From the NCBI RefSeq assembly GCF_943181405.1, contig NZ_CALPBY010000002.1, positions 310,001 through 374,000 on the forward strand: a stretch of 64,000 bases of DNA. The letters are read 5' to 3'. Below, piece by piece: positions 1 through 64,000 of the stretch. Every line of letters starts with the position of its first letter. Position 1 is the stretch's first letter. Below the pieces are notes generated by a model. That model made no database searches, had not been told where the DNA came from, and worked only from the letters and a program-made list of their open reading frames with translations. The DNA comes from Cellulosimicrobium sp. Marseille-Q4280 (lineage in GTDB: Bacteria > Actinomycetota > Actinomycetes > Actinomycetales > Cellulomonadaceae). The position numbers and the translations under genes were made by a program.

Positions 1-215
1 GGGTCGTGGAGGAGGATGAACCGGCCCGAGGCGAGGTCGGGATCGTCGTCGACCTCGCCGGCGACCTCCCCGGTGAGCGCGACGGAGAACGGCGCGATCC
101 GCCGTGGCGCCGGGACCTCCCGCAGGGTCACCTCGGGGCGCACCCGGCGGGCGGCGACGGAGTCCAGCGCCGCGCGGAACTCCGCGGGCGCGTCGGTCCC
201 GTGAGCGGTGATCAC
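1..215 (-). CDS. DUF3000 family protein (3' end beyond window)
   Basis: The 5' part of a gene read leftward from GTG at 215; the C-terminus lies outside the window. The product begins VITAHGTDAPAEFRAALDSV and continues with a RPEVTLREVPAPRRIAPFSV stretch and a GRFILLHD ending, which I recognise as the start of the DUF3000 family, widespread in actinobacteria and of unknown function. The start is supported by a TAGTGT -10-like hexamer at 223-228, 7 nt upstream, with no ribosome binding site, so the mRNA is probably leaderless. It is divergent from gnd. Family assignment is by memory of the N-terminal pattern. Confidence 0.75.
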   Translation of the reverse strand, partial: MITAHGTDAPAEFRAALDSVAARRVRPEVTLREVPAPRRIAPFSVALTGEVAGEVDDDPDLASGRFILLHD

Positions 216-352
216 CCTCTGCACACTACGAGCCCGCGCGCACGGTGAGGGCCGCGGCGCGCGCGGACGTCACCGAATCGTGACCGCGATCGTCACCACC
301 GCTGACCACGCCCGGATGCTGGCCACGTCCGGAGCCGTCGAGGACGGGGGAC

Positions 353-358
353 TAGGCT
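353..358 (+). promoter_or_regulatory. -10 box upstream of gnd
   Basis: TAGGCT lies in the 275-bp gap between the divergent DUF3000 and gnd genes and fits the actinobacterial TANNNT -10 pattern. It would give a leader of about 125 nt before gnd. I see no clear -35 hexamer and no recognisable riboswitch in that leader. Confidence 0.4.
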
Positions 359-490
359 GTCCGCGTATCCGCCCCGTACCGGCTGCACCTGCCCGCCGTC
401 GCGTCCGTCGGTGCCGCACGCGCGGCGTCGCCCGGCCGTGGACGTGCCCTCGAGGTCGCCGGTACCGATCTCCGAGGAGCAGGGAAGCAG

Positions 491-1936
491 ATGGCAGCAC
501 GAGCACAGATCGGTGTGACCGGACTCGCGGTCATGGGTCGCAACCTGGCCCGCAACTTCGCCCGCCACGGCTACACGGTCGCGGTGCACAACCGCTCGTA
601 CGCCAAGACGGAGTCCCTGATCGCCGAGGCCGGCTCCGAGGGTGACTTCGTCCCGTCGGAGTCCATGGCCGACTTCGTCGCGTCGCTCGAGCGCCCGCGC
701 AAGGTCGTCATCATGGTCAAGGCCGGCGCGGCGACCGACGCGGTGATCGACGAGCTCGTCCCGCTGCTCGAGGAGGGCGACATCGTCGTCGACGCGGGCA
801 ACGCGCACTTCCCCGACACGATCCGCCGCGAGCAGGCGCTGTCGGCGCAGGGCCTGCACTTCGTCGGCACCGGCGTGTCCGGCGGCGAGGAGGGCGCGCT
901 CAACGGCCCGTCGATCATGCCCGGCGGCACGCGCGAGTCCTACGCGAGCCTCGGCCCGATCCTCGAGGACATCTCCGCCAAGGTCGACGGCGTCCCGTGC
1001 TGCACGTACGTCGGCCCCGACGGCGCCGGCCACTTCGTGAAGATGGTCCACAACGGCATCGAGTACGCGGACATGCAACTCATCGCCGAGGCGTACGACC
1101 TGCTCAAGCAGGGGCTCGGCGCGTCGGCCGCGGAGATCGGGAAGATCTTCGAGGAGTGGAACACGGGCGACCTCGAGTCGTTCCTCATCGAGATCACGGC
1201 AGACGTGCTCCAGCACGTCGACGCGCAGACCGGCTCGGCGTTCGTCGACGTCGTGCTCGACCAGGCGGAGCAGAAGGGCACCGGCCGCTGGACCGTCCAG
1301 AACGGCCTCGACCTGGGCGTCCCGATCACGGGCATCGCCGAGGCGACGTTCGCGCGCGCGCTGTCCGGCTCCGTCCCGCAGCGCGAGGCGGGCCGTGCGG
1401 CGCTGCCCGCGGACGCGCAGGCGTGGGACGTCACGGACCGCGACGCGTTCGTCGAGGACGTGCGCCTCGCGCTGTACGCGTCGAAGGTCGTCGCGTACTC
1501 GCAGGGCTTCGACCAGATCGCCGCGGCGTCGGCCGAGCTCGGCTGGGACATCGACCGCGGCGCGATGGCCCGCATCTGGCGCGGGGGCTGCATCATCCGT
1601 GCGCGCTTCCTCAACCGCATCACCGAGGCGTACGAGCGCGACGCGAACCTCCCGCTCCTCCTCGCCGACGAGTACTTCACCGGCGCCGTCGGCAACGGCC
1701 TCGCCGCGTGGCGCCGCGTCGTCGCGCAGGCCGCGCTCAACGGCGTGCCGACGCCCGCGTTCTCGTCGTCGCTCGCGTACTACGACGGGGTGCGCGCCGA
1801 GCGCCTGCCCGCCGCGCTCATCCAGGCACAGCGCGACTTCTTCGGCGCGCACACGTACCGCCGCGTCGACGGTCCGGGCGTGTTCCACACCGAGTGGACC
1901 CGCGACCGGAGCGAGACGCGCGAAGGCGACGCGTGA
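491..1936 (+). CDS. gnd: 6-phosphogluconate dehydrogenase, decarboxylating
   Basis: Oxidises 6-phosphogluconate to ribulose 5-phosphate, CO2 and NADPH in the cytosolic pentose phosphate pathway. The 481-residue length fits the long family. A Rossmann fingerprint GLAVMG sits at residues 11-16, the substrate motif VSGGEEGA around 129-136, and the catalytic segment has Lys184, His187, Asn188 and Glu191. The C-terminal all-helical domain is complete. An AGGAG-like ribosome site precedes the ATG. Its stop overlaps the GTG of the following ATP-grasp gene, so the two are probably translationally coupled. Pairing a central-carbon enzyme with cell-wall ligase and racemase genes is unusual. Confidence 0.97.
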   Translation: MAARAQIGVTGLAVMGRNLARNFARHGYTVAVHNRSYAKTESLIAEAGSEGDFVPSESMADFVASLERPRKVVIMVKAGAATDAVIDELVPLLEEGDIVVDAGNAHFPDTIRREQALSAQGLHFVGTGVSGGEEGALNGPSIMPGGTRESYASLGPILEDISAKVDGVPCCTYVGPDGAGHFVKMVHNGIEYADMQLIAEAYDLLKQGLGASAAEIGKIFEEWNTGDLESFLIEITADVLQHVDAQTGSAFVDVVLDQAEQKGTGRWTVQNGLDLGVPITGIAEATFARALSGSVPQREAGRAALPADAQAWDVTDRDAFVEDVRLALYASKVVAYSQGFDQIAAASAELGWDIDRGAMARIWRGGCIIRARFLNRITEAYERDANLPLLLADEYFTGAVGNGLAAWRRVVAQAALNGVPTPAFSSSLAYYDGVRAERLPAALIQAQRDFFGAHTYRRVDGPGVFHTEWTRDRSETREGDA

Positions 1937-3216
1937 GTCGAGGCGTCGTACGCCCGGCCGTCGTCCACCCGATCATCCTGGGTGGCGACGCCGGCGCGTA
2001 CAGCCTGGCCCGCGCGTTCCACGAGGCGTACGGGGTGCGCAGCACGGTCGTGACGATCGTCTCGACGCGCAACATCCGCTACTCGACCATCCTCGACAAC
2101 GTCATCGAGCCGCAGCTCGACGACCCCGAGGTCATGGTGCGCACGATCCGGGACGTCGCCGCGCGCGCGAAGGCGCCCGCGATGGTCGTCACGTGCGTCG
2201 ACTGGTACGTGCAGGCGCTCGCCGAGCACCGCGCGAAGATCGAGGACGTCGCCGTGGTCCCGTACACGACCACGGACCTGCTCGACCGTGTCATGGACAA
2301 GCAGCGCTTCTCCGAGCTCTGCATCGAGCTCGGCGTGCCGCACCCCCGCACGGTCGTGCGCCACGGCGGCGAGCGCGTCGGCGAGCTCGACCTGCGGTTC
2401 CCGATCATCGCCAAGCCCGGGGACAACGTGGCCTGGCACCGCACGTCGTTCACGGGCAAGCGCAAGGTCCACGAGCTCGCGGACCGCGACCAGCTCGAGT
2501 GGCTCCTGCGCACGGCGGGCGAGGCGGGGTACCGCGAGCCGTTCATCGTCCAGGAGTTCGTGCCGGGCAACGACGCGCAGATGCGCATCATGACCACCTT
2601 CTCGGACGAGAAGGGGCAGGTGCGCATGGCGCACGGCGGCCACGTGCTGCTCGAGGAGCACACCCCGGGCACGCTCGGCAACCCGGCGGCGATCCTCACG
2701 GGACCGCTGCCGCAGATCGAGGCCGACGCGCGCAAGCTCGTCGAGCACCTCGGCTGGACGGGCTTCGCGAACTTCGACATCAAGGTCGACCCGCGCGACG
2801 GCACGGGGTACTTCTTCGAGCTCAACCCGCGCACGGGCCGCTCGAACTTCTACCTCACGGCGAGCGGCATCAACCCGGCCATGTACTGGGTCGGAGAGCA
2901 CCTGCAGGGCGGGCGCGTGCCCGACCCCCGGCGCGTCCCGGTCCTCTACCGGATCGTGCCCGGGTTCCTGCTGCGCCGGTACGTGCGCGACGCGACCGAC
3001 CCGGCGGTCGCCGCACGGGTGCGCAAGGTCCGGCGCGTCGGCCATCCGCTCAAGTACTCGCGGGACCGCGCGTGGCGCCGCGACCTGTGGGTCCGCGTCG
3101 CCGAGCTGCGCCAGGTGCAGCGGTTCCGCGAGTTCTACCCCGTGGCCGCTGCGAAGGCCGCGTACGTGAGCACGGGCGCCCGGACGGACGCCGCACGGGA
3201 CGGTGGGCGTGGCTGA
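1933..3216 (+). CDS. ATP-grasp carboxylate-amine ligase, D-aspartate ligase-like
   Basis: A 427-residue ATP-grasp protein starting at a GTG that overlaps the gnd stop. The N-terminal preATP-grasp domain has ILGGDAGAYSLARAFH near residue 13. The ATP-grasp core has an IIAKPGDNVAWH lysine segment, the FIVQEFVPGND hinge and the ELNPRTGRSNFY metal-binding strand. Such enzymes join a carboxylate to an amine through an acyl phosphate. The next gene encodes an aspartate/glutamate racemase, the pairing known from Aslfm-type ligases that attach D-Asp to the peptidoglycan diamino acid. I infer that role; another amine-ligase substrate is possible. The family is secure, the substrate is not. Confidence 0.75.
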   Translation: MSRGVVRPAVVHPIILGGDAGAYSLARAFHEAYGVRSTVVTIVSTRNIRYSTILDNVIEPQLDDPEVMVRTIRDVAARAKAPAMVVTCVDWYVQALAEHRAKIEDVAVVPYTTTDLLDRVMDKQRFSELCIELGVPHPRTVVRHGGERVGELDLRFPIIAKPGDNVAWHRTSFTGKRKVHELADRDQLEWLLRTAGEAGYREPFIVQEFVPGNDAQMRIMTTFSDEKGQVRMAHGGHVLLEEHTPGTLGNPAAILTGPLPQIEADARKLVEHLGWTGFANFDIKVDPRDGTGYFFELNPRTGRSNFYLTASGINPAMYWVGEHLQGGRVPDPRRVPVLYRIVPGFLLRRYVRDATDPAVAARVRKVRRVGHPLKYSRDRAWRRDLWVRVAELRQVQRFREFYPVAAAKAAYVSTGARTDAARDGGRG

Positions 3217-3976
3217 CGCGCCCGCGGGACCCGGCCCGGCGCTCGGTGCGGTCGGTGCCGGCGACGACCGGCCGCCCGTCGGCGTGATCGGCGGCGTCGG
3301 GCCGCTCGCGACGGCGTACTTCCTCCAGCTCGTCGTCGAGCTCACCGAGGCGGAGCGCGACCAGGACCACCTGGACATGGTCGTGCTCAACCACGCGACG
3401 ATCCCGGACCGCACCGCGTTCGTGCTCGGGCGCTCCGCCGACGACCCCGGACCCGTCCTCGCGCGCGACGCGCGCCGCCTCGAGGCGTTCGGCGTGTCGT
3501 TCCTCGTCATGCCGTGCAACACGGCCCACCACTTCACGCAGCAGGTGGTCGACGCCGTGAGCGTGCCGTTCGTGTCGATCATCGACACGACGGTGGACGC
3601 GGCGCGCGAGCGCGTCCCGGGGCTGGCGACCGTGGGTCTGCTCGCGACGGCGGGCACGGCCGCGGCGGGCGTCTACCAGGACGCGTTCGCCGCCCACGGC
3701 GTGACCACGGTCGTGCCCGACGACGCCGACCAGGCGCTCGTCTCGCAGATCATCTACGAGCAGGTCAAGGCGGGTCGGCCGGTCGACGTCGACACGTTCC
3801 GCGCCGTAGCGGGGCGCCTCGTGGAGCGCGGCGCGTCGGTGATCGTCCTCGGGTGCACCGAGCTCTCGGTCGTCGCCGTGGACCACGGCCTGCTCGCCGA
3901 CCCGGTCTACCTCGACTCGATGGACCAGCTCGCCCGCGCGACGATCCGTCGCGCGGGCCACCGCGTGCGGGACTGA
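3203..3976 (+). CDS. Aspartate/glutamate racemase family protein
   Basis: A cofactor-independent amino acid racemase of 257 residues. It has the two catalytic cysteine motifs of the family, MPCNTAHH in the first half and LGCTELS near the C-terminus, and an N-terminal GVIGGVGPLATAYF typical of aspartate racemases. It starts at GTG 3203 (GTG 3209 is an alternative) and overlaps the end of the ATP-grasp gene, implying coupling. It would supply D-Asp or D-Glu to the neighbouring ligase. The RacD-like pattern favours aspartate over glutamate, but specificity cannot be read from sequence alone. Confidence 0.85.
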   Translation: MGVADAPAGPGPALGAVGAGDDRPPVGVIGGVGPLATAYFLQLVVELTEAERDQDHLDMVVLNHATIPDRTAFVLGRSADDPGPVLARDARRLEAFGVSFLVMPCNTAHHFTQQVVDAVSVPFVSIIDTTVDAARERVPGLATVGLLATAGTAAAGVYQDAFAAHGVTTVVPDDADQALVSQIIYEQVKAGRPVDVDTFRAVAGRLVERGASVIVLGCTELSVVAVDHGLLADPVYLDSMDQLARATIRRAGHRVRD

Positions 3977-3984
3977 GCAGCCCG

Positions 3985-4016
3985 GCCGGCGGCGTCCTCG
4001 GGACGCCTCAGCCGGC
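3985..4016. terminator. Bidirectional hairpin between convergent genes
   Basis: GCCGGC-GGCGTCC, loop TCG, GGACGCC, spacer TCA, GCCGGC forms a long GC-rich stem just after the racemase stop and just after the end of the opposing gene. There is no T tract, as is common in high-GC actinobacteria. Confidence 0.6.
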
Positions 4017-4021
4017 GCGCC

Positions 4022-4507
4022 TCAGCCGAGCTCGCTCGTGCCGGAGTACAGGTGCAGGACCGGCACGTGGAGCTCGTCCCGCGCGCGGGAGGCCCAGTCG
4101 CGGTGGAACGTGTCCTCGACCGCGTGCGGGTACGTCACGACGACGACCTCGCGGACGTCACCGGCCGCCACGGCCTTGCGCAGCGCCGGCAGCGGGTCGT
4201 CCTCGGTGACGGTGCCGTCGGCGTCGCGGCCGGCGGCGCGCAGCTCGGCGACGCTGCGCTCGAGCTGCTCTGCGGCGGTGGCCTTCGCCTGCTTCTCCGA
4301 GGGCTCACGACCGAGCACCTCGTCCCACGCCTGCTTGAGCTCGCCCACGCTGAGGTGGTCGATCAGCGCGGAGACGAGGTTGCGCTCGGTGTCGGCCGGC
4401 ACGAGGACGCGATAGGCGAGCGTCTCTCCCTCGTGCAGGGACAGCATGTGCTGGACGTCGGCCGGGTTCAGCGTGTCCTCGGTGAGGACCAGGATCGTGT
4501 CGGTCAC
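4022..4507 (-). CDS. Conserved actinobacterial hypothetical protein
   Basis: A 161-residue soluble protein beginning VTDTILVLTEDTLNPADVQH, with no signal peptide or membrane segment. The N-terminal strand, a central acidic helical region (KQAKATAAEQLERSVAEL) and a C-terminal VREVVVVTYPHAVEDTFH segment suggest an alpha/beta nucleotide-binding or universal-stress-like fold. I recall relatives labelled indole-3-glycerol phosphate synthase in databases, but no TrpC motifs are visible, so I do not use that name. The GTG start is 7 nt after TAGGCT (4515-4520) with no Shine-Dalgarno, so it is probably leaderless. That -10 overlaps the stop codon of the upstream RibD-like gene. Confidence 0.75.
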   Translation of the reverse strand: MTDTILVLTEDTLNPADVQHMLSLHEGETLAYRVLVPADTERNLVSALIDHLSVGELKQAWDEVLGREPSEKQAKATAAEQLERSVAELRAAGRDADGTVTEDDPLPALRKAVAAGDVREVVVVTYPHAVEDTFHRDWASRARDELHVPVLHLYSGTSELG

Positions 4508-4512
4508 GCGCG

Positions 4513-5415
4513 TCAGCCTATCGGCAGGAGCCAGCGCGCGAGCGTCGTGCCGGCCGGTGCGCCGGGGCGGGCGTGGGGACTGTGCAGCAGGTGGGTGAGC
4601 CGGGCGCCGCGCGGCGGGCCGACGGACGGGCCCGACGGCGCGGCTCCCGCGACGATGCGTCCGGGCCCCGGGCCGACGATGCCGGGTGTCGTCGTCACGC
4701 ACAGCTCGTCGACGAGGTCGGCGCGCAGCAGGTCGCCGAGGAGCGACGGCCCGCCTTCCGTGAGCACGCGACGCAGGCCGCGCCCGGCGAGCGCCGCAAG
4801 GCCGGCGGCCAGGTCGACGTCAGGCTCGGAGCCGGCGGACCCGCCGCCGTCCGACGTGTCGCCGTCGGTGACGAGGAGGCGGTCCTCGGGAAGTCCGCGC
4901 TCGCGCACGATCCTCGCTCCGGTGCGGCCCGTGATGACGAACGGCGGACGCTGAGCGCCCGTGAGGTGCTCGGGGACGAGGCCCGTGCGCGTCACGACCG
5001 CGAGCTCGAGCGGCGCCTCGTGGAGGTGCTCGAGACCGCGAGGACGGCCCAGCGTCGTGTAGCGCTCGGCACGGGCCGTGCCGGCGCCGACCAGCACGAC
5101 GTCGGCGAGGGCGCGCAGCACGCGGAAGACGCGCCAGTCCGCGTCGTCGTTGATGGACCCGGAGCGTCGGTCGGGTCCCCACGCGGCGCCGTCGATGCTC
5201 GCGACCATGTTGGCGCGCACGGTCGACGAGCCGCGCGCGGGCGGGCCGTCCGCGTAGAGCGCGGCGAGCTCGTCCTCGCGGGGGTCCGGGTCGATCCTCC
5301 GCGGCGCGGGGAGCAGGAGGTCGAGCGGCGGCAGGTCGTCCCGTCCCGCGGGCGGCTCGCCGATCGAGGGCACCGAGGGCGTGGACCCGGGCGTGGGCGT
5401 CGTGGCAGAAGTCAC
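4513..5415 (-). CDS. Pyrimidine reductase family protein (RibD C-terminal-like)
   Basis: A 300-residue protein of the RibD C-terminal/dihydrofolate-reductase-like fold, which reduces a pyrimidine or pteridine carbonyl with NADPH. Landmarks are VRANMVASIDGAAWG near residue 67, the DVVLVGAGTARAERYT nucleotide loop, and RRVLTEGGPSLLGDLL near residue 227. There is no deaminase domain, so it is not a full RibD. Its role in riboflavin synthesis is unproven; many actinobacteria carry such stand-alone paralogues. The GTG start lies 7 nt after TACCGT, facing zapE. The N-terminus (residues 1-40) is Pro/Thr-rich and looks unstructured. Confidence 0.85.
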   Translation of the reverse strand: MTSATTPTPGSTPSVPSIGEPPAGRDDLPPLDLLLPAPRRIDPDPREDELAALYADGPPARGSSTVRANMVASIDGAAWGPDRRSGSINDDADWRVFRVLRALADVVLVGAGTARAERYTTLGRPRGLEHLHEAPLELAVVTRTGLVPEHLTGAQRPPFVITGRTGARIVRERGLPEDRLLVTDGDTSDGGGSAGSEPDVDLAAGLAALAGRGLRRVLTEGGPSLLGDLLRADLVDELCVTTTPGIVGPGPGRIVAGAAPSGPSVGPPRGARLTHLLHSPHARPGAPAGTTLARWLLPIG

Positions 5416-5452
5416 AGCGGCCACGGTAGCGGCAGGCGTAGGCTGGATCCTC
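5416..5452. promoter_or_regulatory. 37-bp divergent leaderless promoter pair
   Basis: Only 37 bp separate the divergent GTG codons. On the minus strand TACCGT (5423-5428) is 7 nt before its GTG. On the plus strand TAGGCT (5439-5444) is 8 nt before the zapE GTG. Neither start has a Shine-Dalgarno sequence, so each start codon is probably the mRNA 5' end. Confidence 0.6.
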
Positions 5453-6571
5453 GTGACTTCAGCGCCAGCCACCGGCGGGACCACCGCGCCGACGGGTTCG
5501 ACCGGACCGGACCCCGCCCCGCGAGACCCGGGATCGCGGGAGCAGGTCGCGCGCGTCGCCGCCCTCGCGGCCGTCCGGCCGTCCGTCCCGCCGTCACGGC
5601 TGCTCGCCGACCTCGTCCCGCCGCCGCACTTCGCCGACGCGCGGTTCGCCACGTACCGCGCCAACCCGCGGTACCCCAGCCAGGAGCGGACCGTCGCGCG
5701 GCTCGAGGAGGTCGCCGCCGCCGTCGTGAAGCCCCCGCGCAAGGGTCTCTTCGCACGCCGCACCACGGCCCCCGCCGTGTACATGGACGGCGGGTTCGGC
5801 GTCGGCAAGACGCACCTGCTCACCTCGCTCGCGCACGCCGTGGGGCTCGACGTCAGCGCGTACGGCACGTTCGTCGAGTACACGAACCTCGTCGGGGCGC
5901 TCGGGTTCCTGGCGACCGTCGAGGCGCTCGCGACGAAGAAGCTCGTGTGCATCGACGAGTTCGAGCTCGACGACCCGGGCGACACCGTGCTCATGTCGCG
6001 CCTGCTGCGCGAGCTCGCGGACCGCGGCGTCGCGCTCGCCGCGACGTCGAACACGCTGCCCGAGGCGCTCGGCGAGGGCCGGTTCGCCGCCGAGGACTTC
6101 CTGCGCGAGATCCAGGCGCTCGCCGCGCGGTTCGAGGTGCTGCGGGTCGACGGCGAGGACTACCGCCACCGCGCGGTCGTCACCGACTCGGCACCGCTGC
6201 CCGAGGACGTCGTGCGGACGACCGCGGCGAGCGTGCCGGGGGCGACGCTCGACGCCTTCGACGACGTGCTCGCCCACCTGACGCACGTGCACCCGAGCCG
6301 GTACGGCGCGATGCTCGACGGCGTCGCGGCCGTCGCCCTCACGGGCGTGCACGCCGTCACCGAGCAGTCCGCGGCGCTGCGCCTCGTCGTGCTCGTCGAC
6401 CGCCTGTACGACCGGGACGTGCCCGTCCTGCTCGGCGGCGCGGGGGAGGCGGGCCTGTTCACCGACGAGATGCTGCGCGGCGGGTACCGCAAGAAGTACT
6501 ACCGCGCGCTGTCCCGCCTCGGCTCGCTCGCGGAGGACGGCCGCGCCCTCGTCTCCCGCCCGCAGGACTGA
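5453..6571 (+). CDS. zapE: Cell division protein ZapE / AFG1-like ATPase
   Basis: A 372-residue AFG1-family P-loop ATPase. In proteobacteria the homologue ZapE binds FtsZ at the constricting ring; the role in actinobacteria is not established. Walker A GGFGVGKT is at 113-120, Walker B LVCIDEFELDD about 45 residues later, and sensor ATSNTLPE follows. The C-terminal domain ends with a YRKKYYRALSRL helix typical of the family. The first 30 residues are low-complexity Pro/Thr/Gly. The start is GTG, leaderless as described for the intergenic site. Confidence 0.9.
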   Translation: MTSAPATGGTTAPTGSTGPDPAPRDPGSREQVARVAALAAVRPSVPPSRLLADLVPPPHFADARFATYRANPRYPSQERTVARLEEVAAAVVKPPRKGLFARRTTAPAVYMDGGFGVGKTHLLTSLAHAVGLDVSAYGTFVEYTNLVGALGFLATVEALATKKLVCIDEFELDDPGDTVLMSRLLRELADRGVALAATSNTLPEALGEGRFAAEDFLREIQALAARFEVLRVDGEDYRHRAVVTDSAPLPEDVVRTTAASVPGATLDAFDDVLAHLTHVHPSRYGAMLDGVAAVALTGVHAVTEQSAALRLVVLVDRLYDRDVPVLLGGAGEAGLFTDEMLRGGYRKKYYRALSRLGSLAEDGRALVSRPQD

Positions 6572-6587
6572 CGCAGAACCGCGTCAG
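6568..6587. terminator. Palindrome spanning both convergent stop codons
   Basis: CTGACGC-AGAACC-GCGTCAG. The TGA stops of zapE (plus) and ppk2 (minus) are both embedded in the 7-bp stem, so one hairpin can serve both transcripts. The stem is short, so termination strength is uncertain. Confidence 0.45.
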
Positions 6588-7594
6588 GTCGCGGCGAGGC
6601 GCCGCTTCTCGACCTCGACGTCGAAGTCGGCCGGCGGCCAGCCGAGGTCGAACCGGCGCAGCGCGTCGAGCAGGAGCTCGCTCACCGCGAGACGGGCGAA
6701 CCACTTGCGGTCGGCGGGGATGACGTGCCACGGCGCGATCTCGGTGTTCGTGCGGTCGAGGACCGTCTGGTAGGCGTCCTGGTACGCGGGCCACTTCGAG
6801 CGTGAGTCGACGTCGCTCGGGTTGTACTTCCAGAACTTGTCCGGGCGCTCGAGCCGCTCCCCGAGCCGGGCGCGCTGCTCCTCGAACGACACCAGGAGCG
6901 CGACCTTGACGATCGTGGTCCCCGACGAGACGACCTTCTCCTCGAAGCGGTTGATCTCGTCGTACCGCTTCTCGAGGACGTCGTCGGGCACGAGCGAGTC
7001 GACGCGCGCGACGAGCACGTCCTCGTAGTGCGACCGGTCGAACACGCCGATGTGCCCGGGGCGCGGAAGGGCGCGCCGGATGCGCCAGAGGAAGTGGTGC
7101 CGCAGCTCCTCGGGTGTCGGGACGCCGAACGAGCGGTGCGCGACGCCCTGCGGGTCGACGAGCCCGACGACGTGCCGCACGATCCCGCCCTTGCCGGAGG
7201 TGTCCATGCCCTGGAGGACGAGCAGCACCGACCGCGAGCCACCCGACCGGCCCTCGGCGAACAGCCGCTCCTGCAGGTCCGACAGCTCGTCGGCGTGGTG
7301 CGCGACGAGCGCCTCGCCGGCGGCCTTGTCCCCGCTGAAACCGGGGGTGGAGTGCCGGTCGAACGCCGCGAGGTCGAAGCCCGACGGCGCGCGCAGCACC
7401 TCCGTCGGCGGGGCGTCCCAGTCGGGGGCCGTGCCACCCGCGGCACCGGACCTCTTCGCGGATGCGCCGGACGTCGCGGAGGACCCCTTGCCGGAGTGCT
7501 TCCCCCCGCCGTGCTTGCCTCCGTGCTTGCCGGAGTGCTTGCCCGACGTCTTCGTGCCCGAGCTCTTGTGGGACTTCTTCTTCGCCGCAGCCAT
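6584..7594 (-). CDS. ppk2: Polyphosphate kinase 2 family protein with His/Lys/Gly-rich N-terminus
   Basis: A PPK2-family enzyme moving phosphate between polyphosphate and nucleotides. The 336-residue chain has a Walker-A-like GMDTSGKGG at 129-137, DRSHYEDVLVARV as Walker B, and the FWKYNPSDVDSRSKW lid region, the single-domain PPK2 layout. Residues 4-50 are an unusual extension of repeated KHSG/KHGG units that could bind metal or polyanion. It is the last gene of the glgX-treY-treZ-ppk2 run, 14 bp after treZ, but also has its own TACGCT box (7602-7607) 7 nt before the ATG. Whether it makes or consumes nucleoside diphosphates cannot be told. Confidence 0.92.
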   Translation of the reverse strand: MAAAKKKSHKSSGTKTSGKHSGKHGGKHGGGKHSGKGSSATSGASAKRSGAAGGTAPDWDAPPTEVLRAPSGFDLAAFDRHSTPGFSGDKAAGEALVAHHADELSDLQERLFAEGRSGGSRSVLLVLQGMDTSGKGGIVRHVVGLVDPQGVAHRSFGVPTPEELRHHFLWRIRRALPRPGHIGVFDRSHYEDVLVARVDSLVPDDVLEKRYDEINRFEEKVVSSGTTIVKVALLVSFEEQRARLGERLERPDKFWKYNPSDVDSRSKWPAYQDAYQTVLDRTNTEIAPWHVIPADRKWFARLAVSELLLDALRRFDLGWPPADFDVEVEKRRLAAT

Positions 7595-7608
7595 GGGCGT
7601 GAGCGTAG

Positions 7609-9483
7609 TCACACCCAGGACACGACGGCGACGGAACGCGCGGGAAGGTCGACGATCCGTCCCCGGACCTCCGTCGCCGGGTCCCACGCCGCGAGCAGTC
7701 GGGGCGAGCCGCCGAGGGCGAGCTGCAGGGTCCGACGTCGGCGGCCCAGGTTCACGGCGACGGCGATCGTCCGGCGCTCCACGACGAAGGCCGGCCCGTC
7801 CTCGGGGCCACGTCTGCCCTCCTCGCCGGACGCGTCGTCGTCCGCGCCCTCGGGGCCGTGCACCGTCACCGCCGACAGGTCACCGGAGCGCACGTCGGCG
7901 CGCGTGCGCAGCCCGACGAGGGTGCGGTACCAGTCGAGCAGGCGCGCGTGGTCGCCGTCGTGACGCTCGGACCAGTCGAGCACGCTCGCGTCGCGCGTCG
8001 CGGGGTCCTGCGGGTCGGGCACGACCGGGCCCCCGTCCACCGCGCCCCAGCCGTGCCCGGCGAACTCCGCGGCGCGGCCCTCCCGGACCGCCCGGGCGAG
8101 CTCCGGGTCGTCGTGGTCGGTGAAGAACTGCCACGGCGTCGACGCCCCCCACTCCTCGCCCATGAAGAGCATCGGGGTGAACGGGGACAGCAGCACGAGC
8201 GCCGCGGACGTCGCGAGACCTCCGGGGTCGAGCGTCGCCGACGGCCGGTCGCCCTGCGCGCGGTTGCCCACCTGGTCGTGGTTCTGGGTGCACACGACGA
8301 ACGCGTGCCCGTCGGTCCCCTCGGGCACCGGCCGGCCCCAGGGCGTGCCGCGGAACGTCGACCACGTGCCGTCGTGGACGAACACACCCGTCAGCGCCTT
8401 GCGCAGCACGGCGACCGACCCGAAGTCGACGTAGTAGCCGTCGCGCTCCCCGGTGAGGAGCGCGTGCAGCGCGTGGTGCACGTCGTCGGCCCACTGCGCG
8501 CGCATGCCGCGACCGCCCTGCTCGACGGCCGTCACGGTCGCCGGGTCGTTCTCGTCGGACTCGGCGATCAGGGTGAGCGGGCGGCCCAGCTCCTGCTCGA
8601 CGCGGTCGACCCGCCGCGCGAGCTCGGCGAGCACGTGGGTCGGCGAGTCGTCGACGAGCGCGTGGACCGCGTCGAGACGCAGCGCGTCCACGTGGAACTC
8701 GACGAACCAGCGCTCCGCGTTGTCGACGACCCACTCGCGCACCTCACGGCTGCCCGAGCGGTCGAGGTTGACCGCCGCACCCCACGGCGTGTGGTGGGCG
8801 TCCGTGAAGTACGGCCCGAACTCGGGCAGGTAGTTCCCGGACGGACCCAGGTGGTTGTAGACGACGTCGAGCACGACGGCGAGACCTCGCGCGTGCGCGG
8901 CGTCGACGAAGCGCTGCAGCGCGCGCGGCCCCCCGTAGGGCTCGTGCACCGCGTAGAGGTGGACGCCGTCGTACCCCCAGCCCCGGCGGCCCCCGAAGGC
9001 CGCGACGGGCAGGAGCTCGACCGCGCCGACGCCGAGGTCGACGAGGTGGTCCAGGCGGCCGATCGCGGCGTCGAGCGTGCCCTCCTCCGTGAACGTCCCG
9101 ACGTGCAGCTCGTACAGGACCTCGCCGCGCACGTCGCGACCTGCCCAGCCGTCGTCGGTCCAGGCGAACGACGGGTCGAACGTGCGGCTCGGACCGTGCA
9201 CCCCGTAGGGCTGCCACGGGCTGCGCGGGTCCGGGCGGCCGGGACCGTCGTCGACCGCGAAGCCGTAGTCCGTCCCTCCCGGCAGCTCGTGGTCGTAGCC
9301 CCACCAGCCCGGGACGTGCGCCCCGACGAGACGCAGCGACTCCCTGCGGGCGTCGTCGAACGTGCCCGAGCCCGGCCGTGGGAGGAGCAGCTCGACGGTC
9401 CGCGCGGTCGGCGCCCACACGAGCGGTCGAGGTCCCGGCACGGAGAGCATCGGGGTCCCGCGCGGCGGTGGGGCCGGCGTCAT
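7609..9483 (-). CDS. treZ: Maltooligosyltrehalose trehalohydrolase
   Basis: Releases trehalose from maltooligosyltrehalose, the second step of the TreY-TreZ route. The 624-residue GH13 enzyme has an N-terminal CBM48-like domain, then GEVLYELHVGTFTEEGTLDA, GVGAVELLPVA, VVLDVVYNHLGPSGNY, the catalytic strand VDALRLDAVHAL with the nucleophile Asp, the ESDEND acid/base region and a conserved FMGEEWG motif. Its ATG overlaps the treY stop by ATGA, so the two are coupled. A later Met (position 12) is a possible alternative start. The C-terminal beta domain carries an acidic insertion, GADDDASGEEGRRG. Confidence 0.95.
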   Translation of the reverse strand: MTPAPPPRGTPMLSVPGPRPLVWAPTARTVELLLPRPGSGTFDDARRESLRLVGAHVPGWWGYDHELPGGTDYGFAVDDGPGRPDPRSPWQPYGVHGPSRTFDPSFAWTDDGWAGRDVRGEVLYELHVGTFTEEGTLDAAIGRLDHLVDLGVGAVELLPVAAFGGRRGWGYDGVHLYAVHEPYGGPRALQRFVDAAHARGLAVVLDVVYNHLGPSGNYLPEFGPYFTDAHHTPWGAAVNLDRSGSREVREWVVDNAERWFVEFHVDALRLDAVHALVDDSPTHVLAELARRVDRVEQELGRPLTLIAESDENDPATVTAVEQGGRGMRAQWADDVHHALHALLTGERDGYYVDFGSVAVLRKALTGVFVHDGTWSTFRGTPWGRPVPEGTDGHAFVVCTQNHDQVGNRAQGDRPSATLDPGGLATSAALVLLSPFTPMLFMGEEWGASTPWQFFTDHDDPELARAVREGRAAEFAGHGWGAVDGGPVVPDPQDPATRDASVLDWSERHDGDHARLLDWYRTLVGLRTRADVRSGDLSAVTVHGPEGADDDASGEEGRRGPEDGPAFVVERRTIAVAVNLGRRRRTLQLALGGSPRLLAAWDPATEVRGRIVDLPARSVAVVSWV

Positions 9484-12143
9484 GCGCCACCCGCCTCGAC
9501 GAGCAGCGCGACCGGCAGGTCCGCCAGGAGCTCGGCGACCAGGACCGGCCCTGCGGGGTGCACGCGGTCAGTGAGCACGTCCCGCCACCCGCCGGTCGCG
9601 GCAGGCAGCGCGACGACGTGGTCGCGCCACCCGCCGAGACGCCGGACCGTGCCCTGCAGGCGGGTCGCGACCGTCACCGCGCGCGGCGTGCCGTCGAGCG
9701 TACGGGCGAAGGCGAGCGCGCACGGGGTCGACGTGGCGACGGGCGAGTAGCCCGCCCCGGGCCCGACGAAGGCCTCCGGGAGGTCGCGACGCAGCCGCAG
9801 CGCGCGCGACGTGACGAGGAGCTTCTCGTCGGCGAGCGTCCGTGCGCCGCTGCCCTCGTCGAGCCGTGCGAGGCGTTGGTCGAGGTCGCGGACGTCCACC
9901 GGGCGCCGGTTGTCCGGGTCCACGAGCGTGGGGGAGTATCCCTCGCTGCCCTGGTACACGTCCGCGACCCCCGGGGCGGTGAGCTGCGCGAGCTTGATGC
10001 CGAGGCTCGCCGCGCGCAGCTCCTCGCGGTGGTCGTGGGACCAGCGCGCGAACGCGGTGAGGACCGCCGGGTCCTCCAGCGCGCGCCGCGCGAGGTCCTC
10101 GACCGCGCGCTCGTACGCCTCGTCGGGGCTCGTCCACGACGTGCGGACCTTGGCCTCGCGCAGCGCCTTGCGCAGGTAGTCGACGAGACGGTCGGCCGCG
10201 ATCACCCGGTGCTCGTCGCCGGAGCCCGCCGGCCTGTCGGCGGCATCGGTCCTGTCGGTCGCGGCCCGCGCGTCGGGCAGCCACGTGCCCGCGACCGTCT
10301 GCCACAGCAGGTTCTCGGCGAGCCCGTCGACGAGCACGCCGCGGTACGGGGCGCTCGCGGACCGGACCTCCTCGACGAGCCGTGACCAGCCGGTCGCGTC
10401 CTCGGCGAGGACCCCGAGCGCCGCGCGGGTGTCCTCGCCGCGCTTCGTGTCGTGCGTCGACCCGGCCGTGAGCGCGAGCGGTGTGAGCGCCGAGAAGCGC
10501 TGGGCGAAGGCGTGCCAGTCGTGCACCCCGAGGCTGAACCGGTCCGGCTCGCCGCCGACCTCGCACAGGCTCGAGAGCTCGGTCCAGCGGTAGAACGCGG
10601 TGTCCTCGACACCCTTCGCGGTCACCGCGCCGCACACCTGCTGGAACCGGACGACGAGCTCGTCGCGGCGCGCCTCGCGGCGGCGCCCCGCGCTCCCGAC
10701 CTCGCGCCCGAGCACGAGGTCGACGACGACGTCGAGCGTGTCGCCGCGCTGCGGGTCCAGGCGCGCGCGGGCGCGCGCCGCGGCCTCCTCGACGGCACGC
10801 ACGGCCTCGTGCCGCGGCGTGACGCCGGGCTCGACGTAGGCCCGGTACCGGTCGAACGCGACGAGCAGCTCGCGCAGGCACTGGTGCAGGGCGCGCCACG
10901 TGTGGTCGCGCAGGCGCGGGTCGTCGTGGCAGACCGCGGCCGCGAGGTCCGTCAGGCGGTGGACCTCCGCGTACAGCGGTCCGGCCACGACCTCGTGCTT
11001 GGCCTGCTCGACGACGCCCTCGAGCCCACCCGCCAGGTCGCCGGTGAGACGTGTCATCACCGCGTCGAGCCCGGCGCGACCGCCCGGGTCGACGAAGAGC
11101 TGCTGGAGGCGCCACGCGACGTCGTACCCGGTGGTGCCGACCGTGGCCCAGTCCGGCGGCACCTGCTCGTCGCCCGCGAGGATCTTCTCGACGACGACCC
11201 AGGCGCCGTCCGTGCGCTCGGCGAGCCGGTCGAGGTACTGCCCGGGGTCGGCGAGCCCGTCCGGGTGGTCGATGCGCAGGCCGTCGACGACCCCGGACGT
11301 CACGAGCTCGAGCAGGAGCGCGTGCGTCGCGTCGAACACGGCCTCGTCCTCGACGCGCACCGCGACGAGCGAGCCGACGTCGAAGAACCGCCGGTAGTTG
11401 AGCTCCTCGTCGCCGACGCGCCAGAACGCCAGGCGGTAGTGCTGCCGCTCGACGAGCTCGGCGAGGGGGAGGTCCTGCGTGCCCTCGCGCACGGGGAACA
11501 CGTGCTCGAAGTACCGCAGGACGGTCGTGCGCGTCCCGCCCGGAGCGTCGTCGGCCGCGACGTCGGAGCGTGGGTCGACCGTGCCGTCGTCGGGCGCGTC
11601 GGGGACGACGATCTCGTCGAGGACGAGGTCGCCCGCGGCGAGCGCGTCCCCGAGCCGCACGCCGAGCACGGGCATGAGCAGCGCCCCCTCCCCGGCGGAC
11701 CAGTCGACGTCGAACCACGACGCGTACGGCGACTCGGGGCCGTCCGCGAGCACGGACCACAGCGCGCGGTTGTGCCATGCGGGCGTCGGGACGGCCATGT
11801 GGTTGGGCACGACGTCGAGCACGATCCCGAGCCCCGCGTCCCGCGCGGCCGCGGCGAGCCGGTCGAGCCCGGCGCGGCCGCCCATCTCGGCGCTGATGCG
11901 GGAGTGGTCGACGACGTCGTAGCCGTGCGTCGATCCCGGCGCCGCCTGGAGCACGGGGGACAGGTAGAGGTGCGTGACGCCGAGGCGCGCGAGATACGGC
12001 ACCTGGCGCGCGGCGGCGTCGAACGTGAGGTCCGGCCCGAGCTGGAGCCGGTAGGTCGAGACCGGGGCGGCCCGGTGCGACGGCGCGCCCGGCTCCGGGT
12101 CGCGCACGGCCTCGCCCGTCCGCTCCGTCGCCGTGCCGGTCAT
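9480..12143 (-). CDS. treY: Maltooligosyltrehalose synthase
   Basis: Converts the reducing-end alpha-1,4 bond of a maltodextrin into alpha,alpha-1,1-trehalose. The large GH13 protein (887 residues from ATG 12143; GTG 12155, overlapping the glgX stop as GTGA, would give 891) has STYRLQLGPDLTFDAAA, YLSPVLQAAPGSTHGYDV, LDVVPNHM, the catalytic VDGLRIDHPDGLADP and VVEKIL segments, and the C-terminal DVYQGSEGYSPTLVDPDNRR typical of TreY. It lies between glgX and treZ, so debranching, isomerisation and hydrolysis are encoded in order. The first about 25 residues are poorly structured. Confidence 0.96.
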   Translation of the reverse strand: MTGTATERTGEAVRDPEPGAPSHRAAPVSTYRLQLGPDLTFDAAARQVPYLARLGVTHLYLSPVLQAAPGSTHGYDVVDHSRISAEMGGRAGLDRLAAAARDAGLGIVLDVVPNHMAVPTPAWHNRALWSVLADGPESPYASWFDVDWSAGEGALLMPVLGVRLGDALAAGDLVLDEIVVPDAPDDGTVDPRSDVAADDAPGGTRTTVLRYFEHVFPVREGTQDLPLAELVERQHYRLAFWRVGDEELNYRRFFDVGSLVAVRVEDEAVFDATHALLLELVTSGVVDGLRIDHPDGLADPGQYLDRLAERTDGAWVVVEKILAGDEQVPPDWATVGTTGYDVAWRLQQLFVDPGGRAGLDAVMTRLTGDLAGGLEGVVEQAKHEVVAGPLYAEVHRLTDLAAAVCHDDPRLRDHTWRALHQCLRELLVAFDRYRAYVEPGVTPRHEAVRAVEEAAARARARLDPQRGDTLDVVVDLVLGREVGSAGRRREARRDELVVRFQQVCGAVTAKGVEDTAFYRWTELSSLCEVGGEPDRFSLGVHDWHAFAQRFSALTPLALTAGSTHDTKRGEDTRAALGVLAEDATGWSRLVEEVRSASAPYRGVLVDGLAENLLWQTVAGTWLPDARAATDRTDAADRPAGSGDEHRVIAADRLVDYLRKALREAKVRTSWTSPDEAYERAVEDLARRALEDPAVLTAFARWSHDHREELRAASLGIKLAQLTAPGVADVYQGSEGYSPTLVDPDNRRPVDVRDLDQRLARLDEGSGARTLADEKLLVTSRALRLRRDLPEAFVGPGAGYSPVATSTPCALAFARTLDGTPRAVTVATRLQGTVRRLGGWRDHVVALPAATGGWRDVLTDRVHPAGPVLVAELLADLPVALLVEAGGA

Positions 12144-12151
12144 GCGCCCCG

Positions 12152-14443
12152 TCACCGGAGCGGAGGCCGGGTCAGGACGATCGAGCTGCGGCCCGTGACG
12201 GGCACGGTGTCGCCCGGGCGGAGCTCGTCGCCGAGGTCGACCGTGCCGTCCGTGTCGAGCACGACGGACCACGACTCGCCGTACTCCGCGCCCGGGACCG
12301 TGAACTCGAGCACGTCGTGGTGCGCGTTGAGGAGCAGCAGGAACGAGTCGTCGACGATCGGCTCGCCGCGGCGGTCCGTCTCCGGGATCGCGTCGCCGTT
12401 GAGGAACACCATCACGGACCGTGCGAACGCCTGGTTCCAGTCCTCGGAGTCCATGCGCGAGCCCGTGATGTCGAGCCACTCGATGTCCGGCAGGTGCGCG
12501 GCGTCGTCCGCCGTGTCCTCGGCGCCGCGTCCCACGAAGAAGCGCCGTCGGTGCAGCACGGGGTGGTCGCGGCGCAGCCACACGACGCGGCGGGCGAACT
12601 CGAGCAGCGCGCGGCGCTCCTCGGCGTCCGGGTCCGCGGGCACGTCGTCGTCGTGCGACGGCGGCTCCGCCGAGTGGGCGTCGTCGACGATGCCGCGCCA
12701 GTCCATCCACGTGATCTCGCTGTCCTGGCAGTACCCGTTGTTGTTGCCGCCCTGGGTCCGGGCGATCTCGTCGCCGTGCGCGAGCATGGGCACGCCCTGG
12801 GACAGGAGGAGCGTCGTGAGGAAGTTGCGGCGCTGGCGGGCGCGCAGCGCCCGGACCTCGGGGTCGTCGGTCGGACCCTCGACGCCGCAGTTCCACGAGC
12901 GGTTGTGGTTCTCGCCGTCCTTGTTGTCCTCGCCGTTCGCCTCGTTGTGCTTGTGGTCGTACGACACGAGGTCGTTGAGCGTGAAGCCGTCGTGCGCGGT
13001 GACGAAGTTGATCGACGCGATGGGCTTGCGCCCGCTGTGCTCGTAGAGGTCCGACGACCCCGTGAGCCGGCTCGCGAACTCGGGCAGCGTCGAGGACTGG
13101 CCGCGCCAGAAGTCGCGCACCGTGTCGCGGTAGTCGCCGTTCCACTCGGTCCACAGCGGCGGGAAGCCACCCACCTGGTAGCCGCCCGAGCCGAGGTCCC
13201 ACGGCTCGGCGATGAGCTTCACCTGGGAGATGACCGGGTCCTGCTGCACGATGTCGAAGAAGGCCGAGAGGCGGTCGACCTCGTGGAACTGGCGCGCGAG
13301 CGTCGCCGCGAGGTCGAACCGGAACCCGTCGACGTGCATCTCCGTCACCCAGTACCGCAGCGAGTCCATGATGAGCTGCAGCACGTGCGGCGAGCGCATG
13401 AGCAGCGAGTTGCCCGTGCCCGTGGTGTCGAAGTAGTGCGCCTCGTCGCCGTCGACCAGGCGGTAGTAGGCCTTGTTGTCGATGCCGCGGAAGCTCAGGG
13501 TGGGCCCCATGTGGTTGCCCTCGGCCGTGTGGTTGTACACGACGTCGAGGATCACCTCGATGCCCGCCTCGTGCAGCGCCTTGACCATGGACTTGAACTC
13601 CATAACCTGCTGGCCGCGCGTCCCGTAGGCCACGTACCCGTTGTGGGGCGCGAAGAAGCCGATCGTGTTGTAGCCCCAGTAGTTCGACAACCCCTTCTCG
13701 ACCAGGTTCGGGTCGTTGACGAACTGGTGCACGGGCATGAGCTCGACCGCCGTGACGCCGAGCGTCACGAGGTGCTCGATCACCGACGGGTGCGCCATGC
13801 CCGCGTAGGTCCCGCGCAGCTCCTCGGGCACGTCCGGGTGGAGCATCGTCATGCCCTTGACGTGCGCCTCGTAGATCACGCTGTCGTGGTAGTCCCGGTT
13901 CGGCGGGCGGTCGTGGCCCCAGTCGAAGAACGGGTTCACCACGACGGAGACCATCGTGTGCTCGGCGGAGTCGTCGTCGTTGAGCGCGGCGCCCGACGAC
14001 GGTCGCCCGGTCTCCCCGTCGCCGCCGGCGTCGGGGGCCTCGCCGGCGTCCGCGCCGTCACCGGCGGCACCGGGGGCGGCCGCGTCCGGCTGGTCCTCGC
14101 CGAACCGGTACGAGAACAGCGACTCGTCGCCGTCGATCTGACCCTCGATCGCCTTGGCGTACGGGTCGAGGAGGAGCTTCGACGGGTTGCACCGGTGCCC
14201 GTTCGCCGGGTCGTACGGACCGTGCACGCGGTAGCCGTAGCGGGTACCGGGGTCGACGCCGGGGAGGTAGACGTGCCACACGTGGGCGTCGACCTCCTCC
14301 ACCTCGACGCGCTGCTCGGTGCCGTCGTCGTGGAGCAGGCACAGCTCGACGCGCTCGGCGACCTCGGAGAAGAGGGCGAAGTTGGTCCCCGAGCCGTCGT
14401 AGGTGGCCCCGAGGGGGTAGGGGTGGCCAGGCCAGGTCTGCAT
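12152..14443 (-). CDS. glgX: Glycogen debranching enzyme GlgX/TreX (isoamylase)
   Basis: Hydrolyses alpha-1,6 branches of glycogen to free maltodextrins for TreY. The 763-residue protein has an N-terminal CBM48 domain ([20 protein letters not shown]), then [35 protein letters not shown] with the nucleophile, LIAEPWDLG with the acid/base Glu, and [12 protein letters not shown]. Residues about 117-155 are an Ala/Gly/Asp-rich insertion absent from typical GlgX, probably a flexible loop. It is first in the operon, with a candidate promoter at 14514-14542. The ATG has no strong Shine-Dalgarno. Confidence 0.96.
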
Positions 14444-14513
14444 CCCCAGAGGATGTCACGGGCCACCGACCGTCGCCCTGGGGAGTCGCCGTCGGGACTG
14501 AGACGCGCACCAC

Positions 14514-14542
14514 ATCTCATTGTCGGTAAAAAAGTGTGCCAA
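14514..14542 (-). promoter_or_regulatory. Candidate promoter of the glgX-treYZ operon
   Basis: An AT-rich island, rare in this window. On the minus strand TTGGCA (14537-14542), a 17-bp spacer containing T6, then TGAGAT (14514-14519). The -35 matches TTGACA at five of six bases; the -10 is weaker. It would give a leader of about 65 nt. Confidence 0.5.
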
Positions 14543-14642
14543 GCAGGCGTCGTCGTCTCCGCACGAACCCGTCCTGGCCGCACCACCGAGCCCGGACGAG
14601 GGACCGCGTGCGGGTGCCCGGGGGACCTGGTAGACCCGTGGC

Positions 14643-14855
14643 ATGAGCACCGACCCGCGCCGCACCGACGATCTCAACCAGTCCGACATCGCCTCGGCCC
14701 GGCTGTCCCCGCACCGCGACGACGAGGAGGAGCGCGGAGACGTCCTGACGGGGGGCGACGCGACGAAGGCGCCGCACTCGTTGTCGGAGACCGAGCGACG
14801 TCCGATCGAGGGGGCGTCGTCCGGGACGTCGTGGGACGACCCCGACGAGCTCTGA
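14643..14855 (+). CDS. Small acidic hydrophilic protein, unknown function
   Basis: A 70-residue reading frame starting at ATG with a strong G/C third-position bias, so probably a real gene. The product is highly charged (Asp/Glu/Arg/Ser rich, with HRDDEEERGD in the middle and a WDDPDEL end) and has no membrane segment or known motif; it is likely disordered. TAGACC lies 6 nt before the ATG, a weak leaderless -10. It is divergent from the glgX operon. I do not recognise a family. Confidence 0.5.
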   Translation: MSTDPRRTDDLNQSDIASARLSPHRDDEEERGDVLTGGDATKAPHSLSETERRPIEGASSGTSWDDPDEL

Positions 14856-14918
14856 GCCGGGCGGGCCGCACCACGGGCCGCACCGGCCGGTCTGCGCGCG
14901 GCCCGGTCGCGGGAGGGC

Positions 14919-15257
14919 TCAGTCCAGTCGCGGCAGACGCGCGGCGTCGACGGGCAGGATGCGGGGCATCCCGGCGGGCGCGACGGCGCTGAGCGCGAGG
15001 TAGCGCGCCTCGGCGCGGTGCAGGCGGATGTGCTCGTCGACGGTCCAGTCCGGTCCGTTCGTCAGGACCATCCCGCACGAGCACTCGATCGTCACGCGGC
15101 CCGACCCGTCCTCGCGCACCTGGCCCGTGGTGACGTGCGCGGCGCGCGCACCCGCCTTGGCCCGGCGCATCGACGCGCTCACGGGTTCGGGCCGCTCCAC
15201 GTCGTGGGTGCCGCAGCCTGAGGTCGCGCTGTCGAGGGTCGGGGGAGCGAGTTCCAC
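14919..15257 (-). CDS. Hypothetical protein with Cys/His zinc-knuckle-like motif
   Basis: A 112-residue protein starting at GTG 15257. The middle has IECSCGMVLTNGPDWTVDEH followed by IRLH, giving a Cys-x-Cys...His-x3-His arrangement that could bind zinc. No membrane segment; no family recognised. TAGGCT (15264-15269) ends 6 nt before the GTG, and its TAG is the stop codon of the upstream DUF2277 gene. It may be transcribed both leaderless from that box and by read-through. Confidence 0.7.
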   Translation of the reverse strand: MELAPPTLDSATSGCGTHDVERPEPVSASMRRAKAGARAAHVTTGQVREDGSGRVTIECSCGMVLTNGPDWTVDEHIRLHRAEARYLALSAVAPAGMPRILPVDAARLPRLD

Positions 15258-15266
15258 GGGACGAGC

Positions 15267-15635
15267 CTAGACGCCGGCGGTGCGGGCGGTCGGCGCGTCC
15301 TCCTCGGCGTCGTCGTGCGAGTGGGCGAGGCCGAGGGCGTGCGCGCGCTCGTGCTCGCGCTCCGCCGCCTCGCGCGCGGCGATGCGCGCGCGGACCTCCT
15401 CGCGGCGCAGCGGCGGGACCGTCGGCGGCGGCTGGCGGCGCTCGGGGAGCTCGTCGAGCAGGCGCGCGACGATCTCCTGGATCTCCGACACGGCGCGCTC
15501 GAACGGCTCCTCCGTCGCGGCGCTCGTGCGCTGGATCCCGGTCACCTTGCGGACGAACTGACGGGAGGCGGCCTCGACCTCCTCCTCCGTCGCCGGGGGG
15601 ACGAGGCCGCGCAGGGTCGTGATGTTCCGGCACAT
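15267..15635 (-). CDS. DUF2277 family protein
   Basis: A 122-residue protein beginning MCRNITTLRGLVPPATEEEV and then SRQFVRKVTGIQR, the hallmark of DUF2277, a small actinobacterial family of unknown function. The second half is charged and helical (REEVRARIAAREAAERE) and longer than the usual family core, with a His/Asp-rich tail. TACGGT (15643-15648) is 7 nt before the ATG, so it is probably leaderless. It is divergent from hrpB and followed after 9 bp by the zinc-knuckle-like gene. Confidence 0.85.
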   Translation of the reverse strand: MCRNITTLRGLVPPATEEEVEAASRQFVRKVTGIQRTSAATEEPFERAVSEIQEIVARLLDELPERRQPPPTVPPLRREEVRARIAAREAAEREHERAHALGLAHSHDDAEEDAPTARTAGV

Positions 15636-15698
15636 GCCCTCGACCGTACGCCGGGCGCCGCCGCCCGGGGAAGGGCGCGTGCACGGGACACTACGGGG

Positions 15699-18236
15699 GT
15701 GGACCCGATCGCCCGCCTCCTCGCCGCGCCGCCCGACCTGCCCGTGGGGGGCCACCTGGCCGAGGTCGTCGGCGGCGCGCACGACGTCGGGGCCGTCGTC
15801 GTCCAGGCGCCGCCCGGCACCGGCAAGACGACGCTCGTCCCGCCGGCCCTCGCGGACGCGCTGGAGGGGCGCGTCGTCGTGACGCAGCCCCGCCGGCTCG
15901 CCGCGCGCGCCGCGGCGCGGCGCCTCGCGTCCCTGCTCGGCGAGGAGCTCGGCGGCACCGTCGGGTACACCGTGCGCGGCGAGTCGCGGACGTCGCGGCG
16001 CACCCGGGTCGAGATCGTCACGACCGGCACGCTCGTGCGCAGGCTCCAGCGCGACCCCGAGCTGCCGGGCGTGGCCGCCGTCGTCCTGGACGAGGTGCAC
16101 GAGCGCCACCTGGAGGACGACCTCGTCCTCGCCCTCCTGGCGGACGTGCGCGAGAACCTACGTGACGACCTCGTCCTCGTCGCGATGTCCGCGACCGTCG
16201 AGGCCGAGCGCACCGCCCGGGTGCTCGTGGGTCGTGCCGGTACGGACCGGGACGTCGTCCCGGTGGTGCGCGTCGAGGGCGCGCTCCACCCGGTCGACGT
16301 CGTCTGGTGCCCGGCGAGGGGTCCGCGCACCGACGCCCGGGGTACGGCGCGCGCGTTCTGCGACCACGTCGTCGCCACGACCCGCCGGGCGCTGGACGAG
16401 CGCACGGGCGACGTGCTGGTGTTCGTGCCGGGAGCACGCGAGGTGGACCTCGTGTCGCGGGGTCTCGCCGGCGTGGACGCGGACGTGCGCCCGCTGCACG
16501 GCCGTCTGCCCCCGCGCGAGCAGGACCGGGCGCTCGATCCCGGTCCGCGACGCCGGGTCGTGGTCTCGACCGCGGTGGCGGAGTCCTCGATCACGGTCCC
16601 CGGCGTGCGGGTCGTCGTCGACGCCGGGCTCGCGCGCGAGCCGCGCACCGACGTGCGCCGCGGCCTGCCCGGCCTCGTGACGGTCGCGGTGAGCCGGGCG
16701 GGCGCGGAGCAGCGCGCAGGCCGAGCAGGCCGTGAGGCGCCGGGGGCGGTGTACCGGTGCTGGTCGGAGGGCGATCACGCGCGCCTCTTACGGCACCCGG
16801 AGCCGGAGATCCGGACCGGCGACCTCACCGGGTTCGCGCTCGAGCTCGCGTGCTGGGGCAGTCCCGACGGCGCCGGGCTCGCGCTCCTGGACCCGCCGCC
16901 CCCGGCCGCCTTCGCTGCGGCGCGCGACGTGCTGCACGGGCTGGGCGCGGTCGGGCCGGACGGCGTGACACCCCTCGGGCGCCGCATCGCCGCGGTCCCC
17001 GCCGACCCGCGTCGTGCGCGAGCGCTGCTCGACGCCGTCCCCGGGGTCGGCGCGCGACGTGCGGCAGAGGTCGTCGCGCTGCTGTCGGAGGACGTCCGTG
17101 CGCCGGGTGCCGACCTGCCTGCCGCGCTGCGCGGGTTGCGCCGCGGCGGACCGGGTTCCGCCGCCTGGGCGGCGCAGCGGGACCGGCTCGAGCGTGTCGC
17201 ACGGGACGCGGTCGACGCTGCCACCGGTCGGCGACCGGCGGACGCCGATGGAGGCCCGCGCCTGCCCGACGACGCCGCGGTCGGCCACGTCGTCGCGCTC
17301 GCCCACCCGGACCGGGTCGCGCGCCTACGGCCCGGTGGGGAGTCGTACCTGATGGTGTCGGGTGCCGGCGCGTCCCTGCCCCCGGGTTCGCCGCTGCAGG
17401 GCATGCCCTGGCTCGCCGTCGCGGACGTGGACCGCGCCGCGGGCCGCGCGGACGCCGTCGTCCGGTCCGCGGCTCCCCTGGACGAGGCGACGGCGCGCGC
17501 CGCGGCCGCGGGCGAGCTCCGGACGTCGGGCGTCGTCGAGTGGGAGTCGGGCCGCGTGCGCGCGTCGCGCGTGACGTCGCTCGGCGCGATCGAGCTCGTG
17601 CGCGACCCGTGGCGGGACCCGCCCGCCGACGCGGTCGCCGCGGCGGTTCGCGACGGGCTGCGCCGGGACGGGCTCGACTCCCTCCGGTGGAGCGAGGGTG
17701 CGGTCCGGCTGCGCGACCGGCTCCGGTTCCTGCACCGCGTTGTGGGGGAGCCGTGGCCCGCCGTCGACGACGACGCGCTCCTGGACGGTCTCGACGCCTG
17801 GCTCGGTCCCGACCTGCCCGCCGTCGCCCGGGGGAGGGGCGCGGACCTCGTCGGCGCGCTGCGCCGGCTCCTGCCGTGGCCCGAGGCGGCGCGGCTCGAC
17901 GAGCTCGCGCCCGAGCGCCTCGAGGTCCCGAGCGGGTCACGCGTGGCCGTGAGCTACGCCGAGGACCAGCCGGTGCTCGCCGTGCGGCTCCAGGAGACGT
18001 TCGGCTGGACCCGCACGCCGCGCGTCGCGGGCGGTCGCGTGCCCGTGCTCCTGCACCTGCTCTCCCCGGCGGGCCGACCCGCCGCGGTCACGGCCGACCT
18101 GGAGTCGTTCTGGGTCCAGGGCTACCCGCAGGTGCGCGCGGAGCTCCGCGGCCGGTACCCGAAGCACGCGTGGCCGGAGGACCCCACCACGGCGGCGCCG
18201 CTGCGCGGCACCCCGCGGCCACGACGTCGGGACTGA
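15699..18236 (+). CDS. hrpB: ATP-dependent helicase HrpB
   Basis: A DEAH-type RNA/DNA helicase of 845 residues. Walker A PPGTGKTT is at 38-45; VVLDEVHERHLEDD is the DEVH variant of motif II; MSATVE is motif III; VVSTAVAESSITVPGV and the arginine-finger region EQRAGRAGREAPG are motifs V and VI. An HA2/OB region and the HrpB C-terminal domain follow, ending in RYPKHAWPEDPTTAAP, a sequence typical of HrpB. The cellular role of HrpB is poorly defined. The GTG start has no Shine-Dalgarno; the 63-bp gap to DUF2277 holds both promoters. Confidence 0.95.
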   Translation: MDPIARLLAAPPDLPVGGHLAEVVGGAHDVGAVVVQAPPGTGKTTLVPPALADALEGRVVVTQPRRLAARAAARRLASLLGEELGGTVGYTVRGESRTSRRTRVEIVTTGTLVRRLQRDPELPGVAAVVLDEVHERHLEDDLVLALLADVRENLRDDLVLVAMSATVEAERTARVLVGRAGTDRDVVPVVRVEGALHPVDVVWCPARGPRTDARGTARAFCDHVVATTRRALDERTGDVLVFVPGAREVDLVSRGLAGVDADVRPLHGRLPPREQDRALDPGPRRRVVVSTAVAESSITVPGVRVVVDAGLAREPRTDVRRGLPGLVTVAVSRAGAEQRAGRAGREAPGAVYRCWSEGDHARLLRHPEPEIRTGDLTGFALELACWGSPDGAGLALLDPPPPAAFAAARDVLHGLGAVGPDGVTPLGRRIAAVPADPRRARALLDAVPGVGARRAAEVVALLSEDVRAPGADLPAALRGLRRGGPGSAAWAAQRDRLERVARDAVDAATGRRPADADGGPRLPDDAAVGHVVALAHPDRVARLRPGGESYLMVSGAGASLPPGSPLQGMPWLAVADVDRAAGRADAVVRSAAPLDEATARAAAAGELRTSGVVEWESGRVRASRVTSLGAIELVRDPWRDPPADAVAAAVRDGLRRDGLDSLRWSEGAVRLRDRLRFLHRVVGEPWPAVDDDALLDGLDAWLGPDLPAVARGRGADLVGALRRLLPWPEAARLDELAPERLEVPSGSRVAVSYAEDQPVLAVRLQETFGWTRTPRVAGGRVPVLLHLLSPAGRPAAVTADLESFWVQGYPQVRAELRGRYPKHAWPEDPTTAAPLRGTPRPRRRD

Positions 18237-18255
18237 CCGAGCTCCGGGAGCTCGG
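18237..18255. terminator. Palindromic terminator between convergent genes
   Basis: CCGAGCTCC-G-GGAGCTCGG is a perfect 9-bp stem directly after the hrpB stop and before the end of the opposing gene. It can act for both. Confidence 0.6.
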
Positions 18256-18277
18256 GCTCCGAGCGGGGTCGTCGTGG

Positions 18278-19222
18278 TCAGGCGAACCGGGCGGACACCG
18301 CGACCGACTCGCCGACGTCGAGCCGGACGTCCGCGAGCCGGATGCCTGCCGGCAGCTCGGCCGCGAGGTCGACGGTCTGGCCCTGCGCCTCGTCGACGTG
18401 CTTGCGCGCCGCGAGCAGGGCGGCGGCGACCACCGGGTTGCGGCTCGTCAGGCTCAGCTCCCGCACGGTGAGGACCATCGCCGCGTCGACCTCGATGCTC
18501 GCCCGCGCATGGATGCTCGCCGACAGGATGCCCTTGCGGACACGGGCGAACCCGGTTCCTCGAGCGGAGCGTGATCCCGTCGACTCGATCTCGACGTCGA
18601 AGGAGGAGAGGGAGAGGCCGCCCAGCGTGCGGAGCGGCTCCTCGACCAGCCGGCGCGCGGTCGCGACGAGCGCGTCCTGCGGTGCGGCGACGCGCACGTG
18701 CCCGACGAGCGGCGCGTCGTCGTCCGGTTCCACCGTCTCGACGCCGAGCGACCCGTCCGTGCCCTCGACCCACCGGAACGGCACGTCCTGCGCCTCGAGC
18801 ACGAGGTCGACGGGGACGCCTTCCATCGTGACGGGGTGCGCGTCGACGCGCAGGCGCCGCAGGACGCCGTCCTCGCGCGCGGCCGCGTCGGCGGGCACCG
18901 GAGCCGCACGCTCGTCGGTGGGCGTGGCGTCGCCGTCCGCCGAGAGCGTCGGCCTGACGACCACTCCGCTGAGGTCGACGTCGAGGGTCAGGACGTCCGG
19001 GCCGTCGACGGTCGCGCTCACGCGCAGCCGGTCGAGGTGCTCGACCGCACCCTCCGCGAGGTCGCCCGCGACCTCCTCCACCAGCGCGGACCGCACACGT
19101 GCGGCCAGCTCGGCACCGGTCACCGGGCGGGGCGCGCGGCCCAGCAGCAGGACGTCGGGCCGGTCGTCGGCCCGACGGCGATCGTCGGTGCTGATGTCCT
19201 CGGTCGTGCGATCGTGCGCCAT
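18278..19222 (-). CDS. Hypothetical protein, possibly LmeA/DUF2993-like
   Basis: A 314-residue protein with no signal peptide. It shows paired patterns such as LDRLRVSATVDGPDVLTLDV and LSLSSFDVEIESTGS, and a late AGIRLADVRLDVGESVAVSA strand, resembling the long beta-sheet layout of DUF2993 (LmeA-like phospholipid-binding) proteins. The match is weak and the usual export signal is missing, so function is unknown. The ATG lies 7 nt after TACGCT (19230-19235), so probably leaderless. Residues 100-125 are a low-complexity loop. Confidence 0.65.
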   Translation of the reverse strand: MAHDRTTEDISTDDRRRADDRPDVLLLGRAPRPVTGAELAARVRSALVEEVAGDLAEGAVEHLDRLRVSATVDGPDVLTLDVDLSGVVVRPTLSADGDATPTDERAAPVPADAAAREDGVLRRLRVDAHPVTMEGVPVDLVLEAQDVPFRWVEGTDGSLGVETVEPDDDAPLVGHVRVAAPQDALVATARRLVEEPLRTLGGLSLSSFDVEIESTGSRSARGTGFARVRKGILSASIHARASIEVDAAMVLTVRELSLTSRNPVVAAALLAARKHVDEAQGQTVDLAAELPAGIRLADVRLDVGESVAVSARFA

Positions 19223-19317
19223 GGCGGTGAGCGTAGCGGGCGCGGGTGGCGACGGTTCGGCACGTCGCGGACAGGGCGCGGCCGGACCTCACGACGACGC
19301 AGGACCCCCGACGACAG

Positions 19318-19349
19318 CGGGCCGCTCCGGAGTGCTCCGGAACGGCCCG
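19318..19349 (-). terminator. Terminator after the tRNA array
   Basis: On the minus strand a GGGCCG-TT-CCGGAG stem pairs with CTCCGG-A-GCGGCCC, just downstream of the last tRNA-Val. A strong hairpin without a T tract. Confidence 0.6.
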
Positions 19350-19362
19350 TGCTGATGCTCGG

Positions 19363-19434
19363 TGGGCGATACTGGGATCGAACCAGTGACCTCTTCCGTG
19401 TCAGGGAAGCGCGCTACCGCTGCGCCAATCGCCC
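19363..19434 (-). tRNA. tRNA-Val (GAC), copy 1
   Basis: 72 nt with an intact cloverleaf: acceptor GGGCGAT, anticodon stem CTTCC/GGAAG with loop CTGACAC giving anticodon GAC, and T-loop GTTCGATC. No encoded CCA. Last gene of the downstream Gly-Cys-Val triad, and identical to the copy at 19891-19962. Confidence 0.97.
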
Positions 19435-19475
19435 GAGTGGCAACCCCGAGGAGTGCTTCAGGGTTGCTGCTCGCG

Positions 19476-19546
19476 AGGTGGAGATGGGATTCGAACCCAC
19501 GTATACGGCTTTGCAGGCCGCTGCCTCGCCTCTCGGCCACTCCACC
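19476..19546 (-). tRNA. tRNA-Cys (GCA), copy 1
   Basis: 71 nt; acceptor GGTGGAG paired with CTCCACC, anticodon loop CTGCAAA giving GCA, T-loop GTTCGAAT. Identical to 19998-20068. The 41-bp spacer to tRNA-Val contains a GCAACCC/GGGTTGC hairpin that may guide processing. Confidence 0.97.
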
Positions 19547-19601
19547 GTGAGACACGTCCTCTCTCTCGCTCTCGAGAGAGCCGGTCTGAGAAGGGCCTCC
19601 G

Positions 19602-19674
19602 AGCGGATGACGGGATTCGAACCCGCGACCCTCACCTTGGCAAGGTGATGCTCTACCAACTGAGCCACATCCGC
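19602..19674 (-). tRNA. tRNA-Gly (GCC), copy 1
   Basis: 73 nt; acceptor GCGGATG paired with CATCCGC, anticodon loop TTGCCAA giving GCC, T-loop GTTCGAAT. First gene of its triad, with its own -10-like TAGTAT at 19754-19759. Identical to 20117-20189. Confidence 0.97.
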
Positions 19675-19753
19675 GCGGCCGGACTGTCGGAGGACGTCGA
19701 TCGAGACTCGAAGGTCGAGAGATCGTGCGTACCCGGCGTTCCGGCGCGTCCAC

Positions 19754-19759
19754 ATACTA
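19754..19759 (-). promoter_or_regulatory. -10 box of the downstream tRNA triad
   Basis: TAGTAT on the minus strand, 80 bp before tRNA-Gly copy 1. The same hexamer precedes the tRNA-Val(CAC) gene at 22490. A conserved GGACGCGCCGGAACGCCG-type segment follows it and also follows the promoter of the other triad. Confidence 0.5.
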
Positions 19760-19846
19760 GCCGACTTTCGGCCGAGTTCCCGCATCCGGGGGGCACGTCG
19801 GTGTGCGGTGGGCTACGCGCGCGTGCACCCGGCCCGAGGGACGCGA

Positions 19847-19877
19847 AAGGCCGCCCCGGTCATGCCGGGACGGCCTT
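19847..19877 (-). terminator. Terminator after the upstream tRNA triad
   Basis: Minus strand AAGGCCGTCCCGGC, short loop, then ACCGGGGCGGCCTTT. A strong hairpin with a short T run that separates the two triads into two transcription units. Confidence 0.7.
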
Positions 19878-19890
19878 CGTGTCGTGCTGG

Positions 19891-19962
19891 TGGGCGATAC
19901 TGGGATCGAACCAGTGACCTCTTCCGTGTCAGGGAAGCGCGCTACCGCTGCGCCAATCGCCC
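19891..19962 (-). tRNA. tRNA-Val (GAC), copy 2
   Basis: 72 nt, base-for-base identical to the copy at 19363-19434, anticodon GAC. Third gene of the upstream triad. Confidence 0.97.
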
Positions 19963-19997
19963 AGGTGGTCCTGCAGGTGGTGCTGGTACTGCGTAGG

Positions 19998-20068
19998 AGG
20001 TGGAGATGGGATTCGAACCCACGTATACGGCTTTGCAGGCCGCTGCCTCGCCTCTCGGCCACTCCACC
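19998..20068 (-). tRNA. tRNA-Cys (GCA), copy 2
   Basis: 71 nt, identical to 19476-19546, anticodon GCA. The spacers on both sides differ from those of the first triad. Confidence 0.97.
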
Positions 20069-20116
20069 GCGACCTGCTCCGACGCCCCCGAGGGAGCCGT
20101 CGAGAGTGGGCCTCCG

Positions 20117-20189
20117 AGCGGATGACGGGATTCGAACCCGCGACCCTCACCTTGGCAAGGTGATGCTCTACCAACTGAGCCACATCCGC
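20117..20189 (-). tRNA. tRNA-Gly (GCC), copy 2
   Basis: 73 nt, identical to 19602-19674, anticodon GCC. First gene of the upstream triad. Confidence 0.97.
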
Positions 20190-20245
20190 GCGGCCGGTCC
20201 TTCAGAAGACCCTTTCGGTGTCCCCGGCGTTCCGGCGCGTCCCAG

Positions 20246-20276
20246 ACATTAGTCGACCGGAGCGCCCGACGTCCAA
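20246..20276 (-). promoter_or_regulatory. Candidate promoter of the upstream tRNA triad
   Basis: Minus strand TTGGAC (20271-20276), 19-bp spacer, TAATGT (20246-20251). The spacer is longer than ideal, so the exact -35 is uncertain. Confidence 0.4.
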
Positions 20277-20290
20277 CCGGGGCTTGGCCC

Positions 20291-20323
20291 GCCGTCAGCC
20301 TGCCGTCAGCCTGCCGTCAGCCT
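20291..20323. repeat. Three perfect 11-bp direct repeats
   Basis: GCCGTCAGCCT occurs three times back to back, one helical turn apart, between the divergent tRNA and pabB promoters. It could be an activator array or simple slippage; nothing in the sequence decides. Confidence 0.85.
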
Positions 20324-20385
20324 GCGGTCGGCGGACACGGGGTTCGGGGCGACGCGGCCGGCGAGGCGATGGGTAGCGTGGGCCC

Positions 20386-21534
20386 GTGCCAGGACCTGGG
20401 AGGACGCCCGACGACGCCGGGGCTGCGCGCTTCTCCGGCCGCGCCGCGCGCGGCGTGCTCGAGTGCGTCGACGTGCGGCGTACGCCCGAGCGGCTGCGCA
20501 CCGGAGGTCCCTGGTTCGTCGTCGCCGACTTCGACGGGCCCGAGGTCGGCGGGCGCGTGCGCGCCTGGCGCTTCGCCGAGCGCGTCGAGGCCGACGACGC
20601 GACCTGGTCCGCCACCGACGGCACCGGAGGCGCCGACGCGACCGGCAGCCCCGAGGGTGCCGCCGCGCCGGTGTGGCAGGGCCCCGCGCCGACGTCGTGG
20701 ACGAGCTCGCTGAGCCGCCAGGCGTACGAGAGCGCTGTCGCGCACGTGCGTGACGAGGTGCGCGAGGGCGAGGTCTACCAGGCGAACGTGTGCCGCGTCC
20801 TGAGCGCGCCTCTCGTTCCCGGCGGCGCGGGCGAGCCGGACGCGCAGGCCCTCGCCCGGCGTCTGGCCCGTGGGAACCCGGCCCCGTACGCGGGCATGGT
20901 GCACGTCCCGGCGAGCAGCGGCGTCGACCCGGTGTGGGTCGTCAGCGCGTCCCCGGAGCTGTTCCTGGAGCTGCGCGACGGCGTGCTCACGTCGGGGCCG
21001 ATCAAGGGGACCGCCCCCACCGCGGACGGGCTCACCGCGAAGGACCACGCCGAGAACGTCATGATCACCGACCTCGTGCGCAACGACCTCCAGCGCGTGT
21101 GCGACCCCGGGACGGTCGAGGTCACGGACCTGCTCGCCGTGGAGGAGCACCCCGGGCTCGTGCACCTCGTCAGCCGCGTCGCCGGCCGGGTGCGCGACGA
21201 CGTGCTCGACGCGCCCGACCGGTGGCGGCGCGTGCTCGACGCGACGTTCCCGCCCGCGTCCGTCTCCGGCGCACCGAAGTCCTCCGCCCTGCGGGTCATC
21301 GCCGCGCTCGAGACGGCGCCGCGCGGCCCGTACTGCGGGGCGGTCGGGTGGGTCGACGGCGACGACGCGGTCCTCGCGGTCGGGATCCGCACGTTCTGGT
21401 GGTCGGACGGCGTGCTGCGGTTCGGGACCGGAGCGGGCATCACGTGGGGGAGCGACCCCGCGCGCGAGTGGGAGGAGACGGAGCTCAAGGCGCGCCGCCT
21501 CGTCGGGCTCGCCTCCGGCACACTGGAACCATGA
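20386..21534 (+). CDS. pabB: Aminodeoxychorismate synthase component I (PabB-like)
   Basis: Aminates chorismate to 4-amino-4-deoxychorismate for folate synthesis, using ammonia from a PabA-type glutaminase not seen here. The 382-residue chain has the chorismate-binding core: SPELFLEL, SGPIKGTAPT with the Lys that distinguishes PabB from anthranilate synthase (which has Ala), HAENVMITDLVRNDL, and TFPPASVSGAPK. The N-terminus is shorter than in long PabB proteins. GTG follows TAGCGT (20374-20379) by 6 nt, so leaderless. pabC overlaps its stop by ATGA. Confidence 0.92.
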   Translation: MPGPGRTPDDAGAARFSGRAARGVLECVDVRRTPERLRTGGPWFVVADFDGPEVGGRVRAWRFAERVEADDATWSATDGTGGADATGSPEGAAAPVWQGPAPTSWTSSLSRQAYESAVAHVRDEVREGEVYQANVCRVLSAPLVPGGAGEPDAQALARRLARGNPAPYAGMVHVPASSGVDPVWVVSASPELFLELRDGVLTSGPIKGTAPTADGLTAKDHAENVMITDLVRNDLQRVCDPGTVEVTDLLAVEEHPGLVHLVSRVAGRVRDDVLDAPDRWRRVLDATFPPASVSGAPKSSALRVIAALETAPRGPYCGAVGWVDGDDAVLAVGIRTFWWSDGVLRFGTGAGITWGSDPAREWEETELKARRLVGLASGTLEP

Positions 21535-22451
21535 CGCAGCCGTTGCCGACTCCCGGAGCTCCGACCGCACCGCCCGAGAACCTCGTCGTGTGGGCGGACG
21601 GCCGTCTCGTCACGCCGGGCGACCGAGCCCTGAGCGCCGTCGACCACGGCATCACCGTCGGCGACGGGGTGTTCGAGACGTGCGCGGTGTTCGACGACCA
21701 GGCGTTCGCCCTCACACGGCACCTGCGCCGCCTCGCCCGCTCCGCCCGCGGCCTGGGTCTGGACGCGCCCGACGACGCCCTCGTGCGCGACGCCGTCGCG
21801 CAGGTCCTCGACGAGGCGCGCACCCGGGCGTCGGGCGGCGCGGGCGCGGTCGGCCGGCTGCGCATCACCGTCACCGCGGGGATCGGGCCGCTCGGGTCGG
21901 GCCGCACTCCCGGCGCGCAGACGGTCGTGGTCGCGGCCGGTCCGGCGACGATCGTGGCCCGCGGACGGGCCGTGCGCTCGCCCTGGACGCGCAACGAGCG
22001 GTCGGCCGTCGCGGGCCTCAAGACGACGTCGTACGCCGAGAACGTCGTCGCGCTCGCCGACGCCGTCGCGAAGGGCGGCGACGAGGCGCTCCTCGCGAAC
22101 ACGCAGGGCGAGCTGTGCGAGGGGACGGGCGCCAACGTCTTCGTGGAGCGCGACGGCGAGCTCGTCACGCCGCTGCTGTCGTCGGGGTGCCTCGCGGGCA
22201 TCACGCGCGAGCTGCTCCTCGAGTGGGCCGCCGAGGACGGGCTGCCCGTGCGGGAGGCGTTCCCGGGCGAGCTGCCGTTCGACGTGCTCGACGAGGTGAC
22301 CGACGGCCGTGCCGGGCTGCTGCTGACCGGGTCCGTGCGCAACGTGCAGCCCGTCGCGTGGCTCGACGGCGTCGACGTGGAGGCGGGGACCGTGTCGCTC
22401 GCGGCCCGGGAGCTGTTCGAGCGCAGGCGGCGCGAGCGCCTCGATCCGTGA
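21531..22451 (+). CDS. pabC: Aminodeoxychorismate lyase (class IV aminotransferase fold)
   Basis: PLP enzyme that splits aminodeoxychorismate into 4-aminobenzoate and pyruvate. The 306 residues show the class IV pattern: VDHGITVGDGVFETCAV, the PLP lysine in GLKTTSYAENVV, GELCEGTGANVFVERDG and SSGCLAGITRELLLEWA. It is translationally coupled to pabB through an ATGA overlap, which supports PabC over branched-chain or D-amino acid aminotransferase, although the folds cannot be separated with certainty by eye. Confidence 0.88.
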   Translation: MTQPLPTPGAPTAPPENLVVWADGRLVTPGDRALSAVDHGITVGDGVFETCAVFDDQAFALTRHLRRLARSARGLGLDAPDDALVRDAVAQVLDEARTRASGGAGAVGRLRITVTAGIGPLGSGRTPGAQTVVVAAGPATIVARGRAVRSPWTRNERSAVAGLKTTSYAENVVALADAVAKGGDEALLANTQGELCEGTGANVFVERDGELVTPLLSSGCLAGITRELLLEWAAEDGLPVREAFPGELPFDVLDEVTDGRAGLLLTGSVRNVQPVAWLDGVDVEAGTVSLAARELFERRRRERLDP

Positions 22452-22489
22452 CCGTTCGTGCCGGTTTCTCGATCCGGTCCGGTTCAGGC

Positions 22490-22495
22490 TAGTAT
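22490..22495 (+). promoter_or_regulatory. -10 box of tRNA-Val(CAC)
   Basis: TAGTAT, 13 bp before the mature tRNA 5' end, predicting a leader of only about 7 nt. Same hexamer as at 19754-19759 on the other strand. Confidence 0.55.
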
Positions 22496-22508
22496 CGACC
22501 TCGCACTC

Positions 22509-22580
22509 GGGCGATTGGCGCAGTGGTAGCGCGCTTCGTTCACACCGAAGAGGTCACTGGTTCGAACCCAGTATCGCCCA
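22509..22580 (+). tRNA. tRNA-Val (CAC)
   Basis: 72 nt; acceptor GGGCGAT, anticodon stem CTTCG/CGAAG with loop TTCACAC giving CAC, T-loop GTTCGAAC, no encoded CCA. Body nearly identical to the tRNA-Val(GAC) genes apart from the anticodon arm and a few positions, so it is probably a diverged paralogue. Confidence 0.97.
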
Positions 22581-22589
22581 CCGAGACGA

Positions 22590-22630
22590 GAGGCCCCCGG
22601 GCCGGCGGAAGACGCCGGTCCGGGGGCCTC
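22590..22630 (+). terminator. Terminator after tRNA-Val(CAC)
   Basis: GAGGCCCCCGG / CCGGGGGCCTC stem with an inner GCCGGCG/CGCCGGT arm, followed by TTGCTGT. Strong hairpin; it may also stop the opposing hydrolase transcript. Confidence 0.75.
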
Positions 22631-22693
22631 TTGCTGTCCGTTCCGGCGCCCGGGCCGGAGCCGTCCCGCCGGCCGAGCCGCAGGAGGCGGACG

Positions 22694-23371
22694 TCAGGAC
22701 GTCGGGACGAGGACGCCGTCCAGAACGTCGGGCAGGTCGGCGACGCTGTCGACGACGTGCGTGTGCGGCGCCGCCTCGAGGACGTCACGTGGCACGCCGC
22801 CGCTGAGGACGCCGACCACGAGTCCCGCACCCGCGTTGGTCCCGGCCTCGAGGTCCAGCACGGTGTCGCCGACCGTGAGCACCTGCCGCACGTCGGTGAC
22901 GCCCGTGCGCTCCATCGCGCGGAAGACCATGTAGGGCGCGGGCCGCCCGGCCGGGACGTCGTCGGTGGTCACGACGGCGTCGACGACGCCGTCCTGCCAG
23001 CCGAGACGCTCGAGCAGGAGCCCGGTCACGTCGGCGGAGAACCCCGTGGTGAGGGCGATCCTCGCGCCGAGCCCGCGCAGCACGGCGAACGCGTCGAGGA
23101 CGCCCGGCATGGGGACGGGCGGGTCGGCGTCGTACGCCTCGCGCAGGAGGCGCTCGAAGTCGACGAAGGTCTTCTCGACGGCGGACGTGTCGCCCCCGAG
23201 CTCGAGCAGGGCGCGGATGGCGGTGCGCTTGTCCGCGCCCATCCAGCGTGCGACGTCGGTGACGGTGGCGGAGCTGCCGTGCCGGGCCACGGCGTCGTGC
23301 AGCGCGCGGTAGACGGCGCTGCCCTCCTCGACGGTGGTGCCGGCGACGTCCAGGGCGGCGAGTGCGATCAC
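22694..23371 (-). CDS. Phosphonatase-like HAD hydrolase (PhnX-like)
   Basis: A 225-residue HAD-superfamily hydrolase of the phosphonatase branch. The nucleophile motif is LDVAGTTVEEG (Asp8), with Ala where most HADs have a second Asp, as in phosphonoacetaldehyde hydrolase. The cap has RWMGADKRTAIRALLE; Lys48 aligns with the PhnX lysine that forms a Schiff base with phosphonoacetaldehyde. Motifs II and III are LTTGFSAD and GRPAPYMVFRAME, and the acidic motif IV is TVGDTVLDLEAG. GTG start with GGAAGGA upstream. It lies 57 bp after the FAD oxidoreductase and is probably co-transcribed. Expected reaction: C-P cleavage of phosphonoacetaldehyde; substrate inferred. Confidence 0.85.
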   Translation of the reverse strand: MIALAALDVAGTTVEEGSAVYRALHDAVARHGSSATVTDVARWMGADKRTAIRALLELGGDTSAVEKTFVDFERLLREAYDADPPVPMPGVLDAFAVLRGLGARIALTTGFSADVTGLLLERLGWQDGVVDAVVTTDDVPAGRPAPYMVFRAMERTGVTDVRQVLTVGDTVLDLEAGTNAGAGLVVGVLSGGVPRDVLEAAPHTHVVDSVADLPDVLDGVLVPTS

Positions 23372-23428
23372 GGTGTGGTTCCTTCCGAGGGTGTGCGGGG
23401 TCGTGGTGCGGCGGGTGCGTGCGGTCCG

Positions 23429-24619
23429 TCAGGCGCCCGGGGCCGGCTCGGCCCGATCGGGCTCGACGTGGTCGAGGCCCGCGCGGTCGAGCACCTCGAC
23501 GGCGAGGCCGAGGCCGGTCGTCATGCCGATGCCCGTGGTGAGCGTGGCGACGTGGACGCCGGGCTCGGGCTCGGCGAGGAGGACCTCCCGGTCGGGGGCG
23601 GTCGCGTAGGTGCCCTGCCAGCGCTCGACGACGCGCAGGTCGTCGCGGCCGAGCAGGTCGGTCCCGAGGCGCAGCAGGACGTCGTAGCCGGCCTCGTCCT
23701 GGAACACGGGCGCGTCGACGTCGCGCACGTGCGTGTCGCCGAGGATCAGGGTCCCGTCCTCCTGCGGGGTGGTCATGAGGTTGACGTCCCACGCGGCCCC
23801 GTCGGGGTCCGCCGCGGCGAGCTCGGCGGCGACGTCCGCCGCGGACGGGCACGCCGCGAGCGCCGCGTACCGGACCGTCGACCAGCCGGTGAGGAGCGGC
23901 GTCGTGAGCGGGATCCGTGAGCCGGGCCGGACGCGCAGCATGTGCAGGCGGCACCTGCGGAGCCCGGCGTGGGCAGCGACGTCGGGCAGGAGCCGGTCGA
24001 GGTCGTGGTGCGTCGCGACGACGACGAGGTCTGCCGTCAGCGTGCCGCGGGTCGTCTCGACGCGGCCGGTCGACACCGCGCGCGCCGCGGTGCGCCACAG
24101 GAACCGCACGCCGTGCGCCTCGAGCCACGCGGCGAGCGCCGGCGCAGCCGACCGCGGGTCGACCTGCAGGTCGAGCGGGAGGAACGCGCCACCGACCACG
24201 GCGTCCGGTCGCACGGGCAGGACCGCGCGGACGTCGCCGGCGTCGAGGAGGCGTACCTCGTCGTCGCCGCGCTGCTCGGCGAGCTCCGCGAGCAGGCGCA
24301 TCTCGGCGGCCGTCCGGGCGACGACGTGCGTCCCCGTCCGCGCGACCCGGAAGCCCGCGGCTGCGCCGAGCGCGAGCCAGCGTTCGCGCGCGGCGAGCGC
24401 GTACGCCCGGGCCTGCCCGGCCTGGGCCGTCACGCACACGTGGCCGAAGTTCTGGACGGACGAGCCGACGACGCCCGCCGCCTGCTCGACCACGGTCACG
24501 CGGTGGCCGCGCCGGTGCGCCTCGGCGGCCACGCCGAGGCCGACGACGCCTGCGCCGACCACGACGACGTGCTGACCGCGGTACGACGCACTGCGCCCCT
24601 CGGGGGAGATCGTGCTCAT
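23429..24619 (-). CDS. FAD-dependent amine oxidoreductase, phosphonate-associated type
   Basis: A 396-residue D-amino-acid-oxidase-like flavoprotein. The dinucleotide motif VVGAGVVGLG is at residues 21-30, followed by HRVTVVEQ and SSVQNFGHV; the C-terminal FAD segment is TLTTGIGMTTGLGLAVE. It resembles the family that TIGRFAMs describes as a phosphonate-catabolism FAD oxidoreductase (TIGR03364). Placed next to a PhnX-like hydrolase, it could oxidise 2-aminoethylphosphonate or an N-alkyl derivative to phosphonoacetaldehyde, replacing the PhnW transaminase. ATG with GAGAGGA upstream. A PHO-box-like sequence lies in the divergent region. Substrate is inferred from context. Confidence 0.8.
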   Translation of the reverse strand: MSTISPEGRSASYRGQHVVVVGAGVVGLGVAAEAHRRGHRVTVVEQAAGVVGSSVQNFGHVCVTAQAGQARAYALAARERWLALGAAAGFRVARTGTHVVARTAAEMRLLAELAEQRGDDEVRLLDAGDVRAVLPVRPDAVVGGAFLPLDLQVDPRSAAPALAAWLEAHGVRFLWRTAARAVSTGRVETTRGTLTADLVVVATHHDLDRLLPDVAAHAGLRRCRLHMLRVRPGSRIPLTTPLLTGWSTVRYAALAACPSAADVAAELAAADPDGAAWDVNLMTTPQEDGTLILGDTHVRDVDAPVFQDEAGYDVLLRLGTDLLGRDDLRVVERWQGTYATAPDREVLLAEPEPGVHVATLTTGIGMTTGLGLAVEVLDRAGLDHVEPDRAEPAPGA

Positions 24620-24645
24620 GGTGTCCTCTCAGTGCCGCGGGCGGC

Positions 24646-24667
24646 GTTCACCTGCGGGCCATCCGGC
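24646..24667 (+). promoter_or_regulatory. PHO-box-like direct repeat
   Basis: GTTCACCTGCG followed directly by GGCCATCCGGC. The first 11-mer has the exact GTTCACC core of the actinobacterial PhoP box; the second matches six of seven positions allowing G/T at position 2. It overlaps the expected -35 region of the GntR gene (-10 TACGGT at 24673-24678), the usual place for PhoP activation. Confidence 0.5.
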
Positions 24668-24684
24668 CCGGGTACGGTCCGCGC

Positions 24685-25392
24685 GTGACCAGGTCGACCG
24701 AGATCGTGCGCGTGCTGTCCGACGAGCTGACCCGCCTCCCGTCCGGGAGCCGGGTCGCGTCGGAGGCGGACGTCGGGCGCCGGTTCGGCGTCGGCCGCGC
24801 CGCCGCCCGGGCGGCGCTCGAGGAGCTCGAGCGCCGCATGCTCGTGAGCCGCATCCAGGGCGTCGGCACGTTCACGCGGCGTCGGGTCGACTACCTCGTC
24901 GCGCCGGGCCGCGCCCCGTCGTGGAGCCGGACCCTGCGGGAGGCCGGGGCGACACCTCGCACGGTCGTCCTCGCGTGCGACGAGGTGCCGCTGCCCGACG
25001 ACGTCGCCGCGGCGCTCGCCTGCGCGGCGGGCACGCCGGGGTTCCGCCTGGTCCGCCGGTCGTTCATCGACGGCATGCCCGCGGCCTGGGGCGTGGAGTG
25101 GCTGGCGACGAGCCTCGTGCCGGAGCTGCCCGCCGCCCTGCGGCACGAGGAGTCGCTCGACGCGATCCTCCGCTCGACGGCACGCGTGCTGCCGGAGCGC
25201 GCGTGGACGCGCGCCAGCATGGAGTCCGCGCCGGAGGAGGCGAGCACGGGCCTCGGCTGCCGGCCCGGCGACCCGGCGTGGCTCATCGCGAGCCTCGCGC
25301 GCGACGCCGTGGACGGGCGTCCGCTGCTGTCGACCGAGCGGTGGGTGCGCGCGGACGCGGTGCGGGTCGTCGTCGAGCTCGGCGAGGGCTGA
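24685..25392 (+). CDS. GntR/HutC-family transcriptional regulator
   Basis: A 235-residue regulator. The N-terminal winged helix contains SGSRVASEADVGRRFGVGRA and LEELERRMLVSRIQGVGTFT, the standard GntR pattern, followed by a UTRA-type ligand-binding domain (FRLVRRSFIDGMPAAWGVEW; LLSTERWVRADAVRVV). The GTG lies 6 nt after TACGGT with no Shine-Dalgarno, so leaderless. Divergent from the FAD oxidoreductase and convergent with the alcohol dehydrogenase, so it likely controls the phosphonate genes in response to a phosphonate or its product. It ends in a GAGGGC/GCCCTC hairpin at 25384-25399. Confidence 0.9.
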   Translation: MTRSTEIVRVLSDELTRLPSGSRVASEADVGRRFGVGRAAARAALEELERRMLVSRIQGVGTFTRRRVDYLVAPGRAPSWSRTLREAGATPRTVVLACDEVPLPDDVAAALACAAGTPGFRLVRRSFIDGMPAAWGVEWLATSLVPELPAALRHEESLDAILRSTARVLPERAWTRASMESAPEEASTGLGCRPGDPAWLIASLARDAVDGRPLLSTERWVRADAVRVVVELGEG

Positions 25393-25421
25393 GGCCCTCC
25401 GTACCCGGACGCCGTGCCGGC

Positions 25422-26477
25422 TCACGGGGCCACCGCCGTGCGGGGCGCGGCGGCGGGCGGCCCGGTGAGAAGCGCGCCGACCGAGGCGAGGTCGACGGCC
25501 GGGGTCACGAGCTCGTGCCACGGGGCGACGTCCCGGGTCCGGGAGAGCAGGTCGAGGGCGGCGCGCAGGTGGTGCGGCTCGTAGTTGTGCACCCCGGTGA
25601 CCGTGAGCCAGCCGCGCACGACCCGTTCGGGGTCGAGCGGCACCTCGGGGCCGGGCGCCACGGAGCCGGCGAGGACCAGACGACCGCCGACGTCGAGGAC
25701 GTCGAGCGCGCGAGCGACCGCGGTGCTCGCGCCCGACAGCTCGATCGCGACGTCGACGAGGCCGACGGGTTCGTCCGTGGCGCGCGCGGACGTCGCGCCG
25801 AACCGGAGCGCGAGGCCGCGGCGGCCGGGGTCGGGGTCGGTCACGACGATCTCCGCCGCCCCCGCGTCCCGCGCCGCCGCGACGGCCGTGATGCCGAGCA
25901 TCCCGGCGCCGCTGACGAGCACGCGCCGTCCCTCGAGCGGTCCTGCCGCCTCGACGGCCGCCATGACGGTCGCGGTCGCGCAGCCCGCGGGCGCCGCGAC
26001 CGCGTCGGGCAGGCCGTCGGGCACCCGGGCGAGCGTCGCGCCGTCGGGCAGGACGACGTGGCGCGCGTAGGTGCCGCTGAGCGGCCACTCGGACGCGAAC
26101 GCCTCGTGCCCCACCTTGCGGACCGCACGGCACTTCGCGCTGCGGCCGGTGAGGCAGCGGTCGCACGCGCCGCACGCCACGGTCACGCCCCACACGACGC
26201 GGTCGCCCACGGCGAGCGGCACGCCGTCGTCGGCGAGCGGGGCGTCCGGGCCGAGGCGGACCACGTCGCCGACGGCCTCGTGCCCGAGGACCGACGGGGC
26301 GGGCGCCGACCGGCGCCCCGACACGGTGTGCCGGTCGCTGCCGCACACGGTCGTGAGGCGGACGCGGACGAGGACCTCGCGCGGCTTGAGATCGGGCAGC
26401 GGGACCTCGGTCAGACGGACCACGTCACCGCCCTCCCAGAGCGCGACGGTGGTCAGGTCAGCTGTGCGCGGATCCAT
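25422..26477 (-). CDS. Zinc-dependent alcohol dehydrogenase, phosphonate-associated (HpnZ-like)
   Basis: A 351-residue medium-chain dehydrogenase. The catalytic zinc site includes VCGSDRHTV and VLGHEAVGDVV; the structural zinc loop is CGACDRCLTGRSAKC; the NAD(P) fold has VLVSGAGMLGITAVAAARD. Its place in the phn operon matches the TIGRFAMs phosphonate-associated alcohol dehydrogenase (HpnZ_proposed, TIGR03366), whose substrate is unknown. The ATG at 26477 lies inside the 3' end of the permease gene (25-bp overlap), so translation is coupled. It could oxidise a hydroxyalkylphosphonate or handle the aldehyde product. Confidence 0.85.
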   Translation of the reverse strand: MDPRTADLTTVALWEGGDVVRLTEVPLPDLKPREVLVRVRLTTVCGSDRHTVSGRRSAPAPSVLGHEAVGDVVRLGPDAPLADDGVPLAVGDRVVWGVTVACGACDRCLTGRSAKCRAVRKVGHEAFASEWPLSGTYARHVVLPDGATLARVPDGLPDAVAAPAGCATATVMAAVEAAGPLEGRRVLVSGAGMLGITAVAAARDAGAAEIVVTDPDPGRRGLALRFGATSARATDEPVGLVDVAIELSGASTAVARALDVLDVGGRLVLAGSVAPGPEVPLDPERVVRGWLTVTGVHNYEPHHLRAALDLLSRTRDVAPWHELVTPAVDLASVGALLTGPPAAAPRTAVAP

Positions 26478-28099
26478 CCGGAGAGCCTCTCGATGAGCAG
26501 GACGACGACGAACACGAGGAGGACGATCCCGCCGGCCACCTCGAAGTGGAGGGTGCGGATCGCTTCGAAGAGCAGGAAGCCGACGCCGCCCGCGCCGACG
26601 ATCCCGAGGATCGTGGACGTGCGGATGTTGACGTCCAGGAGGTAGAGCGACGACCCGACGATCGACGGCATGCCCTGCGGGAGGACGGCGGAGAACAGGA
26701 CCTTCCACCACCCGCCGCCCACGGAGCGCACGGCCTCGGCGGCGTCGGTCGGGATCTCCTCGACGGCGTCGGCGACGAGCTTGCCGAGGAAGCCGATCGA
26801 CCCGATACCGAGCGCCATCGCGCCCGCGACGGGGCCGAGCCCGACCGCCGCGACGAACACGACCGCGAGGATGAGCTCGGGGATCGCGCGGACGACGAGG
26901 ATCGTCGTGCGCGCCGCCGCGTGGACCACGGGGTGGGGCGCGACCGTCCGTGCCGCCAGGAGGCCGAGCGGGAGCGACAGCACGACGCCGATCCCCGTGG
27001 CGACGAGCCCGATCGCGAGCGTCTGGAGCATCGCCTCCCACAGCGCCGGGCCGAGCGACGTGAGGTCGGGGGGGAACATCCGGCCGGCGACCGCGAACAG
27101 GTCCGGTATCGAGGTGACGAGCTCGCGCGGGTCGATGTCGAGCCGGACGAACGAGAAGACCGTGAGAGCGAGCGCTGCTGCGCCCGACGCGAGGCGCACC
27201 ACCCGGTCGCGGTGGTAGCGCGGTCGGCGCGGCGCGAGCAGCGAGCGGCGGATCGCCATGGACACCAGCTCCATGGCGGCCACCAGGACGAGGATCACGG
27301 CGACGATCCCGAGCGCCTTCGGGTACACGAGGCCGCGCAGGGCGTCCTGCAGCGCGAACCCGATGCCGCCGGCCCCGACGAACCCGAGCACGACCGACGT
27401 GCGGAGGTTGATGTCGACGCGGTAGACGAACGCCGAGACCCACGCCGGCACCACCTGGGGCACGACGCCGTTGAGCAGCTCGCGCAGCCGCCCGACGCCC
27501 ACGCTGCGGACCGCCTCGCGCGGGCCGGGGTCGGCGTCCTCGATCGCGTCGGCGAAGAGCTTGCCGAGCATCCCGACGGAGTGCAGCGCGAGCGCGAGGA
27601 CGCCCGGCAGGACGCCGAGACCCAGCGCCCGCACGAAGAGCACGGCGAACACCAGGTCCGGCACGGCGCGGCAGAACGTGATGACGCCGCGGGCGAGCGT
27701 GGCGACCAGGGGGTGCGGCGTCGTCGTGCGGGCGGCGAGGAACGCGAGCGGCACCGACAGGACCGTGGCGAGCACGGTGCCGAGGAACGCCATGAGGACC
27801 GTGTCGAGGGCGAGCGTCGCGACGCGGGCCGGGTCGTCGAGGCGCGGCGGCATCATCCGCTCGACGAGGTTCGCCACGTCCTCGCCGCCCGCGACGAGGG
27901 TCGGGAGGTCGAGGCCGATCGACGACGCCGCGCCGAGCGTGAGCAGCACCGACCCGCCGGCGAGCCAGCGCAGCGTGCGCTGCTGCCGGGTGGGCCGGGG
28001 CCGGACGGGGAACCTGCCCCCGGACCGGTCGTCCCCGTGCGGCGTGGACCGCGACGGTGCAGGCAGCGGCCGGTGGGGCGCCGGGGCCGGGGCCGTCAC
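26453..28099 (-). CDS. phnE: Phosphonate ABC transporter permease, two PhnE domains fused
   Basis: A 548-residue inner-membrane protein with two successive BPD_transp_1 units. Unit 1 (about 40-290) contains EDADPGPREAVRSVGVGRLR and VDINLRTSVVLGFVGAGGIG; unit 2 (about 295-545) contains the parallel EEIPTDAAEAVRSVGGGWWK and LDVNIRTSTILGIVGAGGVG. The repeats are the coupling (EAA-like) loops. Phosphonate permeases are often separate PhnE1 and PhnE2, so one chain replaces the heterodimer. The N-terminal 45 residues are Pro/Arg-rich and cytosolic. GTG start overlaps the phnC stop as GTGA. Confidence 0.92.
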   Translation of the reverse strand: MTAPAPAPHRPLPAPSRSTPHGDDRSGGRFPVRPRPTRQQRTLRWLAGGSVLLTLGAASSIGLDLPTLVAGGEDVANLVERMMPPRLDDPARVATLALDTVLMAFLGTVLATVLSVPLAFLAARTTTPHPLVATLARGVITFCRAVPDLVFAVLFVRALGLGVLPGVLALALHSVGMLGKLFADAIEDADPGPREAVRSVGVGRLRELLNGVVPQVVPAWVSAFVYRVDINLRTSVVLGFVGAGGIGFALQDALRGLVYPKALGIVAVILVLVAAMELVSMAIRRSLLAPRRPRYHRDRVVRLASGAAALALTVFSFVRLDIDPRELVTSIPDLFAVAGRMFPPDLTSLGPALWEAMLQTLAIGLVATGIGVVLSLPLGLLAARTVAPHPVVHAAARTTILVVRAIPELILAVVFVAAVGLGPVAGAMALGIGSIGFLGKLVADAVEEIPTDAAEAVRSVGGGWWKVLFSAVLPQGMPSIVGSSLYLLDVNIRTSTILGIVGAGGVGFLLFEAIRTLHFEVAGGIVLLVFVVVLLIERLSGWIRAQLT

Positions 28100-28944
28100 G
28101 CGCTCGCCCCGACGGCCACGGGCTCGGCCGGCGTCCCGGGCGCGACCCGCCGGTAGATCGCCATGGCCTCGTCCTTGGTGAGCCCCGCGGCGGGGCGGTC
28201 GAGCACCTTCTCGCCGTGCCGCAGACCGACGAGGCGGTCCGCCCAGCCGAGCGCCAGGTCGACCTGGTGCAGGGTGCACACCACGGTGAGCCCTTCCTCG
28301 GCGCACACCCGGACGAACAGGTCCATCACCGCACCCGCGTTCTCGGGGTCGAGCGACGCGACCGGCTCGTCCGCGAGGACGAGCTGCGGGCGCTGCATGA
28401 GCGTGCGCGCGATCGCGACACGCTGCTGCTGCCCGCCGGAGAGCGTGTCCGCGCGCTGGTACGCCTGGTCGGCGAGGCCGACGCGCTCGATGTGGGCCAG
28501 CGCCTCCTCGCGCATCCGGCGCGGGTACGTCGCGATGCCGTACCGCGGCCCGCGCACGCGACCCAGGCCGCCGACGAGCACGTTCTCCAGGCACGTGAGC
28601 CGCCCGACGAGGTTGAACTGCTGGAACACAAAGCCCACGTCGGTGCGCAGCCGGCGCAGCTCGCGCGACGACGCGCGGTCGACGCGCGTTCCGGCCACCT
28701 CGACCTCCCCCGAGGTCGGGCGGTGCAGCCCGTTGAGGCAGCGCAGGAGCGTCGACTTGCCCGAGCCCGAGAGACCGAGCAGGACGAGCAGCTCGCCGCG
28801 CGCGACGTCGAGGTCGACCCCCGCGAGGGCCGTCGTCCCGTCGAACTCCTTGACGAGACCACGGACCCTCACGAGGGGCTCGCCCGCCGTCGGACCTGCG
28901 GGGGGACCGGGGACGGTACTGCCCGCGGTGGTCGTCGTGGGCAC
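28096..28944 (-). CDS. phnC: Phosphonate ABC transporter ATP-binding protein
   Basis: A 282-residue ABC ATPase powering import with PhnE. Walker A GLSGSGKST, Q-loop VFQQFNLVGRLT, signature LSGGQQQRVAIARTL, Walker B LVLADEPVASLDPE and H-loop CTLHQVD are all present. The QQFNLVGRLTxxENVLVG segment and the C-terminal DEAMAIYRR are typical of PhnC. GTG start 2 bp after phnD; the first about 25 residues are low-complexity Thr/Pro/Gly. Confidence 0.95.
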   Translation of the reverse strand: MPTTTTAGSTVPGPPAGPTAGEPLVRVRGLVKEFDGTTALAGVDLDVARGELLVLLGLSGSGKSTLLRCLNGLHRPTSGEVEVAGTRVDRASSRELRRLRTDVGFVFQQFNLVGRLTCLENVLVGGLGRVRGPRYGIATYPRRMREEALAHIERVGLADQAYQRADTLSGGQQQRVAIARTLMQRPQLVLADEPVASLDPENAGAVMDLFVRVCAEEGLTVVCTLHQVDLALGWADRLVGLRHGEKVLDRPAAGLTKDEAMAIYRRVAPGTPAEPVAVGASA

Positions 28945-28946
28945 CG

Positions 28947-29927
28947 TCAGCCCTCGCACTTGTCGGACTTGGTGAGCGTGCAGACCTCGCGCGTGCCGTC
29001 GTAGTCGGCGTCCTCCGCCGGGGCGAAGCCCCACGCGTCCTCGTCCGTGAGCAGGCACTCGCCGTCGCAGAAGCCCTGCGACAGCAGGTACTCCGAGTTG
29101 GCCTTCTCCGTGATGAGCCCGGTCAGCGTGGCGATGCTCTCCTCGCCGAGCGCGTCGTTGCCGACGAACAGCGACCCCGAGATCTTCGGAGACTTCCAGA
29201 CCTCCTTGAGGTCGCCCTCGGCGAGGTCGCCGGCGGCGGGCAGCGTGTCCTCGACCATCGACTGCATCGCGAACCCGGCCTCGCAGTCGCCTGCGGCGAC
29301 GGCCAGCGCCGAGGCGTCGTGGCCGCCCGCGAAGACGGGCTGCACGCCCGCGGCGAGGTCCTTCTCCGTGCCGGACTCGATGACGCCGGCGTCGATGAGG
29401 CCCGAGCTCGGGTAGAGGAAGCCGGACGTCGAGCCGGGGTCGACGAAGCACACGCTGCGGCCCTCGAAGTCCTCGAGGTCGTCGATCTCGGCGTTGTCAC
29501 CCTGCGTGATGCCGAGCGAGTAGTAGCCGGGCTCGGCGCCCTCGGCCTCGATGACGGCGCCGAGCGGCGTGATCGCCGCGTCGTTGTGCGTCGCGATGAC
29601 GTAGGCGAACGAGCCGAGGAACGCGATGTCGACCTTGTCCGCGATGAGGCCCTCGATGACGCCCGCGTAGTCGGACGCCTGGCTCACCTCGACCGTGGAG
29701 CCGGTCTCCTCCTCGAGCATCGCGATGATCGGCTCGTAGCCGGCGGCGAGGTCGGTGGAGTTCTCGGCGGGGATCGCGCCGAGGCGCAGCACCTCGGGGA
29801 AGCCCGAGGTCGTCGTGGCGGCCTCGGACGCGTCCGACGCGGCGCTCGTCCCGCTGCACGCCGAGAGCGTGAGCGCCGTGACACCGGCGAGCGCCACGGC
29901 GGCGAAGGTGGTGGTGGTCGTCTTCAT
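28947..29927 (-). CDS. phnD: Phosphonate-binding lipoprotein
   Basis: A 326-residue periplasmic-type binding protein anchored as a lipoprotein: the signal peptide ends LTLSAC with the lipidated Cys at 24. The PhnD fold is shown by LRLGAIPAENSTDLAAGYEP, GLIADKVDIAFLGSFAYV, CFVDPGSTSGFLYPS and GDCEAGFAMQSMVED. Captures phosphonate or phosphite and hands it to PhnE. First gene of phnD-phnC-phnE-adh; GGAG lies 9 nt before the ATG. The upstream region holds PHO-box repeats at 30018-30054. Confidence 0.95.
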   Translation of the reverse strand: MKTTTTTFAAVALAGVTALTLSACSGTSAASDASEAATTTSGFPEVLRLGAIPAENSTDLAAGYEPIIAMLEEETGSTVEVSQASDYAGVIEGLIADKVDIAFLGSFAYVIATHNDAAITPLGAVIEAEGAEPGYYSLGITQGDNAEIDDLEDFEGRSVCFVDPGSTSGFLYPSSGLIDAGVIESGTEKDLAAGVQPVFAGGHDASALAVAAGDCEAGFAMQSMVEDTLPAAGDLAEGDLKEVWKSPKISGSLFVGNDALGEESIATLTGLITEKANSEYLLSQGFCDGECLLTDEDAWGFAPAEDADYDGTREVCTLTKSDKCEG

Positions 29928-30017
29928 GGGGTCGTCTCCGGTCGTGACGTCTTCGGGGGGCGTCCGGGGTGGCCGCCGTCGAGGAGTCTGGGAGAGCCGG
30001 GAGAACCGTCGGCCCTG

Positions 30018-30054
30018 GGACGGTGAACGGGGCATGAACGGTCGTTCACCGTCT
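30018..30054. promoter_or_regulatory. PHO box between phnD and phnM-like gene
   Basis: On the minus strand two adjacent 11-mers, GTTCATGCCCC (30029-30039) and GTTCACCGTCC (30018-30028), give the 11-nt periodic direct repeat of the actinobacterial PhoP box toward phnD. On the plus strand GTTCACCGTCT (30044-30054) faces the phnM-like gene. The outer parts form the inverted repeat GACGGTGAACG-N13-CGTTCACCGTC (30019-30053). The rest of the 155-bp gap shows no other clear signal. Confidence 0.65.
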
Positions 30055-30082
30055 CGCCAGGTCGTCCGGACAACATGCCGCC

Positions 30083-31351
30083 ATGCCCGCACCGACCGCT
30101 GCCACCGTCCCGTCCCGACCGGGAGGAGCCTCCGGCCGACCCGACGACGAGACCCGGGACGAGACGCGCGACGTGAGCCGCGCGCCGCGCGACTACACGC
30201 TCGACGACGTCGTCGCGGTGCTGCCCGACCGGGTCGTGGACGACGCCCGGGTCGTCGTGCGGGACGGCCTGGTCGTGGAGGTGGGCGTGGCCCCGCCCGG
30301 GAGCCGTGCGGAGCTGCACGGCGGGGGAGCCCTCTGCCTGCCCGGGCTCGTCGACGTGCACACCGACGTGCTCGGGCACGAGGCGCGCCCCCGTCCGGGC
30401 GCACGGCTACCGCTCGACCTCGCGGTCCGCACCGCGACCGACCGGCTCGCGACCGCCGGTGTCCTCACGGCGTTCCACGGCGTCGCCTACGGCGAGCGGA
30501 CGCCCGTCGGGCTGCCCGCGGGCGAGCCCGAGCCCGCGGAGGTGCTCGCGGCGCTCGCGGTCGACGCCGCGCACGAGGACGGCGCGCGGGTGCTCCACCG
30601 GGTCGACATCCGGTGCCCGTCCGCGGTCGCGACGCTGCGCGGCGTGCTGGGGGACCCGGGTCGGCGGGCGGACGGCGCACGCGGGGTTGCGCCGCTCGTG
30701 TCGCACGAGGATCACACGCCCGGCATCGGGCAGTACGCACGCGCCGAGACCATGGAGCGCTGGCTCGTCGAGCGCGCGGGCATGTCGTCGGCCGGCGCGC
30801 GCGAGCACGTCGCCCGCTGGCGCGCCGACCGCGAGGAGCGGTCCGAGGTCGCGGCCGCGACGCTCGACTGGCTCGGGTCGCTCGCCCGGGCGGGGCGGGT
30901 CCGGCTCGCCGGTCACGACCCCGAGACGGTCGAGGACGTCGAGGCGCTCGCGGCGCGCGGAGGCGCCGTCGCGGAGTTCCCGACGACGCTCGTCGCCGCC
31001 CGCGCGGCACGGGCCGCGGGCCTGTCGGTGGTGGCCGGTGCGCCGAACGTCGTGCGCGGGGCGTCGCACACCGCCAACGTGTCGGCCCGCGAGCTCGTCG
31101 CACTCGGCCTCGTCGACGGGCTCGCGTCGGACTACGTCCCGGCGACGATGCTCGCGGCGGTGGACGTCGTCGTGCGCGAGGGCCTGGCGACGCTGCCCCG
31201 CGCCGTCGCGCTCGTGACGTCGGGCCCGGCCCGGGCCGCGGGCCTCGACGACCGCGGCTCGCTCGTCCCGGGCGCCCGGGCGGACCTCGTCCTCGTGCGA
31301 CCGCGCGGCGGGTGGTCCTCGGTCGTCGCGACGCTGCGCTCGCGGCCCTGA
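30083..31351 (+). CDS. PhnM-like amidohydrolase
   Basis: A 422-residue metal-dependent hydrolase of the PhnM family, named for alpha-D-ribose 1-methylphosphonate 5-triphosphate diphosphatase of the C-P lyase pathway. Metal-site landmarks are VDVHTDVLGHEARPRPG near residue 92, VSHEDHTPGIGQYA and LASDYVPATML. The usual HTDNxxKH motif is altered (Val for Asn, the Lys missing). No phnGHIJKL genes are in the window, so a C-P lyase role is doubtful; it may act on another phosphonate conjugate. Divergent from phnD across the PHO box. The first 35 residues are low-complexity. Confidence 0.8.
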   Translation: MPAPTAATVPSRPGGASGRPDDETRDETRDVSRAPRDYTLDDVVAVLPDRVVDDARVVVRDGLVVEVGVAPPGSRAELHGGGALCLPGLVDVHTDVLGHEARPRPGARLPLDLAVRTATDRLATAGVLTAFHGVAYGERTPVGLPAGEPEPAEVLAALAVDAAHEDGARVLHRVDIRCPSAVATLRGVLGDPGRRADGARGVAPLVSHEDHTPGIGQYARAETMERWLVERAGMSSAGAREHVARWRADREERSEVAAATLDWLGSLARAGRVRLAGHDPETVEDVEALAARGGAVAEFPTTLVAARAARAAGLSVVAGAPNVVRGASHTANVSARELVALGLVDGLASDYVPATMLAAVDVVVREGLATLPRAVALVTSGPARAAGLDDRGSLVPGARADLVLVRPRGGWSSVVATLRSRP

Positions 31352-31421
31352 GACGCTCGTGCAGGTCGGTCGTCACCGCTCCGCCGGCGGTGGCCTGCGT
31401 GCGACGACCGGAGAGCGCTCC

Positions 31422-31427
31422 TAGGGT
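31422..31427 (+). promoter_or_regulatory. -10 box upstream of the CYTH-CHAD gene
   Basis: TAGGGT, giving a leader of about 25 nt that contains GGAGGAC before the ATG. The preceding CACCGC/GCGGTG stem at about 31374-31392 may terminate the phnM-like transcript. Confidence 0.45.
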
Positions 31428-31458
31428 CGGGAGACGACCGCCCGACGACGGAGGACGG

Positions 31459-33087
31459 ATGGCCTACCGCGAGCACGAACGCACCCTGAGCGCACCGGAC
31501 GACTGGACCGTGCCCGACCTGGAGGTCGACGGCACGACCGTCGAGCGCGCCGGGACCGTGCGTCTCGACGCCCTCTACTACGACACGCCGGACCTGCGGC
31601 TGCTCGCCCGGGGGATCACGCTGCGCCGTCGCACCGGCGGCGACGACGCGGGGTGGCACCTCAAGCTGCCTGCCCCCGGTGACGCGCGGGACGAGGAGCG
31701 CCGACCGCTCGGCGACGACGGCGACGCGCTTCCGGATCAGCTCCCGGAGCCCCACGCCGCGCCGCAACCTCCGGACGATCTCGTCCGGCTCGTCGCCGGC
31801 CTGGCACGGCGCGCGCCGCTCGTCCCCGTCGCGCGCCTGCGCACGCAGCGCCGCGTCGTCGTGCTGCGCGACGCACGGGGCGCGGCGCTCGTCGAGGTCG
31901 CCGAGGACCGGGTCGCCACGGAGCGCCTCGTCGCGGCGGCGTCCGAGGAGGACGCCGACGCCGCGCCGGGGACGAACGCCGAGCCGCACCGGGGGCGCCG
32001 CACCGACGCCTGGCGCGAGATCGAGGTCGAGATCCTGCCCGCCGGGCACGAGACGGACGACCCGCAGGCGCTGCTCGACGCGGTGGTCGACGCGCTGGTC
32101 GACTCCGGCGCGCACGCGGAGCCGAGCGGTCCGAAGCTCTCGCGCGCGCTCGGCGACGCCGTACCGGCCCCTCGGGCGACGAGCACGTCGGACCGCGACC
32201 GGGACGGCTCGGCGGGCGCCGTCGTCGTGCGGTACCTGCGCGAGCAGGTCGACGCGCTCCTGGACCGTGACCCCGACGTGCGCCGCGACGCACCGGACGC
32301 GGTGCACAAGGCCCGCGTCGCCGCACGACGCCTGCGCAGCGCGCTCGCGACGTTCCGGCCGCTCCTCGACCGCGAGGTCGCCGAGCCCGTGCGGGAGGAG
32401 CTGCGGTGGTGGGGCCGCGTCCTGGGCGAGGCGCGCGACGCCGAGGTCGCCCGCGACCGGATCCGCGTCGTGCTCGACCGGCTGCCGGACGAGCTCGTCG
32501 TCGGGCCGGTCCGGGCGCGTGTCGTCGACGAGCTCGACGGCCGGTACCGGGAGGCGCTGCGCACCGCGGTCGCCCAGATGGGCGAGGACCGCTACTTCGA
32601 CCTGCTGACCGCCCTCGAGGACCTCGCCGACGACCTGCCCCTCACCGACCGGGCCGCCGGCGCCGCTCCCGACGTCCTGCCCGCGCTCGCCCGCACGGCC
32701 TGGAAGCGCACGCGCCGTCGGGCGAGGGGTGCGGCCGCGGTGGAGGGAGAGCGCCGCGACGAGCTGCTGCACGACGTCCGCAAGGCGGCGAAGCGCGCGC
32801 GGTACGCGGGGGAGTCCATGGAGCCGGCGGTCGGCAAGGACGCCGCGCGCTTCGCGGAGCGCCTCGAAGCCGTGCAGGACGCGCTCGGCGAGCACCACGA
32901 CGCCGTCGCGCTCGCGCGGTCGCTGCGCGAGCTGGGGATGCGGGCGAACCTGTCCGGCGAGAACGGGTTCAGCTACGGGCTGCTCGTCGGCATCGAGCGG
33001 GAGCGCGCCGACCGGGCGCTCGCGGACTTCGACGACGCGTGGGAGCGGGCTCGCCGCAAGCGCTACCGCCGGTGGACCGCGCGCTGA
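31459..33087 (+). CDS. CYTH and CHAD domain protein
   Basis: A 542-residue cytosolic protein. The N-terminal CYTH (triphosphate tunnel) domain spans about 1-235 and the CHAD domain about 255-540. CHAD helices include AVHKARVAARRLRSALATFR and LLHDVRKAAKRARYAGESME, whose conserved His and basic residues bind polyphosphate. The CYTH signature ExExK reads EHERT, so the usual Lys is replaced by Thr; an acidic insertion (SEEDADAAPGT) lies within CYTH. Such fusions are linked to polyphosphate or triphosphate hydrolysis, and a PPK2 is encoded elsewhere in this window. GGAGGAC precedes the ATG. Confidence 0.92.
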   Translation: MAYREHERTLSAPDDWTVPDLEVDGTTVERAGTVRLDALYYDTPDLRLLARGITLRRRTGGDDAGWHLKLPAPGDARDEERRPLGDDGDALPDQLPEPHAAPQPPDDLVRLVAGLARRAPLVPVARLRTQRRVVVLRDARGAALVEVAEDRVATERLVAAASEEDADAAPGTNAEPHRGRRTDAWREIEVEILPAGHETDDPQALLDAVVDALVDSGAHAEPSGPKLSRALGDAVPAPRATSTSDRDRDGSAGAVVVRYLREQVDALLDRDPDVRRDAPDAVHKARVAARRLRSALATFRPLLDREVAEPVREELRWWGRVLGEARDAEVARDRIRVVLDRLPDELVVGPVRARVVDELDGRYREALRTAVAQMGEDRYFDLLTALEDLADDLPLTDRAAGAAPDVLPALARTAWKRTRRRARGAAAVEGERRDELLHDVRKAAKRARYAGESMEPAVGKDAARFAERLEAVQDALGEHHDAVALARSLRELGMRANLSGENGFSYGLLVGIERERADRALADFDDAWERARRKRYRRWTAR

Positions 33088-33215
33088 CCGAGGGCACCGG
33101 AACGGCCCCGGTGGCGCACCGCCGTGCCGTGGCGGTCGGTCCGTCTCCGGGCTAGCGTGCGAGACGGGCGCGGGCCGACCGCGCCGACCCACCGCGCACA
33201 CCAGGGAGAGCGGCC

Positions 33216-33443
33216 ATGACGGAGAAGGCACCGAAGAGCGAGGGGGGTCTCGGCGACCTCCTGGGCCAGGCCAAGGAGTTCCTCACCGACGAGCGCATCG
33301 ACCAGGTCGCGGGAGCGATCAAGGGCGTCGCGCCGGACTCCGTCGACAAGCACGTCGACACGCTGGCGGACAAGGCGAAGGACGCCAACGGCGACGACGC
33401 CGACCGCCGGGACGTCCCCGGCACGGGCGTCGGGGGCAGGTAG
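33216..33443 (+). CDS. Small helical protein, MT0933-like antitoxin family candidate
   Basis: A 75-residue soluble protein starting [20 protein letters not shown]. It is Lys/Asp-rich and helical, with a repeated pattern [13 protein letters not shown] and [15 protein letters not shown], resembling the PF14013 antitoxin-like family of actinobacteria. No toxin gene is adjacent, so an antitoxin role is unsupported. A good AGGGAGAG Shine-Dalgarno lies 6 nt before the ATG, and TAGCGT (33153-33158) is a plausible -10. Confidence 0.75.
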
Positions 33444-33483
33444 CCCTCGACGCGGCGTCGCGGCCCGTCCCGGAGGTATCCGG

Positions 33484-33512
33484 TTCGTCCCGCGTGCGCG
33501 GGTCGGTACGAT
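33484..33512 (+). promoter_or_regulatory. Candidate thrS promoter
   Basis: TTCGTC (33484-33489), 17-bp spacer, TACGAT (33507-33512). Predicts a transcript start near 33518, inside the first leader hairpin. Confidence 0.5.
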
Positions 33513-33515
33513 CGA

Positions 33516-33604
33516 GGGGCGCCGTCGACGACGGCGCCCCTTCGAGCGCCCGGCACCGGCCGCGAGCCTCGATGACCGCTCACCGAGGACGCCACGGCGT
33601 CCTC
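33516..33604 (+). promoter_or_regulatory. thrS leader with two hairpins
   Basis: A perfect GGGGCGCCGTC/GACGGCGCCCC stem (33516-33540) is followed by GAGGACGCC-ACG-GCGTCCTC (33585-33604), only 8 nt before the AAGGAG ribosome site. No T-box sequence is visible. It could regulate thrS, for example by binding ThrRS as in other bacteria; this is inference. Confidence 0.5.
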
Positions 33605-33624
33605 CCGCCTGCAAGGAGCAGCAC

Positions 33625-35652
33625 GTGTCGGACGTCGTCCAGCCACCAGTCACCACCGCCCCCGAGTCCGGGACCGTCACGGTGGAGACGGCGACGACGG
33701 GCACGGAGCTCTTCGCCGACCGCCGCGACGTCGTCGTCGTGCGCGTGAACGGCGCGCTCAAGGACCTCGACACCGCGCTCGCCCCGGGCGACGAGGTCGA
33801 GGGCGTCACGATCGACTCGCCCGACGGGTTGTCCGTGCTGCGCCACTCCGCGGCGCACGTCCTCGCCCAGGCCGTCCAGCAGGTGAACCCGGACGCAAAG
33901 CTCGGCATCGGGCCGCCCATCACCGACGGGTTCTACTACGACTTCGACGTCGAGACGCCCTTCACGCCCGAGGACCTCAAGGCGCTCGACAAGGCGATGG
34001 CGCGCATCGTGCGCGAGGGCCAGACCTTCCGCCGCCGCGTGGTCACCGAGGACGAGGCGCGCGCCGAGCTCGCGCACGAGCCGTACAAGCTCGAGCTCAT
34101 CGGGCTCAAGGGGTCGTCGGACACGGCCGCCGAGGGCGCGAGCGTCGAGGTCGGCGGCGGCGAGCTGACGATCTACGACAACGTGCGCGGCGCCGGGCGC
34201 GAGAGCGAGACCGTGGTCTGGAAGGACCTGTGCCGCGGCCCGCACCTGCCCTCGACGAAGCTCATCGGCAACGGCTTCCAGCTCATGCGGTCGGCCGCCG
34301 CCTACTGGCGCGGCAGCGAGAAGAACCCGCAGCTCCAGCGGATCTACGGCACGGCGTGGCCCACCAAGGACGAGCTCAAGGCGTACCTCGAGCGGCTCGC
34401 CGAGGCGGAGCGCCGTGACCACCGCCGCCTCGGCAGCGAGATGGACCTCTTCTCCTTCCCGGACGAGATCGGCTCCGGCCTCGCGGTCTTCCACCCCAAG
34501 GGCGGCATCATCCGCTCCGAGATGGAGGAGTACTCGCGCAAGCGGCACGTCGAGGCGGGCTACTCGTTCGTCAACAGCCCGCACATCACCAAGGCGAAGC
34601 TGTTCCAGGTGTCGGGCCACCTCGACTGGTACGCGGACGGCATGTACCCGCCCATGCACCTCGACGAGGAGCTGGACGACGACGGCACCGTGCGTCGCGC
34701 GGGGCAGGACTACTACCTCAAGCCGATGAACTGCCCGATGCACAACCTCATCTTCGACGCGCGCGGCCGCTCCTACCGCGAGCTGCCGCTGCGCCTGTTC
34801 GAGTTCGGCACGGTGTACCGGTACGAGAAGTCGGGCGTCGTGCACGGGCTGACCCGTGCGCGCGGCTTCACGCAGGACGACGCGCACATCTACTGCACGC
34901 GCGAGCAGATGCGCGACGAGCTCACCTCGCTCCTCACGTTCGTGCTCGACCTCCTCAAGGACTACGGGCTGGACGACTTCTACCTCGAGCTGTCGACGCG
35001 CGACCCCGAGAAGTCGGTCGGCGACGACGCGACGTGGGAGGAGGCGACCCGCACGCTCGAGGAGGTCGCCACGGCGTCGGGCCTCGACCTCGTGCCGGAC
35101 CCGGGCGGCGCGGCGTTCTACGGGCCGAAGATCTCCGTCCAGGCCAAGGACGCGATCGGCCGGACGTGGCAGATGTCGACGATCCAGCTCGACTTCAACC
35201 TGCCGGAGAAGTTCGAGCTCGAGTACACCGCTCCCGACGGCTCGCGCCAGCGCCCGGTGATGATCCACCGCGCGCTGTTCGGGTCGATCGAGCGCTTCTT
35301 CGCCGTGCTGCTCGAGCACTACGCGGGCGCCTTCCCGGCGTGGCTCGCCCCGGTCCAGGTCGTCGCGGTCCCCGTCGCGGAGCCGTTCAACGACTACCTG
35401 GCCGACGTCGTCGCGCAGCTGCGCGCGCAGGGCATCCGCGCCGAGGTGGACTACTCGGACGACCGGTTCGGCAAGAAGATCCGCAACGCGAGCACCCAGA
35501 AGGTGCCCTTCACGCTCATCGCGGGCGGCGAGGACGTCGAGGCGGGTGCCGTGTCGTTCCGCTACCGCGACGGGCGCCAGGACAACGGCGTGCCGGTCGC
35601 CGAGGCGATCGAGCGCATCGTGTCCGCCGTGCGCGACCGCGTCCAGGTCTGA
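33625..35652 (+). CDS. thrS: Threonyl-tRNA synthetase
   Basis: Charges tRNA-Thr. The 675-residue chain has an N-terminal TGS domain, the editing domain with [16 protein letters not shown], and the class II core: motif 2 [20 protein letters not shown], the zinc-site [16 protein letters not shown], and motif 3 [15 protein letters not shown], then the anticodon-binding domain. The first about 30 residues extend beyond the usual start. GTG with AAGGAG 7 nt upstream. First gene of the thrS-HIT-pgsA-patA-pimA run known from mycobacteria. Confidence 0.97.
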
Positions 35653-35689
35653 CGCCGCGGTGGGGGACGACGCGAGGGGCAGGTCGGGC

Positions 35690-36289
35690 GTGGACGACGT
35701 GACGGTCGAGCCGCCGGGGGACCACCCGCGGTTCGACGACGGTCTCGAGAGGCTCTGGACGCCGCACCGCATGGTGTACGTCGGTGGGCAGGACAAGCCG
35801 ACCGACGACACCGCGGGGCAGTGCCCGTTCTGCCGGATCCCGTCCCGCTCGGACGAGGACGGGCTCATCGTCGCGCGCGGCGAGGTCGCCTACGCCGTGC
35901 TCAACCTGTACCCGTACAACCCGGGCCACCTCATGGTCGTGCCCTACCGCCACGTCTCGGACTACACCGGGCTCACCGGGGCCGAGACGGCCGAGGTCGC
36001 ACAGCTCACGCAGACCGCCATGCGCGTCGTCCGCGCGGTGTCCGCGCCCGACGGCTTCAACCTGGGCATGAACCAGGGGACCGTCGCCGGCGCGGGCATC
36101 GCCGCGCACCTGCACCAGCACGTCGTGCCCCGGTGGACGGGCGACGCGAACTTCCTGCCCGTCGTCGCGCACACGAAGGCGGTGCCGGAGCTGCTCGCGG
36201 ACACGCGCGCCAAGCTCGCCGCGGCCTGGGAAGCGCAGCCGCAGCAGTCGCAGCACAGGACGGCCGGCGCGGGGGAGGGGAACCACTGA
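35690..36289 (+). CDS. HIT family nucleotide hydrolase/phosphorylase
   Basis: A 199-residue HIT protein (GTG 35690, chosen for the GAGGGG sequence upstream; GTG 35660 would add ten residues). The catalytic triad motif is HLHQHVVPRW; CPFCRI near the N-terminus and NLYPYNPGHLMVVPYRHV are typical of the actinobacterial branch whose mycobacterial member at the same locus is an Ap4A phosphorylase. Likely degrades diadenosine polyphosphates or AMP conjugates. Overlaps pgsA start as TGATG. Confidence 0.9.
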   Translation: MDDVTVEPPGDHPRFDDGLERLWTPHRMVYVGGQDKPTDDTAGQCPFCRIPSRSDEDGLIVARGEVAYAVLNLYPYNPGHLMVVPYRHVSDYTGLTGAETAEVAQLTQTAMRVVRAVSAPDGFNLGMNQGTVAGAGIAAHLHQHVVPRWTGDANFLPVVAHTKAVPELLADTRAKLAAAWEAQPQQSQHRTAGAGEGNH

Positions 36290-36960
36290 TGTTCGGCCGT
36301 CTCCGGGCCCTCACGACCCGGCTCTTCACGCCGCTCGCCGCGCTCCTGCTGCGCCTCCGCGTGAGCCCCGACGCCGTGACCGTCGCCGGGACGCTCGGCG
36401 TCGTGGCCGGCGCGCTCTGGCTCTTCCCGACCGGTCACCTGTTCGCCGGGACGATGGTCGTCATGGTCTTCGCGTTCTCCGACGTGCTGGACGGCGTGAT
36501 GGCCCGCCGCGCCGGGCGCTCGGGCCCCTGGGGCGCGTTCCTCGACTCCACGCTCGACCGGCTCGCCGACGCGGCGCTGTTCGTCGGGCTCACGCTGTAC
36601 TTCGTCCGGGCCGACGACGCGCGCCTCACCCCCGACCTCGCGGCCTGGGGGACGTGCGTCGCGCTCGCGTGCCTCGCGCTGGGCGCCGTCGTGCCGTACG
36701 CGCGAGCGCGCGCCGAGAGCGTCGGCATGACGGCGCAGGTCGGGATCGCGGAGCGTGCGGACCGGCTCGTCGCGGCGCTCGTCGCCGCGGGGATCGTCGG
36801 GCTGGGCGTGCCGCCCGTCGTGCTCGTCGTCGTGCTCGGCCTCCTGGCCGTCGCGAGCGCCGTGACGATCGTGCAGCGCGTGGCGACCGTGCGCCGGCAG
36901 GCGCTGGCCCTCGCGGGCGGCGACGACGGACGGACCGACGAGACGGAAGGTGCCCGCTGA
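36289..36960 (+). CDS. pgsA: Phosphatidylinositol phosphate synthase-type CDP-alcohol phosphatidyltransferase
   Basis: An integral-membrane enzyme of 223 residues that transfers a phosphatidyl group from CDP-diacylglycerol to an inositol phosphate. The CDP-alcohol signature is complete: DVLDGVMARRAGRSGPWG followed by AFLDSTLDR (DG...AR...G...D...D). About six membrane helices are evident. Position next to the acyltransferase and pimA-like genes supports the phosphatidylinositol phosphate branch rather than phosphatidylglycerol phosphate. GAGGGG lies just before the ATG. Confidence 0.9.
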   Translation: MFGRLRALTTRLFTPLAALLLRLRVSPDAVTVAGTLGVVAGALWLFPTGHLFAGTMVVMVFAFSDVLDGVMARRAGRSGPWGAFLDSTLDRLADAALFVGLTLYFVRADDARLTPDLAAWGTCVALACLALGAVVPYARARAESVGMTAQVGIAERADRLVAALVAAGIVGLGVPPVVLVVVLGLLAVASAVTIVQRVATVRRQALALAGGDDGRTDETEGAR

Positions 36961-36962
36961 CG

Positions 36963-37961
36963 ATGGGGATCGACACCGGCAAGGCGTTCACCTTCGCGTG
37001 GCGCACCGCGCACAAGGTGCCCGAGCCGATCCTGCGCGGCGTGTTCAGCGCCGTCGCGGACGTGACGTGGCTCCTGCACGGCGGCGGCGTGCGCCAGCTC
37101 GAGAAGAACCTCGCGCGCGTGCGCCCCGACCTGGGTCCCCGCGGGGTGCGCCGGCTGTCGCGCGCCGGGATGCGGTCCTACATGCGCTACTACCGCGAGG
37201 CCTTCACCCTGCCGGCGTGGACGCCCGAGCAGGTCGCGGCGCGCGTCCGCGTCGTGGGCGAGGAGAACGTCCGCCGACTCCTCGACGGCGACCGCAGCCC
37301 CGTGCTGGCGCTGTCCCACCAGGGGAACTGGGACCTTGCGGGCGCCTGGGCGACCCGCCGTCTCGCCACCGTCCTCACGGTCGCCGAGCGGCTCGAGCCC
37401 GAGGAGGTGTTCCAGGAGTTCCTCGCGTTCCGGACCGGGATCGGGCTCGAGATCCTCGCTCTCGGCGACGGCGACGTGTTCCGCGACCTCGTGCGCGGGG
37501 CGCGCCGTCCCGGGCGGATCATCCCGCTGCTCGCCGACCGCGACCTCACCGCCCGGGGCATCGAGGTCGACCTCTACGGTCGGAGGGCCCGCGTGGCCGC
37601 CGGCCCGGCCGCCCTCGCCGTCACCGCCGGGGCCCCCCTGGTCCCGGCCGCCATCTGGTACGAGCGCCTGCGCGGTGCCCGACGCCGCGCGGCGGGGACG
37701 CCGTGGGGCCTCGTGATCCGCTTCTTCCCCCCGGTCGACGTGCCGGCGGACGTGCCGCGCTCGGAGCGGGTGGCCGTCGCGACGCAGGCCTGGGTCGACG
37801 CGTTGAGCGTGGCGATCCGCGAGCACCCCGAGGACTGGCACATGCTGCAGAAGGTCTTCGTCGAGGACCTCGATCCCGAGCGGTACGCCCGCACGCAGGC
37901 CGCGGCGGGCGAGGACGCCGCCGTCACCCCGGCGCAGGGCGACCAGGAGCCCGCCGCATGA
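36963..37961 (+). CDS. Phosphatidylinositol mannoside acyltransferase (PatA-like)
   Basis: A 332-residue LPLAT-family acyltransferase related to HtrB/LpxL. The catalytic H-x4-D motif is LSHQGNWDLAGAW near residue 118; RPGRIIPLLADRDLT and AGAPLVPAAIW are further conserved blocks, and DWHMLQKVFVEDL closes the fold. By synteny with mycobacterial Rv2611c it would acylate the mannose of PIM at the inner membrane. ATG 2 bp after pgsA; the Shine-Dalgarno GGAAGG is 12 nt away. Confidence 0.9.
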   Translation: MGIDTGKAFTFAWRTAHKVPEPILRGVFSAVADVTWLLHGGGVRQLEKNLARVRPDLGPRGVRRLSRAGMRSYMRYYREAFTLPAWTPEQVAARVRVVGEENVRRLLDGDRSPVLALSHQGNWDLAGAWATRRLATVLTVAERLEPEEVFQEFLAFRTGIGLEILALGDGDVFRDLVRGARRPGRIIPLLADRDLTARGIEVDLYGRRARVAAGPAALAVTAGAPLVPAAIWYERLRGARRRAAGTPWGLVIRFFPPVDVPADVPRSERVAVATQAWVDALSVAIREHPEDWHMLQKVFVEDLDPERYARTQAAAGEDAAVTPAQGDQEPAA

Positions 37962-39175
37962 GCCTGCGCGTCGGCATCGTGTGCCCCTACTCGTTCGACG
38001 CGCCGGGCGGCGTGCAGTTCCACGTGCGCGACCTCGCCGAGGCGCTCATCGCCCAGGGGCACGAGGTCTCCGTGCTGGCGCCCGCGGACGACGACACCCC
38101 GGTCCCCGGCTACCTCACTCCCGTGGGCGGCGCGATCCCGGTCCGCTACAACGGGTCCGTGGCCCGCGTGACGTTCGGCCCCCGGACCATCGGCCGGGTG
38201 CGGCGCTGGCTCGACGCGGGACGCTTCGACGTCCTGCACCTGCACGAGCCCGTCAACCCGTCCCTGTCCATGAGCGCGCTCTGGACCGCGCAGGGGCCCA
38301 TCGTCGCCACGTTCCACACCTCGCTCGTGCGCTCCCGGGCGCTGCAGGTCGCCTACCCGCTCGTGCGCCAGAGCCTCGAGAAGATCGACGCGCGCATCGC
38401 CGTGTCGGAGGACGCGCGGCGCACGCTCGTCGAGCACCTGGGCGGGGACGCCGTCGTCATCCCCAACGGGGTCTACGTCGACACGTTCGCCGGCGCCGTG
38501 CCGCAGCCGCGCTGGCAGGGCACGCCGGACGCGCCGACCATCGGGTTCCTCGGCCGTCTCGACGAGCCGCGCAAGGGACTGCCCGTCCTGACCGACGCGA
38601 TCCCGCGCATCCTCGCGGAGGTGCCGGGGGCGCGGTTCCTCGTCGCCGGCCGCGGCGACGCAGGGAAGGACGAGGCCGTCGCCGCCCTGGGTGAGCACGC
38701 GTCGTCCGTGGAGTTCCTCGGCGGCGTGAGCGACGAGGACAAGGCGAGCATGCTCGCCTCCGTCGACCTGTACATCGCGCCCCAGACGGGCGGCGAGAGC
38801 TTCGGCATCGTGCTCGTCGAGGCGATGAGCGCGGGCGCGTGCGTCGTCGCGAGCGACCTCGGCGCCTTCCGTCGCGTGCTCGACGACGGTGCGGCCGGTG
38901 CGCTGTTCCCCGTCGGCGACGGCGCAGCGCTCGCGGCGACGGTCGTCGAGGTCCTCGCCGACGCCGGCCGGCGCGAGGCGTACCGCGACCGGGCCCGGGA
39001 GTTCGTCCGGCGCTTCGACTGGTCCGCCGTCACCGCGGAGGTGCTCGCCGTGTACGAGATGGTCCTCGCCGCGTCCGAGGCGGTCATCCCGGTGCACGAG
39101 GACCCGCGGTCCCGCCGCGGCGGTCGCCTCCTCGGACGGACGCGCGGCGACCGGGACGAGGAGGCTCGCGCATGA
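37958..39175 (+). CDS. pimA: GDP-mannose-dependent phosphatidylinositol mannosyltransferase (PimA-like)
   Basis: A GT4 glycosyltransferase of 405 residues that adds the first mannose to phosphatidylinositol on the cytosolic membrane face. Landmarks: PYSFDAPGGVQFHVRDLAEA at residues 10-29, TFHTSLVRSR, IGFLGRLDEPRKGLPVL, and ESFGIVLVEAMSAGACVVAS. It overlaps the acyltransferase stop by ATGA. The C-terminal 25 residues are Arg/Asp-rich and may help membrane attachment. Confidence 0.93.
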   Translation: MSLRVGIVCPYSFDAPGGVQFHVRDLAEALIAQGHEVSVLAPADDDTPVPGYLTPVGGAIPVRYNGSVARVTFGPRTIGRVRRWLDAGRFDVLHLHEPVNPSLSMSALWTAQGPIVATFHTSLVRSRALQVAYPLVRQSLEKIDARIAVSEDARRTLVEHLGGDAVVIPNGVYVDTFAGAVPQPRWQGTPDAPTIGFLGRLDEPRKGLPVLTDAIPRILAEVPGARFLVAGRGDAGKDEAVAALGEHASSVEFLGGVSDEDKASMLASVDLYIAPQTGGESFGIVLVEAMSAGACVVASDLGAFRRVLDDGAAGALFPVGDGAALAATVVEVLADAGRREAYRDRAREFVRRFDWSAVTAEVLAVYEMVLAASEAVIPVHEDPRSRRGGRLLGRTRGDRDEEARA

Positions 39176-39822
39176 CCTGGTCGGAGACCGCGATCCTCGT
39201 CGTGGCCGTCTTCGTGCTCGTCGGCTGGCTCCTGTGGGTCGCCGCGTCCCGGCTCGACCGCCTGCACCGCAAGGTCATGGCGTCGCGCCTCGCGCTCGAC
39301 GCCCAGCTGGTGCGTCGCGCGTCGGCCGTCGTCGACCTCGCGGCGTCGGCCGAGCTCGACCCGGTGACCTCGGTCCTCCTCGCCGAGGCCGCGCACGCGG
39401 TGCTGGACGACGACGCGGACGCACGGCGCCTCGTCGAGAGCGTCCCGGGACTCGGTACGCAGGACGCGCCCCGCCCACGGCTGCTGCTCGGTGGCATGGC
39501 GCCGTCGCGCGCGCTCGCCGAGTCCGACCTGTCGGCGACGCTGCGGTCCGCCCTCGAGGACGCTGAGGACGTCGCGGAGCTGCGTGACGACCCGGCGGGC
39601 GACGAGCTCCTCGGCAACCTCTCGGCGGCCTGGTACCGGGCCCAGCTCGCGCGCCGCTTCCACAACGAGGCGGTCGCCCAGGCACAGCGCGTGCGGAGCA
39701 AGTGGTGGGTCCGGCTGTTCCGGCTCGCGGGGCACGCGCCGATGCCCGTGACCGTGGAGCTCGACGACGCCTGGCCACCCGGTCTCGGCCGTCCCCTCGA
39801 GCCCGCCGGCGGGGCCTCCTGA
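39172..39822 (+). CDS. Membrane-anchored hypothetical protein, LemA-like
   Basis: A 216-residue protein with one N-terminal membrane helix (ILVVAVFVLVGWLLWVAA, residues 8-25) followed by a long helical cytosolic part beginning RLDRLHRKVMASRLALDAQL. The layout resembles LemA-type proteins; the typical LemA hairpin is only weakly recognisable. Overlaps pimA by ATGA and is the last gene of the operon, a position it holds in relatives. Function unknown. Confidence 0.8.
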   Translation: MTWSETAILVVAVFVLVGWLLWVAASRLDRLHRKVMASRLALDAQLVRRASAVVDLAASAELDPVTSVLLAEAAHAVLDDDADARRLVESVPGLGTQDAPRPRLLLGGMAPSRALAESDLSATLRSALEDAEDVAELRDDPAGDELLGNLSAAWYRAQLARRFHNEAVAQAQRVRSKWWVRLFRLAGHAPMPVTVELDDAWPPGLGRPLEPAGGAS

Positions 39823-39848
39823 GCGCCTGGGGCCCGGACGCGCCGCAG

Positions 39849-39854
39849 TAGGAT
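39849..39854 (+). promoter_or_regulatory. -10 box of the pdxS transcript
   Basis: TAGGAT with a predicted start at about 39861, giving a leader of about 150 nt before pdxS that contains a short open frame. Confidence 0.5.
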
Positions 39855-39861
39855 GGTCGTG

Positions 39862-40010
39862 GTGTGCGAGCATGTGCCCGCCACCGCGCACGCACCGCTC
39901 CCACCGGCTTCTCTCCACCTCGCCGGGGGCCGTCGGCGCGACCCGCGGAGGCCCGGCCGTCCGCCTCGTGACGGTCGTGCGCTCCCTCGAACCGAACGTG
40001 TGAGGTACCG

Positions 40011-40014
<4 letters not shown>
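39862..40014 (+). other. Possible leaderless uORF ahead of pdxS
   Basis: A 50-codon frame from GTG 39862, 7 nt after TAGGAT, ending with a TGA that overlaps the pdxS GTG as GTGA. Third-position G/C bias is clearly lower than in the real genes, so it is not a normal protein; it might couple translation to pdxS. Rich in Arg, Pro and His. Confidence 0.25.
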
Positions 40015-40961
<947 letters not shown>

Positions 40962-41016
40962 CCCTGTCCGCGCACCTGCCGGCACCGCCGGCGAGCCTGG
41001 ACGGCCGGGCGTCGCG

Positions 41017-41583
41017 GTGACGGACCGGACGGACGCGCCGTCGTCCCTGGGTCCCGACTGGGTGCTCGGGGACGACGGCCTCTTCTTCCGGCGCGGCGCG
41101 CGCGTCGTCCTGCTCGACGACGCCGACCGCGTCCTCCTCGTCCGGGGTCACGACGTCGACCAGCCCGAACGGTCGTGGTGGTTCACCGTCGGAGGTGGCA
41201 TCGACGAGGGGGAGGACGACGCCGCGGCGGCCCTGCGCGAGGTGCGCGAGGAGACCGGCATCGCGCTCGACCCCGCCCATCTCGTGGGGCCGGTCTACAC
41301 CCGCAGCGCGGTCTTCGACTTCTACCGGCAGCACTGCCGCCAGGACGAGGTCATCTACCTCGCGCGGCTGCACGGTGAGGTCCTCTCGGGCGAGGACCTC
41401 AGCCGCGACGGATGGACGGACGTCGAGCTCGACGTCGTCGACGAGATGCGATGGTGGGACCTCGACGAGCTCGCGCGCGTCGAGATCGAGGTGTTCCCCG
41501 AGGGACTCGTCGACCTCGTGCGGCCCCTGCTGCACGGCTGGGACGGTGTGACCCGCCACCTCGGGCTCGCACGCGAGCACTGA
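41017..41583 (+). CDS. Nudix hydrolase
   Basis: A 188-residue Nudix protein; the box [20 protein letters not shown] plus TGI matches GX5EX7REUXEEXGU exactly. It would hydrolyse a nucleoside diphosphate linked to X; no substrate motif is recognisable. GTG start chosen at the first in-frame codon with a plausible length; no strong ribosome site. A Nudix gene also lies between pimA and pdxS in mycobacteria (Rv2609c), consistent with old synteny. Confidence 0.9.
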
Positions 41584-41614
41584 CGCCGGGCCGGGAGCGA
41601 GCGGGCCGCCGAGG

Positions 41615-42289
41615 TCAGGCGCGGCGCGCGGCGACGCGCCACACGATGCCGCCCAGCAGCAGGCCGAGGCCGAGCAGACCGCCGCCGATCGCGAGGATCC
41701 ACAGCAGCACCGTGCCGCCCACGGTCGCGAAGAACTCGCCGAAGCGCCAGCCCTCCGTCACGACGAAGGACCCGGCGTCCGCGTCCTGGGACGTCGCGAC
41801 CGACACGGTGCACGTGCCGTCGTCGGTCGCCGTGAACTCCGCGACGGTCGCGGCCGACGTCGTGCCCGTGCCGGACGACCCGGTCACGGCAGGGGACGAG
41901 ACGAGGACGGTGGTGCCGCCGCACGTCACCGTGACGTCGTCCGCGGCGAACGCGGCGTCCCCGGGGCCGCCGACCGCCCACACGGTGTACGGCTCCCCGC
42001 CGGCGACCGTGACGTCCGCCTCGCCGGGCACCGCGCCGGACGCGATCGCCGCCGAACCCGGCGACCCTCCGCTCGTGACGACGCCCGTCGGGATCGCGCG
42101 CAGGAAGAGCGTCACGCCGAGCACGCCCGCGACGAGCGCGCCCACGAGCACCACGGCGCCCGCGACGATCAGCACGGTCGCGCCGCGCGGCGCGCGGCGA
42201 GGCGTCGGTGCGACCGGCGGCGGGCCGCCCCACGCCGGTGCGGGGGGACCGGGAGGAGGGCCGGGCTGCGCCGCAGGCGGGTACGTCAC
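41615..42289 (-). CDS. Membrane protein with Pro-rich N-terminus, unknown function
   Basis: A 224-residue protein with a Pro/Gly-rich cytosolic head (residues 1-35), a membrane helix ([20 protein letters not shown]), an extracytoplasmic Thr/Ser/Ala-rich beta region with two Cys ([12 protein letters not shown] and [10 protein letters not shown]) and a second membrane helix ([20 protein letters not shown]) near the end. No family recognised. The GTG is 7 nt after TAGGGT (42297-42302), so leaderless, divergent from pdxT. Confidence 0.75.
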
Positions 42290-42326
42290 GTCGGCGACCC
42301 TACCGGCCGACGTATCATCACCCCTC
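42290..42326. promoter_or_regulatory. 37-bp divergent leaderless promoter pair (pdxT side)
   Basis: Minus strand TAGGGT (42297-42302) is 7 nt before its GTG; plus strand TATCAT (42313-42318) is 8 nt before the pdxT GTG. The same 37-bp gap and 7/8-nt spacing occur at 5416-5452. Confidence 0.6.
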
Positions 42327-42950
42327 GTGACGATCACGATCGGGGTTCTCGCCCTGCAGGGCGACGTGCGCGAGCACCGCGCCGCGCTCGAGTCCGCAGG
42401 TGCCCGCACCGTCGGCGTCCGCCGACCCGAGGAGCTCGCGCAGGTCGACGGCCTCGTGCTCCCCGGGGGCGAGTCGACGACCATCGACAAGCTCCTGCGG
42501 ATCTTCGAGCTCGACGAGCCCCTGCGTGCGCGGATCGCCGAGGGCCTGCCCGTCTACGGCTCGTGCGCCGGCATGATCCTGCTCGCCGACCGCATCCTCG
42601 GCGGCACGGCCGACCAGCGCACCATCGGCGGGCTCGACGTGACCGTGCGGCGCAACGCGTTCGGCCGCCAGGTGGACTCGTTCGAGACCGACCTCGCGTT
42701 CGCCGGGCTGCCCGGGGACGACCCCTCGGTGCACGCGGTGTTCATCCGCGCGCCGTGGGTCGAGGACGCCGGACCGGGCGTCGAGGTCCTCGCCCGCATC
42801 CCGGACGCGAGCACGCCGGGGATCCCCGACGCCGCCGCCGGTAGGATCGTCGCAGTACAGCAGGGATCGCTGCTCGCCACGTCGTTCCACCCGGAGATCT
42901 CCGGCGACGCGCGCGTGCACGAGCGGTTCGTCCAGATCGCGAAGGGGTAG
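42327..42950 (+). CDS. pdxT: Pyridoxal 5'-phosphate synthase glutaminase subunit PdxT
   Basis: Supplies ammonia from glutamine to PdxS. The 207-residue class I amidotransferase has [25 protein letters not shown], the nucleophile Cys in [23 protein letters not shown], and the His-Glu pair in SFHPEISGD. Length is typical. GTG is leaderless. It is followed after 6 bp by yebC. Confidence 0.96.
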
Positions 42951-42956
42951 GAACGC

Positions 42957-43718
42957 ATGTCAGGGCACTCCAAGTGGGCCACGACCAAGCACAAGAAGGC
43001 GGCCATCGACGCCAAGCGCGGCAAGCTCTTCGCGAAGCTCATCAAGAACATCGAGGTGGCGGCGCGCACCGGCGGCGGTGACCTGGCCGGCAACCCGACG
43101 CTCTTCGACGCCGTCCAGAAGGCCAAGAAGTCGTCCGTGCCGAACGACAACATCGAGCGTGCGGTCAAGCGCGGCAGCGGCGAAGGTGCCGACGCCGTCG
43201 ACTACCAGACGATCATGTACGAGGGCTACGGCACCAACGGGATCGCCGTGCTCGTCGAGTGCCTCACCGACAACAAGAACCGCGCCGCCGCCGAGGTGCG
43301 CACCGCGTTCTCCCGCAACGGCGGCAGTCTCGCCGACCCGGGCTCGGTCTCGTACCTCTTCTCGCGCAAGGGCCTCGTCGTCGTGCCCAAGGCCGACGGC
43401 GTCACCGAGGACGACGTGATGCTCGCCGCGCTCGACGCCGGGGCCGAGGACGTCACGGACTCCGGCGACGTCATCGAGGTGCTGTGCGAGGCGAGCGACC
43501 TCGTCGCCGTCCGCACCGCCATCCAGGACGCCGGGATCGAGTACGACTCCGCCGACTCCGTGTGGCACCCGTCCATGGAGGTCGAGGTCGACGCCGACGG
43601 CGCGCGCAAGATCCTGCGCCTCATCGACGCGCTCGAGGACAGCGACGACGTGCAGAACGTCTACGCGAACTTCGACGCGTCGGACGACGTCATGGCGGAG
43701 CTCGAGAACGACGACTGA
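42957..43718 (+). CDS. YebC/PmpR family protein
   Basis: A 253-residue conserved protein starting [20 protein letters not shown], with [28 protein letters not shown], and [20 protein letters not shown]. Family members are annotated as transcriptional regulators, and some are reported to relieve ribosome stalling at polyproline. The GAAGGGGTAGGAA sequence upstream is a usable ribosome site. Between pdxT and ruvC, as in many actinobacteria. Confidence 0.95.
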
Positions 43719-43780
43719 CCCATCGCTCGACCGACGGCGGTCGTGCTCGGGGAGGCCGGGCGGGCGGGGTGCGCGCGGGC

Positions 43781-43786
43781 TACCAT
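43781..43786 (+). promoter_or_regulatory. -10 box upstream of ruvC
   Basis: TACCAT in the 235-bp gap between yebC and ruvC. Predicted leader about 160 nt. No clear LexA-type palindrome is visible in the gap. Confidence 0.4.
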
Positions 43787-43953
43787 CCGCGCCCCCGTCC
43801 CTCGGGCGCTCCCGCCAGGCCCCCCACGACCGCGCGCACCCCACCCGCCCCTCCTGCTTCCGGCCGGCGGTCCGCGTGATGCGGCGTCGTCGGCTCGACG
43901 GTCCCGCTGCGCGCCTCGGCGGATGAGGCAGCAGGTCGTGAAAGGGTGACGGG

Positions 43954-44517
43954 GTGCGCGTGCTCGGAGTGGACCCTGGACTGACCCGGTGCGGCGTGGG
44001 GGTCGTGGACTCGTTGCCCGGGCGCAAGGCCGAGATGGTGGCCGTCGGGGTGCTGCGATCCGACCCCGAGCTCAGCGTGGACCTGCGGCTGCTGCGCATC
44101 TCGGAACGACTGGACGCGTGGCTCGACGAGCACGTGCCCGACGTCGTCGCGGTCGAGCGGGTGTTCGCGCAGAACAACGTCGGCACCGTGATGGGCACGG
44201 CGCAGGTCGCCGGGCTCGCGATGGTCGCGGCGGCGCGCCGCCAGGTCCCGGTCGCGCTGCACACGCCGTCGGAGGTCAAGGCCGCCGTGACGGGGAGCGG
44301 GCGGGCGGGCAAGGAGCAGGTGCAGCGCATGGTCGCGAGCATCCTCGGGCTGGCCGAGCTGCCGAAGCCCGCCGACGCCGCCGACGCGCTCGCGCTGGCG
44401 ATCTGCCACCTGTGGCGGCCCGCCGGAGCGCTGCAGGGCGGCGAGCGGCACGAGCTCACCCCGGCCCAGCGCGCCTGGGCGGCCGCCGAGCGCACGGCAC
44501 GCCGCGGGCGTGCGTAG
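43954..44517 (+). CDS. ruvC: Crossover junction endodeoxyribonuclease RuvC
   Basis: Resolves Holliday junctions. The 187-residue protein has all four acidic catalytic residues: Asp7 in [10 protein letters not shown], Glu68 in [10 protein letters not shown], and Asp141 and Asp144 in [13 protein letters not shown] with AAAGGG upstream. ruvA follows after 134 bp with its own promoter. Confidence 0.97.
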
Positions 44518-44537
44518 GCCGCGTCGGAGCCCCGGGC

Positions 44538-44543
44538 TAGAGT
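44538..44543 (+). promoter_or_regulatory. -10 box upstream of ruvA
   Basis: TAGAGT, giving a leader of about 100 nt that carries GGAGGACACC before the ruvA GTG. Confidence 0.45.
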
Positions 44544-44651
44544 GACCCGTCGTACACCTGTTCGCACCGCTCGTGCCGTGACTCGTCCCGCACGTGCGCG
44601 CCCCTGCGCCGCCCCCCACGGGCCCGGCGCCCGTCGATCGGAGGACACCGC

Positions 44652-45284
44652 GTGATCGCGTCGCTGAGCGGGACGGTGGCGAGCGTGCAGCTCGACCGGG
44701 CGGTGCTCGACGTCGGGGGTGTGGGCTACCTCGTGCACGCCGCACCCGCGACGCTCGCCGGGCTCCGCGTGGGCGAGACCGCGCGCCTCGCCACCAGCCT
44801 CGTCGTGCGAGAGGACTCGTTCACGCTCTTCGGCTTCGCCGACGACGACGAGCGCTCCGTCTTCGAGACCGTGCAGACCGTCAGCGGTGTCGGCCCGCGC
44901 CTCGCGCTCGCGATGCTCGCCGTGCACACGCCCGACGCGCTGCGGCGGGCCGTCGCGGGTGCGGACATCGCGGCTCTCGTGCGCGTCCCCGGCATCGGGA
45001 ACAAGGGCGCCCAGCGGATCGCGCTCGAGCTCGGGGACAAGCTCGGCGCGCCGACCGGGGCCGACGCGCCCGTCGCCGGGTCGGGAGCCGGCACGCCGGC
45101 CGCCGTCGAGGACCGTCGGGACCAGGTCGTCGAGGCGCTCGTCGGGCTCGGGTGGAACGTCAAGGCCGCGGACGACGCGGTCTCGACGGTCCTCGCCCAG
45201 GCGGGGGTCGACGTCGTCGAGGCCGCCGACGTGGCAGGCGCACTGCGCGCCGCGCTGCGCGTGCTCGGCGGGCAGAGGGGCTGA
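44652..45284 (+). CDS. ruvA: Holliday junction DNA helicase subunit RuvA
   Basis: Tetrameric junction-binding protein of 210 residues. The N-terminal OB domain starts [20 protein letters not shown]; the helix-hairpin-helix motifs are [14 protein letters not shown] and [17 protein letters not shown]; the mobile C-terminal domain that contacts RuvB follows a Pro/Gly/Ala linker. GTG start. Followed 2 bp later by ruvB. Confidence 0.96.
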
Positions 45285-45286
45285 CG

Positions 45287-46360
45287 ATGGCGGACTTCGA
45301 CCGGGTCGGGGCGGGCGGCTTCCCCGAGGACGGCTTCACGTCCGAGCGCATCGTCGCCGCGGGCGCCGACGACCTCGAGCGCGCGGCCGAGGCGGCGCTG
45401 CGCCCACGGCGGCTCGAGGAGTTCGTCGGGCAGCGGGTCGTGCGCGACCAGCTCTCGCTCGTGCTGCAGGCCGCGCTCGCGCGGGGGAGCACGCCCGACC
45501 ACGTGCTGCTCTCCGGGCCGCCGGGTCTCGGCAAGACGACCCTGGCGATGATCATCGCCGCCGAGCTCGGCGCGTCCCTGCGCGTGACCTCGGGGCCGGC
45601 GATCCAGCACGCGGGCGACCTCGCCGCGGTGCTGTCCTCGCTCGAGGAGGGCGAGGTGCTGTTCATCGACGAGATCCACCGCCTCGCGCGGCCCGCCGAG
45701 GAGCTGCTCTACATGGCGATGGAGGACTTCCGCGTCGACGTGGTGGTCGGCAAGGGTGCGGGCGCGAGCGCGATCCCGTTGAGCCTGCCGCCGTTCACGG
45801 CGGTCGGCGCGACGACGCGCGCCGGCCTGCTGCCCGCGCCGCTGCGCGACCGGTTCGGGTTCACGGGTCACCTCGACTTCTACTCGGGCGAGGAGCTCGA
45901 GCGCGTCCTGACCCGCTCCGCGGGCCTGCTCGGCGTCGCGCTCCACCCCGACGCCGCGCACGAGATCGCGGGTCGCTCGCGCGGGACGCCGCGCATCGCG
46001 AACCGCCTGCTGCGGCGCGTGCGCGACTGGGCGCAGGTCCGGGGCGACGGCAGCCTCGACCTGCGCGCCGCGCGCGCCGCGCTCGAGGTGTACGAGGTGG
46101 ACCCGATCGGGCTCGACCGGCTCGACCGCGCGGTGCTCACGGCGCTGTGCACCCGTTTCAACGGGGGCCCGGTCGGCCTGACGACGCTCGCCGTCACGGT
46201 CGGTGAGGAGGCCGAGACGGTCGAGACCGTCGCCGAGCCGTACCTCGTGCGGGAAGGGCTGATCGGACGGACGCCACGGGGTCGCGTTGCGACGCCCGCC
46301 GCGTGGGCGCACCTCGGGCTGACCCCACCGCGCGACGGCGGCACGCTCTTCGACGCCTGA
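45287..46360 (+). CDS. ruvB: Holliday junction DNA helicase motor RuvB
   Basis: AAA+ branch-migration motor of 357 residues. Walker [15 protein letters not shown], Walker [17 protein letters not shown], sensor 1 [10 protein letters not shown] and the arginine finger region [14 protein letters not shown] are intact; the winged-helix C-terminus carries [20 protein letters not shown]. An AGAGGGG site lies 7 nt before the ATG. Confidence 0.97.
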
Positions 46361-46478
46361 CGGTGCGACGCACCAGCGGCCCGAACCACCCGGGGCGCCC
46401 GTGACGGCCGTCACAGGGCGTGCCGCGGAGGGCCTAGACTGGACGGACCTGCGGGGAACTCCACGACCGAACGGCTCG

Positions 46479-46507
46479 TTGGTGAACCGTGCGCGCGCGC
46501 CTAGACT
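46479..46507 (+). promoter_or_regulatory. Promoter of yajC-secDF
   Basis: TTGGTG (46479-46484), 17-bp spacer, TAGACT (46502-46507). A second TAGACT at 46435-46440 may be another start. This is the best -35/-10 pair in the window. Confidence 0.6.
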
Positions 46508-46552
46508 GCCGCGCAGAACCCCGCCGACGAACAGGACACGTGAGACCCCGTC

Positions 46553-47017
46553 ATGGATATCAGCTTCATCCTCATCCTCGCCCTCGCAGCCGGTGCGATG
46601 TTCCTCATGACCAGCCGCACCCGCAAGCAGCAGCGCGAGGCCCAGAACTTCCGGTCCGAGCTCGCTCCGGGCCAGGAGGTCATGACGGGTTCGGGGATGT
46701 TCGGCACGATCGTCGACGTCGACGACGAGGCGGACATCATCACCATCGAGTCCACCCCCGGCGCGCAGACGCGCTGGCTGCGTGCGGCGATCGCCAAGCG
46801 CGTCGACGTGCCGGTGGAGGAAGAGACCGAGGAGCTCGTCGAGGGCGAGGAGCCGGCTGCTCCGGCCGCCGCCTACGGCAGTGCGGCTACCATCTCCTCC
46901 GGCTCGTCGAAGGACGACGCCGACGACCTCGTCGTCCCCGACGACCTGTCCGGCCTCACCGACGAGAAGGCGGACAAGGACCGCGACCGTCGCGACGAGG
47001 GCACGGACAGCAAGTGA
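46553..47017 (+). CDS. yajC: Preprotein translocase subunit YajC
   Basis: A 154-residue accessory of the Sec translocon. A single N-terminal membrane helix (residues 3-19) is followed by RTRKQQREAQNFRSELAPGQ and VMTGSGMFGTIVDVDDE, the YajC core. The C-terminal 60 residues are an acidic, charged tail, common in actinobacteria. Begins the yajC-secD-secF unit. Confidence 0.94.
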   Translation: MDISFILILALAAGAMFLMTSRTRKQQREAQNFRSELAPGQEVMTGSGMFGTIVDVDDEADIITIESTPGAQTRWLRAAIAKRVDVPVEEETEELVEGEEPAAPAAAYGSAATISSGSSKDDADDLVVPDDLSGLTDEKADKDRDRRDEGTDSK

Positions 47018-47050
47018 CCACCCGCCGGCCGCACGCGCGGCCGGACTGAC

Positions 47051-47074
47051 GCGATGGGCCCCCGGGCCCATCGC
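47051..47074 (+). repeat. Perfect palindrome between yajC and secD
   Basis: GCGATGGGCCC-CC-GGGCCCATCGC, an 11-bp stem. It buries an upstream in-frame ATG (47054), so the secD TTG at 47099 is the more likely start. Could be a processing or attenuation hairpin. Confidence 0.7.
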
Positions 47075-47098
47075 ACTCGCACGAGAAGAGACGGACAG

Positions 47099-49069
47099 TT
47101 GGCCACCAGCAGCACACGAGCGAGGCCTGTACGGACCCTCGTCTTCCTGGGCGTCCTCGTGGTCGCCCTCTTCGGGAGCCTCTTCGCGGGGACGAAGCTC
47201 GACCCGCAGACCGCCGACGACCCGGGCGGCGCGAGCCTGACCCCGGGTCTCGCGCTGGACCTCGAGGGCGGCACGCAGATCATCCTCGAGCCCGTCACGA
47301 CCGACGGTTCCGAGGTGACGCCCGAGGCGATCAACGAGGCGATCAACGTCATCCGCCAGCGCATCGACGCGCAGGGAGTGTCGGAGTCGGAGATCACCCG
47401 GCAGGGATCGGGCAACATCGTCGTCGGCATCCCCGGTGAGCCGAGCCAGGAGACGATCGACCTCGTCAGCCAGTCGGCCCAGATGCGCTTCCGGCCCGTG
47501 CTCGCGGTCGGCGCCCCGACGGCCGTCCCCGCCGAGGACGCGGCCGCCGAGGACGGGGCCACGGACGACGCGGCCGCCGACGACGCTGCGCCTGACGCGA
47601 CGGAGTCGGCCGACGCCCCCGCCGACGCGGCGACCGACGGTGCGACCGAGGAACCGACCGACGGTGCGACGTCGGGCACGGAGGACGGCGAGACCGTCCG
47701 CCCGGAGAACCCGAGCGACCTCGCCCAGATCACCCCCGAGATCCAGGAGCAGTTCGACGCGCTCGACTGCACGGTCCCCGAGAACCTCGTGGGCGGCGAC
47801 AGCGGCCCGACGGACAGCGCGTTCGTCGCGTGCTCCGCGGACGGCCTGGCCAAGTACGTGCTCGGCCCGGTCGAGGTCGAGGGCACCGACATCGCGAACG
47901 CCAGCTCCGGGCTCCGCGTCGGCCAGACCGGCGCCGTGACCAACGAGTGGGTCGTCAACCTCGAGTTCGACGGCGAGGGCACCACCCAGTTCCGCGAGGT
48001 GACGACGCGTCTCACGACCCTGCCGTCCCCGCAGAACCAGTTCGCGATGGTCCTCGACGGCCTCGTGATCTCCGCGCCCGTCTCGCAGGTCGCCATCCCC
48101 GACGGCAAGGCCGAGATCTCCGGGAGCTTCACGCGGGACAGCGCCGCGACCCTCGCGAACCAGCTGAACTTCGGCTCGCTGCCCCTGACCTTCGAGGTCC
48201 AGAGCCAGCAGCAGATCTCGGCGACCCTCGGCTCCGAGCAGCTCCAGAAGGGCCTGCTCGCGGGCGCGATCGGCATGCTGCTCGTGGTGATCTACTCGCT
48301 CTTCCAGTACCGGGTCCTCGGGCTGGTCACGGTCGCGTCGCTCACCGTCGCAGGCCTCTTCGCGTACGGGATCATCACGCTCCTGTCGTGGACGATCGGC
48401 TATCGCCTCTCCCTCGCGGGCGTCGCGGGCCTCATCGTCGCGATCGGAATCACCGCCGACTCGTTCATCGTGTACTTCGAGCGCATCCGCGACGAGCTGC
48501 GCGACGGTCGCACGCTGAACTCCGCGGTCGAGAAGGGCTGGGAGCGCGCACGCCGCACGATCCTCGCCTCCGACGCGGTGAACTTCGTCGCGGCGATCGT
48601 GCTGTACTTCCTCGCGGTCGGTGGCGTGCGCGGCTTCGCCTTCACCCTCGGGCTGACGACGCTCATCGACATCGTCGTGGTCTTCCTCTTCACGCACCCG
48701 CTGATGCAGCTCCTGGCGCGGACGAAGTTCTTCGCGACCGGCCACCCGTGGTCGGGCCTGGACCCGCGTCGCCTCGGGGCGCGCAGCATCCGGTACGCGG
48801 GCCGTGGCCGGGTCGTCACCACGCCCGGGTCGAGCAGCGCCGTCGAGGACGCGCCCTCGTCCCCGGAGCCGGACGCCGCCCCGGCACGCACCCGTGCCGA
48901 GACGCCCGCTCGCGAGACCGTCGCGGCCGGCGTCGGAGGCGGTGACGGGCCACGCATGACGATCGCCGAGCGGCGGGCTGCACAGCGGCGGGCCGCCGTC
49001 GAGGGAACCGTCGAGGACCAGCCTTCCGACGCGCCGTCGTCCGCGGGCGAGAACGAGGAGAAGCACTGA
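47099..49069 (+). CDS. secD: Protein translocase subunit SecD
   Basis: Proton-driven export motor of 656 residues from TTG 47099 (AGAAGAG lies about 10 nt upstream). One N-terminal helix (TLVFLGVLVVALFGSLFAG), a large periplasmic part with the P1 motif LTPGLALDLEGGTQIIL, and a C-terminal membrane block with VAGLIVAIGITADSFIVYFE. Residues about 140-215 are an Ala/Asp/Thr/Glu-rich insertion, and the C-terminal 90 residues are a charged cytosolic tail; both are typical of actinobacterial SecD. secF follows with a TGATG overlap. Confidence 0.96.
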   Translation: MATSSTRARPVRTLVFLGVLVVALFGSLFAGTKLDPQTADDPGGASLTPGLALDLEGGTQIILEPVTTDGSEVTPEAINEAINVIRQRIDAQGVSESEITRQGSGNIVVGIPGEPSQETIDLVSQSAQMRFRPVLAVGAPTAVPAEDAAAEDGATDDAAADDAAPDATESADAPADAATDGATEEPTDGATSGTEDGETVRPENPSDLAQITPEIQEQFDALDCTVPENLVGGDSGPTDSAFVACSADGLAKYVLGPVEVEGTDIANASSGLRVGQTGAVTNEWVVNLEFDGEGTTQFREVTTRLTTLPSPQNQFAMVLDGLVISAPVSQVAIPDGKAEISGSFTRDSAATLANQLNFGSLPLTFEVQSQQQISATLGSEQLQKGLLAGAIGMLLVVIYSLFQYRVLGLVTVASLTVAGLFAYGIITLLSWTIGYRLSLAGVAGLIVAIGITADSFIVYFERIRDELRDGRTLNSAVEKGWERARRTILASDAVNFVAAIVLYFLAVGGVRGFAFTLGLTTLIDIVVVFLFTHPLMQLLARTKFFATGHPWSGLDPRRLGARSIRYAGRGRVVTTPGSSSAVEDAPSSPEPDAAPARTRAETPARETVAAGVGGGDGPRMTIAERRAAQRRAAVEGTVEDQPSDAPSSAGENEEKH

Positions 49070-50193
49070 TGGCCAGCGGATTCGCCCAGTGGGGCAACGA
49101 CCTCTACACCGGTCGCCGGTCCTACGCCATCGTCGCGCGGCGCAGGCGGTACTTCGTCGCGGCGATCGTCGCGGTCGTGCTCTCGCTGGCGATCATCGGC
49201 GTCCGGATGGCCGGAGGCGGCCTCAACCTCGGCATCGAGTTCCGCGGTGGCTCCGAGTTCACCGTCTCGCAGGCCGCGGACACGTCGCAGCAGCCGGCGA
49301 TCGAGGCCGTGCAGTCCGTCGCGCCCGAGGAGGTGCCGCGGATCTCGACGGTCGGCGCGAACAGCGTCCGCGTCCAGACGGCACAGCTGAGCAACGAGGA
49401 GGTCGAGGACGTCCGGGCAGCGCTCGCCGACGCCTACGAGGTCGAGGTCGGGGACGTCACGAGCGCGTTCATCGGCCCGACCTGGGGCCAGGACGTCTCG
49501 CAGAAGGCGATCGTCGGTCTCGTCGTCTTCCTCCTGCTCGTGAGCCTCGTCATGACGGTCTACTTCCGGAACTGGCGCATGGCCCTCGCGGCCGTCGTCG
49601 CGCTGTTCCACGACCTGATCGTCACGGTCGGCATCTACGCGCTCATCGGCTGGGAGATCACCCCGGCGACGGTCATCGGTCTGCTGACGATCCTCGCGTA
49701 CTCGATCTACGACACCGTCGTGGTCTTCGACAAGGTGCGCGAGAACACGACCGGCATCCTCAACCAGACCCGGAGCACGTACGCCGAGCGCGCGAACCTC
49801 GCGATCAACCAGACGATGGTCCGGTCGATCAACACGTCCGTCGTCGCGCTCCTCCCGGTCGCCGCGATCCTCTTCATCGGGGCGTTCCTCCTCGGCGCCG
49901 GCACGTTGCGCGACATCGCGCTCGCGCTGTTCGTCGGCATGGCGGTCGGTGCGTACTCGTCGATCTTCCTCGCGACCCCCCTCGAGGTGGCGTTCCGCGA
50001 GCGCGAGACGGCGATCTCCGAGCACACGCGCAAGGTCCTCGACCTGCGCGCGGACCGCGCGGCGGAGCTCGGCGACGAGGGAGCCGAGGACGCGGTCCTC
50101 GCCGCGGCGGGTGTCGACGGCAGCCGCCAGCTCCAGCCGGGTGCGCACCAGGGGAACAGGGCGCAGCCGCGGAAGCGGCGCACCGCCCGATGA
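49069..50193 (+). CDS. secF: Protein translocase subunit SecF
   Basis: Partner of SecD, 374 residues with six membrane helices. LNLGIEFRGGSEFTV is the conserved periplasmic D4-like motif; FRNWRMALAAVVALFHDLIV, LTILAYSIYDTVVVFDKVRE and NTSVVALLPVAAILFIGAFL are family signatures. The C-terminal 60 residues are charged and cytosolic. apt overlaps its stop by ATGA. Confidence 0.97.
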   Translation: MASGFAQWGNDLYTGRRSYAIVARRRRYFVAAIVAVVLSLAIIGVRMAGGGLNLGIEFRGGSEFTVSQAADTSQQPAIEAVQSVAPEEVPRISTVGANSVRVQTAQLSNEEVEDVRAALADAYEVEVGDVTSAFIGPTWGQDVSQKAIVGLVVFLLLVSLVMTVYFRNWRMALAAVVALFHDLIVTVGIYALIGWEITPATVIGLLTILAYSIYDTVVVFDKVRENTTGILNQTRSTYAERANLAINQTMVRSINTSVVALLPVAAILFIGAFLLGAGTLRDIALALFVGMAVGAYSSIFLATPLEVAFRERETAISEHTRKVLDLRADRAAELGDEGAEDAVLAAAGVDGSRQLQPGAHQGNRAQPRKRRTAR

Positions 50194-50795
50194 CGGCCGA
50201 GCACGTCCCGGCCGCCGGGACCGACGGCCTGCGGGCCGTCGGTCTCGGCGGCCTCGGACCCGACCGGTCGGCGCGGGTGCTCGAGCTGGTGCGGTCGGTG
50301 CCCGACTACCCGGGACCGGGGATCACGTTCCGCGACATCACCGGCCTCCTCGCCGACGGTGACGCGTTCCGGCACGTGATCGAGGCGCTGGGTCACGTGG
50401 TCGACGCCGTCGACGGGGGCATCGACCTCGTCGCCGGGCTGGAGGCCCGTGGCTTCCTGCTCGGCGCGCCGCTCGCGACGCACCTCGGGGTCGGCTTCGT
50501 CCCGCTGCGCAAGGCGGGCAAGCTCCCGCCGCCGACGGACGCCGTGACCTACGACCTCGAGTACGGCACCGCCACGATCGAGCTGCGCGCGGGAACACTG
50601 CGACCCGGCGCACGCGTTCTGGTGGTGGACGACGTGCTCGCGACGGGCGGTACTGCCGCCGCGGGAGCGGAGCTGGTCGAGCGGGCCGGAGGCGTCGTCG
50701 TCGGGCTGGCGTTCCTCATGGAGCTCGACGGTCTGGGCGGTCGCGACCGCCTCGCGGGACGCGGGGTGACCACGCTCCTGCACGTGGGGTCGTAG
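50190..50795 (+). CDS. apt: Adenine phosphoribosyltransferase
   Basis: Salvages adenine to AMP with PRPP; 201 residues. The PRPP loop [17 protein letters not shown] and the [14 protein letters not shown] and [14 protein letters not shown] segments are diagnostic. The N-terminal 25 residues extend beyond the usual start. Its TAG stop (50793-50795) is also the start of the rel -10 box. The secDF-apt-rel order is conserved in actinobacteria. Confidence 0.96.
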
Positions 50796-50798
50796 GAT
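50793..50798 (+). promoter_or_regulatory. -10 box of rel overlapping the apt stop codon
   Basis: TAGGAT; its first three bases are the apt stop. Predicts a leader of about 70 nt before rel with a strong GGAGGGAGG ribosome site. Confidence 0.5.
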
Positions 50799-50872
50799 TG
50801 CCACTCCGGTCGGTGCGGCAGGTCGTCGCACGAACGTCGGCGCACGTCGGCCGCACACGGAGGGAGGCGCAC

Positions 50873-53215
50873 ATGAGCGAGGACACCCGGACGTCGTCCG
50901 CGCCTGCCGGCCAGCCTCCCGCGACCCCGGGGGGCGGCGGGACCGGAGGGCGTGGCGTGCGGTCGCGCCTCGTGCGGTTCGGGACGCGGACCGGCGGGGG
51001 AAGCCCGGCGCTCGAGCCGCTGCTGCAGGCGGTGCGCACGAACCATCCCAAGTCCGACCTCTCCGTCATCGAGCGGGCCTACGGGACCGCCGAACGGGCG
51101 CACCGCGGCCAGCTGCGCAAGAGCGGCGACCCGTACATCACGCACCCGGTCGCCGTCGCGACGATCCTCGCGGACCTCGGGTTCGACGGCTCGACGCTCG
51201 CCGCGGCGCTCCTGCACGACACCGTCGAGGACACCGAGTACTCCCTCGACCAGCTCCGTGACGAGTACGGCGACGAGATCGCGATGCTCGTCGACGGCGT
51301 GACGAAGCTCGACAAGGTGACCTACGGGGACGCCGCGCAGGCAGAGACCGTGCGCAAGATGGTCGTCGCCATGGCGCGGGACATCCGCGTGCTCGTCATC
51401 AAGCTCGCGGACCGGCTGCACAACGCGCGCACGTGGAAGTACGTCTCGTCGTCGTCCGCCGAGCGCAAGGCGCGCGAGACGCTCGAGATCTACGCGCCGC
51501 TCGCGCACCGGCTCGGCATGAACACCATCAAGTGGGAGCTCGAGGACCTGTCGTTCCAGGCCCTGTACCCCAAGGTGTACGACGAGATCGTCCACCTGGT
51601 CGCCGAGCGCGCACCGGCGCGCGAGGAGTACCTCGCGGTCGTGCGCGAGCAGGTCACGGCCGACCTGCGCAGCGCCAAGATCCGCGCGACCGTCACGGGC
51701 CGGCCGAAGCACTACTACTCGATCTACCAGAAGATGATCGTGCGCGGTCACGACTTCGCGGAGATCTACGACCTCGTCGGTGCGCGCGTCCTCGTGGACA
51801 GCGTCCGGGACTGCTACGCGGCGCTCGGCGCGCTGCACGCCCGGTGGAACCCGGTGCCGGGGCGGTTCAAGGACTACATCGCGATGCCGAAGTTCAACAT
51901 GTACCAGTCGCTCCACACGACGGTCATCGGCCCGGGCGGCAAGCCCGTCGAGATCCAGATCCGCACGCACGAGATGCACCGGCGCGCCGAGTACGGCGTC
52001 GCCGCGCACTGGAAGTACAAGGAGACCGCGAAGACGGCGGGGCGGACCGAGAAGGGCGACCCCGCCGCCAACGACATGCGCTGGTTGCGCCAGCTCGTGG
52101 ACTGGCAGCGCGAGACCGCGGACCCTGCGGAGTTCCTCGACTCGTTGCGCTTCGAGATCGGCGGCGCGGAGGTCTACGTCTTCACGCCGAAGGGCGACGT
52201 CCTCGCGCTGCCCGCGGGATCGACCCCGGTCGACTTCGCGTACGCGGTCCACACCGAGGTCGGGCACCGCACGATGGGCGCCCGCGTCAACGGACGGCTC
52301 GTCCCGCTCGACTCGACGCTGGAGAACGGTGACGCCGTCGACGTCCTGACGTCCAAGTCGGAGAACGCCGGCCCGAGCCGTGACTGGCTCGCCTTCGTCA
52401 AGAGCCCTCGCGCACGCAACAAGATCCGCCAGTGGTTCTCGAAGGAGCGTCGCGAGGAGGCCGTCGAGCACGGCAAGGACGCGCTCGCCAAGGCGATGCG
52501 CAAGCAGAACCTCCCGATCCAGCGCCTGCTGTCCCACGAGACGCTCGTCGCGCTCGCGAACGAGATGCGTTTCGCCGACGTCACGGCGCTGTACGCCGCG
52601 ATCGGCGAGGCCCAGGTCTCGGCGGCCAACGTCGTGTCGAAGCTCGTGCAGTCGATGGGCGGGGACGAGGGCACGGTCGAGGACGTCGCCGAGACGGCTC
52701 GCCCCGGCCAGACGGCGCGGCGCGTCCGCACCGGCGACCCCGGCGTGATGGTCAAGGGCGTCGACGACATCTGGGTCAAGCTCGCCAAGTGCTGCACGCC
52801 CGTCCCGGGTGACGAGATCATCGGGTTCATCACCCGCGGGCAGGGCGTGAGCGTCCACCGCGCGGACTGCGCGAACGTCGTCGGGCTGCGGAACCAGCCC
52901 GAGCGCATCGTCGACGTCACGTGGACGACCGGCAGCAACGCGATGTTCCTCGTCCAGATCCAGGTCGAGGCCCTCGACCGCGCGCGGCTCCTCTCGGACG
53001 TGACCCGTGTCCTGTCGGACCACCACGTGAACATCCTCTCGGCGACCGTCTCGACGTCGAACGACCGCGTCGCGATGTCGCGCTTCGTCTTCGAGATGGC
53101 CGAGCCGGCGCACCTCGCCCAGGTGCTCAGCGCGGTGCGCAAGGTCGACGGCGTGTTCGACGTCTACCGCATGACGGGATCGCGCGCCGAGCCGGCGCCG
53201 CCGCTGCCCGCCTGA
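50873..53215 (+). CDS. rel: Bifunctional (p)ppGpp synthetase/hydrolase
   Basis: Stringent-response enzyme of 780 residues. HD hydrolase domain with [15 protein letters not shown] and [13 protein letters not shown]; synthetase domain with [25 protein letters not shown] and [23 protein letters not shown] domain ([20 protein letters not shown]); zinc-finger region [16 protein letters not shown]; and a C-terminal ACT domain. Both active sites look intact. The ribosome site GGAGGGAGG is 5 nt before the ATG. Confidence 0.97.
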
Positions 53216-53329
53216 CGTCGGACCGCCCGCCGGGCGTGTCGGCGATCTCGCGGGGCGTCGCGGTCGGCGAGGGTGTCGCGCGGCGCGCCCGCCGGGCGTC
53301 GCCTGCGGGCCGGTGGCAGCATCGGGCGC

Positions 53330-54436
53330 ATGGACCTGCCCGTGATGCCGCCCGTCCTGCCCATGCTCGCGAAGTCGGTCCTCGGCGTGCCCGAGCCGGA
53401 CGCCACGCCCGGCGGCTACGTCTACGAGCCGAAGTGGGACGGCTTCCGCGCGATCGTCTACCGCGACGGGGACGAGGTGCGGCTCGACAGCCGCAACGCC
53501 CGCCCGATGGAACGGTACTTCCCGGAGGTCGTGGACGCGGTGCGGGCCGCGCTGCCGGAGCGGTGCGTCGTCGACGGCGAGATCGTCCTGGTGCAGGACG
53601 GTCGGCTCGAGTTCGAGGTGCTCCAGCAGCGCATCCACCCCGCGGCCTCACGCGTGCGCCTCCTCGCCGAGCAGACGCCCGCGAGCCTCGTCGTGTTCGA
53701 CGTCCTCGCCCTGGGCGACGACGACCTGACCGGCGCCCCGCTCGCCCGTCGCCAGGAGGCCCTCGACGCGCTCGCGCTCGACGGGCCGCAGGTGCACGCC
53801 ACCCCGCGCACACGGGACGTCGTCGTCGCGCGCGAGTGGTTCGACACCTTCGAGGGCGCCGGGCTCGACGGGGTCGTCGCGAAGCCGCTCGACGGGACCT
53901 ACCAGCCGAACAAGCGCGCGATGCTCAAGATCAAGCACGGTCGAGAGGCCGACGTCGTGCTCGCCGGCTACCGGCTCCACAAGACCTCGACGCCCGCGGA
54001 GCCGCTGCTCGGCTCACTCCTGCTCGGCCTGTTCGACGACGCGGGGCAGCTGCAGTTCGTGGGCGTCGCCGCGTCCTTCCCGACGGCGCGCCGTGCGGCC
54101 CTCGTGGCCGAGCTCGCGCCGCTCGTCGTGGAGCCGGGCACACCCGAGGCGGACGCGCACCCGTGGTCGGGCTGGGAGAACCCGGCCGGGGAGCGCATGC
54201 CCGGCGCGGTGTCGCGGTGGAGCTCGGGCAAGGACCTGTCGTTCACGCCCCTGCGCCCCGAGCGGGTGCTCGAGGTGGCCTACGACCACATGGAGGGCGC
54301 GCGATTCCGCCACACCGCGCAGTTCCGGCGGTGGCGAGACGACCGGGAGCCGTCGTCGTGCACCTATGACCAGCTCGAGGAGCCCGTGCGCTACGACCTG
54401 ACGAGCATCCTCCCGGGGGCGCCGGGGGTCGGCTGA
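53330..54436 (+). CDS. ATP-dependent DNA ligase (LigD ligase-domain type)
   Basis: A 368-residue stand-alone nick ligase related to the ligase domain of LigD. The adenylation motif EPKWDGFRA has nucleophile Lys35; SRNARPMERYFPEV, CVVDGEIVL, VVFDVLALG, GVVAKPLDGTY and KIKHGREADVVL follow, with an OB domain at the end (GRRLHK-type to KDLSFTPLRPERVLEV). It faces a separate LigD-type polymerase gene, so the usual fused enzyme is split. No Ku gene is in the window. Likely role: end joining or repair synthesis. Confidence 0.92.
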   Translation: MDLPVMPPVLPMLAKSVLGVPEPDATPGGYVYEPKWDGFRAIVYRDGDEVRLDSRNARPMERYFPEVVDAVRAALPERCVVDGEIVLVQDGRLEFEVLQQRIHPAASRVRLLAEQTPASLVVFDVLALGDDDLTGAPLARRQEALDALALDGPQVHATPRTRDVVVAREWFDTFEGAGLDGVVAKPLDGTYQPNKRAMLKIKHGREADVVLAGYRLHKTSTPAEPLLGSLLLGLFDDAGQLQFVGVAASFPTARRAALVAELAPLVVEPGTPEADAHPWSGWENPAGERMPGAVSRWSSGKDLSFTPLRPERVLEVAYDHMEGARFRHTAQFRRWRDDREPSSCTYDQLEEPVRYDLTSILPGAPGVG

Positions 54437-54448
54437 CGGCTCGCCGTC
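54435..54448. terminator. Hairpin between the convergent ligase and polymerase genes
   Basis: GACGGC-TC-GCCGTC at the ligase stop codon. The stem is only 6 bp, so a weak terminator at best. Confidence 0.35.
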
Positions 54449-54457
54449 GGTGGACCG

Positions 54458-55534
54458 TCACACCTGGGGGCGGTCGCGGTCCTTGCTCGGCTGGACCCGC
54501 TTGGGCTCGCCCGGCATCTTGGGGTACTCCGGGGGATAGGGCAGGTCGCCCAGGCCGTGCTCGGCCTCGTCGCGCCGGGAGAGCTCGAGCGTCGCCTCGA
54601 GCGACGCACCGGGGTCGTCGCGGTCTGCCCGGAGCGGTGCGAACAGGTCGCCGACCTCTGCGAACCGCGCGGGCATCGTCCGGATGTCGAAGTCGTCCGG
54701 GTGGACGTCCGCGAGCTCGTCCCACGTCACCGGGGCGGAGACGGTCGCACGGTGGTTCGACCGGATCGAGTACGCCGACGCGATGGTGCGGTCGCGGGCC
54801 ATCTGGTTGTAGTCGACGAAGATCTTGGCGCCGCGCTCCTCCTTCCACCACTTCGTCGTGACCTGGTCGGGGAGGCGGCGCTCGAGCTCGCGCCCGATCG
54901 CGATCGTCGCGCGGCGCGCGGCGACGAAGTCCCACTCGGGCGCGACCGGCACGAACACGTGGATGCCGCGCCCGCCCGACGTCTTCGGGAAGCCCGTCAG
55001 GCCGAGCTCGTCGAGCACCTCGCGCAGGTGCGGTGCGACGCGGACGGCGTCGTCGAAGTCCGTCCCCGGCTGCGGGTCGAGGTCGATCCGGAGCTGGTCG
55101 ACCGCCTCGACGTCCTCGCCGCGCACGGGCCACGGGTGGAAGGTCAGCGTGCCGAGGTTCGCGGCCCAGGCCACGACGGCGAGCTCGGTGGGGCACACCT
55201 CGTCGGCCGTGCGCCCGCTCGGGAACGCGATGCGGGCCGTCTGCACGTAGTCGGGCGCGCCCTTGGGCACGCGCTTCTGGTAGAAGGCGTCGCCGCTGTT
55301 GTCCGTACGGGTGCTCATGCGAGCACCCTCGAACACGCCCTTCGGCCAGCGCTCGAGCGTCGTCGGCCGGTCGAGCAGTGCCCCGAGGATGCCGTCGCCG
55401 ACGGCGAGGAAGTACTCGACGACGTCGAGCTTGGTGACGTCCCGGCGGGGGAACACGACCCGGTCAGGGCTCGTCACGCGCACCGTGCGTCCTCGGACGT
55501 CGAGCTCCACCGGTGGCGTCTTCGCTGCGGCCAT
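54458..55534 (-). CDS. LigD-type primase-polymerase (stand-alone)
   Basis: A 358-residue archaeo-eukaryotic primase-type polymerase. FPRRDVTKLDVVEYF near residue 28 and ERWPKGVFEGARM match the LigD PolDom; the metal-binding acidic pair is LRIDLDPQPGTDF (Asp151, Asp153); FPKTSGGRGIHVFVPV and ATVSAPVTWDELADV follow. It fills gaps with NTPs during end joining. The ATG at 55534 is 7 nt after TAGGTT (55542-55547), so leaderless. The TAG in this box is the stop of the upstream gene. Confidence 0.93.
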   Translation of the reverse strand: MAAAKTPPVELDVRGRTVRVTSPDRVVFPRRDVTKLDVVEYFLAVGDGILGALLDRPTTLERWPKGVFEGARMSTRTDNSGDAFYQKRVPKGAPDYVQTARIAFPSGRTADEVCPTELAVVAWAANLGTLTFHPWPVRGEDVEAVDQLRIDLDPQPGTDFDDAVRVAPHLREVLDELGLTGFPKTSGGRGIHVFVPVAPEWDFVAARRATIAIGRELERRLPDQVTTKWWKEERGAKIFVDYNQMARDRTIASAYSIRSNHRATVSAPVTWDELADVHPDDFDIRTMPARFAEVGDLFAPLRADRDDPGASLEATLELSRRDEAEHGLGDLPYPPEYPKMPGEPKRVQPSKDRDRPQV

Positions 55535-55544
55535 GGCGCCCAAC

Positions 55545-56198
55545 CTAGCCCGGCGGGGTGGCCTCGGCGAGCAGGACGTCGAGGACCTCGCGAGCCTTCT
55601 CGCGCCCGGGCCAGCGGAACCGGAGCTCGAGGGAGCGCGCGGCGGCGGCGACGTCGAGCTCGCGCGCCGACCGCAGGCACCGCAGGATCTCGAGCGCGGT
55701 GGCGCGGTCGCAGCGGGTCGCGACGTCGAGCGCGGTGCGTCGCGGGTCGGTCACCAGGATGCCGGCGACGACCTCCGTCTCCGAGCGCAGCACCGCGGAC
55801 TGCCGGGGGACACGGCCCGGCAGCGGCGTCGGTCGATGGGTGCCCGGCGGGTAGAGGACGTCGAGCCGGACGGGGCGTCGACCGCCGCACAGCACCCAGG
55901 CGGCGCCGGCACCCGCGAGCACGGTCCGCGCCGGCACGAGGTCACGGACGGCCAGGGCCCGCAGGGTCGGGGTCTGCGGGACGCGCGCGGGTGCGGCGAC
56001 GCCGTCCCAGACCTCGACGAGCGCTCCGCGTCGCACGAGGTCGCCGTACGCGACCTGGCCGCCCACCTCGGACGGCCGCACGAGCAGCCCGACGTCCACG
56101 GCGCGCGGCGCGAGCAGGCGCGCGAGGGGTGGGTAGGTCTCGGTGGGCGCGTCGTCCCGGAGGCCTGAGGCGGGGCGCTGGTGCGTGCCGGTGCTCAT
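55545..56198 (-). CDS. Orphan protein, AbiEi-antitoxin-like
   Basis: A 217-residue protein. The middle and C-terminal parts (TLRALAVRDLVPARTVLAGA, then ILVTDPRRTALDVATRCDRA) resemble AbiEi-type antitoxin and DUF559-associated proteins, where a TSPxRTALDLA motif is common. No partner toxin or nuclease is adjacent, so a toxin-antitoxin role is not supported. ATG follows a GTGGGG sequence. The TAG stop is shared with the next gene's -10. Confidence 0.6.
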   Translation of the reverse strand: MSTGTHQRPASGLRDDAPTETYPPLARLLAPRAVDVGLLVRPSEVGGQVAYGDLVRRGALVEVWDGVAAPARVPQTPTLRALAVRDLVPARTVLAGAGAAWVLCGGRRPVRLDVLYPPGTHRPTPLPGRVPRQSAVLRSETEVVAGILVTDPRRTALDVATRCDRATALEILRCLRSARELDVAAAARSLELRFRWPGREKAREVLDVLLAEATPPG

Positions 56199-56233
56199 CC
56201 CCACACCGTGCACGACGACGAGCGGACGCGAAA

Positions 56234-56267
56234 GGGCCGGCGCCCGCCTGTGGACGGGTGCCGGCCC
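56234..56267 (-). terminator. Terminator after the DUF349 gene
   Basis: Minus strand GGGCCGGCACCCG, loop, CGGGCGCCGGCCC followed by TTT. One of the few hairpins here with a T run. Confidence 0.75.
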
Positions 56268-56286
56268 CTGGTCGGTTCGGGACGAC

Positions 56287-58211
56287 TCAGCCGCGCGAGT
56301 CCTCCGCCGCGCGGACGACCTGCTCGAGCCAGGCGCGACGAGCCGTGAGAGCGGTCTCGAGGTCGGCGACGGCGCGCTTGTCCCCGCGCTCCTGCGCCGC
56401 GGCGAGGTCGGCCTCGAGGGCCTCGATCGCGGACTCGAGCTGGGCCGCGGCACCCTCGGCACGTGCCCGCGTCTCCGGGTTCGTGCGCGTCCACTGCGCC
56501 TGCTCCGCGTCGCGGACGGCGTTCTCGACGGCGCGCAGGCGTCCCTCGACACGCTGGAGGTCGCCGCGCGGCACCCGACCGGCCTGCTCCCACCGCTCCT
56601 GGACGTCCCGCAGGGCCGTCTTCGCGGCGGCGAGGTCCCGAACGGGCACGAGGGCCTCGGCCTCGGTGAGGATGGCCTCCTTCACCTCGAGGTTCGCCGC
56701 GTACTCGGCGTCGGTGGCGGAGCTGGCCGCGTCGCGCGCCTGGAAGAACGCGTCCTGCGCCGAGCGGAACCGCGCCCACAGCGCGTCGTCGTCACGACGG
56801 CTGGCGCGCCCGGCCGCCTTCCAGCGAGCCATGAGGTCGCGGTACGCCCCGGCCGTCGGGCCCCAGTCGGTGCTCGTCGCGAGGGCCTCGGCCTCCTCGA
56901 CGAGCTTCTCCTTCTCCGCCTTGGCGGAGGTGTTGCGCTGCTCGAGCTCGGCGAAGTAGTGGCGCCGCTCGCGGTCGAACGCGGTGCGCGCGTGGCTGAA
57001 CCGCTTCCACAGGGCCTCCTCGCTCGCCCGGTCGATGCGGGGGCCGGAGCGCTGCGCCTCCTTCCAGCGCTCGAGCAGGCCGCGGAGCTCCTCGCCCGCG
57101 GGACGCCACTGCATGCGGCTCGGGTCGGTCGCCGCGATCTTCTCGGCCGCCTCGATGATCTCCGTGCGGGCGGCGAGAGCGGCCGACTTCGCGGCGGCAC
57201 GCTCGGCCTCGAGCTGCTGGCGACGCTCGCTCGCGACCGTGCGCAGGCCTTCGACCTGGGCACGCAGCGCGTCGAGGTCCCCGACGGCGGACGGCTCGGC
57301 CGTCTCCTCGGAGAGCCGCGCGAGCGTCTGGTCGATCTCCTTGACGGACAGGTCCGTGCTGGTGAGGCGGGCCTCGAAGAGAGCGACCTTCGCCTGGAGG
57401 TCGAGGTAGCGGCGCACGTAGAGCGTGAGCGCCTCGTCCGTGTCGACGCCCGGGAACTGGCCGACGACGCGCTCGCCCGCCGCCTCGCGCACGTGCACGG
57501 TGCCGTCGTCGTCCACTCGGCCGAACGCCGCGGCCGCCTTGGCGGCGGGCGAGTCGTCGGCGAGGGCCGGCACCGCCCGCTCGAGCGGGATCGCGGTGGC
57601 CGGGGACGCGGCGGCTGGGGAGGCCGGACGGCGCGGGCTTGCGCGGGGGTGCGGGACGGCGGAGGGCTTGGGCCGCGGTGCCGGGCGGGGGTCGGGCGAC
57701 CGGCGACGCTCGGCGCGGCGGGGGCCGGGGTGGCCTTCTCGGTGGACTCGCCCTGGTCTGCGGTGGGCGCGGGTGCTTCGTCGTGCTCGGAGGTGTCCTC
57801 CGTCGCGGAGCCCGTGCCGGCGCCCTCTGCCGGAGCGGGCTCCTCCACGTCGGCCTGGGGCTCCGTCGCCGCCTCCGACTGCGCTGCGGCTGAAGCGGGC
57901 TCGTCCTCGACCACCGCAGCGGGTTCGTCCGCGGCTGCAGCAGCAGGTTCGTCCTCGACCGCAGCGGGCTCGTCCGCGGCTGCAGCAGGTTCGTCCGCGG
58001 CTGCAGCGGGCTCGTCCGCCGCGGCCTCGGGCGCCTCTGCGGACGCCGGGGCGTCCACGGGAGCGGCGGACGAGGCGGTCTCGCTCGCCTCGGTCTCGCT
58101 CGCCTCGGTCGTCTCGGTCTCGGTCTCGGTCGCCTCGACCCGTCCGGTCGCGTCCGCCTCTGCGGGCTCCGTCACCGGCGTGCTCGCCTCGTTGTTCGCG
58201 GGATCGCTCAC
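56287..58211 (-). CDS. DUF349 protein, apparently frameshifted near the middle of its N-terminal linker
   Basis: The acidic N-terminus reads from GTG 58211 (SDPANNEASTPVTEPAEADA) through many DEPAAA repeats. The conserved part, from AAFGRVDDDGTVHVREAAGE to the C-terminal coiled coil with repeated DUF349 units (DWGPTAGAYRDLMARWKAAG), is in another frame. Both frames are open only on their own side of a run of five G (57687-57691; C5 on the coding strand). Adding one C there restores a continuous 641-residue protein with a natural Pro/Arg linker (AGRPTPRPAPRPKPS). Either a sequencing or contraction error, phase variation, or -1 frameshifting. DUF349 function is not established. Confidence 0.8.
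57899..58020 (-). repeat. Degenerate DEPAAA-coding tandem repeats
   Basis: Inside the acidic N-terminus of the DUF349 gene, about six imperfect copies of a 21-24-nt unit encoding (V/A)(E/A)DEPAA. Likely unstable by slippage. Confidence 0.7.
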
Positions 58212-58969
58212 TGGGTCTCAACTCCTTCGATGGTGACCGGGGTCGCGGGGGAGCCGTCGCCGGCCCCGTCCGCGGTCCCCGCGTCAGCGACTGCCTGGAC
58301 GACGTCCAGACCGGATGTGATGGTGCCGAACACTGTGTAACCGCCCGCCGCGTCGGCCGGGATGGTCGAGTCCTCGTAGACGAGGAAGAACTGGGAGCCC
58401 ATCGACTCGCCGTCCCCGCCCTGGCGGGCCATGGCGACCGTCCCAGCGGGGTACACGTCGTCGGAGGGGGCGTTCTCGATGGGGCCGAAGCTGTAGCCCG
58501 GGTCGCCGGTCCCCGTGCCCGTCGGGTCGCCGCACTGCAGCACGTAGATTCCCGAGGTGGTCAGCCGGTGGCACGACGTGTCGTCGAAGTACCCGGAGTC
58601 GGCGAGCGCGACGAAGCTCGCCACCGCCTGCGGCGCGGCGGCGCCGTCGAGCGAGAGGGTGATGTCGCCGACGCTCGTCGTGAGCGACGAGGTCCATGCT
58701 CGCCCCTCGGCGGCGGACGCCGGCGGCAGGGTGTGCTCGCCGGTGCTGCCCGGCGTGGCGGCGGCCCCGGGCTCCCCGCCGGGGTCCGTCTCGGAGCTCT
58801 GCGCGGCGGACAGCGCCCACCAGACGACGACACCGATGACGAGCAGGGCCAGGACGACACCGACGATCGACCACCGGCGCTGGCGTCGCGCACGCAGCTG
58901 CGCCTGGCGCTGCTCCCACTTCTCCTGGCGGCGGCGCGCCTGCTCGCGCTCCCTGCTCTTCGTCGACAC
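58208..58969 (-). CDS. Membrane-anchored peptidyl-prolyl cis-trans isomerase (cyclophilin)
   Basis: A 253-residue cyclophilin. A basic cytosolic head (residues 1-33), one membrane helix (IVGVVLALLVIGVVVWWAL), a linker, and an extracytoplasmic cyclophilin domain with PQAVASFVALADSGYFDDTS, CHRL, GYSFGPIENAP, VAMARQGGDGESMGSQFFL and GYTVFGTITSGLDVVQAV. GTG with AGGAG upstream; promoter TAGACT at 59041-59046. The DUF349 GTG overlaps its stop as GTGA. Confidence 0.93.
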   Translation of the reverse strand: MSTKSREREQARRRQEKWEQRQAQLRARRQRRWSIVGVVLALLVIGVVVWWALSAAQSSETDPGGEPGAAATPGSTGEHTLPPASAAEGRAWTSSLTTSVGDITLSLDGAAAPQAVASFVALADSGYFDDTSCHRLTTSGIYVLQCGDPTGTGTGDPGYSFGPIENAPSDDVYPAGTVAMARQGGDGESMGSQFFLVYEDSTIPADAAGGYTVFGTITSGLDVVQAVADAGTADGAGDGSPATPVTIEGVETQ

Positions 58970-59040
58970 CCCAGCTCCTTCGTCGTCCGCCGTGACGGCG
59001 CGCGCGGTCGACCACGGTGCGCCCGCGGTCGGTACGGGAC

Positions 59041-59046
59041 AGTCTA
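59041..59046 (-). promoter_or_regulatory. -10 box of the PPIase-DUF349 operon
   Basis: TAGACT on the minus strand, predicting a leader of about 65 nt with AGGAG near its end. No good -35 seen. Confidence 0.5.
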
Positions 59047-59158
59047 GGCACCGTGGGCGTCGGAGCCCCGCGGATTCTCGCGCCTCAGGTCACGGTCCGG
59101 TATCGACCTCGCCGCTCCCGGTCCGGACGGCGGCACGTCGGGACGCTAGCCTCGGGCC

Positions 59159-59968
59159 GTGGACGGACGGACGGGACACGGCCCGACGACGGCGGACGAC
59201 GACGGTCCCGACCGGGGCGCGCCCACCGGGGGGCTCGAGGTCGAGGTGGTCGTCGCGCCGGTCTTCGGGACGAACTGCTCGCTCGTCAGCGCCCATGGCG
59301 GGGACTGCGTCGTCGTCGACGCAGGTGCGGGCGTCGGGGACGCGGTCACGGCGTCGATCGAGCGACGTGGTCTCGTCCCGCGCGCCGTCCTCGCGACCCA
59401 CGGCCACGTCGACCACACGTGGGACGCTGCCGTGCTGTGCGAGCGCTTCGGCGTGCCGCTCGTCCTCCACGCCGCGGACGCGTACCGGCTGGCGGACCCG
59501 TTCGGCACGCTCGAGCGACGGCCCGCGGCCTCGGCCGGGCCGGGCGTCGCAGGAGCGGCGCTGGTCTCGGGGCCGCTCGGCGAGGCGCTGCGCGCCGCCG
59601 GGGCGCACCCGACCGACTACCGGGAGCCGTCCGACGTGCAGACGTTCGAGGCCGGCGCGGGACACGAGCACGCGCTGCGCTTCGGTGAGCTCCTCCTGAG
59701 CGCGGTCGGGGCGCCCGGGCACACCGAGGGCTCCACGCTCTACCTGCTCGGCGCGCCGGGGTCCGGTCTCGTGCTGAGCGGCGACGTCCTCTTCGCGGGG
59801 TCCGTCGGCCGCACGGACCTGCCCGGGGGCGACGGGGCGACGATGGCGCGGACCCTGCGGGACGTCGTCGGGCGCCTGGACCCGCGCTGGGACGTGCTGC
59901 CCGGCCACGGTCCCACGACGACCGTCGCCCGTGAGCTCGCGACCAACCCGTTCCTCGCCCGCGGCTGA
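59159..59968 (+). CDS. MBL-fold metallo-hydrolase (glyoxalase II-like)
   Basis: A 269-residue metallo-beta-lactamase-fold hydrolase. Metal motifs: ATHGHVDHTWDA, GAPGHTEGSTLYLL, LSGDVLFAGSVGRTDLPG and VLPGHGPTT. This set is typical of the glyoxalase II-like proteins that lie beside hisS in actinobacteria (mycobacterial Rv2581c). Probably hydrolyses a thioester. GTG is 6 nt after TAGCCT (59147-59152), leaderless. The first 28 residues are low-complexity. Confidence 0.92.
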   Translation: MDGRTGHGPTTADDDGPDRGAPTGGLEVEVVVAPVFGTNCSLVSAHGGDCVVVDAGAGVGDAVTASIERRGLVPRAVLATHGHVDHTWDAAVLCERFGVPLVLHAADAYRLADPFGTLERRPAASAGPGVAGAALVSGPLGEALRAAGAHPTDYREPSDVQTFEAGAGHEHALRFGELLLSAVGAPGHTEGSTLYLLGAPGSGLVLSGDVLFAGSVGRTDLPGGDGATMARTLRDVVGRLDPRWDVLPGHGPTTTVARELATNPFLARG

Positions 59969-60000
59969 CCCCCCTCGCCCGCGACCGGTCCGCCGCGACC

Positions 60001-60060
60001 CGCCGCGATCCGACCCGCCGCGATCCGACCCGCCGCGATCCGGCCCGCCGCGATCTCGAC
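60001..60060 (+). repeat. Four tandem 15-bp repeats upstream of hisS
   Basis: CGCCGCGATCCGACC repeated four times (last two with mismatches) after a partial copy at 59991-60000, in the 154-bp gap before hisS. Probably slippage; an effect on hisS expression is possible. Confidence 0.85.
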
Positions 60061-60122
60061 CGGTGCGCACGGCCGCGGGACGATTGCCGGTCACCGGGCG
60101 GTGTCTGGAAGGATCAGGTCCC

Positions 60123-61520
60123 ATGGCCAGGCCCACACCCCTCTCCGGATTCCCCGAATGGCTGCCCGACGGACGGATCGTCGAGCAGCACGTCCTCGAC
60201 GTGCTGCGCCGCACGTTCGAGCTGCACGGCTTCGCGGGGGTCGAGACGCGCGCGGTGGAGCCGCTCGACCAGCTGCTGCGCAAGGGCGAGACGTCCAAGG
60301 AGGTCTACGTCCTGCGCCGGCTCCAGGAGGAGCCGGGGGAGGGCGACGAGGCCCGGACCGGGCGACCCGAGAAGCAGCTCGGCCTCCACTTCGACCTCAC
60401 CGTCCCGTTCGCCCGCTACGTGCTCGAGAACGCCGGGCACCTCGCGTTCCCGTTCAAGCGGTACCAGATCCAGAAGGTCTGGCGTGGCGAGCGCCCCCAG
60501 GACGGGCGGTTCCGTGAGTTCACGCAGGCGGACATCGACGTCGTCGGCGCCGGCGAGCTGCCGTACCACTTCGAGGTCGAGCTCCCGCTCGTCATGGCCG
60601 AGGCGCTCGGTGCGCTGCGCGAGATCGGCGTCCCCGAGGTCCGCGTCCTCGTCAACAACCGGCGCGTCGCCGAGGGCTTCTACCGCGGGCTCGGGCTCGA
60701 CGCCGTCGACGACGTGCTGCGCCAGATCGACAAGCTCGACAAGATCGGCCCCGACAAGGTCGCCGACCTCCTCGTCGCGGAGGCCGGCGCGACGCCCGAG
60801 CAGGCGGACGCGTGCCTGGCGCTCGCCGCGATCAGCGGCACGGACACGTCCGTCGTCGACCGCGTGCGGGCGCTCGCCGCCGAACGAGGCGTGACGAGCG
60901 AGCTCATGGAGACGGGGCTGGCCGAGCTCGCCGCCATCGTCGAGGCGGCGAGCGTGCGCGCTCCCGGGGTCGTCGTCGCGGACCTCAAGATCGCGCGCGG
61001 CCTCGACTACTACACGGGCTCCGTCTACGAGACCGTGCTCGTGGGGCACGAGCAGCTCGGCTCGATCTGCTCCGGCGGCCGTTACGACACGCTCGCGTCC
61101 GACGGCGCGACGACCTACCCGGGAGTCGGGCTCTCGGTCGGCGTCTCGCGCCTCGTCTCGCGCCTGCTGTCGGCGGGTCTGGTGCGTGCCACGCGTTCGG
61201 TGCCCAGCGCCGTCGTGGTTGCCGTGACGAGCGAGGAGTCACGACCGGCGTCGGACGCGGTGGCCACCGCGCTGCGTGCGCGCGGGATCCCGGTCGAGGT
61301 CGCGCCGAGCGCGGCGAAGTTCGGCAAGCAGATCCGGTACGCCGACCGACGTGGCATCCCGTTCGTGTGGTTCCCCGCCGACGGGCAGCTCGACGACGCG
61401 GGCGACACGCGACCCGACCAGGTCAAGGACATCCGGTCCGGCGAGCAGGTCGACGCGGACGCGGCGTCGTGGGTTCCGCCCGCCGAGGACCTCTGGCCCC
61501 GGGCCGTGCCCGGGGCCTGA
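60123..61520 (+). CDS. hisS: Histidyl-tRNA synthetase
   Basis: Charges tRNA-His; 465 residues, class II. Landmarks: LHFDLTVPFARYVLEN, RYQIQKVWRGERPQDGRFRE, FTQADIDVVG, the histidine-binding RGLDYYTGSVYE, and SICSGGRYDTLA, with the anticodon domain at the C-terminus (GIPVEVAPSAAKFGKQIRYA). GGAAGGA lies 8 nt before the ATG. It follows the MBL gene as in other actinobacteria. Confidence 0.97.
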   Translation: MARPTPLSGFPEWLPDGRIVEQHVLDVLRRTFELHGFAGVETRAVEPLDQLLRKGETSKEVYVLRRLQEEPGEGDEARTGRPEKQLGLHFDLTVPFARYVLENAGHLAFPFKRYQIQKVWRGERPQDGRFREFTQADIDVVGAGELPYHFEVELPLVMAEALGALREIGVPEVRVLVNNRRVAEGFYRGLGLDAVDDVLRQIDKLDKIGPDKVADLLVAEAGATPEQADACLALAAISGTDTSVVDRVRALAAERGVTSELMETGLAELAAIVEAASVRAPGVVVADLKIARGLDYYTGSVYETVLVGHEQLGSICSGGRYDTLASDGATTYPGVGLSVGVSRLVSRLLSAGLVRATRSVPSAVVVAVTSEESRPASDAVATALRARGIPVEVAPSAAKFGKQIRYADRRGIPFVWFPADGQLDDAGDTRPDQVKDIRSGEQVDADAASWVPPAEDLWPRAVPGA

Positions 61521-61521
61521 T

Positions 61522-61552
61522 CCCCGCGCACCGCGGTGTGCGGCGTCGGGGT
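61522..61552. terminator. Hairpin between hisS and the ECF genes
   Basis: CCCCG...CGGGG enclosing a CGCAC/GTGTGCG inner arm, in the 41-bp gap between convergent genes. Probably bidirectional. Confidence 0.4.
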
Positions 61553-61561
61553 GCTCGCCGG

Positions 61562-62335
61562 TCAGCCGGTGAGCGCACCGAGGCCGGTCAGCCAGCCTGC
61601 GCGCGCGCCGAGCACGACGACGCCCGCGGCCGCGGCGAGGACGGCCACGCCCGCGAGCACGTCGAGCGGGCCGAGAGCGACCGGTCGGGAGGTCGTGCGC
61701 GGCCCCGCCCCGAGCCCGCGTGACTCGAGGGCGATCGCGAGGCGTTCGGACCGCCGGATCGCGCCGACGAGCAGCGCGAAGGCCGCGGCGCCCAGCGCGC
61801 GGGGAGAGCGCGGGAGGTGCCCCGCGGTGCGACGCGGGTCACGGACCGCCTGCGCGCACCGGATCGTGTGCCACGTGCCGGGGAGCTCCTCCAGCAGCCG
61901 GTGCGCCGCGAGCACGGCGAACGTCCACGTGGCGGGCAGCCGGGCGTGCTGGTGCAGGCTCGTCATGAGGCGCACCGGATCGGTCGTCAGCACGAGGGTC
62001 AGGGAGAGGACGCCGACGAACAGCGTGCGCAGCGCGAGCGAGACGCCGATCGTCAGCCCGGTCGAGCCGACGGTGACGGGGCCGATCACGACGGTGTCGC
62101 CGCCCGGGCGGGTCAGGACGTTGACCACGAGCAGGCTCGTCGCGAGCACGAGGAACGGCACGTGGCCCACGGCGACGGCCCGCAGCGGCACCCGCCCGAG
62201 CGCCAGGAGCGCGGCGAGCGCGAGGCCGTAGCCGATCGCGGGGGTCACGGGGTCCGTCACGAGCAGCGCGGCGGTCGACAGCACCAGCACCGTCGCGAGC
62301 TTCACGGTCGGGTTCCACCGGGCGAGCGGGCTCAT
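61562..62335 (-). CDS. ECF transporter T component (EcfT)
   Basis: A 257-residue membrane protein with five or six helices; it couples the ATPases to a substrate-binding S protein. Starts MSPLARWNPTVKLATVLVLS, has ARLPATWTFAVLAAHRLLEE, and the ATPase-contact motif ALESRGLGAG near the C-terminus (usually A-R-G). Its ATG overlaps the ATPase gene stop by ATGA. Substrate unknown: the S component is not in the window. Confidence 0.88.
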   Translation of the reverse strand: MSPLARWNPTVKLATVLVLSTAALLVTDPVTPAIGYGLALAALLALGRVPLRAVAVGHVPFLVLATSLLVVNVLTRPGGDTVVIGPVTVGSTGLTIGVSLALRTLFVGVLSLTLVLTTDPVRLMTSLHQHARLPATWTFAVLAAHRLLEELPGTWHTIRCAQAVRDPRRTAGHLPRSPRALGAAAFALLVGAIRRSERLAIALESRGLGAGPRTTSRPVALGPLDVLAGVAVLAAAAGVVVLGARAGWLTGLGALTG

Positions 62336-64000
62336 CCGTGCACCGCCGGGACGCGGTCGCCGTGGCCGGGCCGGCACCGGGCGAGGAGCGCGTCGTCGAG
62401 CGCACGGACGAGCGCGCGCAGCCCGACGCCCTCGCCCCGGCCCGTGCGCGCCCACCACTCGAGCAGCGGCGGCCGGGCGAGCCGCGCACCGGCGCACAGC
62501 GCGTCGTCGGCGAGCGCCGCCGACGTCTCACGGTCCGCGACGACCTCGCCGTCGACGACGACGGCCACGCGGTCGGCGACCCGCGCGACGAGGGTCAGGT
62601 CGTGCGTGACGAGCGCGACCGCGCCCCCGCGGTCGGCGAGGTCCCGCAGGACCCGGGCGGTCGCGTCGGACTGGGCGCGGTCGAGGCCGAAGGTCGGTTC
62701 GTCCGCGAGCAGGACCGGGGGATCGAGCACCGTCGCGGTCGCGAGGGACAACCGCCGCTGCTCGCCGCCCGACAGGCGGAACGGGTTCGCGTCGGCGAGG
62801 TGGGTGAGCCCGTACGCCGCGAGCGTCCGCGCGACGCGCTCGTCGAGGTCCGCGACGCCCGCGAGGCGTGGCGACCACGCGACCTCGTCGCGCACGGTCC
62901 GTGCGAGGAGCTGGTGCTCGGGGTCCTGGAAGACCATCGCGACGGGCGCCGGCCCCGCCACGGTCAGCGTGCCCGACCTCGGTTCCAGCCCGGCGAGCCC
63001 GCGCAGCAGCGTGGACTTCCCGCTCCCGTTGGGTCCGACGACGGCGAGCACCTCGCCGACGTGCAGGTCGAGGTCGACGTCGCGCACGACCGGTGCGCCG
63101 GACCGTGTCACCGTGAACGCGCGCGCACGGAGCGCCACGGGGGGTGCCGGCGTGCCTGCCGTGGCAGGCAGGGCCCGCCCGGCCCGCGCCGGACGGTCGG
63201 CGGACGGGCCGGTGCGCGAGGAGGAGGCGAGGTCGACGAGCCACGCGTCGGTGCGGTCGGAGCCGAGAGGCCCGGGGGCCCCTGCGGCCTCGAGCAGGAC
63301 GTCGAGAGGGAGCCAGCAGCCGAGCTCGAGGAGCCGCTGCGCGTGCTCGCGCAGGACGGCGCGGGTGGAGCCGTGCGCGACGACGCGCCCGCTGTCGTCG
63401 AGCACGAGCGTGGCGTCGGGCAGGTCGCCGAGCTCGTCGAGGCGGTGCTCGACCACGACGAGCGCCCGGCGCCGCCCCGGGCCGTCGGCGAGCCGGGCGA
63501 CGAGGGCACCCACCTCGCGCGCGCCCTGAGGGTCGAGGAGCGCGGTGGGTTCGTCGAGGACGAGCAGCGCGGGGTCGGTGACGAGCGCGGCGGCGAGCGC
63601 GACGCGCTGCGCCTCGCCGCCGGAGAGCGCGTGCGTCGACCGCGAGCGCAGGTGCGTCGCCCCCGCCGCGGCGAGGGCGTGCTCGGTCCGGTCGTCGACC
63701 GTGGCCGGGTCGGCGGCGCGGTTCTCGAGCGCGAAGCGCAGCTCGTCCTCGACGCCGCCGAGGCACAGCTGGTCGCCGGGGCTCTGCTGCACCAGGCCGA
63801 TCTCCGCGGCGAGGCGTGCCACAGGGACCTCCCGGGGGTCGTGGCCGGCGACCTGCACGTCGCCGGTCACGTGCCCGGGCAGCGTGTGCGGGACGACCCC
63901 GGTGAGGACACGCAGGAGCGTCGACTTGCCGCACCCGGACGGTCCGACGACGAGCAGCCCGGTCCCCTCCGCGACCTCGAGGCTCACCGCGTCGAGCACG
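62332..64000 (-). CDS. ECF transporter ATPase with two fused ABC domains (5' end beyond window)
   Basis: An energy-coupling ABC protein with two nucleotide-binding domains in one chain. The first has VVGPSGCGKSTLL, VQQSPGDQLCLGGVEDELRF (Q-loop), LSGGEAQRVALAAAL and LVLDEPTALLDP; the second has VVGPNGSGKSTLL, VFQDPEHQLLARTVRDE, LSGGEQRRLSLATA and LLADEPTFGLD. Fused A1-A2 ATPases like this occur in actinobacterial ECF systems. Start codon and possibly the S-component gene lie beyond the right edge. At least 555 residues are visible. Confidence 0.9.
   Translation of the reverse strand, partial: VLDAVSLEVAEGTGLLVVGPSGCGKSTLLRVLTGVVPHTLPGHVTGDVQVAGHDPREVPVARLAAEIGLVQQSPGDQLCLGGVEDELRFALENRAADPATVDDRTEHALAAAGATHLRSRSTHALSGGEAQRVALAAALVTDPALLVLDEPTALLDPQGAREVGALVARLADGPGRRRALVVVEHRLDELGDLPDATLVLDDSGRVVAHGSTRAVLREHAQRLLELGCWLPLDVLLEAAGAPGPLGSDRTDAWLVDLASSSRTGPSADRPARAGRALPATAGTPAPPVALRARAFTVTRSGAPVVRDVDLDLHVGEVLAVVGPNGSGKSTLLRGLAGLEPRSGTLTVAGPAPVAMVFQDPEHQLLARTVRDEVAWSPRLAGVADLDERVARTLAAYGLTHLADANPFRLSGGEQRRLSLATATVLDPPVLLADEPTFGLDRAQSDATARVLRDLADRGGAVALVTHDLTLVARVADRVAVVVDGEVVADRETSAALADDALCAGARLARPPLLEWWARTGRGEGVGLRALVRALDDALLARCRPGHGDRVPAVHG

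Follow-up and report, generated by a model that had tools for sequence, protein, structure and literature searches.

Several described systems resemble in part the actinobacterial phosphonate locus analyzed here. Closest are the PbfD pathways of Zangelmi et al. (PMC10590968), in which PbfD1, annotated in the same TIGR03364 family as the oxidase of our locus, was assayed in 2023. Both PbfD1 and PbfD2 oxidized 2-aminoethylphosphonate (AEP) and N-methyl-AEP to phosphonoacetaldehyde, which goes on to phosphonatase, with N-methyl-AEP an 18-fold better substrate than AEP for PbfD1, and the pathway can occur without PhnW, which the organism of PbfD2 apparently lacks. Those clusters carry phnX and belong to proteobacteria and the FCB and PVC groups, whereas the present locus, in actinobacteria, has a TIGR03351 HAD protein together with alcohol dehydrogenase (ADH) and PhnM-like genes; PbfD homologues outside phnWX/WYA clusters were assigned in the same source to Terrabacteria, mostly cyanobacteria. 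The PhnWX pathway shares with our locus its presumed intermediate and a lysine-dependent type of hydrolysis, and one genome of the same family has PhnW with this type of HAD, but the genome studied here has no PhnW above cut-off and its HAD falls below the PhnX cut-off. The C-P lyase operon (PhnCDEFGHIJKLM) shares PhnCDE, GntR and PhnM-like genes with our locus, which differs in having no core genes, no PhnJ in the genome, and a PhnM-like protein altered at residues 98 and 146. In eight loci among the best 80 of 130, a PhnM of the same clade lies beside PhnCDE-like and phosphite-dehydrogenase-like genes, as in the phosphite locus ptxABCD, although our locus has no phosphite-dehydrogenase-like gene. 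An actinobacterial phnM without the C-P lyase core was mentioned earlier for Arthrobacter, as phnM without phnIHG (PMC7866108), in passages that are silent on clade, residues, context and function.

The locus

The window is a 64,000-nucleotide stretch of Cellulosimicrobium sp. Marseille-Q4280. Open reading frames, coding calls and profile searches agree on eight intact genes between 22694, where the HAD gene stops, and 31351, where the PhnM-like gene stops (Table 1); the inventory of a prior sequence-only reading (PhnD, PhnC, double PhnE, FAD enzyme, HAD, zinc ADH, GntR and PhnM-like protein) was confirmed and its coordinates are exact, and the three profiles it had named, TIGR03364, TIGR03351 and TIGR03366, all scored above cut-off. 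The start of phnE was picked by eye as a GTG at 28099, and the coding call puts it at 27949.

Table 1. Features of the phosphonate locus, in window positions.
Feature	Position	Strand	Basis
Phosphonatase-like HAD hydrolase (TIGR03351), Asp8 and Lys48	22694..23371	-	profile, alignment
FAD-dependent amine oxidase, family TIGR03364 (HpnW; PbfD-like)	23429..24619	-	profile, literature
GntR/UTRA regulator, PhnF-like, below PhnF cut-off	24685..25392	+	profile, coding call
Zinc alcohol dehydrogenase TIGR03366 (HpnZ); gene start overlaps phnE end	25422..26477	-	profile, coding call
PhnE, two fused permease domains	26453..28099	-	profile; start picked by eye
PhnC ATPase (TIGR02315)	28096..28944	-	profile
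PhnD-type phosphonate-binding protein	28947..29927	-	profile
PHO-box-like 11-nt direct repeat, upstream of phnD	30023..30039	-	repeat match
PhnM-like amidohydrolase, clade from genomes without PhnJ	30083..31351	+	profile, tree, alignment

The reading that we favor, at a probability of roughly 0.8, is that these genes form a cassette for taking phosphorus from two-carbon phosphonates, probably under phosphate-starvation control. PhnCDE would import the phosphonate, and the FAD enzyme would use O2 to convert AEP and/or N-methyl-AEP to phosphonoacetaldehyde, ammonia or methylamine, and H2O2, replacing PhnW. The HAD protein, with Asp8 as nucleophile and Lys48 forming the Schiff base, would cleave phosphonoacetaldehyde and so release phosphate and acetaldehyde. 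A second supply to this hub most likely comes from the zinc ADH, which would oxidize a hydroxyalkylphosphonate such as 2-hydroxyethylphosphonate, and the PhnM-like enzyme would be a former C-P lyase hydrolase kept for another substrate, supposedly an ester of the imported phosphonate. The core of flavin oxidase and phosphonatase is of a known kind; the additions are the apparent interchangeability of oxidase and PhnW, the pairing of HAD with ADH, and the PhnJ-free clade of PhnM. No assay of this actinobacterial gene set was found in the open-licence literature.

Entry enzymes

The FAD enzyme scored 397 bits against TIGR03364 (cut-off 285.1), with glycine oxidase ThiO the next family at 69. A sarcosine or glycine oxidase identity, the result named beforehand as fatal to the proposal, is therefore ruled out. 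The supposed absence of PhnW was borne out by a genome-wide profile search in which nothing passed the cut-off (best 33 bits against 401). Family membership predicts that the enzyme oxidizes N-methyl-AEP or AEP to phosphonoacetaldehyde, the link to PbfD1 being the shared family annotation, and the preference of PbfD1 for the methylated compound means that its main substrate may be something other than AEP itself. Since an oxidase in place of PhnW was published for PbfD enzymes in 2023, the idea is not new. In G063, a genome of the same family, PhnW (456 bits, above cut-off) lies directly upstream of a TIGR03351 HAD (233 bits) and phnDCE, and no TIGR03364 protein passes the cut-off (best 55 bits); oxidase and PhnW therefore look interchangeable as entry enzymes.

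Across 296 genomes of the class, a TIGR03351 HAD lay within 10 kb at 42 of 45 places with the FAD gene, a linkage too regular for chance. The order of all eight genes was kept in Promicromonospora and in two genomes of the window's own genus, in the latter two at a different location; the set is movable and accessory. Family scores, the PbfD precedent, this linkage and G063 all point to the earlier proposal, in which oxidative deamination yields phosphonoacetaldehyde and the C-P bond is then cleaved, as the best available reading.

The ADH scored 417 bits against TIGR03366 (cut-off 328.1). It was found above cut-off at 16 places in the same 296 genomes, 14 of them within 10 kb of the HAD; at 11 of the 16 the FAD gene was also within 10 kb. 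As a point against the favored reading, in G229 the ADH and phnDCE are on one contig and the FAD and HAD genes on another. Zinc ADHs often handle small aldehydes, and the enzyme might merely reduce the acetaldehyde formed downstream, with no second entry route, as its frequent proximity to the FAD gene would allow. We consider this somewhat improbable. Three of the 14 HAD-linked places (G146, G111 and G289, the last with a HAD below its own cut-off at 211 against 219) are in genomes with neither TIGR03364 nor PhnW above cut-off, so that another source must make the aldehyde there, and 31 of 44 other FAD loci had no ADH by tblastn, suggesting that a reductase is not needed at those loci. Because those three genomes pair HAD and ADH in this way, the ADH may instead supply this hub, with 2-hydroxyethylphosphonate as a possible substrate, and the guess of more than one phosphonate substrate gains support. 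These patterns suggest a hydrolytic phosphonate pathway in which a single phosphonatase can be served by entry enzymes that replace one another, and the locus offers a direct test for TIGR03351 and TIGR03366, two families whose functions are so far proposals. The genome and locus samples overlap, as G289/L140, G297/L142, G280/L203, G239/L141 and G065/L136 are probably the same strains.

PhnM-like amidohydrolase

The PhnM-like gene is the more unusual element of the locus. Its product scored below cut-off against TIGR02318 (285 bits, cut-off 390.55) and above it against NF011984 (273.5, cut-off 260). No PhnJ match was found in the genome at E<=1e-20, which rejects a C-P lyase elsewhere, and no other core gene is present in the locus, in agreement with the absence of a C-P lyase core noted from sequence; there is accordingly no PhnJ to use the product of the PhnM reaction, hydrolysis of ribose-1-phosphonate-5-triphosphate. 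In a scan with two peptide patterns, which kept the best 80 of 130 loci, the protein fell in a single clade whose 18 members all come from PhnJ-free genomes, the absence being weaker for those that are MAGs. The clade covers 12 genera, going by record titles, and two contexts, ten members being in FAD/HAD loci and eight beside a phosphite-dehydrogenase-like gene. L162, with a weak FAD match, and L159, with a cluster-16 member, were labeled without regard to these. One of the eight dehydrogenase-like genes was compared with solved structures and two with NCBIfam (best family glyoxylate reductase, below cut-off), the rest being assigned by cluster membership.

Within the same 80 loci, E98 was present in 60 of 60 and R146 in 59 of 60 related C-P lyase PhnMs, and neither in any of the 18 clade members. 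Seven short-contig loci (L166, L179, L194, L205, L206, L210 and L213) were allowed by hand as C-P lyase, and L170 was counted so although the copy of PhnM taken from it is separate from the core. The clade is nested among C-P lyase PhnMs; C-P lyase is retained in a related group, of which three members have adjoining HAD or HAD and FAD genes. One explanation is that a C-P lyase operon was lost and the PhnM-like gene is left over from it, neutral or decaying, a view also consistent with L208 (Ilumatobacter) and G168 (locus L108), which are PhnJ-free, lie outside the clade and keep both E98 and R146. Against it, the gene is intact, moves with the cassette, and in all 18 clade rows among those 80 loci, across genera and contexts, keeps the motif residues H93, D95, R104, E209, D210, H211, H278, D279, E298 and D350, and we judge the leftover explanation unlikely. 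The same two loci indicate that losing C-P lyase is not enough to produce the residue changes, and an earlier idea, that the PhnMs of all PhnJ-free genomes carry them, was dropped. An S-H-E-D-H motif was likewise dropped as a mark of solo PhnMs, being common in C-P lyase-linked PhnMs of the same subfamily; E209 marks that subfamily, since E. coli PhnM has Met at this position.

It seems that the gene outlasted the rest of the C-P lyase pathway and was altered afterwards; our guess for its substrate is an ester of the compound taken up. A broader and quite tentative proposal is that this branch left C-P lyase to become a free-standing hydrolase for imported phosphonate esters (phosphite esters in the relatives linked to phosphite dehydrogenase), feeding free phosphonate to a hub entered interchangeably through PhnW, the FAD oxidase or a 2-hydroxyethylphosphonate dehydrogenase. 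The presence of phnM need not imply C-P lyase, and surveys that count it as a C-P lyase gene, as is done in PMC11933879, could miscount such genomes.

Phosphonatase and its substrate

The HAD scored 260 bits against TIGR03351 (cut-off 218.9) and 115.9 against PhnX TIGR01422 (cut-off 220), so that a canonical PhnX identity is rejected. The lysine and nucleophile motif of the earlier description as PhnX-like stood; by profile the protein belongs to TIGR03351. Asp8-x-Ala-Gly-Thr-Thr and Lys48 are both present, the latter, which we take to be the Schiff-base lysine, aligning with a lysine of solved phosphonatases. The TIGR03351 signature comprises DxAGTT, a cap lysine and an Arg replacing the usual Lys, and all were found (D8, K48 and R143). 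Where no FAD gene was nearby, TIGR03351 matches were below cut-off at 15 of 18 places, and Lys48 was missing in 4 of the 14 HADs set apart; it was kept in 54 of the remaining 55 rows, a few of which are one gene fetched twice, the exception (L133) also having no FAD gene nearby.

Because the score is below the PhnX cut-off, a related aldehyde such as a hydroxy form is possible as substrate. The true starting compound could then be 1-hydroxy-2-aminoethylphosphonate, converted by the FAD enzyme to hydroxyphosphonoacetaldehyde and by the HAD to glycolaldehyde, which the ADH would reduce; the glycolaldehyde and ADH steps follow the TIGR03351 family note. The closer match of the HAD to TIGR03351 than to PhnX fits this scheme, and PMC10590968 quotes a description of TIGR03364 in which that substrate is proposed for the FAD enzyme, but the characterized PbfD enzymes in the same source act on N-methyl-AEP and AEP, and the TIGR03351 HAD of G063 adjoins PhnW, which makes phosphonoacetaldehyde from AEP. 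We therefore regard the hydroxy substrate as improbable, and phosphonoacetaldehyde, given the pairing of PhnW with this HAD and phnDCE in G063, as the simplest choice.

Uptake and regulation

PhnE scored 511 bits in two stretches (cut-off 217), PhnC 287 (cut-off 266), and PhnD 166 against TIGR01098 (cut-off 112) and 168 against TIGR03431, below its cut-off of 261. PhnCDE might instead be a surrogate phosphate importer, a role suggested in a 2021 review for Streptomyces phnCDE not accompanied by C-P lyase, with the enzymes serving unrelated amine catabolism. This is very improbable, as the oxidase and the HAD both match families associated with phosphonates and the phosphonatase lysine is retained in the HAD. 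The GntR regulator was best matched to PhnF at 70 bits, below the cut-off of 157. GTTCA is the core of a PHO box unit. The predicted site upstream of phnD is an exact match to two direct repeat units with GTTCA, the actinobacterial unit length of 11 nt being that given in a review, and from this repeat we infer that the cassette is probably controlled by phosphate starvation. An inverted repeat, with arms at 30019-30029 and 30043-30053, overlaps the PHO-box-like repeat.

Results and Discussion

The locus at 22694-31351 has eight genes, all intact, and its content and arrangement are those first described from the sequence alone. On the minus strand phnD, phnC, phnE and the gene for the zinc alcohol dehydrogenase (ADH) are contiguous, and the genes for the FAD enzyme and the HAD protein come after them on the same strand; the GntR gene is on the plus strand, in between minus-strand genes, and the PhnM-like gene is divergent from phnD. 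As the sequence-only reading had proposed checking, profile searches placed the FAD enzyme (TIGR03364), the HAD protein (TIGR03351) and the ADH (TIGR03366) each above the curated cut-off. For PhnX itself, the score of the HAD protein was far below the cut-off. The GntR regulator was PhnF-like, with a score below cut-off.

Coordinates and strand of transporter and dehydrogenase genes in the window
Gene	Position	Strand	Remark
phnD	28947-29927	minus	-
phnC	28096-28944	minus	-
phnE	26453-28099	minus	start assigned by visual inspection
ADH gene	25422-26477	minus	-

The core reading, oxidation by the FAD enzyme followed by C-P cleavage by the HAD protein, stands, and the pathway is of a known kind, not new. 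In excerpts from Zangelmi and co-workers (PMC10590968), PbfD enzymes with O2 convert N-methyl-AEP and AEP (2-aminoethylphosphonate) to phosphonoacetaldehyde, PbfD1 is annotated as TIGR03364, the source organism of PbfD2 apparently lacks the AEP transaminase PhnW, and 2-hydroxyethylphosphonate was not oxidized by the FAD enzymes (data not shown there); because of these PbfD results, replacement of PhnW by a flavin oxidase is already published. Our search of open-licence papers found no paper on TIGR03351 and no assay of this actinobacterial cassette. Linkage was assessed in 296 genomes of the class, as raw counts ignoring kinship. TIGR03364 occurred in 44 of these genomes (E<=1e-60), TIGR03351 in 58 (E<=1e-35; 37 above cut-off), TIGR03366 above cut-off in 15, PhnM in 13 (E<=1e-30) and PhnJ, our marker of the C-P lyase core, in 6. 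Within 10 kb, a HAD gene accompanied the FAD gene at 42/45 FAD places, a FAD gene accompanied the HAD gene at 42/60 HAD places (15 of the 18 others being below the HAD cut-off), and HAD accompanied ADH at 14/16 ADH places. TIGR03351 was carried by 8 of 81 genomes in the family sample and 3 of 6 within the genus, and is therefore a patchy trait.

The enzymes of entry appear to be exchangeable, which we consider new (G and L numbers denote genomes of the comparison sample and named loci, some probably from the same strains). Going by its family description, the TIGR03351 clade is not known to occur with PhnW. Genome G063, from the same bacterial family as the window, would be an exception in a single genome, with PhnW directly before a TIGR03351 HAD gene and phnDCE and a best TIGR03364 score of 55 bits; it was the only one of 19 genomes examined with PhnW above cut-off. 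The pairing in this one genome points to phosphonoacetaldehyde as the probable HAD substrate. Genomes G146, G111 and G289 combined HAD with ADH, and in none of them did TIGR03364 or PhnW exceed its cut-off; the HAD of G289 was itself below cut-off. Most simply, the aldehyde would be made by the ADH itself from 2-hydroxyethylphosphonate, a substrate that we infer. In G229 the ADH gene and phnDCE were on one contig and the FAD and HAD genes on another. In L115, a HAD and ADH pair had no FAD enzyme or PhnW and lay near an MFS transporter and a PhyH oxygenase (L115:6266-7051) related to methylphosphonate hydroxylase (276 bits, below the cut-off of 500).

Six of the 13 PhnM genomes had PhnJ and seven, including that of the window, did not. 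In an alignment-led scan of the best 80 of 130 loci, all named, plus the window (81 PhnMs), 60 PhnMs were in C-P lyase loci (four of them also with HAD or HAD and FAD genes), 11 were in loci that had FAD and/or HAD genes but lacked C-P lyase, 8 adjoined a dehydrogenase gene and 2 were in neither context, both of the latter genomes containing PhnJ. Among genomes with FAD/HAD or phosphite-type loci, 18 were searched for PhnJ, 17 belonging to the clade described here and one being that of L208, and all lacked it. A quick tree of the same best 80 of 130 loci, rooted on E. coli PhnM, gave Cellulosimicrobium funkei PhnM as the closest named relative of the window PhnM and placed the latter within an 18-row group (SH-aLRT 100) of 10 FAD/HAD and 8 phosphite-type rows, the phosphite-type rows arising inside the FAD/HAD rows; a more careful tree, unrooted and including 16 of the 18 rows, supported the group at 100/100. 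L208 and G168 were separate PhnJ-free cases outside this clade. The closest C-P lyase group included L188, L197 and L199, which combine C-P lyase genes with HAD or HAD and FAD genes and are plausible intermediates; L179 is also a C-P lyase locus of this composition. In L141, L144-L148, L151 and L167, from PhnJ-free genomes, the clade PhnM adjoined PhnCDE-like genes, a GntR gene and a phosphite-dehydrogenase-like gene, and the L146 dehydrogenase scored 384 bits against solved phosphite dehydrogenases and 194 against the best other enzyme. Many Arthrobacter strains have phnM without phnIHG according to an excerpt of a 2021 review (PMC7866108), and among open-licence papers we found none describing what PhnM does where C-P lyase is missing.

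All 18 clade rows retained the listed motif columns. Position 98 was Glu in 60/60 C-P-lyase rows versus 0/18 clade rows and position 146 Arg in 59/60 versus 0/18, at sites selected post hoc from a ranking of all columns and in a clade that is a single lineage, and the changes are therefore a sign of changed constraint rather than proof of a new substrate. Both residues in L208 and G168 were as in C-P-lyase PhnMs. Beyond this PhnM subfamily the signature is not strict, position 98 being Asp in E. coli PhnM, and the C-P-lyase-linked PhnM of G322 had His there. Sequence search returned no close PhnM structure, with weak matches to amidohydrolases only. We consider the clade with its residue changes new; a new substrate for this PhnM would be an inference.

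Several neighboring genes were also observed. One locus of Ilumatobacter nonamiensis (L208) contained PhnM, ADH, HAD, GntR, FAD and PhnDCE genes and a Phn-HD oxygenase-like gene (208 bits, slightly below the cut-off of 214.6). In Jiangella asiatica a PhoD-like phosphatase gene (L142:7699-9798) lay between the HAD and PhnM genes, with a similar gene in L050. The PhnJ-like gene was long (median 606 aa) in 48 of the 81 compared PhnM loci (L149-L211, e.g. L171:7372-9195), likely a PhnJ-PhnK fusion.

The repeat at 30023-30039 was the sole exact match in the window to an 11-nt PHO-type pattern; with one mismatch allowed there were 2 matches versus 0.19 expected, for a pattern composed after the site was seen. 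Upstream of PhnM, L135, L136 and L090 had a GTGAAC pair with 11-nt spacing, L137 had a single copy and L138 none. We read the repeat as putative phosphate-starvation control.

The tRNA-Val and CYTH/CHAD gene that border the cassette in the window are separated by 2.7 kb in G007 and by 2.5 kb in G032, both sister species, with no cassette genes between them. In G049 and G065 the cassette was present in identical gene order at another site, and neither genome had a match to the CYTH/CHAD protein of the window flank (E<=1e-20). The PhnM-like gene travels together with the rest of the cassette. At 19361-20189 of the window, on the minus strand, a set of tRNA-Val, tRNA-Cys and tRNA-Gly occurs twice in tandem, an arrangement seen also in sister loci L215, with two full sets, and L216, with five of the six before the locus ends.
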